NCBI GenBank assembly: GCA_947585425.1
Contig: CANPWZ010000005.1
Span: forward strand, 40,506 to 104,505
Length of the DNA: 64,000 bases
Direction of reading: 5' to 3'
Source: an uncultured Oscillospiraceae bacterium
GTDB lineage: Bacteria; Bacillota; Clostridia; Oscillospirales; Oscillospiraceae
Within the stretch, counting starts at the first letter, position 1. Each line of letters begins with the position of its first letter. The notes beneath the pieces were generated by a model. It had not been told where the DNA came from. It searched no databases and saw only the letters and a program-made list of their open reading frames with translations. A program made the position numbers and the translations under genes. This document shows, one piece after another, positions 1-64,000 of this stretch.

Positions 1-2757
1 ACCTCTTCGGGCACCGGTTCCGGCGAGTCCGCCACCACGGGCGCGTCTCTGGCGGAGTCCCTGAAAGCGGCGGGCTTTGCCGTCAATGAGCGGGTAGTGG
101 AACACTACCGGAACAACAGCACGGCCCACGGGAAGGGCACGGCCGCCGGCGGCGGCGGCGACAAGGGCGACTGGTCCCTGGGTAAGGAGGCGGATTTCCC
201 CACCGGCGATCTGGCCGCTACCTTTGCCGATTATAGCGACGCCGCCATTCTGGTCCTGAACCGCAGCGGCGGCGAGGGCGGCGATCTGGCCCGCACTATG
301 GACAACCACGGGGGCGCCCATGAGGAGAGCTATCTGCAGCTGTCCCCCTCTGAACGCGCGACCCTGAAAGGCATCAAGGACAGCGGCGCTTTTGATATGG
401 TCATTGTCCTTGTTAACTCCGCCAACGCCATGGAGCTGGGCTTCCTGGATGAGTACGGCGTGGACGCCTGCCTGTGGTACGCCGGACTGGGTACCAACGG
501 CATCGCATCCGTGGGTGAGGTCCTGGCCGGTAAGGTGAACCCTTCCGGCAGGCTGGTGGATACCTATGTGTACGACAACTTCTCCGCGCCCGCCATGCAG
601 AACATGGGCGACTACCGGTTCCTGTTTGACGGAAAGCTCTCGGATTACTCGTACACCAACTATGCGGAGTCCATCTATGTGGGCTATCGCTACTATGAGA
701 CCCGGTATGAGGACGTGGTCATGGGAACGCCCAATGCCGGTGAATACGACTACAGCAAGACCGTGATCTATCCCTTCGGCTACGGACTGTCCTACACCGA
801 CTTTGAATGGAGCAATTACTCCGTTGCCGTAGAGGGCGATACCGTCAAGGTGAGCGTTGACATTAAGAATAACGGCTCCATGGCGGGCAAAGAGGTCGTT
901 GAGGTCTACTTCCAGTCCCCCTATACCCAGTATGACATCGACAATCGGATCGAGAAAGCCGCGGTCAATCTGGTGGCCTTCGACAAGACGGATATGATCC
1001 AGCCCGGCGACACCGCCCATATGGAGATCACCTTCCCGCTGAGCGATATGAAGTCCTATGACGCCTACGGCGAGTATAAGACCTATTTCCTTGAGGCGGG
1101 CGATTACTACATCACCGCCGCGAAGAATGCCCATGAGGCGGTCAATAACATCCTGGCCGCCAAGGGCTACACCGATCTGGTGGGGAATGGCGACGCGGCT
1201 TTTGCTGGCAAGCACACACAGGCCGAAGCTCTTGTCTGCGACGAGAGCGCAAATGAAGATGTAAAGATCACCAATCAGTTCGATGACGCCGTGCTGGCGG
1301 CTGACACCTATCTCTCCCGCAGCAACTGGTCCAGGATGGACGGCGGGGCCGGCTCCGCTTACGCGGACGTGCTGGGCGCGGGCAGCCTTTCCACCGCCAC
1401 AGGTCAGCAAGGGGGAGCCTCCAATACTATGGGAGCCAATGGAACGGTAGGTACCCTTGAGGCCCCGGCGGATGTCCGTGAAGCCGTTGTGACGGAGGGA
1501 TATGAGGCATCCGGCAATCCTACCCCCATCGACTCCTATACCGCCAACCGCACCTACAGCGAGGAGAACGGCCTGGAGCTCGTGGATCTCCGCGGGGTCG
1601 AGTATGACTCTCCCGAATGGGATCTGCTGCTGAACCAGATGAAGTTCTCCGAGATTTATGAGCTCTTCGGCCACGCCGGTTACGGCACCATCGAGGCCGC
1701 CACCATCAACAAACCCAAGACGCTGGAATACGACGGACCTACCGGTATCAACAGCTTTGTCAATGATATGTCGGGATACAGCTTCCCCAACGAGATCTCG
1801 GTGGCAGCTACCTGGAATGTGGATCTGGTCATTGAAGAAGGCCGCATGATCGGCAATGATATGATCAAGATGTCCGAGGGACAGTACAAGGTCTCCGGTT
1901 GGTATGCCCCCGCTGTCAACATCCACAGGACTCCGTTCTCCGGGCGGAACTATGAATACTACAGCGAAGATCCCATCCTGTCCGGCAAAATGGTGACTGC
2001 GGTGATCCAGGGAGTGCAGTCCAAGGGCGCTTACGTCTATCTGAAACACTTTGCCCTGAATGACCAGGAGACCAACCGCTCTGTCAATGGCCAGGTATCG
2101 ACTTTCTCCACCGAGCAGGCCATTCGTGAGATCTACCTGAAACCCTTTGAGCTTGGCGTAACAGCGGGTGGAGCCAAGGGAATCATGACGTCGATGAACC
2201 GTGTGGGCACCTGCACGGCCGCCGGAAACTATGCCCTGATCACCTCGGTCCTGAGAAACGAATGGGGCTTCCACGGCGCTGTCATTACCGACTACAGCAG
2301 CAGCCTCAGCCCGGCCGCGGCCGACCAGATCCTCGCCGCGGGAGGCGACCTCATAATGTGCAGCGCCTGGAATGCACAGACCGGCGCGCTGTCTGACTTC
2401 AACGCTGAGTGGATTCGTTCCCTTCTGCGCGGCGCGATCCATAACGTCCTGTACGTCCAGGCCAACAGTCTGGCCATGAACGGTCTGGCACACGGTGCGG
2501 TCTACGACCCCGGCTTCCCGGTCTACAAGATCATCCTGATCGCGGCCTGGGTGCTGGTGGGTATCGGGATCGTGGTAGGCGGCTTCTTCGTCTATCGGAC
2601 GATCCCCTGGAACGAGGATCGCTGGTACGGCAGAAAACGCATTACAAAGAAAGGCTGGATCATCATCGGCTGTGTTGCGGCGGCCATCGTTGCGGCCATC
2701 GTCATCGCGTTCTGTGTGCTGATCCTGCCTGAGTTGACCAAGGCGCTTGTCATGTGA
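1..2757 (+). CDS. Glycoside hydrolase family 3 (beta-glucosidase-like), 5'-truncated by window edge, C-terminal transmembrane segment
   Basis: Frame is open from base 1 (track start 97 is an internal GTG). GH3 C-domain and FnIII-like segment (YPFGYGLSYTDFEWSNYSV...VKNNGSMAGKEVVEVYFQSPY) come first, then TIM-barrel motifs (YDGPTGINSF, YAPAVNIHRTPFSGRNYEYYSEDP, YLKHFALNDQETNR, VITDYSS), then a TM helix. Confidence 0.88.
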   Translation, partial: TSSGTGSGESATTGASLAESLKAAGFAVNERVVEHYRNNSTAHGKGTAAGGGGDKGDWSLGKEADFPTGDLAATFADYSDAAILVLNRSGGEGGDLARTMDNHGGAHEESYLQLSPSERATLKGIKDSGAFDMVIVLVNSANAMELGFLDEYGVDACLWYAGLGTNGIASVGEVLAGKVNPSGRLVDTYVYDNFSAPAMQNMGDYRFLFDGKLSDYSYTNYAESIYVGYRYYETRYEDVVMGTPNAGEYDYSKTVIYPFGYGLSYTDFEWSNYSVAVEGDTVKVSVDIKNNGSMAGKEVVEVYFQSPYTQYDIDNRIEKAAVNLVAFDKTDMIQPGDTAHMEITFPLSDMKSYDAYGEYKTYFLEAGDYYITAAKNAHEAVNNILAAKGYTDLVGNGDAAFAGKHTQAEALVCDESANEDVKITNQFDDAVLAADTYLSRSNWSRMDGGAGSAYADVLGAGSLSTATGQQGGASNTMGANGTVGTLEAPADVREAVVTEGYEASGNPTPIDSYTANRTYSEENGLELVDLRGVEYDSPEWDLLLNQMKFSEIYELFGHAGYGTIEAATINKPKTLEYDGPTGINSFVNDMSGYSFPNEISVAATWNVDLVIEEGRMIGNDMIKMSEGQYKVSGWYAPAVNIHRTPFSGRNYEYYSEDPILSGKMVTAVIQGVQSKGAYVYLKHFALNDQETNRSVNGQVSTFSTEQAIREIYLKPFELGVTAGGAKGIMTSMNRVGTCTAAGNYALITSVLRNEWGFHGAVITDYSSSLSPAAADQILAAGGDLIMCSAWNAQTGALSDFNAEWIRSLLRGAIHNVLYVQANSLAMNGLAHGAVYDPGFPVYKIILIAAWVLVGIGIVVGGFFVYRTIPWNEDRWYGRKRITKKGWIIIGCVAAAIVAAIVIAFCVLILPELTKALVM

Positions 2758-2929
2758 GCAGGCTGCCTGCCCCGCTTCTTTTGAGCGCGGGGAGAACTGA
2801 TCTGAAGAAACCGCGTTAAGCGCGTTTCCTCCTACTTTTCCAAACGGCAGAGGCCGGGCCTGAAAAGGTCCGGCCTTTGCCGTGAATTACGCATAAGTCC
2901 ATATTATCAAAATCCTGTCATACGAGGCT

Positions 2930-3151
2930 TTAGCGTGGTAGTTTTTGCTGCCACACCCCGCCAGCATGGTCTAGGAGCAGGTGCAGCCTCTGTCGGATCG
3001 TTGCAGGGTCTATAGGCGCGTCCTCCTTCTTGCTGGAAGGAAACATCCATCTGGAATCGATTCTGTCCTTGTATCTCTTTAGGACCTCTGCCACCATACC
3101 CGGTTTTTCAGCATTTGCCAACTGAATTAAAAAGCACCTATATGTATCCAT
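2930..3151 (-). CDS. Small hypothetical protein
   Basis: Open frame whose start overlaps the 3' end of the adjacent minus-strand gene by 14 bp. Confidence 0.45.
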   Translation of the reverse strand: MDTYRCFLIQLANAEKPGMVAEVLKRYKDRIDSRWMFPSSKKEDAPIDPATIRQRLHLLLDHAGGVWQQKLPR

Positions 3152-4271
3152 TCTCCCGCAGCACCCGAACCGCCGCCCCGAATTTCATCCGTTTGACATC
3201 GACCGTCGGCCCACAAACCCGGCGCATCATCTCCTCCTGAAAATCAAAGCAATACACTGTCCCCTTGACCTCTAGAGTCTCTATGCCCCAAACAAACCGC
3301 CTGATCCGGGGCATATCGCAGGTATAGCCGAACAGCACCAGCCCGCCGTTCCCATCAGCGGCGTCACACTCGATTCTTTTGGAACTTTCGGGGATCAGGG
3401 TCAGTCCCTTCAACAAAATGCTGTCGATAAGCTTCTTCGCGCTCGGGTTGCATAGTATATTGAGGATTATTTCGCCATGATAGTCGCTTGTCAGGTAATG
3501 AAAGTGTTCAAAATCATCCAGCACCGTTTGGTTGCGGCCTTTTTTCTTTCCGCCGCGCATCAGGACTTCCATCTGGCCCATGTCCGAGGCAAACATGATG
3601 GCGTCTGGCCTTTTCATCAGATAGCGGCCCGCATGCTCGCAGTTGCTAAGATCGTAGGTGATAAACACCCTAAGCCGCGCTTCAGAGTCGGAATCCCACT
3701 TCATTTCCGATGACCCGGTATTGAAGATGAGATAGATGTCGTCATAACAGAACAAAATGCCGGTGGCCCGGGAGCCGGTGAACTTTCTGCCCTCGTCTCC
3801 ACTGCCCTTGACCTCCAGCGAGGTGTAGTAAGCGGGGTATCTGATAGCCGAGAGCGCTGTCCCGCCGTTCTCTCGAAAAATATCGGACTTTTCCCAGGGG
3901 AACACATAGAATCCGGCGTTGAACATGGTCACAAGCACCTCTGCCATACGGTGGAGCCGGATCCGTCTCGCGGCGGCGTATTTGGGGGCGTTCAGTACGG
4001 AGTCGCCGGCGAGGATACTGCCATATCGATCCGGCTGCCGGGTGAGCAGCAGGTCTTTCGCTTTTGATGTCAGCCGCAGTCCGTGCAGCCCGTCATGGCT
4101 GTATTTATAGATCAGACCCGCCTTCTTCATCTGTGTGATGGCATTACGTTTATAGTATTCTGAATAGGGCAAACTGCTCACCAGAGCGGAGGGAAACTCG
4201 CCGGACAGAGCGATCAGAATGAGCAGCAGATCGGGAAATGTGTTCGGCGTCGGCAGAGATACATTGTTCAT
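3138..4271 (-). CDS. Winged-helix 'replication-relaxation'-like hypothetical protein of plasmid/integrative elements
   Basis: ORF 3138-4574; start placed at ATG 4271 (MNNVSLPTPNTFPD...), preceded by GGAAGGAG. N-terminal wHTH-like region (SSLPYSEYYKRNAITQMKKAGLIYKY). Confidence 0.6.
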   Translation of the reverse strand: MNNVSLPTPNTFPDLLLILIALSGEFPSALVSSLPYSEYYKRNAITQMKKAGLIYKYSHDGLHGLRLTSKAKDLLLTRQPDRYGSILAGDSVLNAPKYAAARRIRLHRMAEVLVTMFNAGFYVFPWEKSDIFRENGGTALSAIRYPAYYTSLEVKGSGDEGRKFTGSRATGILFCYDDIYLIFNTGSSEMKWDSDSEARLRVFITYDLSNCEHAGRYLMKRPDAIMFASDMGQMEVLMRGGKKKGRNQTVLDDFEHFHYLTSDYHGEIILNILCNPSAKKLIDSILLKGLTLIPESSKRIECDAADGNGGLVLFGYTCDMPRIRRFVWGIETLEVKGTVYCFDFQEEMMRRVCGPTVDVKRMKFGAAVRVLRENGYI

Positions 4272-4455
4272 TGACAGATCGTCTCCTTCCCATGGGCTAA
4301 CGCCCATGCTCAGTCGACTTGGGCGTATCCTTTCGGTTAAAGTGTTCCTGAAAGCGTGATATTGCAACGGTTCCCGGCTTCGGCTGGGATGCGGAAAAAA
4401 TTTTTGCGAAAAATGGCTCAAATTCCATGTGGTTTTTGTGTCGGATAATGGGGAT

Positions 4456-5115
4456 TCAGCCCTCGATTTCCTTGTGGTCTTCCCGCTCCTGAAGCCACCG
4501 TGGGAAGCGGTCACGTTCCATAAAATACATCTCAACGGTATGGCGATTGCCCAATTCCACCGAGTGATAAACATCGATGTACTTCATGCTGTCGTCAACC
4601 AGCAGATACGCCGCAGCAGCATCCAGATACAACTTCAGTTCCAGGTTGTCCGCGTCAGGGATCACCCCTTTGAACGTCTCCTGGTCATAGGTAAGGATGA
4701 AACTGACGACACAATGGCGGCGATACCGCGAAAAGCGGTGTTCTTTACAATACGCCTCCAACGAGAAGAATAATGGGTCATACAGAAATTCAGAGGGCCG
4801 TTTCTTGCTGTTTCCCGGAGCGATACCCGGCAAGGTGATCTTGAAGATCCCGTCCTGTTCACAGAATTTGATCCCCATTTCCTCCGCTGCCCAGAGCAAA
4901 TATTTATACTTCCTGATCGATGTTGTCTCGTAGAGCAGATGCCGGAGCCGGCAGGCCAGCCATTCGGCTCGCCGCTGGGCCTCCTCCTGGCAGGTCACAT
5001 ACTCGTCCGGGAACCGCTCGATATCGACAGTGTCCATGGCACGGACTGTCTCTTCAAGGCGTTCTGCATCCCGTGTGATACTTTTGATCCTTTTGTCCAG
5101 TTGTTCCTGTGTCAT
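4456..5115 (-). CDS. Hypothetical protein of the integrated element
   Basis: 219-aa ORF, colinear with the other minus-strand element genes. Confidence 0.6.
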   Translation of the reverse strand: MTQEQLDKRIKSITRDAERLEETVRAMDTVDIERFPDEYVTCQEEAQRRAEWLACRLRHLLYETTSIRKYKYLLWAAEEMGIKFCEQDGIFKITLPGIAPGNSKKRPSEFLYDPLFFSLEAYCKEHRFSRYRRHCVVSFILTYDQETFKGVIPDADNLELKLYLDAAAAYLLVDDSMKYIDVYHSVELGNRHTVEMYFMERDRFPRWLQEREDHKEIEG

Positions 5116-5274
5116 AATAAACCTCCATTTTTTGTAGTTGAGTTACCGATAGCAGAAAAGTATCGCTCTGCTGTCATGTCGTTTGCATATTGGAATTCTG
5201 ATAGCAGAAGCGGTCCTATCTCATATCAGCCGGTTCACGCATCCGATAGCAGACCGGGCCGCTTTTGCTATTGC

Positions 5275-5619
5275 TCAGAGGCCGTTGATAAAATCCAGCG
5301 CCGCGTCAAAGTCCTCCGTCGATTCCGGTGAGGGGGCGGGTGGGGATGTGATCGGCGCCGCCGCGGGAACAGACCGCAGGCTCTGCTCGATGGTCTCCTG
5401 CACCCGCCTCAGGAAAGCGTCCTCCTTCTCCCTCGTTTCGAGGTACGGGTCGGCGGCAAGACAGGACTTTCGGAGGAAATGATCGTTGACCGCCGCGACG
5501 ACCGCCTTGTTCAGCGACTTGTACTCCTCTTTGCCAATACCCTGTAGATACTCAAGGGCCGTCCGATCGCCGGGCCTGTCCAGATTGAAGCGAAGTATTG
5601 TGGTGTAGACGCGGCTCAT
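5275..5619 (-). CDS. Small hypothetical protein downstream of the ParM-like gene
   Basis: 114-aa ORF overlapping the stop of the ParM-like gene by 4 bp. Confidence 0.55.
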   Translation of the reverse strand: MSRVYTTILRFNLDRPGDRTALEYLQGIGKEEYKSLNKAVVAAVNDHFLRKSCLAADPYLETREKEDAFLRRVQETIEQSLRSVPAAAPITSPPAPSPESTEDFDAALDFINGL

Positions 5620-6551
5620 ACCACGCCCCCAGAGCCGCCCCGGAGCTTGTACTTTGCCAGAACCTCATAGCCCTTCGCCGTAGCGTGGATGTCGCTGTTG
5701 ATCTCCACCCGCTCCGGGTCATACCGACCGAAGTTCCGAATAAGACAGCCTCCGCCGCCCAAAACGTAGAGCTTCATCAGGCCGGCGTCGTACTCATGCT
5801 CCCGCAGGCGGCGCATGATGCCGGCGGCATATTCGGAGGCGCTCTGCCGGATCACGTCCAGATAGCGTTCGTCGATGTCAGCCGTACCGTACCGAAGCAC
5901 CGCCTCGATAACAGAGTCATCCGCCGCTGTACCGAATTTTTGCATCAGCTTTTCCCGCGCCGCCAGCATGCACTGGTGGGTGCCGTACTTCTCCGTGAAG
6001 CATTTGGAGGGGACCGGCTTTCCGTTGTTGATGTACATGATGTTCATAGTGCCGTTCCCGATGTCGCAGAGCATATTGATGCCCCGGAACTCGCGCAGCC
6101 GGTTCGCAACCGCTGAGAAGTCCTGGGGAAAGATATCAGCCCCCGCGAACTCCACATGGCAGGCCCTTCCCCGAAAGGTGAAATCTGCCGCGTCATTCTG
6201 GAGCAGATATGCCTTGAATACGTCCTTCTGCCCGCTGACCCAGGTGAGGGGCAGCCCCGCCGCCAGGTGGACGCGGGCGGAAGTGAGATCCATGATGTGC
6301 ATCTCGCGGGCAATGGCCGCCAACGTCAGGATATAGAAATCCATGTCCTGGATCTTGTCCGCTGTAATTTCCTTGTGCCCGTCCCCCACGGTATAATAGC
6401 GGCCGCCGTAGACGAGCAGATTGCTCTTGAAGGTGGGTTCCCGGTCATAGGCGGTCACGCCGGTCTGGAAACAGGTGTGGGCGGTTTTGATGTTCCCATA
6501 GCCGTGGTCGATCCCAATGATGACAGGCTCCTCAAAATGAAAGCTGTTCAT
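5616..6551 (-). CDS. ParM/StbA-like actin-family plasmid segregation ATPase
   Basis: Actin-like motifs IGIDHGYGNIKTAH, LCDIGNGTMNIMYI, LYVLGGGGCLIRNF. Confidence 0.82.
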   Translation of the reverse strand: MNSFHFEEPVIIGIDHGYGNIKTAHTCFQTGVTAYDREPTFKSNLLVYGGRYYTVGDGHKEITADKIQDMDFYILTLAAIAREMHIMDLTSARVHLAAGLPLTWVSGQKDVFKAYLLQNDAADFTFRGRACHVEFAGADIFPQDFSAVANRLREFRGINMLCDIGNGTMNIMYINNGKPVPSKCFTEKYGTHQCMLAAREKLMQKFGTAADDSVIEAVLRYGTADIDERYLDVIRQSASEYAAGIMRRLREHEYDAGLMKLYVLGGGGCLIRNFGRYDPERVEINSDIHATAKGYEVLAKYKLRGGSGGVV

Positions 6552-7480
6552 GATACTCTCCTCTCACCGTCCCCGGTTTCCCCCGGCTGGGCGCCTAACA
6601 GTTTGATGAATCGCTCCAGGCTGGCAGCCGCTTGCGCCGCGAACTCCACCAACTTTTTTTGCTGCACGGTGGACAGTAATTCAAAATAGGTCTCTTGGCG
6701 TTCCTGAACCAGTCCGGTCAAATAGCAGATCCGCATCGCGGCCTCCTCAAAGGTTTGCGTATAGAGGGCGGCGCTGTCATAGCCGGCACTTTTATCTTTC
6801 CACTGGTCTGGCTGGATACCGTACTGGTCTATTGTTTTGATTTTCCCTCTGGCGAGCAGGCCGGCCGCTTCCTCCTGCTGTTCGGGGTCCAGACGGGCAA
6901 GCTTCTCCAAGGTCTGCTGCGTGACCCCGCCCTCGATCCCTTTCAGGATATCGCGCGTTTTGTCCGTCAGCCTTTCCGCGATCTGGACACGCCGTTCAAC
7001 GGTCCGCGGCGAGACGCCCAGCCGTTCGGCGGCATCCTCCGCAAAGGACTTGACCTGACCATCCCGACAATTTGGCGGCTTGACCGCCGCGCTCCGCCTA
7101 TCGCCCCCGTGCCTTTTCTCCGGGTGGAGCTCCTCGTAGAGCTTTTTCCTGCTTGCAAGCAGTTGACCCAATTCCAGATCGGAAGGCGAGGTGCGGAACA
7201 GGTTTTCGTCGATCTCCATGATTTTCGCCTGCACCGGATCCAGTTCCAGAACAGAGCATTCAATCTCCGTCCATCCAAGCAGCTTTGCCGCCTCCAGACG
7301 GTGCAGGCCGGCCACCAGGCGATACCCTGCGTCCACCGTGATGGGGTTCGCCAGGCCGACCTCATCCATGCTCCCCGCGAGCTTTTCCACTGCCTCCGGC
7401 TCAACTTTCCGCCGGCCGGGCGGGACCTTGATTTTTTTGATGGCTATTTTCATAAATGTCTCCTTATAATTTGATTTCAA
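6548..7480 (-). CDS. ParB/Spo0J-type partition protein
   Basis: ParB N-domain (IAIKKIKVPPGRR...LAGSMDEVGLANPITV...YRLVAGLHRLEAAKLLGWTEIEC) and HTH (AAERLGVSPRTVERRVQIAERL). Confidence 0.88.
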   Translation of the reverse strand: MKSNYKETFMKIAIKKIKVPPGRRKVEPEAVEKLAGSMDEVGLANPITVDAGYRLVAGLHRLEAAKLLGWTEIECSVLELDPVQAKIMEIDENLFRTSPSDLELGQLLASRKKLYEELHPEKRHGGDRRSAAVKPPNCRDGQVKSFAEDAAERLGVSPRTVERRVQIAERLTDKTRDILKGIEGGVTQQTLEKLARLDPEQQEEAAGLLARGKIKTIDQYGIQPDQWKDKSAGYDSAALYTQTFEEAAMRICYLTGLVQERQETYFELLSTVQQKKLVEFAAQAAASLERFIKLLGAQPGETGDGERRVS

Positions 7481-7699
7481 CTATTGCCTCCGGCGCCGGG
7501 TATCGGTCCCCGCCCCGTGGTCATCCGTTTCGTCCAGGTTCAGCTGCCTCAACAGCTCAGGAACATTGATGTAGTAGGTCGAACCGCTCTTGACGTGCGG
7601 AACCGTCCCGTTCTTGCAGCCCTTCCGGAGAAAGTACTGTGACAGGCCCGTCGTCCTGCAGGCATCCCCAATTTTCTGAAATGGAACCGTAGACATCAC
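7481..7699 (-). CDS. Small excisionase/MerR-like helix-turn-helix protein
   Basis: 72 aa, GDACRTTGLSQYFLRKGCKNGTVPHVKSGSTYYINVPELLRQL resembles excisionase-type wHTH. Confidence 0.65.
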   Translation of the reverse strand: MMSTVPFQKIGDACRTTGLSQYFLRKGCKNGTVPHVKSGSTYYINVPELLRQLNLDETDDHGAGTDTRRRRQ

Positions 7700-7742
7700 C
7701 TCCCCTCGTTCAAATTTCGCATTTTAGCGTTATCTATTATAT

Positions 7743-7762
7743 TTATCGCTTATTTGCGATAA
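7743..7762. promoter_or_regulatory. Perfect inverted repeat TTATCGC-N6-GCGATAA, candidate operator
   Basis: Lies in the AT-rich divergent intergenic region between the excisionase-like gene and the XRE regulator. Confidence 0.5.
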
Positions 7763-7904
7763 CTGCATCATACATCATCTTCCTTATTTTGTCAATCACT
7801 ATTTTACAATTTCTAAAATCTTTCTTTTGCGCCCCATTCTATTCTTGCATTAGTGCGACAGCCGTGCTATAATAAGGCTCACCTTAACGCAAGGAGGGCG
7901 GATC

Positions 7905-8471
7905 ATGACGACAGGAGAAAAAATGCGCGTCCGGCGCAAAGAGCTGGGTATGAGCGTGGATGAACTGGCGGCCAAGGTGGGCAAGAACCGCGCCACCATC
8001 TACCGCTACGAGAACGACGCCATCGAAATGCCGGCCAGTATGCTCAAACCCCTGGCTGACGCGCTGGACACCACTCCGGACGACCTGATGGATTGGAATA
8101 TGCTGCTCAAAGAAATCGCAGAGCGCGACGCAAAGATGGATAGCGTACTTCCCCTCATCGAAAACGGTGTCTCCGTTGGAGGCGGCGCCCACAGCTACAT
8201 TCTGCTCAAAGCGCTCAACCGCGGGGGGCATCTGGGGCACGATCTCCAATCCCTGCTTGACGTACTGTACCGGCTCAACTCGGCGGGCTGCGACGTGGAA
8301 ATGCACGGCATCCGCATCCTGGCCGAGCTGGCGGCTTCATTCGACCAAAAGTCCCTGGAGAATTTGATCTCTTACGCCGAGTACCTGGACGTAAAACACC
8401 AGGAGAAGATAGGAGAATCTATCACCCATCCCTATCAGCTTGAACGCTCCGATGCACTTCTGTTGGACTAA
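7905..8471 (+). CDS. XRE-family transcriptional regulator
   Basis: N-terminal Cro/cI HTH: TGEKMRVRRKELGMSVDELAAKVGKNRATIYRYENDAIEMPASMLKPLADAL. Confidence 0.85.
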   Translation: MTTGEKMRVRRKELGMSVDELAAKVGKNRATIYRYENDAIEMPASMLKPLADALDTTPDDLMDWNMLLKEIAERDAKMDSVLPLIENGVSVGGGAHSYILLKALNRGGHLGHDLQSLLDVLYRLNSAGCDVEMHGIRILAELAASFDQKSLENLISYAEYLDVKHQEKIGESITHPYQLERSDALLLD

Positions 8472-8485
8472 AGAAAGGAACTCAT

Positions 8486-9682
8486 ATGGCATCAACACGC
8501 AAACTTACCACAAAAGACGGCCGCGTTTTTTATGAGATCAGCGTCAGCCGGGGCCGGGGCAAGTCCCGTCTCACCCGCCGCTGGTATCCCCCGAAGGGTT
8601 GGAGCCGCAAGGCTATTGAGCGGGAGTTGACAGCTGTAGCCGCCGAGTTTGAGCGCCAGAGCGACGCCGGCGAGGTCGTCAGCCGGGCGGAACACCGGGA
8701 GCGGGAGGCCCAGGAGGCGGCGGAGGCGGCAAAGATCCTCACCTTCCGGCAATATGGGGAACGGGTCTTTATGCCGGCCAAGACGGTCACCATGAGCGAG
8801 AACAGCCGCGCCAACTACCAGGGCTATTTGGACAAGAAGATCTATCCGGCCCTTGGCGACATCAAGCTCCCGGAGATCACCCCAGCACAGATCACCGCCC
8901 TGCTCTTGGACATTCAGACTGAGGGTAAAGCACACAGCACGGTCCTCAAGGTCTACACCATCCTGCACAGCTTTTTCAAAATGGCCTACCTGGGAGACAT
9001 GATCCAGCGCAATCCGATGGACAAGGTAGAGCGTCCGAAGCCCAGAAAAGATGAGGTCAAGCCCGCCGAAGTCAGCGCCTACACCGCTCAGGAAGTCCAG
9101 CAGATCATAGCGGGGCTGAAGGATGAGCCTCTAAAATGGCAGGCATTGATTCATCTGCTGATCGACACTGGTATCCGGCGAGGTGAGTGCTGTGCCCTCC
9201 AGTGGAAGAATATCGACTTCAAGACCGGAGCTGTCACTATCTGTGGGAATCTCTGCTACACCAAGCAGAAAGGCGTCTATCTGGACACCCCCAAGAACGG
9301 CCGCACCCGCACCGTTTATGCGGGTGATGATACTGTCGCCCTGCTCCGTCAACTCCGAACCGAACAGGCCAAGAAGGCGCTCAGCACTTATGTATTCACT
9401 CAGGAGGGAAGCCCGGAGCCGATGCACCCCCAGAGCCCCACAAGGTATTTGAAGAAGTTTTCAGAGCGATGCGGCGTCCCTGGCCTGCATCCGCACAAGC
9501 TCCGGCACACCTTCGCCAGCGTGGCCATCATCAGCGGTGCCGATGTAGCCAGCGTGTCTGAGGCCCTGGGGCACAGCGACAAGGCCGTGACCCTGCGGAT
9601 GTATACCCATGCGGACCAGGAGAGCATCAGCAAGGCCGCTCAAATCTACCGGGAGGCAATAAAAAAAGCCGGGCAGGGATGA
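8486..9682 (+). CDS. Site-specific tyrosine recombinase/integrase
   Basis: N-terminal SAM-like domain and catalytic motifs DTGIRRGECCALQW, LHPHKLRHTFASVAI, LGHSDKAVTLRMYTH. Confidence 0.93.
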   Translation: MASTRKLTTKDGRVFYEISVSRGRGKSRLTRRWYPPKGWSRKAIERELTAVAAEFERQSDAGEVVSRAEHREREAQEAAEAAKILTFRQYGERVFMPAKTVTMSENSRANYQGYLDKKIYPALGDIKLPEITPAQITALLLDIQTEGKAHSTVLKVYTILHSFFKMAYLGDMIQRNPMDKVERPKPRKDEVKPAEVSAYTAQEVQQIIAGLKDEPLKWQALIHLLIDTGIRRGECCALQWKNIDFKTGAVTICGNLCYTKQKGVYLDTPKNGRTRTVYAGDDTVALLRQLRTEQAKKALSTYVFTQEGSPEPMHPQSPTRYLKKFSERCGVPGLHPHKLRHTFASVAIISGADVASVSEALGHSDKAVTLRMYTHADQESISKAAQIYREAIKKAGQG

Positions 9683-9788
9683 CCTGTCCGGCTTGCTTTT
9701 TCATGTCGGTGTCGGTTTCTGTGTCGGTTTCTCTGAAAAACCGGATTTCGGCAAAACAACGAAAATGTCAAAAAGTTGTAGTCTAAAA

Positions 9789-9827
9789 ACAAAAGGCACT
9801 TAAAACCGAAGTTTTAAGTGCCTTTTG
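9789..9827. terminator. Hairpin aaaaggcacttaaaac-cga-agttttaagtgccttttg between integrase and tRNA-Thr
   Basis: Near-perfect inverted repeat ending in a T-rich tract; placed to terminate both the + integrase and the - tRNAs. Confidence 0.7.
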
Positions 9828-9828
9828 T

Positions 9829-9904
<76 letters not shown>

Positions 9905-9907
9905 GGA

Positions 9908-9984
<77 letters not shown>

Positions 9985-10254
9985 ATCTGCTGTACAGGTC
10001 TGCGGATGCGCCGTCCGGCGGGCGGCGTCTGCATCAACAGAACGTGCTGATTATACTCTGCCCAGCGCCGTTTGTCAATCCTTTTTTTCGGATATTTTTG
10101 ACCGCCCGCCCGTCTATCAAGGCCGCCGCAGCATGACAACGGCACCCCCCCCGCCGGCGTCAACAGAATTTTTATGCCGCCGCCCCATCTTTAATACACA
10201 TTTAATGAAATTTATGTTATAATATGTGAAATCAAACTGGGGAGGTGGGGAGAT

Positions 10255-11580
10255 ATGGGTATGTTGGAAAAGCGCCTGAGCACCTCCCAGCTCATCATCC
10301 TGGGCTTCGCGGCGCTGATCCTGCTGGGCACGCTGCTGCTCATGCTGCCCTTCGCCTCCGCCGACGGCAGGGCCGCCCCTCCGCTGGAGGCGCTGTTCAC
10401 CTCCACCTCCGCCGTGTGCGTCACCGGGCTGGTGGTGCGGGACACGGCCCTGTCCTGGTCCCCCTTCGGCCAGGCGGTCATCCTCTGCCTCATCCAGATC
10501 GGCGGCATGGGGGTGATCACGGTGGCCATGGCGGTGTACACCGCCGCGGGCAGCCAGGCCAGCCTCAAGCAGCGCTCCACCATGCAGGAGGCCCTCTCCG
10601 CCCCGCAGCTGGGGGGCATCGTCAGGCAGGGGAGATTTTTCATCAAGATGACCGTCCTGTTCGAGCTGCTGGGGACCCTGGCGCTGGCCCCGGTGTTCTG
10701 CGGGGCGTTCGGGCCGGGGAAGGGGCTGTGGTACGCCCTGTTCCACTCGGTGTCCGCCTTCTGCAACGCCGGGTTCGATCTGATGGGGACCGCCGCCCCC
10801 TACTCCTCCCTGACGGGGTATACCGCCCAGCCGGCGGTGAACCTGACGGTGATGGCCCTCATCATCGTGGGCGGCATCGGCTTTCTGGTGTGGGGGGATG
10901 TGCAGGACAACGGCCTCCGCCTGAAAAAGTACCGGATGCAGACCAAGGTGGTGCTGGTCACCAGCGCCCTGCTCATCGTCCTCCCCGCCGTGTATTTCTT
11001 CTTCGGGGAGTTTGGCGCCCTCCCCCTGCCGGAGCGACTGTGGGCCTCCCTGTTCCAGTCGGTCACCGCCCGGACGGCGGGCTTCAACACCGCCGATCTC
11101 ACCGCCATGAGCGGCCCGGGCCAGGCGGTGATGATCCTGCTGATGCTGGTGGGCGGCTCCCCCGGCTCCACCGCCGGCGGCATGAAGACCACCACCCTGG
11201 CCGTCCTGCTGGCCACCGCTCTGGCCGTGTTCCGCCGCCGGGAGAACACCCAGTTCTTCGGCCGCCGGCTGGCGGACGGGGCCGTGCGGCAGGCCGTGGC
11301 GGTGCTGACCATGTACCTGACCCTGTTTCTGACCGGGGGCTGCGTCATCAGCCGGGTGGAGGGCCTGCCCCTGTCCGTCTGCCTGTTTGAGACCGCCTCG
11401 GCGGTGGGCACCGTGGGGCTGACGCTGGGCGTCACCCCGGCCCTGGGCGCCCTGTCTAGGGTCATTCTGATCCTGCTGATGTACTTTGGCCGGGTGGGAG
11501 GGCTCACCCTCATCTTCGCGGCTCTGTCCGGCAAGCGGAGCGCCGCCCGCCTGCCCCAGGAGTGGATCACCGTGGGCTGA
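10255..11580 (+). CDS. ktrB: TrkH/KtrB-family potassium transporter membrane subunit
   Basis: Repeated selectivity-filter motifs (TSTSAVCVTGL, SVSAFCNAGFDL, SVTARTAGFNT, GGSPGSTAGGMKTTT, ETASAVGTVGLTLG). Confidence 0.9.
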   Translation: MGMLEKRLSTSQLIILGFAALILLGTLLLMLPFASADGRAAPPLEALFTSTSAVCVTGLVVRDTALSWSPFGQAVILCLIQIGGMGVITVAMAVYTAAGSQASLKQRSTMQEALSAPQLGGIVRQGRFFIKMTVLFELLGTLALAPVFCGAFGPGKGLWYALFHSVSAFCNAGFDLMGTAAPYSSLTGYTAQPAVNLTVMALIIVGGIGFLVWGDVQDNGLRLKKYRMQTKVVLVTSALLIVLPAVYFFFGEFGALPLPERLWASLFQSVTARTAGFNTADLTAMSGPGQAVMILLMLVGGSPGSTAGGMKTTTLAVLLATALAVFRRRENTQFFGRRLADGAVRQAVAVLTMYLTLFLTGGCVISRVEGLPLSVCLFETASAVGTVGLTLGVTPALGALSRVILILLMYFGRVGGLTLIFAALSGKRSAARLPQEWITVG

Positions 11581-11601
11581 TATGGAGAACAGGAGGTCAC
11601 C

Positions 11602-12249
11602 ATGAAAAGCATCCTTTTGATTGGATTGGGACGGTTCGGCAGCAATATCGCCGCCAAGCTCAATGAGTTGGGCCATGAGGTGATGGCGGTGGACAGCTGC
11701 GAGGATCGGGTGAACGCCGTGCTGCCCCTGGTCACCGCCGCCCAGATCGGCGACAGCACCAGCGAGGAATTCCTCTCCTCCCTGGGGGTGCCCAGCTTCG
11801 ACGTGTGCATCGTCGCCATCGGGGACGACTTTCAGAACTCCCTGGAGACCGCCTGGCTGCTGAAGGATCTGGGGGCGAAAAAGGTCATCGCGCGGGCCTC
11901 CCGTGGGATGCAGGAGAAGTTTTTGCTCCGCAACGGCGCCGACGAGGTGGTCTACCCGGAGAAGCAGCTGGCCGCCTGGACCGCCATCCGCTGCACCTCG
12001 GAGCACATCCTGGACTACACCGAGCTGGACGACGGCTACGCCATCTACGAGCTGTCCGTGCCGAAGTCCTGGCTGGGCAAGACCATCCTCCAGCTGGACG
12101 TGCGGCGGAAGTACGACATCAACATCCTGGCCGTCCGGGAGAACGGACGGCTGAACATGAACGTGGGCCCGGACACCCTGCTGGACAATGAGCGGTCCAT
12201 CCTGGTGCTGGGCCACGAGACGGCCATCCAAAAGTGTTTCAAGCTGTGA
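11602..12249 (+). CDS. ktrA: TrkA/KtrA-family potassium uptake regulatory protein (RCK)
   Basis: N-terminal Rossmann SILLIGLGRFGSNIAAKLNELGHEVMAVD; directly follows ktrB. Confidence 0.9.
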   Translation: MKSILLIGLGRFGSNIAAKLNELGHEVMAVDSCEDRVNAVLPLVTAAQIGDSTSEEFLSSLGVPSFDVCIVAIGDDFQNSLETAWLLKDLGAKKVIARASRGMQEKFLLRNGADEVVYPEKQLAAWTAIRCTSEHILDYTELDDGYAIYELSVPKSWLGKTILQLDVRRKYDINILAVRENGRLNMNVGPDTLLDNERSILVLGHETAIQKCFKL

Positions 12250-12311
12250 CGCTGGATTTTTTGTCCAGGGTGTGGTATCATCCCAGCAGAGCTCTGTGAA
12301 AGGGGATTTCC

Positions 12312-13385
12312 ATGAAGATCATCCATTGTTCGGACCTGCACCTGGACTCAAGGATGGAGACAAATCTGCCTGTTGAGAAGGCGCTGCTCCGCAACAATGA
12401 GATCGTCAACACCTTCTCCAGGATGGCCGCGTACGCCCAGGAAAATCAGGTCCGCGCCGTTCTGATCTGCGGCGATCTGTTCGATACCCGGCGGGTGACC
12501 GGCAAAACTGCGGATCTCGTCCTGTCAGCGATCGCGCGGGCGAGCGGCGTCGACTTCCTCTATCTCCGGGGCAATCACGACGAGAGCGAGCGCGCGTTTG
12601 CCGGTAGGGCCCTCCCGGAGAATCTCAAGCTGTTCTCGGAGGGCTGGCGGTCCTACCGGTACGGCTCTGTCGTCATCGCCGGCGCCGAGCTCAGCCGGGA
12701 CAACGCCGCGGACATCTACTCCGGGCTCTCCCTGTCCGCAGAGGACACGAACATCGTCATGCTCCACGGCCAGATCTCAAATCAGCGCGGGGACGGCCTG
12801 GTCTGCCTCCCCATGCTGCGGGAGAAGAACATCCACTACCTGGCTCTGGGGCACCTTCACAGCTACCAGGAGGGCAGGCTGGATCTGACCGGCAGGTATG
12901 CCTATTCCGGCTGCCTTGAGGGCCGGGGCTTCGACGAGTGCGGGGAGAAGGGGTTTGTCCTGCTGGATGCGGGAGACCGCAGGGTGTCCGCTCAGTTCGT
13001 CCCCTTTGCCTCCCGGCAGCTTTATGACATCCCCGTAGACATCTCCGGCCTGCGGACCATCAGCCAGATCCGGGACGCCATGGAGCGGGCCGGCGCCGGC
13101 GTAGACGCCAGACATCTGGTCAAGTACACCCTGCGGGGCACGTATACCCTGGAGACCCAGAAGGACCTCCCTTACCTTCTGAAAAGCGTGGAGCCGGAGT
13201 TCTTCTTCGTCAAGATCAGGGACGAGAGCCGGCTGGCCATGGACAGCGGCAATTACGAACACGATATTTCCTTAAAGGGCGAGTTCATCCGCATGGTGAT
13301 GGCGTCCGACAAAAGCCCCGAAGAGAAGGAAAAGATCATCTGCATGGGCATCCAGGCCCTGAGCGGAGAGGCGGTCATCCTGTGA
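12312..13385 (+). CDS. Metallophosphoesterase, SbcD/YhaO-like DNA repair exonuclease
   Basis: KIIHCSDLHLDS, LICGDLFDTR, LRGNHDE, IVMLHGQIS, ALGHLHSYQ motifs. Confidence 0.88.
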   Translation: MKIIHCSDLHLDSRMETNLPVEKALLRNNEIVNTFSRMAAYAQENQVRAVLICGDLFDTRRVTGKTADLVLSAIARASGVDFLYLRGNHDESERAFAGRALPENLKLFSEGWRSYRYGSVVIAGAELSRDNAADIYSGLSLSAEDTNIVMLHGQISNQRGDGLVCLPMLREKNIHYLALGHLHSYQEGRLDLTGRYAYSGCLEGRGFDECGEKGFVLLDAGDRRVSAQFVPFASRQLYDIPVDISGLRTISQIRDAMERAGAGVDARHLVKYTLRGTYTLETQKDLPYLLKSVEPEFFFVKIRDESRLAMDSGNYEHDISLKGEFIRMVMASDKSPEEKEKIICMGIQALSGEAVIL

Positions 13386-15787
13386 AGCTCATAAGCTGCC
13401 ACATCATAAACTTCGGCGGGCTGGCAGGATACGACTGCCGGTTCGACCCCGGGCTCACCGTGCTGATGGAGCCCAACGGGTCCGGAAAGACCACCCTGGC
13501 CGAATTTATCCGCGCCATGTTCTACGGATTCCCCCGCGCCAGCAGGGATCTGGAGAAGAACCGCCGGAAGAAATATCTGCCCTGGCAGGGCGGGACATAC
13601 GGCGGGAACCTGGTCTTTGAGCACGAGGGGGTCCAGTATCGCATCGAGCGCGCCTTCGGGGAGCGCCCCGCGTCGGACACGTTCGCCCTTTACGATCTGA
13701 GGACGAACCGGCGGTCCGACCGGTTCAGCGAAAACATCGGGATAGAGCTCTTTCAGCTGGACGCGGACTCCTTCGAGCGCAGCACCTATCTGCCCCAGCT
13801 CCGGTCCGACATCGCCTCCCTCTCCACCGACAGCATCCAGGCCAAGCTCGGCGATCTGGTGGACGACACCAACGACGTCAACAACTACGAGGCCGCGCGG
13901 AACGTCCTGCTGCGGAAGCGGAGCGCCCTTATCCCCTTCCGGGGCGCGGGCGGCCTGGTCGAGCAGGCATATGCGAAGGTCTCGGAGCTGGAGGAGCGCA
14001 TCAGCGCCGCCAAGGGCGGGAGCGAAACGCTGGCCGCCCGGCGGGACGCCCTTTCCGCCGCGAAGGAGGCGCTGGATCGGAAAATCGAGGAGCGCGACGG
14101 CATCCTGGAAAAGATCAGTCAGGCGTCCCAGGCGGCCGGCCGCAAGGGAGTCATGGACCGCTGGCGGCAGCTCCGGGACGAATTCGACCGGGACCGCGCC
14201 AGGGAGAGACAGCTTGCGGAGCGGTATCCTGAGGGCTTCCCCGGCGCGGAGCAGGTGGAGCTGGCCGTCCGGGCCGTGGACGGCGCGGCGGAGCTGAGCG
14301 TCCGGCTGGAGCCCTCCCAGGAATATCTGGCCGCAAGATCCCGGCTGGACGCTGAGACGCGGTTCGCGTCCGGGGTCCCCTCCGAGGACGACTTTCAACA
14401 CTATCAGGCGCTCTGCTCCACCTATGAGGAGACCAGAGCGAGCCTCCGGGACGCCGCCCTTCCGGCGGAGGATGCGGACAGGCTGGCGCGGCTGGAGGAG
14501 CTCTTCTCCCCCGCCGTGTCCCGGGAGCCGCCGCCGAAAACCGGCTGGGCCTCCCTCGCCGTGCTGATCCTCGGCGTCCTCTCCGCCGCCGCCGGCGCGG
14601 TCCTCCTCTTCCTGCGCTTCTACGCGGCGGGCGGCTGTCTGGCCGGCCTGGGGGTCATCCTCCTCATCGCCGCCGTCTATCTCCGCCTGAAGGATATGCT
14701 GGGCCGCGCGGTCACGGGATCCGACCTCGCCGTCAAGCGGCAGCAGTACGCGGATCTGAAAGCGCGCCGGGACGCGGCCGCCCGGCGGGCGGAGGAGCTG
14801 ACGGAAACGCTCGAAGCGCTGGGCGGCGACATCGCCGCCTTCCTGGCCCCCTATGCGGGCAGCGTCGCGCCGGATGAGTTCAGGCCACAGCTCAACGCCC
14901 TGCAGGTGAGCTGCGGCAGCTACCTGCGCGACAGGGAGCTGGTCTCCGGCCAGGACGCCCAGCGGAGGGAAAACGAGCGCTCCCTGCGCGAATGCCGGTC
15001 CGTGCTCTCCGCTTTTTCCCAGCGGTACGGCCTCTCCGGCGATCTGACCCGCGACGCTTTGCAGGGGATAAAGGCAGACATCCGTGAGCACGCCGCCCTG
15101 GAACAGAGCCTTGAGAAAAAGAAGCGGGAGCTGGGCGCCTACTATCGGGAGAACGAGTCCATCCTCACCCTGCCCGAGGCGGACGAGGGGTATGACCTCG
15201 ATGAACTGAAAGCCGCGGAAGCCCGGTCGAACGGCGAGATCAAGGAGCTGTCCAGCCGGATCTCCGAGCTGGAGCGGTCCATCCGGGAATTGCAGGAGGA
15301 GGCCGATCAGATCCCGGCCCTGGAGGACGAGCAGGCCGGCTGGATCGTGAAGCTTGACGAGGGCAGGAAAAACGCCGCCCTGCTGGACGCGGCCATCGGC
15401 TTTCTGGAGAGGGCAAAGGAGAGCCTGTCGGCCAGCTATCTCACCCCCATCCGGCAGGCGTTCGACGGCTACCTCCAGCGGCTGACCGGCGAGTCCGCCG
15501 GGCACGTCAGCATCGACCCGGCGCTGGACGTCACCATGGAGCGCGGCGGGGCGGCCCGCGAGATCAAATACTTCAGCGCGGGCCAGTCGGACGCCGTTAT
15601 GCTCTGTATGCGCCTGGCCCTGGTGGACGCCCTGTTCAAGGGCGCGGAGCCCTTCCTCATCCTGGACGACCCCTTCGTCAACCTGGATGACGAGCGCACG
15701 GCCGCCGCCACCCGCCTCTTAAAGGACCTGGCCAGGGATCGTCAGATCATCTACCTGGTCTGCAACAGCAGCCGCGGCGTATCATAA
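13382..15787 (+). CDS. SMC/Rad50-like ATPase (SbcC/YhaN-like) partner of the upstream exonuclease
   Basis: Walker A EPNGSGKTTLAEFI, coiled coil with central hydrophobic segment, FSAGQSDAVMLCMRLAL signature, FLILDDPFVNLDDER Walker B; overlaps upstream gene by 4 bp. Confidence 0.88.
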   Translation: MKLISCHIINFGGLAGYDCRFDPGLTVLMEPNGSGKTTLAEFIRAMFYGFPRASRDLEKNRRKKYLPWQGGTYGGNLVFEHEGVQYRIERAFGERPASDTFALYDLRTNRRSDRFSENIGIELFQLDADSFERSTYLPQLRSDIASLSTDSIQAKLGDLVDDTNDVNNYEAARNVLLRKRSALIPFRGAGGLVEQAYAKVSELEERISAAKGGSETLAARRDALSAAKEALDRKIEERDGILEKISQASQAAGRKGVMDRWRQLRDEFDRDRARERQLAERYPEGFPGAEQVELAVRAVDGAAELSVRLEPSQEYLAARSRLDAETRFASGVPSEDDFQHYQALCSTYEETRASLRDAALPAEDADRLARLEELFSPAVSREPPPKTGWASLAVLILGVLSAAAGAVLLFLRFYAAGGCLAGLGVILLIAAVYLRLKDMLGRAVTGSDLAVKRQQYADLKARRDAAARRAEELTETLEALGGDIAAFLAPYAGSVAPDEFRPQLNALQVSCGSYLRDRELVSGQDAQRRENERSLRECRSVLSAFSQRYGLSGDLTRDALQGIKADIREHAALEQSLEKKKRELGAYYRENESILTLPEADEGYDLDELKAAEARSNGEIKELSSRISELERSIRELQEEADQIPALEDEQAGWIVKLDEGRKNAALLDAAIGFLERAKESLSASYLTPIRQAFDGYLQRLTGESAGHVSIDPALDVTMERGGAAREIKYFSAGQSDAVMLCMRLALVDALFKGAEPFLILDDPFVNLDDERTAAATRLLKDLARDRQIIYLVCNSSRGVS

Positions 15788-15883
15788 GGCGTCCCGCGCC
15801 CCCGCCGGTCACCGATCCCCCGGCGGCCGCCCGTGGGCCCAGGCTGTCATACATCGATCAAAACAAGTACAGGAGATGGAAGC

Positions 15884-16828
15884 ATGGCAAAAAAGCCCGT
15901 TTTAGTGGTCATGGCCGCCGGCATGGGCAGCCGATACGGCGGATTGAAGCAGATCGACCCCGTGGGAGCGCACGGCCAGTTGATCATCGACTATTCGATC
16001 TACGACGCCCTCCGCGCCGGTTTTGAGACGGTGATCTTCGTCATCAGCCGCCGCATCGAGGAGACCTTCAAGGCCGCCATCGGCGACCGGCTGTCCAGGG
16101 TCATCGACGTGAAGTACGCCTTCCAGGAGCTGGACGACTTGCCGGCGGGCTGCTCCGTGCCCGCGGGCAGGGTAAAGCCCTGGGGCACCGCCCACGCCGC
16201 CCTGGCCGCCCGCCGGCTCATCGACGGCCCCTTCGCGGTCATCAATTCCGACGACTACTACGGCCCCCGCAGCTATAAAATGATCTACGACTACCTCTGC
16301 GGCCATCCCGACGGGGACCTCTATGAGTACGCCATGATCGGCTATCTGCTGAAAAACACCGTCACCGAGCACGGCACCGTGGCCCGGGGGGTGTGCGAGG
16401 TGGACGGCGGCGGCTATCTGACCTCCGTGGTGGAGCGGACTAAAATCGCCAAGGACGGGGACGACGCCCGGTATACCGAGGACGACGGCGCCACCTGGAC
16501 CCCCCTCTCCGGCGGCACGGTGGTGTCCATGAACCTGTGGGGCTTCCACCGAAGCTTTCTGGACGAGGCGTGGGCCAGGTTCCCGGCGTTTTGGGAGGAG
16601 ACGATGGCCAAAGACCCGGAAAAGGGAGAATATTATCTCCCCACCGTGGCCAGCCAGCTCACCCATGAGGGCAAGGCCCGGGTGAAGGTGCTCACCAGCG
16701 GCGACAAGTGGTACGGCGTCACCTACAAGGAGGATAAGCCCGCCGTGGTGGCCGCCATCGCGGACCTCACCGCCCAGGGGCTCTACCCCGACGCCCTGTG
16801 GGAAGGAGCTCAAAAGGGCCGGGGCTGA
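15884..16828 (+). CDS. Nucleotidyltransferase family protein (sugar-phosphate NTP-transferase-like)
   Basis: MAKKPVLVVMAAGMGSRYGGLKQIDPVG and INSDDYYG motifs; AGGAG upstream of ATG 15884. Confidence 0.85.
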   Translation: MAKKPVLVVMAAGMGSRYGGLKQIDPVGAHGQLIIDYSIYDALRAGFETVIFVISRRIEETFKAAIGDRLSRVIDVKYAFQELDDLPAGCSVPAGRVKPWGTAHAALAARRLIDGPFAVINSDDYYGPRSYKMIYDYLCGHPDGDLYEYAMIGYLLKNTVTEHGTVARGVCEVDGGGYLTSVVERTKIAKDGDDARYTEDDGATWTPLSGGTVVSMNLWGFHRSFLDEAWARFPAFWEETMAKDPEKGEYYLPTVASQLTHEGKARVKVLTSGDKWYGVTYKEDKPAVVAAIADLTAQGLYPDALWEGAQKGRG

Positions 16829-16855
16829 ACAGACACGGAGAGAGGTGCCGGTGAG

Positions 16856-18130
16856 ATGAATCATTTGGCCGTGACGTCCATGCTCATTGCGGTCACGCAT
16901 ATTCTCTGGTTTGCCGCCATGACCGAGCGGAAATACTCTGTGAGAAAAACCGCGTTGATCTACGGAGCGCTTGTTGTGTTCTTTATCGTCTGGGACCTGC
17001 TGATCTATGCGCTGCTCGGCATCGACTCGCCGTACTTCGTGTCCGCCATGTTTTCCGGCACGATCATCGTTTCGCTGTTTGTGTTCCTCATGACCTCGTC
17101 CGACGCGTTCTGCAAAAAGCTGTTTATGTTCCTCAGCTACGCGAACCTGTTTTGTATCTTTTACTGCGCGTCCGCTCTGATATGCGGCGCGCTTTTCCCC
17201 GCGCTGTCCGACGCCGGGATGGCGTACGCGCGGACGCTCACAAGGACGCTGCTATATATCCCCACGATCGCGGTATACCTCAGGTTCCTCCGCCCCTATG
17301 TGCGCACGGTGCCGGGAGAGCAGAAAAGGACCTGGTATTCCATTTTGCTGGTCTCAGCGTTGTTTCTGATCATCAACGCGATCTTTGTGACCGTGTTCTT
17401 CCTTCCTTCTACGCACACGGCCCCGTCCGTTCTCCTGTTTATCACCTTTACGCTGGTCTATTGCGCCGTGCTGTGGGTCATTTTTGATATTATCCGGCAG
17501 ATACGCGCGGAAAGCCAGCGAAAACTGGCCGTCAAAAATGTGGAGTATCTGCAGGGGCAGCTGGTCATGGCCAGAGAAAACGCATTGGCGACCAAAGCCA
17601 TGCGCCACGATTTCCGGCACCATATGCAATATATCGACCGGCTCCTGAAAGGGGAGAACGTGCAGGAGGCGACGCGTTATATCGAGGAGTTTATCAATGG
17701 CCTGGACGCGGCGAGCCAGCTTGATTTTTGCCCCCATATTACGGTCAACGCGATCCTGAACAGCTTTTACAACAAAGCGCAGAAAGAGGGGATCTCTATT
17801 TCTGTGACGGCCGATCTGCCGGAGCATACGGCGATCGCCGACATGGATTTTGTTGCGATCCTCTCAAACCTTCTGGAAAACGCGGTAAACGGATGTGTGG
17901 AATGCGGCTCCCACGGCGAGATCAAGGTAAATATCCGCACGAAAAAGGGAAAGCTTGTGATCGTGTGCAGCAACCCCTGTAAGCCGGACCTTGTGATCGA
18001 AGACGATATGATCAAGCCGAAAGGGACGGGCATCGAAAGCGTCCTGATGGCCACCGAGAAATACGATGGGAATATCCGTTACCAGCTGGAAGGCGGGATC
18101 GTGACGGTATGCGTCGTCCTCAACTGCTGA
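16856..18130 (+). CDS. Multi-TM sensor histidine kinase, GHKL/AgrC-like
   Basis: N-terminal hydrophobic segments, AMRHDFRHHMQYIDRLL phospho-acceptor region, DFVAILSNLLENAVNGC N-box, GTGIESV G-box. Confidence 0.88.
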   Translation: MNHLAVTSMLIAVTHILWFAAMTERKYSVRKTALIYGALVVFFIVWDLLIYALLGIDSPYFVSAMFSGTIIVSLFVFLMTSSDAFCKKLFMFLSYANLFCIFYCASALICGALFPALSDAGMAYARTLTRTLLYIPTIAVYLRFLRPYVRTVPGEQKRTWYSILLVSALFLIINAIFVTVFFLPSTHTAPSVLLFITFTLVYCAVLWVIFDIIRQIRAESQRKLAVKNVEYLQGQLVMARENALATKAMRHDFRHHMQYIDRLLKGENVQEATRYIEEFINGLDAASQLDFCPHITVNAILNSFYNKAQKEGISISVTADLPEHTAIADMDFVAILSNLLENAVNGCVECGSHGEIKVNIRTKKGKLVIVCSNPCKPDLVIEDDMIKPKGTGIESVLMATEKYDGNIRYQLEGGIVTVCVVLNC

Positions 18131-18159
18131 ACAAATACATGATGATCGGATCGACGGGA

Positions 18160-18193
18160 AAAAGAGCGGCCAACGTCGCCGGCCGCTCTTTTT
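18160..18193 (+). terminator. Rho-independent terminator after the histidine kinase gene
   Basis: aaaagagcggcc-aacgtcgcc-ggccgctctttttt. Confidence 0.8.
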
Positions 18194-18247
18194 TGTGCCC
18201 GGGCCGGTCCGCTTATCCTGCTGATATACGAAATGCTCCCCGCTGTA

Positions 18248-18311
18248 TTTCACGCAGAAAAAAGAGTGTTTCACGCAAAAAGCGGCCTTTCTGAGTGTTT
18301 CCTCTTATAAT
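18248..18311 (+). promoter_or_regulatory. Candidate LytTR-type direct-repeat operator and promoter
   Basis: TTTCACGCA at 18248-18256 and 18269-18277 (21-bp period), then TATAAT at 18306-18311. Confidence 0.65.
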
Positions 18312-18336
18312 CAATCATTATTTGGAGGTGCCTGAT

Positions 18337-18411
18337 ATGGACATCAACAAGACGACCATTCTGGATATGTTTGAAGCGACCGGCTTTATCGCCATACTCG
18401 CCGTCGAATGA
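18337..18411 (+). CDS. 24-aa micro-ORF resembling the C-terminus of the STAS protein encoded at 32874-33170
   Basis: MDINKTTILDMFEATGFIAILAVE* versus ...VNETIREVFEVTGFIDILTIE*; TGGAGG upstream; stop overlaps the next ATG (ATGA). Confidence 0.55.
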   Translation: MDINKTTILDMFEATGFIAILAVE

Positions 18412-19798
18412 AGCGGGAAACGAGCATGAAACTGCTGGAGCAGACTGCCCGGGAGGCAAAGGCGGACAGGCGGCTGGAGGACGTCGCCGTTTTACATATC
18501 AACCACTGCATGGACAACACCTTCTCCTTCAACGATGTACTGCGGAGCCTGTTTGGCCATGTGACGCTTGTGACGCCGCCTTACAGCAATCAGGATATTC
18601 CCGAAGGATACCCGGGGCCATGCTACCACGGCATGCGGCAGGGCGGCGTCTATCGCCTGATGAGGAACCAGGCGGAGCTGGGGCGCGGCGGCATGGGATT
18701 TCAGGAGGCCGCCCTGGCCTTGATGGAGGAGGCGTTCCGGCGGGAACTGATCCCTCTGCTGCGCGGGGGGAAAAAGCTGCTGATCATCGAGGACGGCGGC
18801 TATCATTTTGAGGCGCTGCCCCGGGTGAAGGAACTGTTCCCGGATGTGGAGAGCAGGATCATCGGCGTAGTGGAGCAGACCACCTCCGGCACCCGCCGGA
18901 GTATGAGCCGGCAGGGATACCAATACGCCTATCCCTGTGCCAGCGTCGCCCGGTCGGACATCAAAATGAATGTGGAGTCCATTTTCATCGGGCAGCGGAT
19001 CGTGGAGGAGCTGGGGCTGATGCTCTATGCGGCGGACGCCTTTTCCCCTTCCACTCCGTACTGCTGGTAGGCTATGGCGTCGTGGGGCGCAGCTGCCGCA
19101 TGGCGCTGGAGGGGCGGTTCTGCCGGATAGAGGCCTACGATACCGATCCGGGCGTCCTGAGGGCGGCGGAGAAAGACGGCCTGCGCGCCTATCCCGACCC
19201 GGATCCGGCCATGTTTTCGGGGGATACCATCGTGATCGGATGCGTGGGCAGGCCCTCTTTTGGGGAAGGGCTGTTCCGCGCCTTTCTTGACGGACAGGGG
19301 ACAAATCTCTATCTGGCCAGCGGCTCCTCTAAGGACGTGGAGTTTTCCTGGCTTTTGCGGTACCTGGCGGGAAAAGAGGCGGAGATCCCCGGGCTTTCAC
19401 TGGAAGCGCAGGAGGCGGCGGAGTGGCATACCTGTTACCGTTTCCGCTATGACGGCGCCGAAAAAAATGTGTATATCATGGCGGAAGGGAAGCCGGTGAA
19501 CTTTTACCGGGAGGGCGTGATCAGCCTGACCTACCGGGTGATCGACCTGGTGTTCACAGAGATGCTTCAAATGGCGCTGTACCTGTGCCGTGACCGGGAC
19601 CTCCCCCCTCGGCTGTATATCCTGGGAGAGGACAACGCCATCACCAGGGCGGTCTCTGAAAAGGAACTGCTGGACCGATGGTTCCGGGAAAACCGCTTTT
19701 GGCGCCAGGGGGAGCTGGAAACATTCCTGCGGCCCCATCCCCTGGCCGCTGAACTCAGGAAAACCACATGGGAGAAAGAGCATGGAGAAGATCATTAA
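18408..19798 (+). pseudogene. Adenosylhomocysteinase-like NAD-binding protein, split into two frames (18408-19070 and about 19050-19798)
   Basis: First frame has GVVEQTTSGTRRSM...NVESIFIGQRIVEELGLML; second frame, read upstream of the ORF start, gives HSVLLVGYGVVGRSCRMAL...IEAYDTDP Rossmann motif. Frame changes at TTTTCCCC (19041-19048). Confidence 0.65.
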
Positions 19799-21551
19799 AC
19801 GGACATTTTTCAGATTCTTCGGCCCTACGTTGGTGGCGTCGCTGGCGTTGGCCGTCGTCTCTATGACCGATCTGATCGTGGCCGGCCAGCTTCTGGGCGG
19901 CAGCGCGTTTACCGCGATCAGCCTGGCGCTGCCGGTGACCATATTTGTCCAGATCATTGCCGCTGTTTTCGGAGGCGGCGCGGGGATCGTGCTGTCCAAC
20001 CTTTTAGGCCAGGGGGAGCGGGAACACTGCGACCGGGTGTTCACCGCCGCGCTGGTCTCGGCGGCGGCCATAGGCGTCGCGGCAGCGGCGCTGGGCCTGC
20101 TGTTTTTAGACCCGCTGATCCTGCTGCTGGGCGGCCAGCCCGGGGCGGGCATGGACGCCGCCCGCCAGTATATCGGGATCCTGCTTCTGGGGCTGCCCTT
20201 TTTGATCCTGGCGCCGGTCCAGCTCACCTTTCTGCGCAATGACAGCAACCCTCGGTACTCTATGTTTTGCGTGCTGGCGGGCGGCGTGTGGAACCTGATT
20301 GCTAATCTCTCTCTGGTGCTGCTGTTCGATCTTGGGATCGCGGGCATCGCGGTGGGTACGGTCACATCGCAGCTGCTCAGCTGCTTCCTCTCAGGCCGGA
20401 AGCTCTACCGAAAGGGCAGCAGCTTCCATCTGACGGGAAAGCCCTGCTGGTCCTTTTCCGCCGTCCGGGAGATCGCCTTGCCCGGCCTGCCCGCCGCCAT
20501 GATCTTTTTCTTCCAGGTGGTGCTCACCGTGGTGATCAACCGCACGCTGGCTCTTACCGGAGGCGACAGCGCGGTGGGGGTATACGCGGTGGTGAAGTAC
20601 CTGATCACGTTCCTCTACGCCTTTTATGATGGCGTTACCGGCGCTGTTCAGCCCATGCTGGGCGTCTACCGGGGCGAAGGAGAGATCGGCAATCTGCGCC
20701 GCACGGTTTCCGTGTCCTTTCGGATCATGCTGCTGATGTCGGTGGGGATCACCCTGCTGCTGGAATTGGGCGCCCCGCTGTTCTGCGTGATCTTTGGCGT
20801 GGAGCAGGAGATGCGGGAGATCACGATAACAGCGATCCGGATCCAGGCGCTGTTTTGCATCACCGCCGGGATCCTGGCCTATTTGGGGGCGTTTTACCGC
20901 TGCACCGGCCATGCGGGCGTGGCGATGGTCATTGCCGCATGCGACAACCTGATCTTCCCGGTGTCCATTATCCTGCTGCTGGCGAATTTCACGCCCCTGG
21001 GCAGCAACAGCGTCTACTGGGGGCTGGTGTTTGCGGATTACGCTACGCTGCTGGTCCTGTTCTGCGCCTTGCCCGTCTCCCGCAGGGAGGGAGAGTCCCC
21101 GCTGCTGCTGGTCCCCGTTCAGGACGTCCAGGATGGAGCCGTGTTCCAGGTGCTGATCCAGGACAAATATGAGGACATTCCCAAAATTTCTGCGGAAATC
21201 GACGATTTCTGCGAGGAACACGGCGTACCGATGAAGAAACAGTACACCATATCCCTGTGTATGGAAGAACTGGTGGTCAACGTCATCCAGATGGGATTTC
21301 GCAGGGAACAGGGCAACTACATCGACATCCGGGTATCGGTACTGCCTGACCAGCGGGTGGTCCTGCGCATCCGGGATGACGCGGTGGAGTTTGACCCCAC
21401 CCAGTCCCATGAGGCGTCGCTGGACGACCTGATGGACGGCTCCCACCAGGAGGATCACAACGAACTGGGTCTGCTCATGGTAAAAAAGATGGCGCAGTCC
21501 TATTCGTATAAACGTACGGTTGGATTTAATGATTTTATGGTGGTGCTTTGA
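19782..21551 (+). CDS. MATE-family transporter with C-terminal RsbW/HATPase-like domain
   Basis: About 12 hydrophobic helices starting MEKIIKRTFFRFFGPTLVASLALAVVSMTDLIVAGQLLG; C-terminus has N-box CMEELVVNVIQMGF, IRDDAVEFDPT and NELGLLMVKKM. Confidence 0.85.
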   Translation: MEKIIKRTFFRFFGPTLVASLALAVVSMTDLIVAGQLLGGSAFTAISLALPVTIFVQIIAAVFGGGAGIVLSNLLGQGEREHCDRVFTAALVSAAAIGVAAAALGLLFLDPLILLLGGQPGAGMDAARQYIGILLLGLPFLILAPVQLTFLRNDSNPRYSMFCVLAGGVWNLIANLSLVLLFDLGIAGIAVGTVTSQLLSCFLSGRKLYRKGSSFHLTGKPCWSFSAVREIALPGLPAAMIFFFQVVLTVVINRTLALTGGDSAVGVYAVVKYLITFLYAFYDGVTGAVQPMLGVYRGEGEIGNLRRTVSVSFRIMLLMSVGITLLLELGAPLFCVIFGVEQEMREITITAIRIQALFCITAGILAYLGAFYRCTGHAGVAMVIAACDNLIFPVSIILLLANFTPLGSNSVYWGLVFADYATLLVLFCALPVSRREGESPLLLVPVQDVQDGAVFQVLIQDKYEDIPKISAEIDDFCEEHGVPMKKQYTISLCMEELVVNVIQMGFRREQGNYIDIRVSVLPDQRVVLRIRDDAVEFDPTQSHEASLDDLMDGSHQEDHNELGLLMVKKMAQSYSYKRTVGFNDFMVVL

Positions 21552-21568
21552 CCTGACCGCCGGAAAGG

Positions 21569-23953
21569 ATGGAAACCATGAGGGAAATATTTACTGTTTT
21601 CCGAAAGAAAGAGACCTGGGGGCATATGCTGCTCAGCGCCGTGGTGTTTTTCGCCATCGCCCTGCCGTTCCGCAGCCTGTTCACCCTTCTGCCGGGCGTG
21701 ACGGAAATCCGGCCGGCCAATATGGTCCCGATCGTATTTGGGATCCAGTTCGGCCCCGCGGCCGCCTGGGGCATCGCCATTGGGAACCTGATCTCCGATT
21801 ACCTGTCAGGCTCCAACCCTTTCATCTGTATCACAGGGTTTTTGGTCAACTTTTTTTATGCCTACATCCCGTATAAGCTGTGGTATACCCTTCGTATCGG
21901 GAAGGAGCCCATCCATCCGGTGCGCCTGAACACGGTGCTGGAGATCGTCAAATATATCCTGGTGGTCCTGATCGATTCCTTCATCACCACTGTGTCCCTC
22001 TCTCTGATCTTCGAGGCGGCGGGGTTCCAGTCGTTTTCTTCTTCGTTCCCGCTGCTGTTTTTCAACAATTTCGATTTCGCCATCATTTTGGGCATTCCGG
22101 TGCTGTCTTTTTGGAACAAGACCCATCTGCGTTCTGTGGTGCCGGAGTATCGGGAGGACGCGACGCCCCGGCGCGGCGTCCATTGGCTGGATCTGCCTCT
22201 AATCGTCATCGCCGCCATCGGGGCGGGATACTTCTTCTATTCCCTCCTCCGGGGCGGCGCTGTGATGAACAGCTCCCTCGCATTGGGATTCCTCTGCGCG
22301 GCGCTGGCAGGACTGCTCATCTACGCGTTCCGCCCGGCGGGGAAAGTGGAGCCTCTGCCCGCCCGCAGGGAGGGCGTCAAGATCTCCATCAAGGCGAAAG
22401 TGACCATCGGCTTTCTGCTGATGACGCTGATCTTCCTGATCCTGCTGGCGATCGTGTCCTATACCGCGCTGCAGGTCGGGGGCGAGCTGAACCGCCTGGA
22501 GGTTTGGAACTATATCTATCTGGTGCTGGGTATCACCATCAATCTGCTTTACGGTGTCGCTATCCTGTTTTTGTGGTATGTGGAGCGGAATATCACCACC
22601 CCTGTGGAGCGCCTTTCCGACCTTACGGAACTGTACGCCAGGCAGGAGCATAAGCACGAGAAAAACCTCGCGCAGAGCCTGCAGCAGCTGGCGGACACCA
22701 TCCCCCAGGGGGATGAGATCGGCGCGCTGGCAGTGTCCTTCCGAAACATGGTGGGCGAGCTGGATGAATACATGGTGAACCTGGCCGCCGTAACGGCGGA
22801 CAAGGAGCGCATCGCCACGGAGCTGAATGTGGCCACCCAGATCCAGGCAAGTATGCTGCCCTGCATTTTCCCCGCCTTCCCGGGCCGAAAAGAATTTGAC
22901 GTTTACGCTACCATGACGCCGGCGAAGGAGGTAGGAGGAGATTTCTACGATTTCTTCCTGGTGGATGACGACCACCTGGCTTTGGTCATGGCCGACGTAT
23001 CCGGCAAAGGGGTGCCGGCGGCGCTGTTTATGGTCATCGCCAAAACCCTGCTGAAAAATGCCGCCCAGACCGGCATGTCTCCCAAGGAGGTCTTGGAGAA
23101 GGTCAACAACCAGCTCTGTGAAAACAATGAGGCGGAGATGTTTGTCACGGTCTGGCTCGGGATCTTTGAAATTTCCACAGGAAAGCTGACGGCTTCCAAC
23201 GCGGGCCACGAATATCCGGCGGTCAGACATAGGGACGGGAAATTCGAGCTGTATAAGGACAGGCACGGCTTTGTGCTGGCCGGTATGGAGAACGCGCGCT
23301 ACCGGGAGTACGAGATGGATCTGGGCGCGGGAGACACCCTGTTTGTGTATACCGACGGCGTGGCGGAGGCCACCGACGCGGAGAATACCCTGTACGGCAC
23401 GGATCGGATGCTGGCAGCGCTCAACCGGGACGAGGACGCCGAACCCGAAGCGCTGCTGCATACCGTGAAAGAGGACATCGACGCGTTCGTGGGCAGAGCG
23501 CCCCAGTTTGACGACATCACCATGCTGGCGCTCAAAATAAAAGATGTCCCCTCCAAAAAGATGAAAAAAATGGATGTGGCGCCGCAGCTGAGCAGTATCG
23601 ACGCCGTGATCGCTTTTTTTGAGGAGTGCCTGAAGGAACAGGGCGCTCCCACGAAGGTCGTTTCGCAGGTCGACGTAGCGATAGACGAGATTTTTTCCAA
23701 TATCGCCCGATACAGCGGGGCGACTGCCGTTTCGGTGGGCTGCGCGGCGGAGAAGAACAGCGTCGTGCTCCGTTTTGCGGACAATGGCCGTCCCTACGAC
23801 CCGACGGAAAAGGCGGACCCGGACGTTACGCTTTCGGCGGAGGAGCGGGACATCGGCGGACTGGGCATTTTCATGGTGAAAAAAACCATGGATGAGGTCC
23901 AATATCAGTATGAAGATGGATCAAACATCCTGACCATTCAAAAGCGCTGGTAG
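21569..23953 (+). CDS. Membrane SpoIIE/RsbU-type PP2C phosphatase with C-terminal HATPase (RsbW-like) domain
   Basis: ECF-transporter-like N-terminal TM region, second TM/HAMP-like region, PP2C (ELNVATQIQASMLPCIFPAFPG, PAKEVGGDFYDFFLVDDDHLALVMADVSGKGVPAALFM, LFVYTDGVAEATDAENTLYG), then HATPase (VAIDEIFSNIARYSG, FADNGRPYDPTEKADPD, GGLGIFMVKKTMDE). Confidence 0.92.
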   Translation: METMREIFTVFRKKETWGHMLLSAVVFFAIALPFRSLFTLLPGVTEIRPANMVPIVFGIQFGPAAAWGIAIGNLISDYLSGSNPFICITGFLVNFFYAYIPYKLWYTLRIGKEPIHPVRLNTVLEIVKYILVVLIDSFITTVSLSLIFEAAGFQSFSSSFPLLFFNNFDFAIILGIPVLSFWNKTHLRSVVPEYREDATPRRGVHWLDLPLIVIAAIGAGYFFYSLLRGGAVMNSSLALGFLCAALAGLLIYAFRPAGKVEPLPARREGVKISIKAKVTIGFLLMTLIFLILLAIVSYTALQVGGELNRLEVWNYIYLVLGITINLLYGVAILFLWYVERNITTPVERLSDLTELYARQEHKHEKNLAQSLQQLADTIPQGDEIGALAVSFRNMVGELDEYMVNLAAVTADKERIATELNVATQIQASMLPCIFPAFPGRKEFDVYATMTPAKEVGGDFYDFFLVDDDHLALVMADVSGKGVPAALFMVIAKTLLKNAAQTGMSPKEVLEKVNNQLCENNEAEMFVTVWLGIFEISTGKLTASNAGHEYPAVRHRDGKFELYKDRHGFVLAGMENARYREYEMDLGAGDTLFVYTDGVAEATDAENTLYGTDRMLAALNRDEDAEPEALLHTVKEDIDAFVGRAPQFDDITMLALKIKDVPSKKMKKMDVAPQLSSIDAVIAFFEECLKEQGAPTKVVSQVDVAIDEIFSNIARYSGATAVSVGCAAEKNSVVLRFADNGRPYDPTEKADPDVTLSAEERDIGGLGIFMVKKTMDEVQYQYEDGSNILTIQKRW

Positions 23954-23976
23954 CGCGCGGTAAGGAAGTAAGGCAT

Positions 23977-25650
23977 ATGACAAGGAAAAAAACGATCTGC
24001 CGGCTGGGAGCGCCGCTCCTTGCGCTGGTCCTGGCGCTGTCCTGCCTGGCGGGATGCGGTGCGAAAAAACAGCGGGAGGATATTGTGATCCTCTATACCA
24101 ACGACGTCCACTGCGCGGTGGACGCCGACATAGGGTATGCGGGGCTTGCGGCGTATAGAGACTGGGTGAAGGAGAAAACGCCCTATGTCGCCCTGGTGGA
24201 CTGCGGCGACGCCTTGCAGGGGGACGCCATCGGGACCGTGTCCCAGGGGGAATACCTGGTGGACATTATGAATCAGGTGGGGTACGACTTCGCGGTGCTT
24301 GGCAACCATGAGTTCGACTATGGCATGGAGCAGCTTTCCACCCTTCTGGAAAAGGCGGAAGCCCAGTATCTGGGCTGCAATATCCGATATACCGGGGAGG
24401 GAAACAGCGCTGTTTCGGCTCTCAAACCCTACGAGATCGTTTCTTACGGCGGTACAGACGTAGCGTTCGTGGGCGTTTCCACCCCGGAGAGCATCATCAA
24501 GTCCACACCCGCCTATTTCATGGATGAGTCGGGCAGATTCGTCTATGACTTTTACGGCGGCAGCGGGGATACGCTGTACGCGCAGGTGCAGGAGACGGTG
24601 GACCAATGCCGGGAAGCGGGCGCCGATTATGTGGTGGTCCTGGCTCACCTGGGAGACGACGAGGGCTCCGCCCCCTTCCGTTCCACCGACCTGATCGCCG
24701 GCACAAACGGCATCGACGCGGTTTTGGACGGCCATTCCCACAGCGTGCTTCCCTGCGATGTGGTGGAGAATAAGGACGGGGACAAGGTGCTGCTCTCCTC
24801 CACCGGCACGGGACTCGTCAATATCGGCCAGCTGGTCATCACTGCCGACGGCAATCTCACCGCCGGCCTGATCGGCGATTTCCCGGACAGGGATGCGGAA
24901 ACCGACTCCTTTGTGAAGGGGATCCAACGCCAATACGAGGCGGAGCTGGAACAGGTGGTGACCCACACCGGCGTGTCTCTGACCACCGTGTCGGAATCCG
25001 GCATCCGCCTGATCCGCAACCGGGAGACGAACCTTGGCGACTTCTGCGCCGACGCCTATCGGACGATCGCCGGGGCGGACATCGCCTTTGTCAACGGCGG
25101 AGGCATCCGGGCGGATATGGCAGCCGGAGACGTCACCTATGGGGACATCATCGCCGTCCACCCGTACGGCAATACGCTCTGCGTCGCCGAGGCGACCGGC
25201 CAGGAGATCCTGGACGCGCTGGAAATGGCCAGCCGCTCTACCATGGCGGAAACCGACGACGGTGACGACGCCGTGGGCGAAAACGGCGGGTTCTTACAGG
25301 TGTCGGGACTGAAATACACCATCGACACCTCGATCCCCTCCACCGTGGAGGTGGACGAAGTGGGGATGTTCCTCTCCTGCGGAGAAAACCGCCGGGTCAA
25401 GGATGTGCAGGTGCTGCAGCAGGATGGCGGCTACGCGCCCATCGATCCGGCCAAAACTTATACGCTGGCCTCCCACAATTACCTGATCAAGCAGGGCGGC
25501 GACGGGTTGAATATGTTTATGGACAACACCCTGACCATGAACGAGGGGATGCTGGATTATCAGGTGCTCATCACCTATGTCACCGACCATCTCGGCGGCA
25601 CGGTGGGAAGCGATTACGCCCAGCCGCAGGGGCGGATCACCGTATCATAA
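23977..25650 (+). CDS. Secreted 5'-nucleotidase/metallophosphatase lipoprotein (UshA-like)
   Basis: Lipobox LAGC; IVILYTNDVHCAV, VDCGDALQGD, LGNHEFDYG, FVNGGGIRADM motifs. Confidence 0.9.
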   Translation: MTRKKTICRLGAPLLALVLALSCLAGCGAKKQREDIVILYTNDVHCAVDADIGYAGLAAYRDWVKEKTPYVALVDCGDALQGDAIGTVSQGEYLVDIMNQVGYDFAVLGNHEFDYGMEQLSTLLEKAEAQYLGCNIRYTGEGNSAVSALKPYEIVSYGGTDVAFVGVSTPESIIKSTPAYFMDESGRFVYDFYGGSGDTLYAQVQETVDQCREAGADYVVVLAHLGDDEGSAPFRSTDLIAGTNGIDAVLDGHSHSVLPCDVVENKDGDKVLLSSTGTGLVNIGQLVITADGNLTAGLIGDFPDRDAETDSFVKGIQRQYEAELEQVVTHTGVSLTTVSESGIRLIRNRETNLGDFCADAYRTIAGADIAFVNGGGIRADMAAGDVTYGDIIAVHPYGNTLCVAEATGQEILDALEMASRSTMAETDDGDDAVGENGGFLQVSGLKYTIDTSIPSTVEVDEVGMFLSCGENRRVKDVQVLQQDGGYAPIDPAKTYTLASHNYLIKQGGDGLNMFMDNTLTMNEGMLDYQVLITYVTDHLGGTVGSDYAQPQGRITVS

Positions 25651-25660
25651 GCGGAGCGAG

Positions 25661-26392
25661 GTGAGCGGAGTGCTGCGCATAGGGATATGTGATGACGATC
25701 AGGAGGACATCGATCAGATCGAAGGGCTGGCCACCCGCTTTGCGGAAGAACATCCCGAGACGCCTTTGCAGATACAGACGTACAGATCGCCGTATGACTT
25801 GCTGGACGATGTAGAAAAAACAGGCGGATTTGACCTGTATCTGCTGGACGTCGTTATGCCGCATATGACCGGCGTGACTTTGGCCAGACGGCTTCGGGAG
25901 AGAAAAGAGCGGGCGGAGATCCTGTTTTTGACCGTTTCCAAAGAATACGCGGTGGACGCTTTCAGCGTAAAGGCTTCCGGCTATCTGATCAAGCCGGTGG
26001 ACAGATCGGATTTTGACGACGCGGTATCTGACTGCATCCACCGGCTGTCCCCGGAAAACAGCTCGTCTCTCATGCCGAAATCAAAGAACGGTCTCCAGCG
26101 TGTGCCGGTCTGCGATCTGGTGTTCGTGGAGAGCTTTAATCACAAGCAGATCTGTACGTTATCTGACGGCTCCACGCTGGAGACGTCGGTGACCCTGGCA
26201 GAGCTGATGGACGCGTTGAAGGATCATCCCGCTTTTGTCCGGCCCCACAGAGCCTATATCATCAACATGGATTTTATCCGCAGGCTGACCGCCCATGAGC
26301 TGTTCCTGACAAACGGAAAACGGATCCCGGTCTCCCAGAGCGGATATGGGGAGCTGAAAAACGCGTATTTCGCCTATATGGCCCGCACTTAA
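25661..26392 (+). CDS. LytTR-family response regulator
   Basis: Receiver domain LRIGICDDDQEDIDQ...LYLLDVVMPHMTG...VKASGYLIKPVD; LytTR domain CDLVFVESFNHKQICTLSDG...FVRPHRAYIINMDFIRRL. GTG start at 25661 or 25670. Confidence 0.88.
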   Translation: MSGVLRIGICDDDQEDIDQIEGLATRFAEEHPETPLQIQTYRSPYDLLDDVEKTGGFDLYLLDVVMPHMTGVTLARRLRERKERAEILFLTVSKEYAVDAFSVKASGYLIKPVDRSDFDDAVSDCIHRLSPENSSSLMPKSKNGLQRVPVCDLVFVESFNHKQICTLSDGSTLETSVTLAELMDALKDHPAFVRPHRAYIINMDFIRRLTAHELFLTNGKRIPVSQSGYGELKNAYFAYMART

Positions 26393-26406
26393 AAAACAGA
26401 TCGCTG

Positions 26407-26470
26407 TTTCACGCAGAAAAAGCGCCGTTTCGCGAAAAAAACCGCTTTTTCTGCGTTTTTCTTTTATACT
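26407..26470 (+). promoter_or_regulatory. Second candidate LytTR-type direct-repeat operator and promoter
   Basis: TTTCACGCA 26407-26415 and TTTCGCGAA 26428-26436 (21-bp period), TATACT 26465-26470; same geometry as 18248-18311. Confidence 0.62.
26412..26465 (+). terminator. Terminator-like hairpin after the LytTR regulator, overlapping the direct repeats
   Basis: CGCAGAAAAAGCG ... CGCTTTTTCTGCG perfect 13-bp inverted repeat followed by tttttctttt. Confidence 0.6.
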
Positions 26471-26534
26471 GATAAAAGGGGAAAAATGTTTGATCGGAGA
26501 GGTCCAATATTCACAGTAGAAGATGGTGAACGGT

Positions 26535-26888
26535 ATGAAATGGTTTCGAAAAAGAAAAGAAAAAAGGGCGCCGCTGAAATTCGGGGACGCCGCCCGCTTC
26601 AACTGGGCGCTGGACACGAACCGCGAGCTTCAGGACGGGATGGCGAAACTGGCGGAAGAATTCCCCAATCTGACGGAAGAGAGCTATACCCAGAGAGCAT
26701 TGGAACTTTATAGAAAAGCGGGCCTAGAATTGAGCGCGGAGGACTTAAAGATGCTGCTGGCGCTGCGCCAGGAGACCGACTGTATGCTTCTGCGAAAGAA
26801 AAGAGGGGATAAGAATGACGATGAAAATGCGGCGGATCCCCGCGCTGCTCCTGACGGCGCTGCTGCTGACGGGATTGACCGGATGTAA
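26535..26888 (+). CDS. Small charged hypothetical protein
   Basis: MKWFRKRKEKRAPLKFGD...; 3' end overlaps the downstream lipoprotein gene. Confidence 0.5.
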   Translation: MKWFRKRKEKRAPLKFGDAARFNWALDTNRELQDGMAKLAEEFPNLTEESYTQRALELYRKAGLELSAEDLKMLLALRQETDCMLLRKKRGDKNDDENAADPRAAPDGAAADGIDRM

Positions 26889-27543
26889 AAAGACCGTTCC
26901 TGACACTGGGGCCCTGTGGAAGGCCGCTATGCAGGACGCGGTTTTCAGTGAGGATGAGGAGATCCACGAACTGGTGGAGCTGACAAAGGACGACAGCCGG
27001 GTCATCTGGGACGAGGCCGGAGAGCGGGTGCTGCTGCTGAGCTGGCATGACTATGACGACGCCTGCGCGCCCGGCGGATCGATCCGGACGGAATACGGGG
27101 ATGTGTGGGCCGTCTCCGCCGGGGAGATGCAGGCGTGGTATGAACAAAACCACAGCGGAGTGGAAAACTGGGAGCTGCGGTTCGCCCAACTCCTGGGCGT
27201 TCACGAGGACGAGGGATATACCCGCTTTACCGCCTTCTGGGTCTCTCCAGAGGATGTGATCCGCCCGGCCTATGTCACCGATGTGACAAAGCAAATGGAA
27301 AACGACTACGCCGCCGTGACGGATGAGGCGTATCGGGAATGGTTTGACGGCAACATCCTCTGGTCGTATTTTGAGAGCGATTATCCCTGGACGCGGCTCG
27401 GCTACACCTATGACTGGAGCGGCGGAGGATCGGAATACGGGCTGACCGAATTTTTGGTCGCCGACGGCGGCAAGGTCGAGATCGTCTTTACCTGTTCCAC
27501 CGCGGAATTTGTAGATCGGCTGGAAGAACAGGCGCAAAAATAA
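26815..27543 (+). CDS. Hypothetical lipoprotein
   Basis: Signal peptide with lipobox LTGC. Confidence 0.7.
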   Translation: MTMKMRRIPALLLTALLLTGLTGCKKTVPDTGALWKAAMQDAVFSEDEEIHELVELTKDDSRVIWDEAGERVLLLSWHDYDDACAPGGSIRTEYGDVWAVSAGEMQAWYEQNHSGVENWELRFAQLLGVHEDEGYTRFTAFWVSPEDVIRPAYVTDVTKQMENDYAAVTDEAYREWFDGNILWSYFESDYPWTRLGYTYDWSGGGSEYGLTEFLVADGGKVEIVFTCSTAEFVDRLEEQAQK

Positions 27544-27566
27544 CAAAAAATAGGGAGAAATGGACT

Positions 27567-27761
27567 ATGGAGACCAAATGCGACAACAAACGGGACTGCC
27601 CCTGCACCTACGACTGCCCGCGGCACGGCAAATGCTGCGCCTGCGTGGCCCATCACCGGGATCACGATGAAGGAGTGCCGGGCTGCTTCTTTTCCAAGGA
27701 GGCGGAGGCGACCTATGACCGAAGCATCGAAGCGCTGGCCAGGGACCACGGTATCATCTGA
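27567..27761 (+). CDS. Small Cys-rich protein (DUF6485-like)
   Basis: METKCDNKRDCPCTYDCPRHGKCCACVAHHRDHDEGVPGCFF; family call from memory. Confidence 0.65.
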   Translation: METKCDNKRDCPCTYDCPRHGKCCACVAHHRDHDEGVPGCFFSKEAEATYDRSIEALARDHGII

Positions 27762-27808
27762 GGAAAAACCGTGAGAGGTAAAAAAACAGTTCAGGAAGGT
27801 AAATCGGC

Positions 27809-29398
27809 ATGATAAGCATTCGCGATGAAGAATTTAGGCTGTCCGCGCCGACGATCGACGCGGTATCCGAGATCTGCGTGCAGACGCTTTCCGAGGCGGG
27901 GGCGGATAAAAAGGATATTATCCGCATCCGCCTGTCCCTGGAGGAGATCCTCGGCGTCTGGCTTGAATCGCTGGAGGGCGCTTTGGTCCATGTGGACTGC
28001 GGGCAGAAATTCGGACGGGCCTTTTTGAAAATCAGCGTAGACGGTCCGGCCCTGGACGCATGGGACAACGAGGCGTTGGTGTTCAGCAGCCATCTGCTCT
28101 CCCAGGCGGGGCTGTCGTTTACATACGCCTATAAGAACGGGAAAAACTGTCTGGTCTGCAACCCCAGGAAGAAAAAGTCGTCCATGGGCCAGCTCGCCGT
28201 GCTGATTGGCGCGGTCGTCCTGGCGGCATTCCTGGGCGCCGCCGCAAGGCGGTTCCCGGCCATACAGACAGCGGCCCTCTCGGTCACGGAACCCCTGTTC
28301 AATATGATCCTGGGCGCGCTCCGGGCGGTGTCCTCCCCGCTGGTGTTCCTGGCTGTCTGCTGCGGGATCGTGAGCATCGGCGATCTGGCGGTAGTGGGCA
28401 AAGTCGGCAAAAAACTGTTCCTGAGGATGTTCGCGGGGACGTTTATCCTGGGGACGATCATGGCGTTGGCGGGCAGCCTGCTGTTCCCTGTGGCCGCGGA
28501 GGCGGGCAGTCAGATCTCCGGCAATTTTTCGGCCATCTATCAGATGGTGCTGGATATTGTGCCCTCGGACGTCATCTCGCCGTTTATGAACGGCAACGCC
28601 CTGCAGCTCGTCTTTTTGGGCATCTGCGTGGGAGCCGCCCTTTTGATACTGGGCGAGCGGGTATCGACGGCCCAAAATACTCTGCTGCAGATGAACGACG
28701 CCGTACAGTTCCTGATGAGCGCGCTGGGAAAAGCCATTCCGCTGTTCGTGTTCCTGAGTCTGTTCAACCTTGTCATCTCCGACTTTGACAGCGGATTTTC
28801 CAGCCTGTTCAAGGTGTTTGCGCTGGCGATACCGGCGTGCTTGCTGGTGCCGCTGTTTTACGTCTTTTGGGCGGCGTTTCGGCTGAAGGTCAGCCCTGCC
28901 CTGCTGTTGCGGAAACTGCTGCCGACGTATCTCATCGCCCTGACGACGGCTTCCTCGGCCGCCGCCCTGGCGACGAATCTGGAGACATGCGTCAAGGAAC
29001 TGGGCATCCCGAAAAAGGTGGCGGATTTTTCTATCCCGCTGGGACAGGTGCTCTATAAGCCGGGCTTTGTGGCCGCCCTTTCTATCCTGGACCTGTGCAT
29101 GGCGGAGTCCTATGACGTCCCCATCACGCCGCTGTTCCTGGTCATGTCGGTTTTGACCATCGGGCTTCTTTCCATGGCGGTGCCGCCCATTCCCGGCGGA
29201 TCCCTTTCCGTGTTCACGGTCCTGTTTGCGCAGCTTGGTATCCCCAGTGAGGCCATCGCCCTGGCGGCCGCGGTCAACGCCATCATGGACTTCTTTATGA
29301 CGGCCGCCGGCGTGGCCTGCCTGCAGATCCAGGTGACGCTGGCGGCGGACGGCGTCGGGATGCTTGACAAAAACAAGCTGAAAAGGAGCGTGTCATGA
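27809..29398 (+). CDS. SDF-type dicarboxylate/amino acid:cation symporter with N-terminal HATPase-like domain
   Basis: N-terminus [28 protein letters not shown]...[12 protein letters not shown] resembles a degenerate RsbW N-box; C-terminal symporter with [30 protein letters not shown]. Confidence 0.8.
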
Positions 29399-32300
29399 TG
29401 GGAAACGATCGATTTTTCAGAAAGCATGATAAGAAGCTCTGCCTGGCCCTGGCGATCATCCTGATATGCCTGCTCCTTGGCGGCTGCGCGAAAAGCGCCG
29501 GGAACAGCGAGGCGATCACCGACATCCGCCAGCTGGACGGGCAGGCCATGGGCGTGTTGACCGGCTCCAGCTTTGACGTCATGACCGACGAACTGCTCGA
29601 GGGCACGGACAAGCAGTATTACGACCGGATCCCGGATCTGGCTCTGGCGGTGGAACAGGGAAAGATCGCCGGGTTTTTGATGGACGAACCCATCGCCCGC
29701 CTGCTTTGCCTGGAAAACCCGGCGGTGACCTATCTCCCCGATGTGCTGGTGGAGGAGAGCTACGCCGCCGCGTTTTCCAAGACCGACCGGGGCGCCGCGC
29801 TGCGGGACGAGTATGACGAATTTCTGGCGCAAATCAAGGCGGACGGCACCCTGGAGGAGATCGACGGCATCTGGCTGGGCGCCGACGAGAGCAAAAAAGT
29901 GGTGGAGGACTGGACAGCTTTCCCGGCGGACAACGGCGTTGTTCGGATGGCGGTGAAAACGGACTTGGCGCCCTTCTGCTATATCCTGAACGGCCGGATC
30001 GTCGGGTACGACATCGACATCATGGCCCGCTTCTGCAAGGCCTATGGCTACGGGCTGGAAGTGACCAGCGTGGAGCTCTCGTCTATTTTCACAGGCCTTG
30101 CCACCGGTACCTACGACGTATCGGCCGTCGGCATAACCGTGACGGAGGAACGGGCGGAAAGCGTGAATTTCGCCGAGCCCAATTACACCGGCGGCGTGGT
30201 GGCGGTGGTCGCAAACCGCGGTCAATTTGAGGCGCGCTTCAAAACGTTCCAGGATTTTGCGGGCACGACCGTGGGCGTTATGTCGGGCAGCATTTCGGAC
30301 GAGCTTGTCAGCGCTGTGGTCAGCGGCTGCGAATTCAAGTATTACGATGACGCTACCACTTCGTTTCTGGCGCTCCAGTCGGGCACGCTGGACGCCGTGG
30401 CGCACGATATGCCCGTCGCCCAGCTGGCGGTGGCCAGGCAGCCCGATCTGGCCATATTCCCCGAAACGGTGACGCCCGACATCTACGGCCTGGGCCTGCA
30501 AAAGGACAGCCCGCTGACGGATCAGATCAGCGCCATCATCGAACGATATACGGAGGACGGCACGCTGGACGCCCTGCGGGAGAAATGGCTGAGCGCCGAC
30601 GACAGCAAAAAGACCATCGATGTGGGGGAGTACGACGCGCCCAACGGCACCCTGCGGTATGCCCATGACTCTACGCTGGAGCCTATGAGCTATGTGGGCG
30701 GGAACGGCCAGTCCCTTGGATATGAGGTGGAGCTGGTCACGCTCATCGCCAAAGAGCTGGGGATGAAGCTGGAGATCACCCAAAGCACCTTCAGTTCGCT
30801 GATCCAGATGCTGAGCAGCGGCCGGGCGGACATCGTGTCCGGCGCCATGAGCATCACCGACGAGCGGAGGCAAAGCATCGATTTCCCCACCTCCCACTAT
30901 GTGGGCGGCATGGTGCTCGTCGTCCGGGGCGAAGATATTGGCATGGCCGTTGAGGCGGAAAAAACGGACTTCTGGACCGCGCTGAAAAATAGCTTTTATA
31001 AGAACTTCATCCAGGAAAACCGGTGGCAGATGATCCTCTCCGGCCTGGGCGTCACGTTTGTCATCTCGTTCTTTTCCGCCCTGTTCGGCACGGTGCTGGG
31101 CTTTGGCCTGTGCCTGCTGCGCCGCAGCCGCAACAGGATCGCCTCCGGCGTCGCGGCGGTCTTTGTCCGGCTGATCCAGGGGGTCCCCGTCCTGGTGCTG
31201 CTGATGGTGCTGTTCTACATCGTGTTCGCCGGCGCGAGACTGGACGGGATCGTCGTGGCCATCATCGGCTTCACCATCAACTTCGGCGTCTATGTCTCCG
31301 AAATGATCCGCACCGGCATCGACGCCGTGGATGTTGGCCAGTGGGAAGCGGCGTCCGCCATGGGCTTCGGACGGGTCAAGACCTTCACAAAGATCATCAT
31401 GCCCCAGGCGGCGCGGCATATCCTGCCGGTGTACAGGGGCGAATTTATCTCCATGGTGAAGATGACGTCTGTGGTGGGGTATATCGCGGTGGAGGACCTG
31501 ACCAAGGCGACCGACCTCATCCGCAGCCGGACCTTTGAGGCGTTTTTCCCGCTGATACTGACCGCGGTGCTGTACTTCCTGCTGGCATGGTGCCTGACCC
31601 TCCTGCTGGGGCTGGTGGAGCGGAAGATCGATCCCCGCCGCCGGCGCCGGGAGCCAAAGGGTGTCGACAGGAACACCTCCCTGCCGGAAGCCCCGGAGGG
31701 GCCGAAGCCCGCCCAGAGCGAAGGGGCGCTGATCACCATTTCCCATTTGAAAAAGGCATTCCCCAACGCGACGCCCCTGAAGGACGTCAACGCCGTCATC
31801 AACCAGGGGGACGTCATCTCCATCATCGGGCCCTCCGGCACGGGCAAAAGCACCCTGCTGCGCTGCATCAACCGGCTGGAAACGCCGACGGAAGGACAGA
31901 TCGAGGTGTTTGGCCAGCCGGTGACCGGCGTGAAGCCGGCGCAGCTTGGCGCCGTGCGCCGCCGCATGGGAATGGTGTTCCAGAGCTTTAATCTGTTCGC
32001 CCATCTGACGGTGATCGAAAACATCATGCTGGGGCCGGTAGAGCTGCTTGGCTGCACCCGGCAGCAGGCCTATGAACGGGGGATGCGTCTGCTGTCCAGC
32101 GTAGGTCTGGCGGAAAAGGCGCTCAACTATCCGGATGAGCTCTCCGGCGGTCAAAAACAGCGTGTCGCCATTGCCCGCACTCTGGGGATGCAGCCGGAGA
32201 TCGTGCTCTTTGACGAGCCGACCAGCGCGCTGGATCCCACCATGGTGGGAGAGGTGCTGGCGGTCATCCGCACCCTGGCCGGGCAGGGGCTGACCATGCT

Positions 32301-32814
32301 GATCGTGACCCATGAGATGAAGTTTGCCCGGGATGTATCCACGCGGGTATTTTACATGGACCAAGGCGTTGTTTACGAGGAGGGGACGCCGGAGCAGGTG
32401 TTCGATCACCCGAAGACCGACCGCTGCCGGGCGTTTGTCCACCGCCTGAAGACCCTCCATCTCGACATCGCCTCCAAGGAGTTCGACTTTATCGGCGCGG
32501 CGGCCGACATCGACCGCTTTGCCCGCAAGCAGCTGCTGAGCGCGCGGCAGTCCCTCAAGTACCAGCAGATCTTTGAAGAGCTGTGCGTGACGAGCATCCT
32601 GCCGGCCCTGCCGGACGACGGGTGCAGCCTGAGTTTTGACGCCCTTTGCAGTGAGGACGGAAACGAATGCGAAGCGGTCATCCGCTGGGATGGGGAAGCG
32701 TTCGATCCGCTGACGCAGGGAGACGAGCTGAGCGCGGCTCTGGCTGTCAGCCGGACCCGGAGCAGCAGGCACGCCTATGCCGACGGGGTCAACACGGTAA
32801 CGATTGTATTTTAA
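29395..32814 (+). CDS. Single-polypeptide polar amino acid ABC importer: lipobox, two SBP_bac_3 domains, permease, ATPase, degenerate HATPase-like C-terminal domain
   Basis: Lipobox LGGC; two periplasmic-binding-like repeats ([75 protein letters not shown]); permease [38 protein letters not shown]...[31 protein letters not shown]; ATPase [47 protein letters not shown]; about 120-aa tail with [14 protein letters not shown] and [12 protein letters not shown]. Confidence 0.85.
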
Positions 32815-32873
32815 GAAAGCAGCCGTGAGCCGGCTGCCGATTCTGCAATCACAAAAAAACAGGAGGTCATCAC

Positions 32874-33170
32874 ATGAACATCATCAAAACAGCAGAAGGA
32901 ACCACTCTGAATCTCGCCCTGGAGGGACGGCTGGACACCACTACCGCCCCGCAGCTGGAAGCCGAACTCAAAGATTCTGTGGACGGCGTTACAGAACTGA
33001 ATATGGATTTTGAGAAGCTGGAATACCTGTCCTCCGCCGGGCTGCGGGTGATCCTGGCCGCGCAGAAGGTGATGAACAGGCAGGGGAAAATGGTGATCCG
33101 GCATGTCAACGAGACCATACGGGAAGTATTTGAGGTGACCGGCTTTATCGACATCCTCACCATTGAGTAA
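32874..33170 (+). CDS. STAS-domain anti-anti-sigma factor-like protein (RsbV/SpoIIAA-like)
   Basis: LEGRLDTTTAPQLEAELKDSVDGVTELNMDFEKLEYLSSAGLRVILAAQKV. Confidence 0.92.
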   Translation: MNIIKTAEGTTLNLALEGRLDTTTAPQLEAELKDSVDGVTELNMDFEKLEYLSSAGLRVILAAQKVMNRQGKMVIRHVNETIREVFEVTGFIDILTIE

Positions 33171-33188
33171 AGGAAGGGCCTGATCCGA

Positions 33189-33818
33189 ATGATGAAATCG
33201 AATGAGATCGCGTTATCCAACAGTTTGTCCTGCGCCGTGGACGCGCTCCAGGAAGTAGAGCGGGCCTCCGGGCAGGCAGGGCTGGACCGCGAACAGGCCA
33301 ATATCATGCGGCTGCTGACGGAGGAAATGATCTCCATGACCATCGACATCCTGCGGGACTGCACGGGGTCTCTCTGGATGGAGTGGGAGGGAACGGCCTG
33401 CGAACTGCATCTGACCGCGGTGGCGCCTATTGAGGAAAAGGCAAAAGCCGCCTTTATCGAGGCGTCCAAGGCGAAAGTAAACGCACCCGTCAAGGGCCTG
33501 AAAAATAAGATCAGCGCCCTGCTTGCCTGGATGCTCAGCGGCGGGGACAATCCGAAGCTGTACGCCTATATGAGCGCCGGGTTCATCGGCGATATGCCTG
33601 TGGCCCTGTCTTCCATGAGCATGGCTCCGACCTGGTCGCTGGCGGCTTATACGGAGAGCAGCGAAAAGGAACAAAAGGACGCGGAGCTGGAGGGCGTGGA
33701 GAAATCCATCCTGATCGGCCTGGCGGACGATGTGGTAGTATCCGTGAAAAGCCACTGGGTAGAGATGGTGGTCAAGAAAGCGTTTGCCGCGCCCCTTCAG
33801 ACCGCTGCTGGAAACTAA
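33189..33818 (+). CDS. Hypothetical protein with degenerate RsbW/HATPase-like N-terminal region
   Basis: LLTEEMISMTIDILRDCTGSLWMEWEGTACELHLTAVAPI resembles an N-box helix; directly follows the STAS gene. Confidence 0.5.
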   Translation: MMKSNEIALSNSLSCAVDALQEVERASGQAGLDREQANIMRLLTEEMISMTIDILRDCTGSLWMEWEGTACELHLTAVAPIEEKAKAAFIEASKAKVNAPVKGLKNKISALLAWMLSGGDNPKLYAYMSAGFIGDMPVALSSMSMAPTWSLAAYTESSEKEQKDAELEGVEKSILIGLADDVVVSVKSHWVEMVVKKAFAAPLQTAAGN

Positions 33819-33867
33819 AAGCAAAGGAAAGAAAAACCAATGGGCGCGGCTGATAAAGAATGTTTTA

Positions 33868-35541
33868 TCATCCAACAGCAACAGCATGGTACTTCGGTAT
33901 CATGCTGTTGTTGTTTTTACTGGATCTGCTAAACTCCGGGGAAAAATCAATTTCACCGATGAAATTATAGTGTATGTCAATTCGCTGAACACGGTGGCCA
34001 GTGGATTTGTCCGGGGCATGGACGACGATTTTCTCCACAAACTCCCGCAGGAGCGCCGGCGTCAATTCCGTGGGTTCTGTGTACTTCCTGACGATCTTGA
34101 GAAAACTTTGAAGATTCACCGCCTGTTCCTCGGCGCTCTCAACGGTGGGCCGAAGTTCTGAAACAGTCTGCTTTAATTCGGCCTGCTCCCGTTCATAGTC
34201 CCCGGACATTTTCGCAAAGCGTTCCTCGCTCAGCTTTCCCAGCACATGGTCCTCATACAGCCTTCGGATAATGGCGTCCAGTTCATTGATCCGGTGTTCA
34301 GCTTTCTCTAATTTGCGCTTAGCCTGCTCCCGTTCCGCACTCTGCGCCGCCAGCTTGTTTGTCATCACCAGACGCACAAATTCGTCCTCGTCCTCCTGGG
34401 CGTAGACCACCACCCTTTGCAGGTTTTGAAGTACCAGCTGTTCCAGCACCACAGCCCGGATATAGTGTGCGCTGCATTGTTTTCTTGTGCGGTAGCTGGA
34501 ACAGGTATAACACTCCTGCTCATGGGTCCAGGAGGTAGTCCGGCAATGGTACAACCGTGCGCCGCAGTCGGCGCAGTAAGCCAGCCCGGAGAACATCCCC
34601 ATCTCTCCCATCTTAGTGGGGCGGCGGCGCTGTTCCCTGGCTTTCTGTACTATTTCCCATGTGTCCTTATCAATGATCGCTTCGTGGGTGTTTTCAAAGA
34701 TCGCCCATTTGTCCGGCGGATTTGCAATACGCTTCTTGCTCTTGTAGGACAGTTTCGTGCCCTTAAAGTTGGTGGTGCGGCCCAAATATGCGTCCTGTCC
34801 CAAAATATAGACTACGCTGCTATCCTTCCACCCGCAGGGATCGTCCGGGTGGTAATTCCGAGTCCTGCCTGTTCGCCGGAACTCTATCGTTCCCGGCGTG
34901 GGTATGCCTCGTTCTTTCAGCATACGGGCGATTTTACTGGGGCCATTTCCTTCAACACATAGTTGGAAAATCAGCTTTACCACGGGGGCCGTTTCCTCGT
35001 CGATGATCAGATGGCCGTCCGTGCCCTTTATATAGCCATATGGGGCGCTTGTAGCGAGACGCTGGCCGGACATCCCCTTATTGCGGAATACCGCCCGAAT
35101 TTTCTTGCTGGTGTCCTTGGCGTACCACTCGTTGATGATGTTCCGAAAAGGAGTGAAGTCGCTGCCCATCTGATCGTCGCTGTCCACCCCGTCATTGACG
35201 GCGATGAAGCGTACCCCCATCTCCGGGAAACGTACCTCTGTATAGAGGCCCACCTCCAGATAGTTCCGCCCAAACCGGGACATATCCTTGACGATCACCA
35301 TGCTTACAAGTCCGCTTTCAATGTCCGCCAGCATTTCCTGAAAACCGGGGCGGCGGAAGTTTGTGCCGGAGAACCCGTCGTCTTTATAGATTTTGTAATC
35401 GGTTATTTCCCGGTCTTTGCAATACTTGGCGAGAATATCGATCTGATGGGCGATGCTGTTGCTGTCCCCCTCGTTTTCATCGTCGCGGGAGAGGCGGACG
35501 TAGAGCGCCGCCCATTTTTCATTTGTCAACTGCCTGTTCAT
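33868..35541 (-). CDS. Large serine site-specific recombinase
   Basis: ALYVRLSRDDENEGDSNSIAHQ, VIVKDMSRFGRNYLEVGLY, recombinase domain, zinc ribbon YCADCGARLYHC...CSSYRTRKQCSAHYI, coiled coil. Confidence 0.94.
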   Translation of the reverse strand: MNRQLTNEKWAALYVRLSRDDENEGDSNSIAHQIDILAKYCKDREITDYKIYKDDGFSGTNFRRPGFQEMLADIESGLVSMVIVKDMSRFGRNYLEVGLYTEVRFPEMGVRFIAVNDGVDSDDQMGSDFTPFRNIINEWYAKDTSKKIRAVFRNKGMSGQRLATSAPYGYIKGTDGHLIIDEETAPVVKLIFQLCVEGNGPSKIARMLKERGIPTPGTIEFRRTGRTRNYHPDDPCGWKDSSVVYILGQDAYLGRTTNFKGTKLSYKSKKRIANPPDKWAIFENTHEAIIDKDTWEIVQKAREQRRRPTKMGEMGMFSGLAYCADCGARLYHCRTTSWTHEQECYTCSSYRTRKQCSAHYIRAVVLEQLVLQNLQRVVVYAQEDEDEFVRLVMTNKLAAQSAEREQAKRKLEKAEHRINELDAIIRRLYEDHVLGKLSEERFAKMSGDYEREQAELKQTVSELRPTVESAEEQAVNLQSFLKIVRKYTEPTELTPALLREFVEKIVVHAPDKSTGHRVQRIDIHYNFIGEIDFSPEFSRSSKNNNSMIPKYHAVAVG

Positions 35542-35631
35542 TTCACCCTCCTATCCGGCAGTTACCGTCTCTTGCCTTGTGACACTTAAATTATATCAAT
35601 AACCGCATAAAGCGTCAAATTTCTGCACAAA

Positions 35632-35766
35632 TCAGGCGCGGTTTCTTTTTGCTTCTTTGTCAAGCAAACCTCTGATTTTTTCGGAGACGGTAACGCCCTG
35701 GGCGGCGAAGAACCCAGAAACATAATAAACTGTGTTGCCAACCTTGTTCTCTGTCTTTAGCGTTGG
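35632..35766 (-). pseudogene. 5'-truncated remnant of a small transposon-encoded (TnpW-like) protein
   Basis: Reverse frame PTLKTENKVGNTVYYVSGFFAAQGVTVSEKIRGLLDKEAKRNRA* with an in-frame TAG immediately upstream and no start; family call from memory. Confidence 0.45.
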
Positions 35767-35801
35767 CTACTTCTCACTTTGAGTACCAGCCATATGATTA
35801 G

Positions 35802-36653
35802 CTACGGCAAAATAATATCGTTCCTGATGGGCAACTTTTCATCCAGTGCTTTTTTCAAGGCTAAGTCCCAGAAGTCCCATTCATGTGCATAGCCCGGAAC
35901 TTCGTCATAGTCTACATCGTATCCATATTCCGTGAGAAGATCACGGGTGCCAAAGGCAAAATAGCGGATGAAGTCATTTCCCCCACACGTCATATACAGT
36001 TTGGGTAACGCCTTTCCTTCTTCAACATTTTTCTTTGCCGTGATAAACAAATCGTCATTCGGATCTGCGAACTTGACACCTAAACTTTCGAGCAGGGATG
36101 CATCTACTGCAAAGTCTGTCCTTCCATCATTTCCTGCGCTTTGCGAAACGACAGACATGATATTGGTAGCGTCCATGCCACCCCCGGACATGATCAGAGC
36201 AGCGGCGCATTTGTCCGCACCATAAATTGCCCACTTTGTAGCGGCTATTGAACCCATTGAAAGCCCACCAACAAAGGTATCTTCACGCCGATCAGAAATT
36301 GGGAACATTGATGTGCAGACCTTGGGTAGCTCATAGAAAATGTAGTCCCAATATTTCGCGGGCCAAGGAAGGGTATTGTCCGGCTGATTGACATAACACG
36401 AGTTGTAGCCCGCAGGCATTACAACGGCGATTTTATGCTCATCAGCATACCTGAGAATATTAGAGAAATTCAGATAGTCAGAATCATCTCCGGTGCCACC
36501 GTGAAACAGGTAGAGGACTTGGAACTTGGAACCCGGTACATAGCTTTCTGCTTTCCCGTTTGGCGCATCAAATAGCGTCCAGGAAGGGAGGATCATGGTC
36601 ACGTTTGTCTGCTGCATCAATGCCTGCGATAGAAAATTGAATCTAACTAACAT
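35802..36653 (-). CDS. Alpha/beta-hydrolase esterase (esterase D / acetylxylan esterase-like)
   Basis: YLFHGGTGDDSDYL, VVMPAGYNSCYVNQPD, FVGGLSMGSIAATKWAIYG nucleophile elbow GLSMG. Confidence 0.8.
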   Translation of the reverse strand: MLVRFNFLSQALMQQTNVTMILPSWTLFDAPNGKAESYVPGSKFQVLYLFHGGTGDDSDYLNFSNILRYADEHKIAVVMPAGYNSCYVNQPDNTLPWPAKYWDYIFYELPKVCTSMFPISDRREDTFVGGLSMGSIAATKWAIYGADKCAAALIMSGGGMDATNIMSVVSQSAGNDGRTDFAVDASLLESLGVKFADPNDDLFITAKKNVEEGKALPKLYMTCGGNDFIRYFAFGTRDLLTEYGYDVDYDEVPGYAHEWDFWDLALKKALDEKLPIRNDIILP

Positions 36654-36689
36654 TTTTACCCCTCATTTCTTTTTTGTGTATGTTTGTCA

Positions 36690-38087
36690 TTATCGTTCCA
36701 ATTCTGCCGCTTCGCCAAATTTTGCTTTCAGAAGTTTCTCAGCCTCATCTTTAGAGATTTTATTCGTGTTGTATTGAGCCATAATCTGCACATCCGCAGT
36801 CCTTAACTTGTAAAACTGCAACGTTATTACGGCTAAAATCATTCCAACAGCAGGACCAAGAGTGTAAAGAATCCATACTCCACCTGCGACAGACGGAGGC
36901 TGAATGGCACCCTCACCAGTTACGAATCCAAAACCCGCCAGTATTAGCATCGCAATCGGGCCACTGATTGAACCAACTAATTTAGAGAAAAATGTTTGTA
37001 CGGATGCAGCCATTCCCTCAGCACGTTCGCCCGTATGATATGTACCGTACTCAATGCAGTCAGGTGTGAACGTAAACAGGAGGATATTATTTGCGCCTGT
37101 GAAGAAACCCTGGATAAACATCATGATGAAGAACACGGTCAAATTAGAATACCCGATAAAGAACAACACGATGCCAATTAGGGCTGCGATAATGTTGCTG
37201 GTTAAATAGACGGCGAACTTGTCAACTTTCTTTATGATGATTGGGATCGCAATACCGGAAATCAGCAAAGGAAGTAGCGACAAAAGGCTTATGATCGAAG
37301 CAAGATCCTGATTTCCCAAACAAATACGTGCAAAGTAGATTTGGATGTACTGTGTGAAATTCAGCAGGCCGCTCATAAGAAGTGCGCCATAAAAAATAAT
37401 CAGGTATTTGTTTTTTATGACGTAATTCAGCATTTGCTTCAGTGTGATGGATTTTTCACGCCTTACAATATGACGCTCTTTCCCGTTTACAAGTAACGGA
37501 AACATTGCAATACAAGCCACAATCGTGAAAATAATTCCCACGGCAAGCCATCCAAACCGGGCTTGAAGTATAGGTATTGACACACTTGAAACTGTGACAC
37601 CAATCATGGCAAAAAACCGGCCTATTGCCAGGAGTTGATTGCGCTCTCTCACATCGTCAGTCATAGATGTGGGCAGTACAAAAATGGGAACGTCACATAG
37701 CGTATATGACATACTCCATGCGACATATCCGACTGTCGCCCAAACCACTTTTACTACGGGACTCCCTTGATTCGGCAGTAAGAAAAAGAAAACGGAACTG
37801 ACGAAAATCAAGGGAAAAGAAATCCGTATCCAAGGCAAAAATCGTCCGGATTTGAAATGCACTTTGTCGATAATTACTCCAAGAATAGGATCGTTTACCG
37901 CATCCCAGATTTTAGTGAACAGCATAATTGCGGCTATGGATGTAAGCGTTATGCCGACATCCGTAAAGAACGTCTGCATATTGATGGCGACCAAGCCATA
38001 GAAAATGTTTTGTCCGAGGAAATAGACCCAATAGCTTATTCGTTCTTTTTTTTGCAGAGCTGTACTTTCCTGTTTTGCACTTTCCAT
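36690..38087 (-). CDS. GPH/MFS-type sugar:cation symporter
   Basis: 12 TM; IWDAVNDPILGVIIDKVHFKSGRFLPWIRISFPLIF is typical of the GPH family. Confidence 0.88.
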   Translation of the reverse strand: MESAKQESTALQKKERISYWVYFLGQNIFYGLVAINMQTFFTDVGITLTSIAAIMLFTKIWDAVNDPILGVIIDKVHFKSGRFLPWIRISFPLIFVSSVFFFLLPNQGSPVVKVVWATVGYVAWSMSYTLCDVPIFVLPTSMTDDVRERNQLLAIGRFFAMIGVTVSSVSIPILQARFGWLAVGIIFTIVACIAMFPLLVNGKERHIVRREKSITLKQMLNYVIKNKYLIIFYGALLMSGLLNFTQYIQIYFARICLGNQDLASIISLLSLLPLLISGIAIPIIIKKVDKFAVYLTSNIIAALIGIVLFFIGYSNLTVFFIMMFIQGFFTGANNILLFTFTPDCIEYGTYHTGERAEGMAASVQTFFSKLVGSISGPIAMLILAGFGFVTGEGAIQPPSVAGGVWILYTLGPAVGMILAVITLQFYKLRTADVQIMAQYNTNKISKDEAEKLLKAKFGEAAELER

Positions 38088-38207
38088 AATACATTCCTCC
38101 TAAAAAGTCTTGTAAAATATTCACCCTAATGCTATCATAGTCTATAAGATGTATCATTTTATGGCTTCATTTGAATAATTGTATCGTTTTCATTATATTC
38201 TTCACTT

Positions 38208-39254
38208 TTGGGGGAGGAATCTGTTATGAATTTTGATGTAAGAGATGAATCAATAGAGATAATGAACGTCAAGGGAAGAATGAAGAATAAAAAACTATCC
38301 GTGGAAAAACTCCCTGATGTAATTCTAACTGAGCAACCCATTGAGCTTCAATTTGTTTCATTCAGCAGGGATGGATTCGGTCACAGAAGCTCCTTTGGAC
38401 ATCACTGGCAGCTTGAGTTCGATTTTCATGTTGACACAGCATCTTCTTCAATTTTAAGTAAGCCTCACAGGCATGACTATTGGGAAATAATCATAGCTGA
38501 CACAGGCACTTTGGAAATGCAAATCGAATCATCTCTATATCATTTGAATAGAGGAGATATTTGTATATTGAACCGTGCCACCCGTCATGCGGAACATTTC
38601 CAGTCGGGGCAGACCGTTATCTATGTGGTATTGTCAATGGAATACATTGCATCTTGGCCAAAGGATACGAATATTGCATTTGGAAAACCAATATCACAGT
38701 TGTTTGAAAATGGCATGAACCTACCATATTATCAAAATAAAGACTACATTATTGCGGGGCCAGCAAAAGAAAAAGCATATAGTTCTGTTTTAGAAATTAT
38801 CCAGGCAATGAAAGAAGAATTCTTGAATAATTTGCCCGGAAACAGATACTTGATGAAGGGCCTTGTCTACAGACTTATTAACACAGTTACCGTATCAAAA
38901 GCATACACGGTCGATTATTGTGATATGAGGGCTGAGGATAAATTTGGTCTGGCAGATTCGGCAAAAAGAATCATAGACAAGAACAAGCGCCGCACCACTT
39001 TGTTTGAACTTGAAAGAGCGTTACAATACTCTGGCCCATATATCAATCGGTTATTTAAGGAAAAATATCATTGTTCCATAGCTGAATATAATCAAAGCAC
39101 GTGTCTCCAATACATGGCCAACCAGTTGTTGACAACAAGGAAAACAGTAGAAGAAATCTGCCATAAAATAGGCTATACTAATAGAACGAATTTATATAGA
39201 CTGTTTAGGGAAAAGTATGGTTGCTCTCCGAGGGAATTCAGAAAGAATAGGTAG
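38208..39254 (+). CDS. AraC-family transcriptional regulator with N-terminal cupin
   Basis: SKPHRHDYWEIIIADTGTLEMQIESSLYHLNRGDICILN and C-terminal HTH LERALQYSGPYINRLFKEKYHCSIAEYNQSTCLQYMANQLL...GYTNRTNLYRLFREKYGCSPREFRK. Confidence 0.88.
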   Translation: MGEESVMNFDVRDESIEIMNVKGRMKNKKLSVEKLPDVILTEQPIELQFVSFSRDGFGHRSSFGHHWQLEFDFHVDTASSSILSKPHRHDYWEIIIADTGTLEMQIESSLYHLNRGDICILNRATRHAEHFQSGQTVIYVVLSMEYIASWPKDTNIAFGKPISQLFENGMNLPYYQNKDYIIAGPAKEKAYSSVLEIIQAMKEEFLNNLPGNRYLMKGLVYRLINTVTVSKAYTVDYCDMRAEDKFGLADSAKRIIDKNKRRTTLFELERALQYSGPYINRLFKEKYHCSIAEYNQSTCLQYMANQLLTTRKTVEEICHKIGYTNRTNLYRLFREKYGCSPREFRKNR

Positions 39255-39339
39255 CATTGTTTTTTGTCTTATCTGCTGACAGAACAGAGAACAATCAATC
39301 TTAGTGGCTATTCACTCAATAGCTCAATCAAAATACACG

Positions 39340-39600
39340 TCCCACGGTGGGATTCTGTTTTCGACACAAAATGCGTCTCACCGTGGGATTTATTTTGCGT
39401 GAGCCGGGTCGTCTCTCCAGCATGGCGAAAGCCGGCCCCTGCCGACTTTGCGGGTATGTTCCCCTTAGTGACCACCAACGCCGCGGGGCGTTGCCTGTCA
39501 AGGTCCGCCCGGCAAAGCCGGGCGGCTTGCGACGATTGCGAAAGCAATCGCCGGCCTTGACGGGCGGCACCCTGCGGCGTATCATCCACCCCAGGGAACG
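39340..39600. other. Candidate oriT region with multiple short palindromes
   Basis: TCCCACGGTGGGA at 39340-39352, TCTCACCGTGGGA just downstream, then GC-rich hairpins ccgcccggcaaagccgggcgg and cgattgcgaaagcaatcg next to mobC. Confidence 0.4.
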
Positions 39601-39609
39601 CCCGCCCCT

Positions 39610-39918
39610 TCACAGGGCGTCCTTGACCATACGATGTACCTGGTTGACCAGCTTGGTGGCCTCCTGTATATCAGTCACAGAAACGCTTTTTTGCAGGTTG
39701 GCCCAGTAAGCGATTTGGTTGATATTCCTGCCGATGGCGGAAAGTTCCCGGAGTAAGGCGGCGTAGGTTTCGGGCGGCTTTGGGCGCAGTTGAACGCCGG
39801 ATGCGAGCATACGGATAAACGGGTCGATCCCCAGACCGGCCTTGTCCGCCTCCGCCTTTAGATGGCGGTACTCCTGCTCATTCATCCACACGCTCACATG
39901 GCGGTTTCGCTTTCTCAT
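39610..39918 (-). CDS. MobC-like plasmid mobilization relaxosome protein
   Basis: RNRHVSVWMNEQEYRHLKAEADKAGLGIDPFIRMLASG...LLRELSAIGRNINQIAYWAN. Confidence 0.82.
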   Translation of the reverse strand: MRKRNRHVSVWMNEQEYRHLKAEADKAGLGIDPFIRMLASGVQLRPKPPETYAALLRELSAIGRNINQIAYWANLQKSVSVTDIQEATKLVNQVHRMVKDAL

Positions 39919-39999
39919 ACTGGCTCCTTTCGTTGTCGCATAAAAAATGCGTCTCACGGTGAGACGCGAAACGGGTCGGGGTCTTAGGGGCGGATGCCC

Positions 40000-40728
40000 C
40001 TAACAAGGGTCATTTGTGCTACCAAATGACATACTTGCTCGGACAGCGCCGCCTATGGCGTCGCTGTGCGGAGGTGGAGTGTCCTGTTGACAGCGTGGGG
40101 GGCGTTGGTAGTGTTCTGAAGTCGGCCCAGGTTGTTTAGGATTGATAGATTGATTGATATAGCTGAGATCAGTATAGTTCTTATCAGTATAATTTCCGTC
40201 CCCTTTCGGGAAGTGCTGACATTTGAAGATGGGAAGTCCAGAGGTCGGGTTTTCCGACTTCTGGAGGTCGGTTTGTTCATCGCCTTGGAGGTCCTGTTCT
40301 TCGACACTGATAAAATCCTTGACATAGATTTTTGCCGGTTTGCCCTGACCCTGCTTGACCCGCTCAATCAGGGCGTATTTCTCCAACTCGGCCAGCAGGC
40401 GGACGGCCTTATTGTGTCCGCAAGCCAGGGCTTCCTGGATGTTATCCAGAGTGAAATAGATAAAGATGCCGTTCCTTTCGCCCAGCCAGCCATTTTGCAA
40501 AGACAGCCCCATGCGATCCAGCATGAGGCCATAGAGCAGCTTGGCGTCGGTGGACATCCCCCTGAACCGTTCATCTGTCATCAGAGCGCGGGGGATACGG
40601 AAGAAACTGAATTGCTCAGCCTCGTCGCCATGAAAGTAGCTGTTTTCTGACATTGGTTTACCTCCTGTGCATAAGAAAAGACCACGATTGTCAAATCGTG
40701 GCCTTTTCTGTCTGTTTGATTTTGTCAC
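40000..40728 (-). CDS. Replication initiator RepA-N-terminal-like protein
   Basis: SENSYFHGDEAEQFSFFRIPRALMTDERFRGMSTDAKLLYGLMLDRMGLS is the canonical RepA_N sequence; likely start is the internal ATG of MSENSYFHG. Confidence 0.82.
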   Translation of the reverse strand: MTKSNRQKRPRFDNRGLFLCTGGKPMSENSYFHGDEAEQFSFFRIPRALMTDERFRGMSTDAKLLYGLMLDRMGLSLQNGWLGERNGIFIYFTLDNIQEALACGHNKAVRLLAELEKYALIERVKQGQGKPAKIYVKDFISVEEQDLQGDEQTDLQKSENPTSGLPIFKCQHFPKGDGNYTDKNYTDLSYINQSINPKQPGPTSEHYQRPPRCQQDTPPPHSDAIGGAVRASMSFGSTNDPC

Positions 40729-40800
40729 TTAGGCTCGCTTTTTGGGTAACTGCCTCATAAAAAGTTGCATTTTGTCTTGTGCTTTATCAGCAGCCACCTA

Positions 40801-42222
40801 ATGATAACATTTTGTTGCGCGATCCTCCTTCTCATCGGAGGCTATTTCCTGTATGGGAAACTGGTTGAAAAAGTATTCCGTCCTGACGACAGGCAGACGC
40901 CGGCCGTTGAGCATCCGGACGGCGTGGACTATGTGCCGATGAAGACCTGGCGGGTGTTTTTGATCCAGCTGTTGAACATCGCGGGCACCGGCCCGATCTT
41001 TGGACCGCTGATGGGCGCGGTATTCGGCCCGGTGGTATTTTTGTGGATCGTATTCGGTTCCATTCTGGGCGGCGCTGTACACGATTACATGAGCGGCATG
41101 ATCTCGGTGCGGATGAACGGCGCGTCGGTGTCGGAGATCGTAGGGAAGTATCTGGGAAAAGCGGCCAAACAGGTGATGCGGGTATTCTCCGTGGTACTGC
41201 TGATCCTGGTCGGGGCGGTGTTCACCACGAGCCCCGCGGCGCTGATCGCCCGGCTCACCCCGGACTGGATGAACGCCACGTTCTGGGTGGTGGTGATCCT
41301 GGCGTATTACCTGCTGGCTACCCTGCTGCCCATTGATAAGGTCATCGGAAAACTGTACCCCGTGTTCGGCGGGGTGCTGGTGCTGATGGCGGTGGGCATC
41401 ATCGGCGGCCTGATCGCAGGCGGCTACCATCTGCCGGAGATCTCCTTTGTGAACCAGCACCCGGACGGGCGGCCCGTCTGGCCGTTTATGTTCGTCACAG
41501 TGGCCTGCGGGGCGGTGTCGGGCTTCCATGCCACACAGTCGCCGATGATGGCCCGGTGCCTGAAAGCCGAAAAGGACGGCCGTAAGGTGTTTTACGGCGC
41601 TATGATCGCGGAAAGCGTCATCGCCCTGATATGGGCGGCGGCCGGCGTGGCGTTTTACGGCGCGACCGGCGGCCTGCAGCAGGCGCTGGCGGATCTGGGG
41701 CAGTCGGGGGTCGTGTACGACATCTCGGTCAAGCTGTTGGGCGCCGTTGGCGGCGCGCTGGCCATCATCGGCGTGGTGGCCTGCCCGGTCTCCTCCGGCG
41801 ACACGGCGTTCCGCAGCGCGCGGCTGACCATCGCCGACTGGTTCCACATCGACCAGTCCAAACTGCCGAAGCGTCTGGCCATCACCCTGCCGCTGCTGGG
41901 GGTGGGGGCGCTGCTGACACAGCTGAACTTCGATGTCATCTGGCGGTATTTTTCCTGGAGCAATCAGACGCTGGCCATGATCACCCTGTGGGCGGCGGCC
42001 ATGTACCTGGCCCGGAACGCGGAGAAATGGTGGTATTCGCTGATGTGCGCGGTCCCGGCCGCCTTTATGTCCGGCGTATCCTCTACCTATATCCTGATGG
42101 CCGAGGAGGGCTTCCGGCTCTCCCAGAGCATCGCCTATCCCGTTGGCGCAGTGTTCGCTTTGGCCTGTACAGCGCTCTACGCGGTAAAGGCCGGCGGAAA
42201 ACGGCATGAGAAAACCCTGTGA
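40801..42222 (+). CDS. cstA: CstA-family carbon starvation protein / peptide transporter
   Basis: GYFLYGKLVEKVFRPDDRQTPAVEHPDGVDYVPMKTWRVFLIQLLNIAGTGPIFGPLMGA. Confidence 0.9.
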   Translation: MITFCCAILLLIGGYFLYGKLVEKVFRPDDRQTPAVEHPDGVDYVPMKTWRVFLIQLLNIAGTGPIFGPLMGAVFGPVVFLWIVFGSILGGAVHDYMSGMISVRMNGASVSEIVGKYLGKAAKQVMRVFSVVLLILVGAVFTTSPAALIARLTPDWMNATFWVVVILAYYLLATLLPIDKVIGKLYPVFGGVLVLMAVGIIGGLIAGGYHLPEISFVNQHPDGRPVWPFMFVTVACGAVSGFHATQSPMMARCLKAEKDGRKVFYGAMIAESVIALIWAAAGVAFYGATGGLQQALADLGQSGVVYDISVKLLGAVGGALAIIGVVACPVSSGDTAFRSARLTIADWFHIDQSKLPKRLAITLPLLGVGALLTQLNFDVIWRYFSWSNQTLAMITLWAAAMYLARNAEKWWYSLMCAVPAAFMSGVSSTYILMAEEGFRLSQSIAYPVGAVFALACTALYAVKAGGKRHEKTL

Positions 42223-42245
42223 CCGTTGAGGTCACAGGGTTTCGA

Positions 42246-42336
42246 TGGCGCGGAAGGAGGGATTTGAACCCTCGCGCGCTTTTAGACGCCTACTCCCTTA
42301 GCAGGGGAGCCCCTTCGGCCACTTGGGTACTTCCGC
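42246..42336 (-). tRNA. tRNA-Ser(GCT)
   Basis: Reverse complement GCGGAAGTACCCAAGTGG...CTCCCCTGCTAAGGGAG...GGTTCAAATCC...CTTCCGCGCCA with long variable arm. Confidence 0.94.
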
Positions 42337-42369
42337 AAGCCGAACATCAGAGAACTGATGGAATTTTTA

Positions 42370-42456
42370 TGGCGGAGAGAGTGGGATTCGAACCCACGGC
42401 CCTTTCGGGTCACCGGTTTTCAAGACCGGCTCCTTAAACCACTCGGACATCTCTCC
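42370..42456 (-). tRNA. tRNA-Ser(TGA)
   Basis: Reverse complement GGAGAGATGTCCGAGTGG...CCGGTCTTGAAAACCGG...GGTTCGAATCC...TCTCTCCGCCA. Confidence 0.94.
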
Positions 42457-42559
42457 CAATCGGATGGGCCAGACGCGAAAATTATACTACCATATTTGTG
42501 CCCGGATGTCAACGGGAAAATTCCGCCGAAGGGCTTGACAAGCGGGATGTTCTCCGATA

Positions 42560-42833
42560 AAATAGGCGTGCTGAAAGGCGCTGATGGGAAGAAGACACGT
42601 CCCATCCCGCTCAGAGAGCCGGCGGTCGGTGCGAGCCGGTGCGGAACGACGTGTGTATACTGGCCCCGGAGCCGCCGCCCCCAACCGGTTACGCAGTAGG
42701 GACGGACGGGAGACCCCGTTACAGGTCATGGCCTTGCTGGAGGCCGAGAGCGCGCATCGGGTGACCGTGCGCGGAACAAGGGTGGTACCGCGTGATCATT
42801 CACGCCCCTGACAAACTTGTCGGGGGCGTTTTT
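42560..42833 (+). promoter_or_regulatory. T-box leader upstream of leuA
   Basis: Conserved T-box AACAAGGGTGGTACCGCG at 42775-42792, then terminator cgcccctgacaaacttgtcgggggcgttttt. Confidence 0.88.
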
Positions 42834-42866
42834 CATCCCCCGGATTTTCCAAAGGAGGAATCTGCT

Positions 42867-44561
42867 ATGAACCTGAAGCCCGGATTTGAGAAGTACATCC
42901 CCTTCACGCCCCAGCCCATTGAAAACCGCACCTGGCCGGACAAGGTCATCACCCGGGCGCCCATCTGGTGCTCTGTGGACCTGCGGGACGGCAACCAGGC
43001 CCTCATCGACCCCATGAACCTCCAGGAGAAGCTGGAGTACTTCCACACCCTGGTGGACATCGGCGTGAAGGAGATCGAGATCGGCTTCCCCTCCGCCAGC
43101 GAGACCGAGTACGAGATCTGCCGGGAGCTCATCGAGGGGAACCACATCCCCGACGACGTGACCATCCAGGTGCTGGTCCAGGCCCGGGAGCATCTCATTA
43201 AAAAAACGTTTGAGGCGATTCGGGGCGCCAAGCACGTGATCTTCCACTTCTACAACTCCACCTCCACCCTCCAGCGGAAGGTGGTGTTCCACACCGATGT
43301 GGAGGGAGTCAAGAAGATCGCGGTGGACGCCGCCGACCTGATCTACGAGATGGCCCAGCCCGTCATCGCGGGGGGGATGGACCTGCGGTTCCAGTACTCC
43401 CCCGAGTCCTTCATGGGCACCGAGATGGACGCCGCCGTGGAGATCTGCGCCGCCGTGCTGGACCACCTCCACGCCACCGCGGACAACAGGACCATCCTCA
43501 ACCTGCCTACCACCGTGGAAAACTGTATGCCTAACCAGCTGGCCGACATGCTGGAGTACTTCATCCGCAAGCTGCCGGGGCGGGAGCGGGCCATCATCTC
43601 CCTCCATCCCCACAACGACCGGGGCACCGGCGTGGCCACCACCGAGATGGGCCTGCTGGCGGGCGCGGAGCGGGTGGAGGCCACCCTGTTCGGCAACGGC
43701 GAGCGCACCGGCAACGTGGACATGGTGACCCTGGCCATGAATATGTACACCCAGGGGGTGGACCCGAAGCTGGACCTGTCCCACATCAATAAGATCCGGG
43801 ATATGTACGAGCGCTGCACCAAGATGAAGGTCCCCGAGCGCCAGCCCTACGTGGGCGAGCTGGTGTTCACCGCCTTCTCCGGCTCCCACCAGGACGCCAT
43901 CAACAAGGGGTTCGACTACACCGAGAAGTCGGGCACCGGCATGTGGGAGGTCCCCTACCTGCCCATCGACCCCACCGACCTGGGGAGGGAGTACGAGCCG
44001 GTGCGCATCAACTCCCAGTCCGGCAAGGGCGGCGCCGCCTTCATCATGCACCACAAGTTCGGCTACGATATGCCCAAGGCCATGCACGCCGACTTCGGCG
44101 CCGTGGTCCAGAAGGAGTCCGACCGGGTGGGCAAGGAGCTCAAAGCCGAGCAGATCTTCGAGCTGTTCGACAAGGAGTACCTCTCCGCCCCCAAAACCTA
44201 TCAGCTGGAGCGCCACTCCTTCCAGGAGGACGCCCGCCACGGCCAGGCCAGCCGGGTCACCTTCGACGGCGAGGTGGGCTACAAGGGCCGTGTGATGGCC
44301 GCCAGGGGCGAGGGCACCGGCCCCATCGACGCCTTCTTCAACGCCCTCCACGATCTGCCCGAGGGGGCCATCAGCGGCTACCAGTTCGTGGACTACAAAG
44401 AGCACGCCATGTCCTCCGGGTCCGACACCCAGGCGGTGTGCTATATCCAGCTGAAGGACCCCCAGGGCCGGGACGTGTTCGGCGTGGGCAAGAGCCACAA
44501 CATCAACCGGGCCTCCCTGCGGGCCATCCTCAACGCCATCAACCGCTCCCTGTTGAGCTGA
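42867..44561 (+). CDS. leuA: 2-isopropylmalate synthase
   Basis: WCSVDLRDGNQALIDPMNLQEKLEYF, SLHPHNDRGTGVATTEMGLLAGAERVEATLFGNGERTGNVD; AAAGGAGG RBS. Confidence 0.95.
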   Translation: MNLKPGFEKYIPFTPQPIENRTWPDKVITRAPIWCSVDLRDGNQALIDPMNLQEKLEYFHTLVDIGVKEIEIGFPSASETEYEICRELIEGNHIPDDVTIQVLVQAREHLIKKTFEAIRGAKHVIFHFYNSTSTLQRKVVFHTDVEGVKKIAVDAADLIYEMAQPVIAGGMDLRFQYSPESFMGTEMDAAVEICAAVLDHLHATADNRTILNLPTTVENCMPNQLADMLEYFIRKLPGRERAIISLHPHNDRGTGVATTEMGLLAGAERVEATLFGNGERTGNVDMVTLAMNMYTQGVDPKLDLSHINKIRDMYERCTKMKVPERQPYVGELVFTAFSGSHQDAINKGFDYTEKSGTGMWEVPYLPIDPTDLGREYEPVRINSQSGKGGAAFIMHHKFGYDMPKAMHADFGAVVQKESDRVGKELKAEQIFELFDKEYLSAPKTYQLERHSFQEDARHGQASRVTFDGEVGYKGRVMAARGEGTGPIDAFFNALHDLPEGAISGYQFVDYKEHAMSSGSDTQAVCYIQLKDPQGRDVFGVGKSHNINRASLRAILNAINRSLLS

Positions 44562-44582
44562 AAACGAAAGCGGGTGTTCCAC

Positions 44583-45404
44583 ATGAAAAAGGCCGCGTTC
44601 ATCGGCACGGGAAACATGGGCGGGGCGCTGGCAAGAGCCGCCGTCCGGGCCCTGGGGCCGGAGCAGGTGATCCTGTCCAACCGCACCGCCGCGAAAGCGG
44701 AGGCCCTGGCCGCGGAGCTGGGCTGTGCCGCGGCAGATAACACTACCGCTCTACAAGAGGCGGAGTATGTCTTCCTGGGGGTGAAGCCCCACCTGATGGG
44801 GGCCCTGCTGGAGGAGCTGGCCCCGGCGCTGGCAGACCTTCACGCCGCCGGAACGGACAAGGTCCTCATCTCCATGGCCGCCGGGAAGCGGATCGCCGAT
44901 CTGCGCCCCGCCCTGGCGGGGGCGGGGTACGACGTGCCCCTGCTGCGGATCATGCCCAACACCTGCGTGGCCATCGGCAAGGGGATGACCGCCCTCTGCG
45001 CCCCGGATGGGACCGACGAGATCCGCCTGGCGGCGGTGAAGGCCATCCTCGCCGCCTCCGGCCGGGTGGAGGTGGTCGGCGAGGAGCAGATGGACGCCTT
45101 CTCCGCCGTGGCGGGCTGCGGCCCGGCCTTCGTGTACCCCTACATCGAGGCCCTGGCCGACGGCGGGGTGATGGCCGGCCTGCCGAGGCAGAAGGCTCTG
45201 GAGTACGCCGCCCAGACGGCGCTGGGGGCGGCGGCCATGGTGCTGGAGACCGGCCGGCACCCCGGCGCTTTGAAGGACGCGGTCTGCTCCCCCGGCGGCT
45301 CAACCATCGCGGGAGTGGCCGCCCTGGAGCGGGACGGCCTCCGCTCCGCCGCCATCGACGCGGTGCTCGCCGCATGGAAACGGAACCAGGAGCTGGGGAA
45401 ATAA
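44583..45404 (+). CDS. proC: Pyrroline-5-carboxylate reductase
   Basis: KKAAFIGTGNMGGALARA, LRIMPNTCVAIGKGM, VAGCGPAFVYPYIEALADGGV, VCSPGGSTIAGVAALE. Confidence 0.93.
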   Translation: MKKAAFIGTGNMGGALARAAVRALGPEQVILSNRTAAKAEALAAELGCAAADNTTALQEAEYVFLGVKPHLMGALLEELAPALADLHAAGTDKVLISMAAGKRIADLRPALAGAGYDVPLLRIMPNTCVAIGKGMTALCAPDGTDEIRLAAVKAILAASGRVEVVGEEQMDAFSAVAGCGPAFVYPYIEALADGGVMAGLPRQKALEYAAQTALGAAAMVLETGRHPGALKDAVCSPGGSTIAGVAALERDGLRSAAIDAVLAAWKRNQELGK

Positions 45405-45413
45405 GACGCAAAA

Positions 45414-45444
45414 CGGCCCCTCCCGCACGGGAGGGGCCGAATTT
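45414..45444. terminator. Bidirectional terminator between proC and yebC
   Basis: CGGCCCCTCCC-GCAC-GGGAGGGGCCG stem followed by attttg. Confidence 0.75.
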
Positions 45445-45452
45445 TGATCGGT

Positions 45453-46178
45453 TCAGTTGTCCCAGTTGTGCCAGACGTTCTGCACGTCGTCGTTGTCCTC
45501 CAGCATATCGATGAGCTTCTCCATGTTGGAGATGTCCTTCTCGTCGGTGAGGGTGACGTAGTTCTGGGGCACCATCTCCACCTTGGCCTCCAGGAAGGAG
45601 TAGCCTTTCTCCTCCATGGTGGAGAGGACGGCGGGGAAATCGTCGGGGGCGGTGTAGACGGTGAACACCTCGTCCTCGGGCTCGAAGTCGGCGGCGCCGC
45701 ACTCCAGGGCGTCCATCATGACGGTGTCCTCGTCCAGGTCCTCCTTCTCGATGACCAGCACGCCCTTCTGGTCGAAGGACCAGGACACGCAGCCGGTGGC
45801 CCCCAGGTTGCCGCCGAACTTGTCGAAGTAGTGGCGCACGTCGGAGGCGGTGCGGTTGCGGTTGTCGGTGAGGGCCTCCACGATGACGGCCACGCCGGAG
45901 GGACCGTAGCCCTCGTAGTTGATGGCCTCGTAGCTGTCGGTATTGCCGGAGCCCACGGCCTTTTCGATGGTGCGCTTGATGTTGTCGTTGGGCATGTTGG
46001 CGGCCCGGGCCTTGGCGATGACGGTGGCCAGGCGGGAGTTGTTGGCGGGATCGCCGCTGCCGCCGGTCTTGACGGCCACGATGATCTCCCGGGCGATCTT
46101 GGTAAAGGCGGCGGAGCGCTTGGCGTCGGCCGCGCCCTTGGTCTTCTGGATATTATGCCACTTGGAGTGTCCGGACAT
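45453..46178 (-). CDS. yebC: YebC/PmpR-family regulatory protein
   Basis: [32 protein letters not shown]. Confidence 0.95.
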
Positions 46179-46307
46179 ATCAAAAACTTCCCTTCGTTCT
46201 GAGGTATTACAAAATCACCCCAAAATGATACCACACCTTTCGGCGCATTTCAAGAGGAAAAGGGCCCATCCGCGGCGGATGGGCCCAAATTCGTGGATTT
46301 TGTCGGC

Positions 46308-47570
46308 TCAGGGACGGCCCAGCAGGGCAAACATGTTCTTCTTGTAGGCCTCCACGCCGGGCTGATTGAAGGGGTTGACCCCCAGCATATGGCCGCTGAC
46401 GCCGCAGGACAGCTCGAAGAAATAGAACAGCTCGCCCAGGGCCCGGGGGCTCATCTTGTCCATGCGGATGACGATGGAGGGGGCGCCGCCGTCCTTGTGG
46501 GCGGCAAGGGTGCCCCGGAAGGCCATCTCCCGGACGAAGCTCAGGGGCCTGCCGGCCAGGTAGTTCAGGTTGTCGCCGTTGTCGTCGCTGTACGGGATGG
46601 CCACGTCGCAGCCGGTGTCGTCCACGTAGATGACCGTCTCGAACAGGTGGCGCTCGCCGTCCTGGATATACTGGCCCAGGGAGTGGAGGTCGGTGGTGAA
46701 CTGGGCGGAGGCGGGGAAGATTCCCTTGCCGTCCTTGCCCTCGGACTCGCCGAACAGCTGCTTGAGCCACTCGCCCACAAAGGAGTAGGAGGGCTCGTAG
46801 GTGCAGAACAGCTCGATCTTTTTGCCCTGGCGGTAGAGCAGGTTCCGGGCGGCGGCGTACTGCCACACGGGGTTGCTCATATCCCGCCGGTCGAAGGCGG
46901 TCATGGCGTCCCGGGCGCCGCCCATCAGCTCGGCGATGTCCACCCCGGCGGCGGCGATGGGCAGCAGGCCCACGGCGGACAGCACGGAGTAGCGGCCGCC
47001 CACGTCGTCGGGCACCACGAAGGTCTCCCAGCCGTTGGCGTCGGCCACGCCCTTCAAAGCGCCCCTGGCCTTGTCGGTGGTGGCGTAGATGCGCCGGTTG
47101 GCCTCGGCGCCGTACTGCTTCACCAGGGCGTCCCGGAACACCCGGAAGGCCACAGCGGGCTCGGTGGTGCCGCCGGATTTGGAGATCACGTTGATGGACC
47201 AGTTTTTGCCCCGGACCTTGTCCAGCACCCGATTCAGCTCGTTGGGGCTGAGAGAGCAGCCGGCGAAGCAGATCTCGATGCCCTGGGCGGGGAACACCTC
47301 CAGGGTGGCCCGGGCCCCCAGGTAGGAGCCGCCGATGCCGATGACCACCAGCACATCGGAGTCGGAGCGGATCTTGGCGGCCGCCTTCTGGATGCGGGCA
47401 AATTCATCCTTGTCGTAGTCCTCGGGCAGGCGCACCCAGCCCACGTAGTCGGAGCCGGGGGCGGCGGGGTCGTACAATTTGTCGTGGGCGGCGGCCACCT
47501 CGGCCGTCATAGCGGTGAGCTGCTCCTGAGAGACGGCGCCCTCCAGGTTGGAAAGATCAAGTTTCAGCAT
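46308..47570 (-). CDS. pgi: Glucose-6-phosphate isomerase
   Basis: VLVVIGIGGSYLGARA, NVISKSGGTTEPAVAFRV, GRYSVLSAVGLLPIA. Confidence 0.94.
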   Translation of the reverse strand: MLKLDLSNLEGAVSQEQLTAMTAEVAAAHDKLYDPAAPGSDYVGWVRLPEDYDKDEFARIQKAAAKIRSDSDVLVVIGIGGSYLGARATLEVFPAQGIEICFAGCSLSPNELNRVLDKVRGKNWSINVISKSGGTTEPAVAFRVFRDALVKQYGAEANRRIYATTDKARGALKGVADANGWETFVVPDDVGGRYSVLSAVGLLPIAAAGVDIAELMGGARDAMTAFDRRDMSNPVWQYAAARNLLYRQGKKIELFCTYEPSYSFVGEWLKQLFGESEGKDGKGIFPASAQFTTDLHSLGQYIQDGERHLFETVIYVDDTGCDVAIPYSDDNGDNLNYLAGRPLSFVREMAFRGTLAAHKDGGAPSIVIRMDKMSPRALGELFYFFELSCGVSGHMLGVNPFNQPGVEAYKKNMFALLGRP

Positions 47571-47628
47571 AACACATAATCTCCTTTATCAGGCCGGGCC
47601 GGCGTCTCCGCCGGCCCGGCAATATGTA

Positions 47629-48537
47629 CTATTCGCAGAAGAACATGGCGGCCCCGCCCAGGATGCCCGCGTCGTTGCCCAGCTGGGCCCGGGCAAAGGG
47701 GATGTGGGAGCTGGGGCCGAAGGCCTCCAGCCTGAAGGTCTCCTCCACGGGTTCCATCAGCATCCGGCCCGCGGCGGACACGCCGCCGCCGATGAGGATG
47801 ATCTCGGGGTTGAGGACGCAGGTCAGGATGGCGGCGCAGTGGCCCAGGGCGTGGCCGGCCTCGGTCACCACCCGCAGGGCGTTCTGATCCCCGTCCTTGG
47901 CGGCGTCGAACACGTCCTTGGCGGTGACCCGCTCCTGTTCCTTGAAGGGGGAGAACTGCCGGGCGGCCCGAATGATGCCGCTGGCGGAGGCGGTAGCCTC
48001 CAGACAGCCGTACTTGCCGCAGCCGCACTGCCAGTCCGGGTGGAAGGAGGTGGGGATGTGGCCCACCTCGCCGCCGCCGCCGGTGGCGCCGGTGATCATG
48101 CGGCCGCCGGTGATGAGCCCGCCGCCCACGCCGGTGCCCACGGTGAGCAGCACCAGGTCCCTGCAGCCCCGGCCGGCGCCCTGCCACATCTCGCCCATGG
48201 CGGCCAGGTTGGCGTCGTTGGCCACCTTGACGGGCAGGCCGGTGCGGCGGCCAAGCTCGCCGGCCACGTCCACGTCGCCCCAGCCCAGGTTTGCGCAGCC
48301 GTGGACCAGGCGCTCCTCCACCACCGGGCCGGGCACGCCTACGCCGGCGCCCACACACTGATAGTCGGAAAAGTGGCCCATGACCTCTTTCATGTGGGCG
48401 GCGATGTTATCGAACATCTCCCCCACATCGTGGGCGGAGACGAATTCCTGCTTCTCCAGCAGTTCCCCGTCCTGGGTCACCAGACCCAGCTTGACGGTGG
48501 TGCCGCCTACATCAACGCCGAAACAGACCTGACACAT
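47629..48537 (-). CDS. ROK-family glucokinase
   Basis: CFGVDVGGTTVKLGLV, GVGVPGPV, VGTGVGGGLITGGRM, GCGKYGCLEATAS. Confidence 0.92.
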   Translation of the reverse strand: MCQVCFGVDVGGTTVKLGLVTQDGELLEKQEFVSAHDVGEMFDNIAAHMKEVMGHFSDYQCVGAGVGVPGPVVEERLVHGCANLGWGDVDVAGELGRRTGLPVKVANDANLAAMGEMWQGAGRGCRDLVLLTVGTGVGGGLITGGRMITGATGGGGEVGHIPTSFHPDWQCGCGKYGCLEATASASGIIRAARQFSPFKEQERVTAKDVFDAAKDGDQNALRVVTEAGHALGHCAAILTCVLNPEIILIGGGVSAAGRMLMEPVEETFRLEAFGPSSHIPFARAQLGNDAGILGGAAMFFCE

Positions 48538-48582
48538 GGGGAAACCCTCCTTGGTGTTCTCATTACGCCAGAGGATGCCGGC

Positions 48583-50997
48583 TCACCGGCTGGCCCTGGC
48601 GTGCCAGATGTTTTTCATATACTCCTCCACGGCCCGGTCGGCGGAGAAGAACCCGGCCTTGGCGGTGTTCACCAGGGACATATTGGTGAACTTCCGCTGG
48701 TCGGCGTAGACCTTGGACACCTCCCGCTGGGCGCGGACATAGTCGTGGAAGTCGGCCAGGCACATATAGGGGTCGGCGGTGCCCTTGCTGTTGGTGGTCA
48801 GGGAGCGGACGATGTCGTCGAAGTGCATGCCGCCGATGCCGCCCATGAGCACGTCCATGACCGCCTTGAGCTCCGGGTCGCTGCGGACGTAGTCCAGGGG
48901 GTGATAGCCCTTCTGCCACAGCTCGTTGACCTCCTCGGTCTTGAGGCCGAACAGGAAGATGTTGTCGTCCCCCACCTGCTCGTGGATCTCCACGTTGGCG
49001 CCGTCCAGGGTGCCCAGGGTCACCGCGCCGTTGATCATCAGCTTCATGTTGCCGGTGCCGCTGGCCTCCTTGCCGGCGATGGAGATCTGCTCGGAGATCT
49101 CGGCGGCGGGGCAGATGATCTCGGCCAGGGACACGTTGTAGTCCTCCATGAAGACCACCTTCAGCTTGTCCCGGGTGTCGGGGTCGTTGTTGGTCATCTT
49201 GGACAGGGCCACGATGAGCTGGATGATCTGCTTGGCCATGATATAGCCGGCGGACGCCTTGGCTGCGAAGATGAAGGCCCGGGGCTGGAAGGGGGCGTTG
49301 GGGTTGGCCTTGATCTCCAGATACATGTGGAGGATCTGGAGCACGTTCAGCAGCTGGCGCTTGTACTCGTGGAGGCGCTTGATCTGCACGTCGAACATGG
49401 AGTTGGGATCCACGTACAGGCCGTTGCGCTTCAGGATCAGGTTGGACAGGCGCACCTTATTGGCCAGCTTGATCTCACGCAGCCGCTGGAGGACGGCGGG
49501 ATCGTCATAGTACTTCATCAGCTTTTCCAGCTGGGTGCTGTCGGTAGTGTAGCCGGGGCCGATCAGCTCGTTGAGCAGGTCCCGCAGCTCCGGGTTGGAC
49601 TGGCACAGCCAGCGGCGGTAGGCGATTCCGTTGGTCACGTTGGTGAACTTGTCGGGGTCCATCACGTAGTAGTCGTGGAAGATGCTGTCCTTCAGGATCT
49701 CGGAGTGGAGCTTGGACACGCCGTTGACCTTGTGGCAGCAGGCCAGGCACAGGTTGGCCATGCGGATCTCGCCCTTGGCGATGACGGCCATATAGTCCAG
49801 CTTGGCCCAGTCGTTGCCGTAGAAGGCCTGGAGGTCGATATACAGCCGGCGGTTGATCTCGCACACGATCTGATAGATCCGGGGCAGCTGCTCGGAGAAC
49901 AGGTCCTCGCTCCAGCGCTCCAGGGCCTCGCTCATGACGGTGTGGTTGGTGTAGGACAGGGTGCGGCAGGTGATGTCCCACGCCTTGTCCCAGGAGTAGT
50001 CGTGCTCGTCGATGAGCAGGCGCATCAGCTCGGGCACGCACAGGGCGGGATGGGTGTCGTTGATATGGATGGACACCTTGTCGGGCAGGTTGTCCAGGGA
50101 CTTGTACTCCCTGAGATGCTTTTTCAGGATGGTCTGCACCGAGGCGGACACCAGCAGATACTGCTGGCGCAGGCGCAGCCGCTTGCCGGCCACGTGGTCG
50201 TCGGCGGGATAGAGCACCTTGGAGATGACCTCGGCCATGGTGTCCCCCTCCAGGGCCTTGGCGTAGTCGCCCCGGGAGAAGGCGGACATATCGAAGCTGT
50301 TGGGGGACTTGGCGCTCCACAACACCAGGGGGTTCACCGCGTCGCTCTGATAGCCGGTGATGAACATCTCGTTGGGCACCGCCATGACGGACTGGTAGTT
50401 CAGGTGGGCCACCCGGAACTTGCCGTTGTCGTCCCAGGAGTGGATCTGGCCGCCGAACTTGACCTCAACGGCCTCGCTCTCGTGGGGGACCAGCCACACG
50501 TCGCCCATGGACAGCCAGTCGTCGGGGAACTCCATCTGCCAGCCGTCGATGATCTTCTGCTTGAAGATGCCGAACTCATAGCGGATGGAGTAGCCGGTCA
50601 TGGGCAGGCCCAGGCTGGCCGCGGAGTCCATATAGCAGGAGGCCAGGCGGCCCAGGCCGCCGTTGCCCAGGCCCGCGTCGGGCTCCAGCTCGTACAGGTC
50701 CTGGATGTCGATGCCGAATTTGGCCAGAGCCTTGGTGAACACGTCCTGCATCCCCAGGTTGTAGAGGTTGTTGCGCAGGGAGGTGCCCACCAGGAACTCC
50801 ATGGACATATAGTAGACCTTTTTATTGTGCTCTGCCTCCTGCTTGCGGTAGTAGGCGGCGCTCTGGGTGGCCAGCATACGGTTCACATTGTAGCAAAGGG
50901 CACGGTAAATCTGCTGGGGAGAGGCGTTTTCCATCTGGCAGCCGTAGCGCACCAGCAGCGTATTGTTCAGGTTGGAAATGATCTGTTTCTGATCCAT
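48583..50997 (-). CDS. glgP: Glycogen/starch phosphorylase
   Basis: YYMSMEFLVGTSLRNNLYNLG, DAGLGNGGLGRLASCYMDSAA, EASGTGNMKLMINGAVTLGTLDGANVEI. Confidence 0.95.
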   Translation of the reverse strand: MDQKQIISNLNNTLLVRYGCQMENASPQQIYRALCYNVNRMLATQSAAYYRKQEAEHNKKVYYMSMEFLVGTSLRNNLYNLGMQDVFTKALAKFGIDIQDLYELEPDAGLGNGGLGRLASCYMDSAASLGLPMTGYSIRYEFGIFKQKIIDGWQMEFPDDWLSMGDVWLVPHESEAVEVKFGGQIHSWDDNGKFRVAHLNYQSVMAVPNEMFITGYQSDAVNPLVLWSAKSPNSFDMSAFSRGDYAKALEGDTMAEVISKVLYPADDHVAGKRLRLRQQYLLVSASVQTILKKHLREYKSLDNLPDKVSIHINDTHPALCVPELMRLLIDEHDYSWDKAWDITCRTLSYTNHTVMSEALERWSEDLFSEQLPRIYQIVCEINRRLYIDLQAFYGNDWAKLDYMAVIAKGEIRMANLCLACCHKVNGVSKLHSEILKDSIFHDYYVMDPDKFTNVTNGIAYRRWLCQSNPELRDLLNELIGPGYTTDSTQLEKLMKYYDDPAVLQRLREIKLANKVRLSNLILKRNGLYVDPNSMFDVQIKRLHEYKRQLLNVLQILHMYLEIKANPNAPFQPRAFIFAAKASAGYIMAKQIIQLIVALSKMTNNDPDTRDKLKVVFMEDYNVSLAEIICPAAEISEQISIAGKEASGTGNMKLMINGAVTLGTLDGANVEIHEQVGDDNIFLFGLKTEEVNELWQKGYHPLDYVRSDPELKAVMDVLMGGIGGMHFDDIVRSLTTNSKGTADPYMCLADFHDYVRAQREVSKVYADQRKFTNMSLVNTAKAGFFSADRAVEEYMKNIWHARASR

Positions 50998-51168
50998 GCG
51001 CGAAACTCCTTACCGCCGGCCGGTCGCCGGCATTTCTTGGACGGGCTGAAGGACCGTTTTCCGAAGGGCGTGTTCCCCATTGAAACGCCATCGGCGCTCA
51101 CAGCCCGGCGTACCGGGCTGTGAGCGCGGCTATTATACCAATATGACGCGGGATTTGCAAGGCTTTTT

Positions 51169-52599
51169 TCAGAGAGAGCGGTAGATGTCCCAGTAGTCCT
51201 CCACAGAAGCCTTCCAGGAGCTGTCCACCCGCATGTCGTTCTTCTGCAGGGCGGCCCAGGCCTCCTTGTCATGGAAGAGGGCGCAGCCCCGGCGGATGGC
51301 GTCCAGCATATCGTGGGCGTTGTAGGTCTTGAAGGTGAAGCCCCTGCCCTCGCCGGTCTCCGGGTCGTAGGCGGGCACCGTGTCGAACAGGCCGCCGGTC
51401 TCCCGGACGATGGGCACCGTGCCGTACCGCATGGCGATGAGCTGGGTCAGGCCGCAGGGCTCCTGCTTGGAGGGCATGAGCACCAGGTCGCCGCCGGCGT
51501 AGGTCTGGTGGGCCAGGGTGTTGTCGAACACGATGTTGGCCGACATCTTGTGGGGGAAGGCGTAGGCGTAGCCCCGGAACATATCCTCATACTGGGCCTC
51601 GCCGGTGCCGATGACCACCAGCTGCATCTCGTCCCACATGAGATCGTCCATAACGGCCTGGATCAAATCCACGCCCTTGTGGCCGGCCAGCCGGGTGATC
51701 ATGATGACCACAGGCACGTCGTCCCGGACGGCGAGCCCCAGCCGCTCCTGGAGGAAGCGCTTGTTTTCCGCCTTCTTCTCCAGGGTATCGGGGGTGAAGT
51801 TGGCGTAGATCAGCGGGTCGGTGGCGGCGTCCCACTCCTCGGTGTCGATGCCGTTGACCACGCCGGCCAGCTTCCAGCCGTTGTCCCGCAGCACCCCGTC
51901 CAGCCCGTGGGCGAAGTAGCTGTTCTGGATCTCGAAGGCGTAGGTGCGGGACACGGTGGTGATCCGATCGGCGGTGACGATGGCGGCCTTCATGAAGTTG
52001 ACGGCGCCGTTCATGTCCACCACGCCGCGCCACTCCTCGCCCAGGCCCATGACCTCGCCCAAAAAGTCGTGGCCGGCCCAGCCCTGGTACTCGATGTTGT
52101 GGATGGTGTACACCGTGCGGATGTTCTGGCAGCCCTCCGCGCCCCGGTACTGGGCATTGAGGAACACGGGGATCAGGGCGGTCTGCCAGTCGTTGCAGTG
52201 GATGATGTCGGGGTACCAGTTCAGATACCGCAGGGACTCCAGGATGGCCTTGGAGAAGTAGGCGAAACGCTCTCCGTCGTCCATGTGGCCGTAGATGGAG
52301 CCGTCCCGGTAGAAGTAGTACTCATTGTCGATGAAGTAGTACTGGAGCTTTTTTTTGCGGCTCACCAGGCGGAACACGCCGGCGTACACATTGCGCCAGG
52401 ACAGGGGGACGGTGAACTCGGCCACCAGCTCCACCTGGAGCTCCGGGTCGTCCTTCAGGGCCTTGTAGTAGGGGATGAACACCGCGATCTCGGAGCCCGG
52501 CGCCTCGCTGAGAGCCCTGGGCAGGGCCGCGGCCACATCGCCCAGGCCGCCCGTCTTGATAAAGGGGGCGCACTCACCGGCGGCGAACAGGATCTTCAT
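51169..52599 (-). CDS. glgA: Glycogen synthase
   Basis: MKILFAAGECAPFIKTGGLGDVAAALPRAL; start placed at ATG 52599, not the longer ORF start. Confidence 0.94.
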   Translation of the reverse strand: MKILFAAGECAPFIKTGGLGDVAAALPRALSEAPGSEIAVFIPYYKALKDDPELQVELVAEFTVPLSWRNVYAGVFRLVSRKKKLQYYFIDNEYYFYRDGSIYGHMDDGERFAYFSKAILESLRYLNWYPDIIHCNDWQTALIPVFLNAQYRGAEGCQNIRTVYTIHNIEYQGWAGHDFLGEVMGLGEEWRGVVDMNGAVNFMKAAIVTADRITTVSRTYAFEIQNSYFAHGLDGVLRDNGWKLAGVVNGIDTEEWDAATDPLIYANFTPDTLEKKAENKRFLQERLGLAVRDDVPVVIMITRLAGHKGVDLIQAVMDDLMWDEMQLVVIGTGEAQYEDMFRGYAYAFPHKMSANIVFDNTLAHQTYAGGDLVLMPSKQEPCGLTQLIAMRYGTVPIVRETGGLFDTVPAYDPETGEGRGFTFKTYNAHDMLDAIRRGCALFHDKEAWAALQKNDMRVDSSWKASVEDYWDIYRSL

Positions 52600-53714
52600 A
52601 CGGTGGCTCCTTTCCGAATGATCACCGGGTTGGTGGCCAGGCCCTTCAGCTCGGCCCCGGCGGTGATGTTGGCCCACTTGTCCACGATGACGTTCTCCAG
52701 CTCCACGTTCTCGCCGACCACGCTGCCCTGCATGATGATGCAGTTCTTCACCTTGGCGCCCTTGCAGATGCGCACGCCGCGGGAGAACACGCAGTGATCG
52801 ACCTCGCCCTCGATGGAGCAGCCGTCGGCGATGACGCAGGCGGACACAGAGCACTCGGGGCCGTAGTAAGTGGGCACCTCGTCGGTGACGCGGGTGTAGA
52901 TGGGCCGGTCGCCCCGGAACAGGGGCCCGCCGACCTCTTCGTTGATGATGGCCAGACTGTTGTTGAAGTATTCGTCCACATCCCGGATGCGCAGGCACAC
53001 GCCCTTGAACTCATACAGGTTCAGGGAAAGCTGGCCCCGGTTGAACTGGTGCTGGATGAAGTCCCGCTCCAGGTGGTAGATGCCCCGGGCGGTGTACTCC
53101 CGGATGGCGCTGGTGAGCAGCTGCCGGGAGATGATCATGCAGCCCATGCCGGCGAAGTCGCCGGGGCGGGCGGTGCAGTTCAGGGCGTAGGAGGTGACCC
53201 GGCCGCTGCGGCCCGCCTGGAACACGGAGGGGTACTCCACGGCGGGGCCGTCCTCCACCCGGGTGGCGGCGATGGTCACGTCGGCCCCGCTGTCGATGTG
53301 GGCCTGGAGCATGGGCCGGTAGTCCATGTTGTAGACCACATAGGCGTCGGCCAGCAGCACATAGGGGGTGCTGGCGTTCTCCAGATAGTTCAGGGCGTTG
53401 CGCAGCTCGTCCAGCTTGCCCCGGTTGTTGTGGTTCACCGCCTCGGAGGCGAAGGGGGGCAGCAGGAGCAGGCCGCCGTTCTTGCGGTTCAGGTCCCACT
53501 CCTGGTTGTTGGCCAGGTGGTCCATCAGGGAGTGATAGTGCTGCTTGGCCAGCACGCCCACGTTGTTGATGCCGGAGTTGACCATGTTGGACAGCACGAA
53601 GTCCACCAGGCGGTACCGGCCGCCGAAGGGAATGGCCGCCAGGTTGCGGTCATGGGTAAAGACGCTCAGATCCTCGCCGTACATCTCGGAGAAAATGATA
53701 CCAGTCATGTTCAT
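52596..53714 (-). CDS. glgD: Glucose-1-phosphate adenylyltransferase subunit GlgD
   Basis: AAIPFGGRYRLVDFVLSNMVNSGINNVGVLAKQHYHSLMDHL. Confidence 0.9.
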   Translation of the reverse strand: MNMTGIIFSEMYGEDLSVFTHDRNLAAIPFGGRYRLVDFVLSNMVNSGINNVGVLAKQHYHSLMDHLANNQEWDLNRKNGGLLLLPPFASEAVNHNNRGKLDELRNALNYLENASTPYVLLADAYVVYNMDYRPMLQAHIDSGADVTIAATRVEDGPAVEYPSVFQAGRSGRVTSYALNCTARPGDFAGMGCMIISRQLLTSAIREYTARGIYHLERDFIQHQFNRGQLSLNLYEFKGVCLRIRDVDEYFNNSLAIINEEVGGPLFRGDRPIYTRVTDEVPTYYGPECSVSACVIADGCSIEGEVDHCVFSRGVRICKGAKVKNCIIMQGSVVGENVELENVIVDKWANITAGAELKGLATNPVIIRKGATV

Positions 53715-53729
53715 TGTGCCGCACCCCCC

Positions 53730-54923
53730 TTAAATGATTTCCTTGGCTTTGACCACCGCGCCGGAGGCGATGGTCTTTCTGTGGCCGACCACGGCGATGC
53801 CGTTGTGGGCGAAGGGATCCTCCCCCTCGGGCTTCTCGCCCACGGTGGCGTTCTCCTCGATGACGCACTGCTCGCCGATAATGGCGTAGTTCACGTCGGC
53901 GCCCTTCTTGATGACGGTGTTGGGCATGATCACGCCGCCGGTGACGCAGGCCCCCTCCTCCACCACGCAGCCGGTGTACAGCACGGAGTGGACCACCTTG
54001 CCGCGGATGATGCAGCCCTCGGCCACCAGGGAGTTGGCCACGGTGGCGCCGGGATCGATGCGGGTAGAGGGGCTGGCGTAGTTCCGGGCGTAGATCTTCC
54101 AGTTGGGATCGTGGATGTTCAGGGGATCGTTGGGATCCAGCAGGTCCATGTTGCCCTGCCACAGGCTGTCCAGGGTCCCCACGTCTTTCCAGTAGCCCTG
54201 GAAGGGATAGGCGTACATGGCCCGGCCGTCCTTCAGCATGGCGGGGATGATGTTCTTGCCGAAGTCGTTTTCGGAGTTGGGGTCCTCCTCGTCGGCGATC
54301 AGATACTGGCGCAGCACGTCCCAGGTGAACACGTACACGCCCATGGAGGCGTGGTTGCTCTTGGGGTGCTTGGGCTTCTCCTCGAAGTCGGTGATGGCCA
54401 TGTTGTCGTCGGTGGACATGATGCCCATGCGGGTGGCCTCGGCGTCGCTGACGTCGATGACGGCGATGGTACACTCGGAGCCCTTCTCCTTGTGGAACTC
54501 CAGCATCTTATGGTAGTCCATCTTATAGATGTGGTCGCCGGACAGCAGCACCACATACTTGGGGTTGTAGCGGTCCACAAAGGCGATGTTCTGGTAGATG
54601 GCGCTGGCGGTGCCCTTGTACCAGTCGCTGTGCTTGGCCCGGGTGTAGGGCGGCAGCACGTGGGCGCCGCCGAAGTTCCGGTTCAGGTCCCAGGGCTGGC
54701 CGTTGCCGATGTAGTCGTTCAGCTCCAGCGGCTGATACTGGGTCAGGATGCCCACGGTGTCGATGCCGGAGTTGACGCAGTTGGACAGGGAAAAGTCGAT
54801 GATGCGGTACTTGCCCCCGAAGGGCACCGCGGGTTTGGCGGTGTCCTCCGTCAGCACGTACAGCCGGCTGCCCTGGCCGCCGGCCAGAAGCATGGCGATG
54901 CACTCTTTTTTACGTTCGATCAC
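53730..54923 (-). CDS. glgC: Glucose-1-phosphate adenylyltransferase
   Basis: [58 protein letters not shown]. Confidence 0.95.
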
Positions 54924-54939
54924 GGTTATCGTCCCCCTC

Positions 54940-57126
54940 TTATTTTTTGGTCGCTTTGGGTCTTGCGGTCCTGGTCTTTGCGGTGGTCTTGCGGGCGCTG
55001 GGTTTTTTCTCTGCTTTCACGGCCTCGGCCTTGGGGGCCTCCGCCTTTTTTGCCTTGGATGGGGCCTTTTTCGCCTTGGCGGGCTTTTCCCCGGCGGGGG
55101 CGGCCTCCGCCTTGGGTTTTCTGCCGCGCCTGGCGGCGGGCTTGGGCTCCTCGGCAGGAGCGGCCTCCGCCTTGGGCTTGCGGCCCCGCCGGGCGGGTTC
55201 GGCCTTAGGAGCCTCTTCCCCGCTGTCGGCCTTTTCGCGCCGGAGGACCTTCCGCTCGTAGAACACGGCGGACATGGCGGGCAGGGTCAGCTCGATGGAA
55301 TAGGGCAGGCCGTGCTGCGGCGTCTTCTTGGCGGTGACGGGAGAGAGCGGCGTGCCGCGGCCGCCGTACTTTTCGTCGTCGCTGGACAGCACCGGCACAT
55401 AGGTGCCCGCCTTGGGGGCGCCGATGACGTAGCCGGCACGCTCCACCGGGCAGAAGTTGCACACCACGATGACCTCCTTGCCCTTGGGGTCGATGCGGCG
55501 GAAGGAGATGACGCTCTGGTCCGCGTCGTCGCAGGCGATCCACTGGAAGCCCTGCCAGTCGGTGTCGTTGGCCCAGAGGGCGGGGTGATCCAGATAAAAA
55601 CGGTTCAGGTCCCGCACGTATTCCTTAAGCTGGCGGTGCTTGTCGTAGTCCAGCAGGAACCAGTCCAGGGGCCGCTTCTCGTCCCACTCGATGAACTGGC
55701 CGAACTCGCCGCCCATGAACAGCAGCTTCTTGCCGGGGTGGGTCATCATATAGCCGTAGAAGGTGCGCAGGTTCTGGAACTTGTCGTCGTACTCCCCGGG
55801 CATCTTATTGATAAGGGAGCACTTGCCGTGGACCACCTCGTCATGGGACAGGGGCAGGATGAAGTTCTCCGAGAAGGCGTAGGTCAGGGAGAAGGTGATG
55901 TTGTTGTGCCTCCCCTTGCGGAACAGGGGGTCGGTGGACATATAGTCCACCATGTCGTGCATCCAGCCCATGTTCCACTTGAAGTTGAAGCCCAGGCCCC
56001 CGTCGTACCCCGGCTTGGTGACCATGGGGAAGGCGGTGGACTCCTCGGCGACCATCAGCACGTTGGGGTCGTAGGACAGCACGGCGGCGTTGGTGTCCCG
56101 CAGGAACTGGACGGCGTCCAGATTGATGTTGCCGCCGTCCTTGTTGGGGTGCCACTCCCGGTCCCGGCGGCCGTAGTCCAGGTAGAGCATGGAGGCCACC
56201 GCGTCCACCCGGATGCCGTCGATGTGGTACTCCCGCACCCAGTACATGGCGTTGGACATCAGGAAGGAGCGGACCTCATACCGGCTGTAATCGAACACGC
56301 GGGTGCCCCAGTCTGGGTGGTCCCGCATGACGGGATCGGCGGGCTCGTAGCAGCAGTCGCCGTCGTACTCAAAGAGGCCCTGCTCGTCCCGGGGGAAGTG
56401 GGCGGGCACCCAGTCGATGATGACGCCGACGCCGGCGTTGTGGAGGATGTCCACGAACTTCATGAAGTCCTTGGGGGTGCCGTACCGGGAGGTAGGGGCG
56501 TAGTACCCGGTGACCTGATAGCCCCAGGAGGGATCGTAGGGGTACTCGCTCACCGGCAGCAGCTCCACGTGGGTGTAGCCCATCTCGGTGACATACTGCG
56601 CCACCTGCTGGGCCAGGTCCGTGTAGTTATAGGGGTTCCCGTCGTCGTGGACCCGCCAGGAGCCCAGGTGCATCTCGTAGATGTTCACCGGGCTGTTCAG
56701 CAGCTTCTTTTTGGCCCTGGCCTTCATGTAGGCCCCGTCGGTCCAGGGGAAGCCCTGCAGATCGAACACCTTGCTGGAGTTGCCCGGCCGGGTGGCCCAG
56801 TGGCAGGCGTAGGGGTCCCCCCGGAATACGAAGGAGCCGTCGGGCCGCTCGATGTAGTACTTGTAATCGTCAAAATCGCGGAGCCCGGGCACGAAGCCCT
56901 CCCACACGCCGGAGCCTATGTTCTCCATCGCGGGGCCGTCGGTGGCCCAGCCGTTGAAGGAGCCCGCCACCCGGACGCTCCTGGCGTGGGGGGCCCATAC
57001 CCGGAAGGCGAAGCCCTCCTGCCCGTCCCTGGTCTCCTTATGGGAGCCCATGATCTTGTAGGCGTCGGTGCTTGTCCCCTGGCTGAACCGGCCCAGCGCT
57101 TCATAGAATTCGTCGGTCTTATTCAT
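54940..57126 (-). CDS. glgB: 1,4-alpha-glucan branching enzyme with Lys/Ala/Pro-rich C-terminal tail
   Basis: [65 protein letters not shown]; tail [47 protein letters not shown]... Confidence 0.93.
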
Positions 57127-57347
57127 ACGTACCTCCTATCCCCCCCGCGCGGGAGGTATGACTGTTTAACCATATTATACCGTGCCAGATGTGTAAAGTC
57201 AAGGCGGAGAACGGGTAAAAGAGCGCCAAAATCACACCTTTCCCGGCATCTGGAAACCGTTGGCGGGATGGCGCATTTTGGAGGAAACCGCGGTCTTGCC
57301 AACCGGGAAAAAGGAGGGTATAATGCTTAGAGAAAAAAGGGGGCTTC

Positions 57348-58199
57348 ATGATGAAAACAGGGCTGGTGCTGGAGGGCGGCGCGCTGCGCACCATCTACTC
57401 CAGCGGCGTGCAGGACGGTTTTCTGGAGGCAGGGCTGGACTTCGACTACGTGGTGGGCGTCTCCGCCGGCATCGCCTATGGGATGAGCTTCCTCTCCCGG
57501 CAGTTCGGGCGCAACCTGGAGATCCTCACCCGCTTTGCGAACGACAGGCGGTACATGGGCAAGCGCAATCTCATCGACCCCCGCAACCGCAGCTATTTCG
57601 GGCTGGAGTTCTCCTTTGAGCGCATCCCGGCCGAACTGGTGCCCTACGATTTCGCCGCGCTGGAGCGCTGGCCGGGGGAGGCGGAGGCAGGGATCACCGA
57701 CATCGAAAACGGCGTCCCCCGGTACTTCCCCGCCGCCGAGACCGACCCAAAATTCACCCTGATGAAGGCCACCTGCGCCATGCCGGTGCTGTTCCCCGTC
57801 ATCGAGTATCGGGGCGTGAAGTGCCTGGACGGCGGCGCGTCCGACGGCATCCCCTGGAAGCGGGCCCTGGAGAAGGGCTGCGACCGGGTGGTGGTGGTCC
57901 TTACCCGGGAGCGGAGCTATGTGCGCAAGCCGGACAGCCTGCTGCCGGTGATCAAACTATATTACCACAAGTACCCAAAATTCGTGGACGTGATGAAGCG
58001 CCGGGCGGAGGACTACAACCGCTGCCGGGAGGAGCTCTTCGCCGCCGAAAAGAAGGGCGACGTCCTCCTGTTCTGCCCGGACAGCACCAAGGGCTTCTCC
58101 CGGGTGGAGACGGACACGGACAAGATCCGGGCCCTGTGGCAGCAGGGGCTGGACCACGCCCGTGCCCGCACCGACGAGGTGCTGGCCTACCTGAAGTAA
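57348..58199 (+). CDS. Patatin-like phospholipase family protein
   Basis: KTGLVLEGGALRTIYSSGVQDGFLEAGLDFDYVVGVSAGIAYG and CLDGGASDGIPW. Confidence 0.9.
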   Translation: MMKTGLVLEGGALRTIYSSGVQDGFLEAGLDFDYVVGVSAGIAYGMSFLSRQFGRNLEILTRFANDRRYMGKRNLIDPRNRSYFGLEFSFERIPAELVPYDFAALERWPGEAEAGITDIENGVPRYFPAAETDPKFTLMKATCAMPVLFPVIEYRGVKCLDGGASDGIPWKRALEKGCDRVVVVLTRERSYVRKPDSLLPVIKLYYHKYPKFVDVMKRRAEDYNRCREELFAAEKKGDVLLFCPDSTKGFSRVETDTDKIRALWQQGLDHARARTDEVLAYLK

Positions 58200-58261
58200 G
58201 CCGGGCGCTCTCCCCTCCCCCGCGGCCCAGGTGAATGGGCCGTCTCACCCGGCGCGGGGGA

Positions 58262-58290
58262 TTGACATCCTCGGCAAAATGGAATATCCT
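58262..58290 (+). promoter_or_regulatory. Sigma70-type promoter upstream of the tRNA-Ser repeat array
   Basis: TTGACA (58262-58267), 17-bp spacer, TATCCT (58285-58290). Confidence 0.55.
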
Positions 58291-58329
58291 AATAGGGCCC
58301 CATCGGGGCGGAAGGCGAAAATGCCGGCA

Positions 58330-58671
58330 GAAATCCCAGCGACAATTTCATCATGGAGATGTACCCAAGTGGTTGAAGGGTCCGCACTCGAAATCATGCC
58401 GCGGCAGTGTCCCCAAAAACGCCGCAAACCCGCATAAACAGGGCATTGGGGGGTTGTCCGGGAGGGTGCGTTTTCAGGCCGTGCTAACAAAATGCTAACA
58501 GAAATCCCAGCGACAATTTCATCATGGAGATGTACCCAAGTGGTTGAAGGGTCCGCACTCGAAATCATGCCGCGGCAGTGTCCCAAAAAACGCCGCAAAC
58601 CCGCATAAACAGGGCATTTGCGGGCTGTTCGGGAGGGCGCGTTTTCAGGCCGTGCTAACAAAATGCTAACA
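58330..58671 (+). repeat. Two tandem 171-bp repeats, each containing a tRNA-Ser 5' half
   Basis: gaaatcccagcgacaattt... begins at 58330, 58501 and (third, intact tRNA copy) 58672; exact 171-bp period with few mismatches. Confidence 0.92.
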
Positions 58672-58696
58672 GAAATCCCAGCGACAATTCTATCAT

Positions 58697-58788
58697 GGAG
58701 ATGTACCCAAGTGGTTGAAGGGTCCGCACTCGAAATGCGGTAGGCGTCTAAAAAACGCGCGGGGGTTCAAATCCCTCCATCTCCGCCA
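58697..58788 (+). tRNA. tRNA-Ser(CGA)
   Basis: GGAGATGTACCCAAGTGGTTGAAGGGTCCGCACTCGAAATGCGG...GGGGGTTCAAATCCCTCCATCTCCGCCA. Confidence 0.93.
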
Positions 58789-58796
58789 AATTGAGG

Positions 58797-58853
58797 AACC
58801 CTACCCAATCTGAACAGTTTTCATGCAACTGACAGGTTGGGTAGGGTTTTTAA
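58797..58853. terminator. Strong hairpin following tRNA-Ser
   Basis: ccctacccaatctg ... caggttgggtagggttttt. Confidence 0.75.
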
Positions 58854-58886
58854 AATTTTGGTGTGCCGAAAGTAGCTAGGGACTAT

Positions 58887-61235
58887 TCATTCGTTATCGG
58901 TCAAGATTTTTACCAGCCAACTCATGTCTTCTCTGAACTGATAGAACTCCTTATCACTCCAGTTTTTTGCATCTTCGTCTATAGGGTGAGCAGGAATCTG
59001 ACGATAGCGGTTAAATCGATTCAGTTTATCAATTACAGAGTCCTTATCTTGGTCAAATATGGCTAAAAACACGGTGTCATAGTTTTGCTCGATGACAAGA
59101 ACCATTACCCAGAAGTAACAGCCGTGATTTACAGTGGGGTCAAACAATTCTTTGTATCCCAAAGTTGCAGCAACCCTCTTTTGGGCTTCAGTTACGCGTG
59201 GATGAGCATTCATGGCATTTAAAATGGCCTTGTGGGGATCCAGTTCCTTTTTGTGAGCGTTTAAAGTTCGCCGCACTAGCGCCCGTAATCGCAACTCGCA
59301 TTCATTCATCCGTGTGTTTATTTCCAAGGCTTGCTCCTTAAAGTTCAAACCAGTTCGCTCGAACTCATATTTGCCCTGCAGGAACCGCTTCACCGTATCA
59401 TATCGGATGGCAAAACGACCACCATTATTTTCGATAAGCCCATATCCCGTTAGGTGAACAATCTGAGCATTGTCCAAGACCCGAGAAAGTTGTCCATCAC
59501 CCTCTGTTGCTAAGATCTTCAAGGTATCGTATTCTCGAGGATAGGAAGTTTGAAGTATCTCCAGAATCATTAAATAAAAGCTCTCTGCATCGTTACTTTT
59601 TTCAAATTCGGTTCTGGCTGCCTCATAGACTGCCTTGGAAACCACAAAGGGCCGTTGGAGCTTGTTTTCCCGGACATATTTATAAATTTGACCACAAAGC
59701 AACCGAATCAAGTAAGGATGGCCCCCGCAATCCTCTACCAACTTGCTAGGGATGGAGTTATTAAACTTGATTCCCATATATCCGCCTAGAGTATCAATCA
59801 TGGTCTTTGTGCTGGAGATATCGAAAGGTTTGAGGTAGATGCCCTGATTAGATGCCGAGAGTTGTTGAAACATGGGATTGGGGATTCTTCTTTCACCTAT
59901 GGCGGGTATCTCATTAATCATTGGATTAGTACCCGCTACAACAATTGACAAGTTGGAGCCGGGCCGGGTGCAATACCCACGCAAAACGTTCCAGAAGTGG
60001 ACGAAATTGTTTCCATCGTACCAGGGACCTGTTGTTTCTCCTACGCTAAAGGTGATGGCTTCGATTTCATCGAACATCAGCACGACGGGGGTAGAGCAGC
60101 CCTGAAGCATGGAATCCATATCTTCCCTAAAAACGTTGGCACCATCAGCTTTGTATTCAGTGTAAGCAGTCAAGATATTGGATGCGAGACCCAGGACACG
60201 TCTAACGTCCTCGGTTACCTGATATAGAGCATCTTTCCAGTCTAAGGTTTCCAACTCTTCTTGGCAGGGAATGAAAACTACTGGACACCCTGTATTTTCT
60301 AGTTGCCGCTGGATGGCATAAAGCATGGAAGTTTTTCCGCTACGCCGCAAGCCAAAAACACCACACAGGTAGGATGAACTTCTGCATTTTGTAGCTACGT
60401 CCAAGGCATAGTCCCGGCGTCCAAAGAAAAAAACATCATTAACAATAGGTTGTGAAGTAGTGAACAGGTCAGCATCGAACAGATACTTTCGAAACCGGTC
60501 TAAGATACGGGCGGGCGTCATCTCACTGGACACAAATTCCCCATAGGAGAAAGGAATAACCACCGAACTGAGATTGCTGTCCCGGAGCAATTCCCCAAGC
60601 TTTTCCTCGATGTCGCTGGCACTACTGATGACAATCTGACAACTCCGCTCTAGCCGTAGACGAGCGGGCACAACCTTAGCTACTTCGGCAGCAACATCTA
60701 AGGAACGAGGTTCAAAATTCTTGTAGTCGGAAAAGATGACTGGAATCTCTCTTTGAAGATTAAAGTTGACTGTAAATTTTTCCGTAGGCTTGACTAAGAT
60801 GTATCTGTATTGCCAACCTGCTACGGTAAGCTCTCTCCCGCCGTTGGTAACGTAAAGCGTTTCACCCAAGACCCGGATGATTTTCTGCTCTTCTTGGTTA
60901 AATTTTTCAAGTTGTACGCTGGGGTGTATCCCGGGATTGGCATATTGGGGCACTGCGGAGGCAGATGTAGTACGCTTGCGAACATTTTCAGCGCTCATTT
61001 TACCCGGATTGCGAAAATCGGGCGTCGGAGTGAACTCCACAGGATCGCCTTCCTGAAGTTGAAAAATAGAGCAGTTCGTGAGGTCACTCTTATGAAAAAA
61101 ATAGTTTTGCCCGTCTTCACCAAGGATAAAACCATAGGTTTGTTGGCCCCAGTTATTTTCGCATATTCTGGTAATATCGCCATTCACATGAAACGCATCC
61201 TTTCTCAGTTGATTTGTCTCGTCAGCACACAACAT
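58887..61235 (-). CDS. Putative cold-shock-like domain / STAND-type P-loop ATPase / HEPN-like C-terminal protein
   Basis: N-terminus TYGFILGEDGQNYFFHKSDLTNCSIFQLQEGDPVEF (CSD-like); Walker A CGVFGLRRSGKTSMLY; Walker B VVLMFDEIEAITF; wHTH; C-terminal helices with RQIPAH (RX4H). Confidence 0.75.
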   Translation of the reverse strand: MLCADETNQLRKDAFHVNGDITRICENNWGQQTYGFILGEDGQNYFFHKSDLTNCSIFQLQEGDPVEFTPTPDFRNPGKMSAENVRKRTTSASAVPQYANPGIHPSVQLEKFNQEEQKIIRVLGETLYVTNGGRELTVAGWQYRYILVKPTEKFTVNFNLQREIPVIFSDYKNFEPRSLDVAAEVAKVVPARLRLERSCQIVISSASDIEEKLGELLRDSNLSSVVIPFSYGEFVSSEMTPARILDRFRKYLFDADLFTTSQPIVNDVFFFGRRDYALDVATKCRSSSYLCGVFGLRRSGKTSMLYAIQRQLENTGCPVVFIPCQEELETLDWKDALYQVTEDVRRVLGLASNILTAYTEYKADGANVFREDMDSMLQGCSTPVVLMFDEIEAITFSVGETTGPWYDGNNFVHFWNVLRGYCTRPGSNLSIVVAGTNPMINEIPAIGERRIPNPMFQQLSASNQGIYLKPFDISSTKTMIDTLGGYMGIKFNNSIPSKLVEDCGGHPYLIRLLCGQIYKYVRENKLQRPFVVSKAVYEAARTEFEKSNDAESFYLMILEILQTSYPREYDTLKILATEGDGQLSRVLDNAQIVHLTGYGLIENNGGRFAIRYDTVKRFLQGKYEFERTGLNFKEQALEINTRMNECELRLRALVRRTLNAHKKELDPHKAILNAMNAHPRVTEAQKRVAATLGYKELFDPTVNHGCYFWVMVLVIEQNYDTVFLAIFDQDKDSVIDKLNRFNRYRQIPAHPIDEDAKNWSDKEFYQFREDMSWLVKILTDNE

Positions 61236-61412
61236 TTTTCGTTAAATTATACCATAGAAAACACTTTATGTAAAGATAATGGGCCAGCCAATTGAACAAA
61301 TTGTTGTCCGAGTTCAAAATTTATATCCTTGCTAATCATTAAACCCCCTTTCCACTCATCTGCTATGTTATTTAGAGTACTTTTCAAAATCCTCCAGGGG
61401 TTCAACGACTCA

Positions 61413-61560
61413 CAAAATGAATCGAATTACAAATTTGCTTGGGATCCCATGGTTCCTGCCTAAGAGCGTTGCCCGTCTGATAGCCATCCACACGCCAGTC
61501 CATTTTTGGACACTACATAGGCACCTTGGCATGCCACGCTTTCCAAGGTGCCGTTCTATA
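61413..61560 (-). pseudogene. Decayed partial copy of the 3' end of the excisionase-like gene at 62081-62641
   Basis: aatttgcttgggatcccatggttcctgcctaagagcgttgcccgtctgatagccatccac matches aatttgcctgggctcccatggctcctgcctgagagcgccgccccgtctgatagccatccac near 62105-62165. Confidence 0.75.
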
Positions 61561-61592
61561 CATGCAGACATACCGTATACTCAGTTCTGTAC

Positions 61593-61907
61593 CTACAGCT
61601 CATCCTTGCGGACATGATGTGACAAATTGGCAGCGTGATCCTTCCCCGCCCTGCTTGCCGCCTCCCGCCGCTGTTCGCTGTAAGGGGCGGTCAGCCGGAA
61701 GGAAAGCCGCCCTTTTTCAATGTCGAATTCCAAACATCCCGTCTCCGGGTCTTCGTCGGTCTGGCGGCATACTCCGGGGTTTCGCCGCGCATAGGCGGCA
61801 AGCCGCTTTTTCAGATCGGTGTTGTGGGTGCGGATGTGGATTCTGGGGTCTTTCTCATCGAACCAGATCTCCGTGGTCTTTTCCCGCTTTGTCAGCCCGG
61901 TGATCAT
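61593..61907 (-). CDS. Small hypothetical protein of the integrative element
   Basis: MITGLTKREKTTEIWFDEKDPRIHIRTHNTDLKKRLAAYARRNPG...; GAAAGGAG RBS before ATG 61907. Confidence 0.65.
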   Translation of the reverse strand: MITGLTKREKTTEIWFDEKDPRIHIRTHNTDLKKRLAAYARRNPGVCRQTDEDPETGCLEFDIEKGRLSFRLTAPYSEQRREAASRAGKDHAANLSHHVRKDEL

Positions 61908-62080
61908 AAAAACTCCTTTCCACGCCTCTGCCCCTCGACAGGGGCACTTTTCGGATATTTCTCCCGGCTCTTGACCGGCAGAAAACAGCAAATGTCCGAC
62001 AGGGCTCCTCCGAGCGACGCACCCCCCGCTCCAAACAGCCCTGTCAGCGAATGTACGGTTTTTATCGGCTCTTGACGATG

Positions 62081-62641
62081 CTATACGAAACGGATGGGAT
62101 CATCAATTTGCCTGGGCTCCCATGGCTCCTGCCTGAGAGCGCCGCCCCGTCTGATAGCCATCCACCCAGCCAGCCCCTCTTTAGACACCATATAAGCGCC
62201 GCGGTAAGCAACGCTTGCCACAGCGCCTATCCGCGCCCACCGGTGCATCGTGTTCTCCGAGCACCCGCACAGCTCCGCCGCCTGCCGCACCGTCAACGCA
62301 TCCGGCCAGCTCTCCCACGCGGCCAGGAGGGATGCCCGCAGTTCCTCTCGTTCTGAAGCGGTAAGAGGAACCCGTCCCGGTTTGCGGACGTGGACCCCAC
62401 TGGAGAACGCTCCCTTGGGCGCAGCCACCGCAGGATCTCCGGCGTCCCGACGCTCCAGGAAAGCAATCACATCCGCCAGCCGGATCTTGAATCGCCGGGT
62501 CTTTTTCCCTGAGTCCCGGCAGGGCACCACCCCGTGCTCCAGCAGCCACCGGGCCTTGCGTTTGCTGATATGACAGATACGGTAGAACTGATCCATGGTG
62601 ATGACGGCGGGATACTGCTCCCGCAGCTTTTGGTAGTTCAC
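62081..62641 (-). CDS. HTH/excisionase-like DNA-binding protein
   Basis: Two HTH-like segments: MDQFYRICHISKRKARWLLEHGVVPCRDSGKKTRRFKIRLADVIAFLE and LTVRQAAELCGCSENTMHRWARIGAVASV. Confidence 0.75.
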   Translation of the reverse strand: MNYQKLREQYPAVITMDQFYRICHISKRKARWLLEHGVVPCRDSGKKTRRFKIRLADVIAFLERRDAGDPAVAAPKGAFSSGVHVRKPGRVPLTASEREELRASLLAAWESWPDALTVRQAAELCGCSENTMHRWARIGAVASVAYRGAYMVSKEGLAGWMAIRRGGALRQEPWEPRQIDDPIRFV

Positions 62642-62642
62642 C

Positions 62643-63893
62643 TCACACCCCCATGGTCATGCTGAAGCCGGGGGCCTCGTTCTGCTCCTCTACCTCCCCC
62701 AGCTGTTCTTCTGCCTGTTCGGGCTCCGGCGGGGCGAAGGCCGCGGCGATGGCGGCGGCGGACTCCTGCTTAGAACTGAAATCCAGGTGGGAATAGATGT
62801 CGGCAGTGGTGGAGAAGGTGGAGTGACCCAGCCAGTCTTGGATCTGTTTCATGGGGACGTTTTGGCTGAGCAGCAGGGTGGCGCAGCTGTGTCTGAGATC
62901 GTGGAATCGAATGTGCCTCAGCCCGTGCTGTTCCAGCAGGACCCGGAAATGGTTGGTGACATAGTTTGGCTGGAACAACTGTCCCAACTCGTCGGTGCAG
63001 ACGTAGTCTATGTACTCCCGGCAATAGGACTTGCCAAACATGGCCCGGTACCGCGCCTGCTTCTCCCTCTGTTCTTCCAGCAGCTTTCGGGTGGCCGGAA
63101 ACAGGGGCAGGGTGCGAAAGCTGGACTTGGTTTTGAGCTTGTCCTCGGTGTAGAGCCGGTGTTCGCCATTCTCGGTGAGTTCGGTGACCTTGTGGTTGAT
63201 GGACACGGTCCCCCGCTGGAAATCCACGGCGCTCCAGCGGATGCCCAGCACCTCGCTCCGGCGCAGGCCGTAATAGGCCGCCAACTGGATGACCACTGCC
63301 ATAGAGTCGTCCTTGGTGGCCTCGAACAGCGCCGCCAATTCGTCCTTGGTATAGTAGCTGGCCAGATACTTGCCCTTGCGGGGCCGGGCCACCCGGTCCG
63401 CGGGGTTGCTGGGGATCATGTCGTTCTCCACGGCGTACTGAAGCGCCTTCCGTACTAGGGCGTGGTAGTGGATGACGGTGTTGGCGTTGCAGCCGTCATC
63501 CAGGATGGACTGGTGCAGCTCCCGGATGTGCTTGGGCTCTACGTCGCACAGCTTCAGCTTCCGGGAACGAAAAAACGGGTCCAGCCGAGCCTTGAACAGT
63601 TGCTCATAACTCTGTCTTGTGGTCCGCTCGATGGTGGTGGAGGCGATCTTCAGCCAATCCTTCAGATAGTCCGCGAACAGCGGAGACTCCTCCTTGGGCT
63701 TGGCGGGCTCTCTGAGGGTGAATTCCCGCTTCAATTCCTCCAGCCTGGCCATCGCCTTACGCTTTCCGCCCTTCACCGGGATGCCCAGCGCCACGGACTT
63801 CTGCCGCCGCTTGCCGTCCTCGTCGTAGTAGCTTAGGATGGCGGTAAACTTGCCCCGGCGCTCAAACAAGCTGCCGGTGACCTCCCCTTTCAT
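62643..63893 (-). CDS. Tyrosine recombinase/phage-type integrase
   Basis: AAYYGLRRSEVLGIRW, IRFHDLRHSCATLLLSQNVPMKQIQDWLGHSTFSTTADIYSH. Confidence 0.94.
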   Translation of the reverse strand: MKGEVTGSLFERRGKFTAILSYYDEDGKRRQKSVALGIPVKGGKRKAMARLEELKREFTLREPAKPKEESPLFADYLKDWLKIASTTIERTTRQSYEQLFKARLDPFFRSRKLKLCDVEPKHIRELHQSILDDGCNANTVIHYHALVRKALQYAVENDMIPSNPADRVARPRKGKYLASYYTKDELAALFEATKDDSMAVVIQLAAYYGLRRSEVLGIRWSAVDFQRGTVSINHKVTELTENGEHRLYTEDKLKTKSSFRTLPLFPATRKLLEEQREKQARYRAMFGKSYCREYIDYVCTDELGQLFQPNYVTNHFRVLLEQHGLRHIRFHDLRHSCATLLLSQNVPMKQIQDWLGHSTFSTTADIYSHLDFSSKQESAAAIAAAFAPPEPEQAEEQLGEVEEQNEAPGFSMTMGV

Positions 63894-64000
63894 AACAGAT
63901 ACCTCCCTTCCGCGCCGCTCCAGGGTCTTGTGATGTTACCTTGGAACGGCGCGTTTTTCAAGTCTTTTCTGCGTTTTCCCCGGCGCAAAGATAGTCGATG

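Follow-up and report, generated by a model that had tools for sequence, protein, structure and literature searches.

Two direct repeats stand in front of the first operon of this cluster: do they form a binding site, and if so, for which protein and with what effect? In the window, the 64,000-nucleotide stretch of DNA analysed here, the sequence TTTCACGCA occurs at 18248..18256 (distal repeat) and 18269..18277 (proximal repeat) on the forward strand, to which all window features described below belong.

Architecture of box 1 and its predicted promoter

The two copies are separated by a 12-bp spacer (period 21) and form box 1. As described in an earlier note on this DNA, 28 bp lie between the end of the second copy and TATAAT (18306..18311), the −10 element of predicted promoter 1, which is found 58 bp from the box start. 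The lack of a −35 element that the note reported is borne out: no sigma-70 −35/−10 pair is detected at box 1, and CGGCCT occupies the −35 slot, 17 bp upstream of TATAAT. Further downstream, GGAGG (18324..18328) probably serves the first ORF as ribosome binding site. On the upstream side, an inverted repeat after the kinase gene (AAAAAGAGCGGCC-9-GGCCGCTCTTTTT, 18159..18193) probably acts as a terminator between that gene and promoter 1.

LytTR sites typically consist of two repeats of 9–11 nt with spacers of 11–13 nt and share no common consensus (PMC4847170), and the repeats of LytTR Regulatory Systems (LRS) mostly have 12 bp between them and a gap of 10 bp to the −35 element (PMC6193735), in agreement with what the earlier note had said about such sites in general. 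The 9-N12-9 arrangement found at 18248, and again at 26407 (see below), falls within this range. By itself, the box 1 pair is weak evidence, because with the motif left unspecified an exact 9-mer repeat at shift 21 arises by chance in 23% of Markov-simulated 64-kb sequences. The match extends to 14/16 positions (GTATTTCACGCAGAAA / GTGTTTCACGCAAAAA); repeats of at least 14/16 at this shift are seen in about 3% of Markov simulations, and three further places of this quality exist within the window. When the motif is specified beforehand, shuffled sequences contain no 9-N12-9 pattern. The pair alone is thus not compelling; the comparison with other loci and genomes is.

A second box overlaps a terminator-like hairpin

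While the two TTTCACGCA copies of the earlier note stand, a third at 26407..26415 had been overlooked. It opens box 2, TTTCACGCA-N12-TTTCGCGAA (proximal repeat, 26428..26436), 14 bp past the stop codon of the LytTR gene. The −10 element of predicted promoter 2, TATACT (26465..26470), lies 58 bp from the start of box 2, the identical offset to that of box 1. A scan of the 2.0-Mb genome, as the note had proposed, finds TTTCACGNA-N12-TTTCRCG only at boxes 1 and 2.

Likewise overlooked was a terminator-like hairpin across box 2 (26411..26456), formed by a perfect 14-bp inverted repeat (arms 26411–26424 and 26443–26456) with a T-run next to it. A simple terminator scan calls no terminator at box 1 or box 2, and its loop limit of 8 places the box 2 hairpin outside its reach. 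The fold energy is −22 to −25 kcal/mol in the window, G401, and G741. Over four genomes, 94% of cells pair, compared to 48–65% in slid controls, and two pairs are changed on both sides; 28 of 500 shuffles pair as well as the real alignment. As there are four sequences only, the apparent covariation is suggestive at most. It is conceivable, if rather doubtful, that box 2 packs three functions into about 60 bp, as LytTR operator, as promoter, and as terminator for the operon of the regulator itself, with the distal repeat and the spacer making the 5′ arm of the hairpin. If so, the bound regulator could influence whether transcripts of the LytTR gene end there or run on into the transporter operon, and could also start that operon.

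Repeat spacing and −10 geometry are conserved among related loci

Exact TTTCAYGCA-N12-TTTCAYGCA is present in 4 of 401 genomes of the same family, the window's genome included. Scanning GTDB genomes with TTTCAYGCARAAAN8TTTCAYGCA yields 37 loci, among them L056 and L066 (Oscillospiraceae), which carry the boxes of two of the four exact-match family members. Some of the 37 loci are tandem or array repeats unrelated to LytTR. By eye, L055, L057, L058, L060, L073, L076, L082, L087, and L089 were rejected as tandem or array repeats, and L059, L068, L085, and L090 were set aside as probable chance matches.

In 520 kb of related loci, a set that is box-enriched by construction and from which the control spacings were also taken, 32 repeat pairs occur at spacing 21 and 0–4 at each other spacing from 12 to 39. 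A −10 element of at least 5 bits lies at offset 58–61 in 30 of 49 boxes and at about one per offset elsewhere, the set of 49 retaining some likely chance matches (e.g., L039–L043). These 30 boxes, like both boxes of the window, are located just upstream of the −35 position. Setting the −10 element at −12 puts the predicted starts of the window near 18318 and 26477; the proximal repeat then covers about −49 to −41, and the empty −35 slot comes right after it. Pooling the 49 boxes gives the consensus sequences YnTTTCAYGCARAAAA (distal half) and TTTCAYGMA (proximal half).

By eye, boxes in L056, L062, L069, L071, L075, L079, and L080 lie directly upstream of genes whose products have signal-peptide-like N-termini, which suggests that secreted or surface proteins may be common targets of these LytTR systems. 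A different arrangement is seen in Fictibacillus sp. BK138 (L058, L073, L092, L109), where many dispersed non-coding arrays consist of TTTCACGCA-like units with a 21-bp period. Each array opens with ACGGTACGTGTT...ACACGTTCRCGCA, and the 99 array matches in this one genome are found without a close LytTR relative.

The boxes accompany a clade of LytTR regulators

The boxes are found near genes for LytTR-domain regulators. A tree of 53 LytTR proteins places the window protein in a group of 12 rows, clade I (SH-aLRT 99), whose other members are 42–75% identical to it and nearly all come from genomes carrying TTTCACGCA-type boxes. Nine of the 12 LytTR genes have a box no more than 3.5 kb away, and the other three genomes have C-type boxes elsewhere. 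A five-row group, clade II (99), comprises genomes with TTTCATGCA. The majority of the genomes compared were selected for carrying a box, so that box presence was mostly a selection criterion; the C or T form was not. Since both groups are single clades, the agreement between C/T form and LytTR group counts as one contrast, not as many. Among the fixed differences between clade I and clade II proteins is His161 versus Arg, a position within the LytTR domain. No further LytTR protein of the window's clade is present in a sample of 399 genomes from the phylum. At L161:7495–7532, another 21-bp direct repeat, TTTGACGCAAAACGAC, lies upstream of a LytTR gene with 36% identity, which suggests that the box sequence may change along with the regulator and that the period is retained.

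In L062, L063, L067, L071, L077, L078, and L083, the box sits next to a LytTR gene that is accompanied by a kinase gene. The distance from LytTR stop codon to box is 14 bp in the window, 15 bp in L117, 28 bp in L129, and 16 bp in L156; the last two loci were picked by LytTR homology alone, with the box unused, and serve as blind tests. A matching cluster, in an uncultured Roseburia MAG (L116/L117), encodes a LytTR protein with 75% identity to that of the window and shares the SAHH, MATE-HATPase, SpoIIE-HATPase, 5′-nucleotidase, LytTR, 242-aa protein, symporter, and ABC genes. Its box 2 occupies the same place as in the window, past the LytTR stop, and its box 1 is found before a second MATE gene, some 4 kb away from STAS on the upstream side and not directly before it; the L117 kinase is only distantly similar to the window's kinase. 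In the first of the two blind-test genomes, G741 (LytTR 51% identical), TTTCACGAA-N12-TTTCACGAA begins 28 bp past the LytTR stop and is followed by a homolog of the 121-aa protein. In the second, G208 (73% identical), TTTCACGCG-N12-TTCCACGAA lies 16 bp past the stop and is followed by the 121-aa, 64-aa, and symporter genes. A third genome picked by LytTR homology, G106 (50% identical), offers a poor candidate box only. We estimate the probability of a chance match at most 40 bp from a given stop to be on the order of 1 in 10,000, based on the control rate in the 520-kb set, where the 27 other spacings together give 32 matches.

Gene content of the cluster

A histidine kinase with a GHKL ATPase domain (16856..18130; HATPase_c_5, Pfam) is encoded in the cluster, 7.5 kb from the LytTR gene. 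By this cluster membership it is the probable partner of the regulator; kinase and LytTR genes adjoin in relatives. The first ORF after box 1 (MDINKTTILDMFEATGFIAILAVE, 18337..18411) has 24 codons, which correspond to the start and the end of a 98-aa STAS gene that is intact in the Roseburia MAG (L116:14231–14527); relative to this gene, most of the middle is deleted in frame. A role as leader or signal peptide was dismissed for this STAS remnant. The following adenosylhomocysteinase-like (SAHH) gene (18399..19798), delineated by tblastn with the intact L116 protein, is frameshifted near 19040 into ORFs 18408–19070 and 19082–19798; it gives weak NCBIfam matches under the cut-off, and its L116 counterpart is a single open frame (14524–15927). 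The damage in these first two operon genes, which the earlier note had passed over, may reflect either decay or assembly error.

Further along, Pfam matches identify a MATE transporter with a C-terminal HATPase_c_2 domain (19782..21551, start codon estimated) and a SpoIIE phosphatase with a HATPase_c_2 domain and a QueT-like membrane part (21569..23953). Each of these two proteins (19782–23953) thus bears a C-terminal kinase-like ATPase domain, and the related cluster contains a STAS gene. They may represent parts of a partner-switching system fused to transporters and placed under predicted LytTR control. A secreted 5′-nucleotidase-like protein (23977..25650; Pfam, NCBIfam) precedes the LytTR response regulator (25661..26392), the predicted binder of both boxes, which matches Response_reg and LytTR in Pfam and has Asp63 as phospho-acceptor. 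Regulators of the LRS type lack a receiver domain and have a membrane inhibitor; this protein has a receiver domain.

The first genes after box 2 (26523..27761) encode proteins of 121, 242, and 64 aa, in an order conserved in L117, L129, and L156. They are followed by a sodium:dicarboxylate symporter family protein with an N-terminal extension (27809..29398; Pfam) and by a fused amino-acid ABC transporter (29395..32814; Pfam). The latter combines two substrate-binding domains, permease, ATPase, and an extra C-terminal part in a single 1139-aa protein. An ATPase domain ('hat') considered for the symporter and ABC proteins lacks Pfam support and was discarded.

A predicted LytTR switch and its alternatives

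Taken together, the repeats very probably form the operator of an activator-dependent promoter that is bound by the cluster's own LytTR response regulator, as the earlier note had suggested. Boxes near orthologous or related LytTR genes, the strict 21-bp period, the conserved −10 offset, and a box type that tracks the clade all point in this direction. Against it stand the C-type boxes of G148 and G411, which have no close LytTR relative, the poor candidate box of G106, the three clade I genes whose genomes carry their boxes elsewhere, the low similarity of the L117 kinase, and the choice of most genomes by presence of a box. In response to a presumed signal, the kinase, probably that of 16856–18130, would phosphorylate Asp63 of the regulator. 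The regulator would then occupy both half-sites, which are two turns of the helix apart and so face the same side of the DNA, and compensate for the missing −35 element by recruiting RNA polymerase to TATAAT. Box 1 is predicted to drive the STAS-remnant, SAHH, MATE, SpoIIE, 5′-nucleotidase, and LytTR genes. As the LytTR gene would belong to this operon, the regulator would raise its own level, making autoregulation probable. Box 2 would drive the downstream transporter genes, the extents of both operons being predictions.

The sign of regulation cannot be read from sequence, and LytTR-family repressors are known, among them PlnD (PMC2714321). A regulator that binds these operators but represses, or acts differently at the two boxes, is nevertheless unlikely: the promoters lack a −35 element, and the boxes, whose offset is conserved, end right before the −35 slot, the usual position of an activator. 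Moreover, characterised LRS direct repeats just upstream of −35 are autoactivating (PMC6193735). Considerably less probable is that another protein, either a LytTR paralog of a different clade or an unrelated regulator, binds the boxes and that their linkage to the 25661–26392 gene is indirect. G148 and G411 indeed have a C-type box without a close clade I LytTR relative, and the LytTR gene beside the box belongs to another clade in L067 and L078; in L067, a second LytTR type stands next to a C-type box. However, four genomes have the box immediately behind the LytTR gene, the C or T variant tracks the LytTR clade, and those LytTR paralog loci of the window's own genome that were examined carry no box. 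Finally, that box 1 is a chance repeat or a tandem-duplication relic without regulatory role, as the 23% of simulations might suggest, is scarcely credible in view of box 2 with the same −10 offset and the conservation across genomes, and the strict spacing peak and the −10 offset comparison argue strongly against a chance origin of the boxes.

Under the favoured assignment to the cluster's own activator, each box would be part of a LytTR operator–promoter pair of known kind, whose box consensus appears to be new and undescribed. A literature search, with subscription papers mostly outside its coverage, returned no paper containing both LytTR and TTTCACGCA or TTTCATGCA. TTTCAYGCA-N12-TTTCAYGCA with a −10 element at 58–61 would allow targets of two Clostridia LytTR clades to be predicted from sequence. 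A test of LytTR specificity is naturally provided by repeat position 6 (C or T), which tracks the clade together with fixed differences in the protein, His161/Arg being one of them. In addition, transporters and a SpoIIE phosphatase with kinase-like ATPase domains, an unusual grouping, come under one predicted switch.

Comparison with known LytTR systems

The site of YpdB in Escherichia coli has an 11-bp spacer and a period of 21. At the yhjX promoter, YpdB, a receiver-LytTR activator as proposed here, recognizes GGCATTTCAT direct repeats (PMC4847170), which share the core TTTCAT with the T-type box. In contrast to the YpdB site, the window has TTTCACGCA without GGCA before the core, and it belongs to a different host phylum. 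Further differences from the window are that only one target of YpdB is known and that its kinase is of the LytS type (PMC4847170).

The sites of HdrRM and BrsRM of Streptococcus mutans are likewise direct repeats of 9 bp that closely precede the −35 position, in most cases with 12 bp between them. The regulator activates its own operon, as proposed for the window; the repeat consensus, about ACCnCTTAT, is unlike that of the window (PMC6193735). The gap to the −35 position is mostly 10 bp in these systems and about 5 bp in the window, assuming a 17-bp spacer. Moreover, the HdrRM/BrsRM regulator is paired with a membrane inhibitor, whereas the window combines a receiver domain with a kinase.

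Compared with the agr system of Staphylococcus aureus, no peptide-signal genes are seen in the window's cluster, and the short ORF that follows box 1 is what is left of a STAS gene, not a signal peptide. The repeats recognized by AgrA also differ in sequence from those of the window. AgrA, an activator of receiver-LytTR architecture, binds a pair of direct repeats immediately ahead of the agr P2 and P3 promoters (PMC4227749). Like those of the window, these promoters have a poor −35/−10 arrangement; in P2 and P3, however, both elements are present, at spacings of 18 and 20 nt (PMC4227749), while the promoters of the window lack the −35 element.
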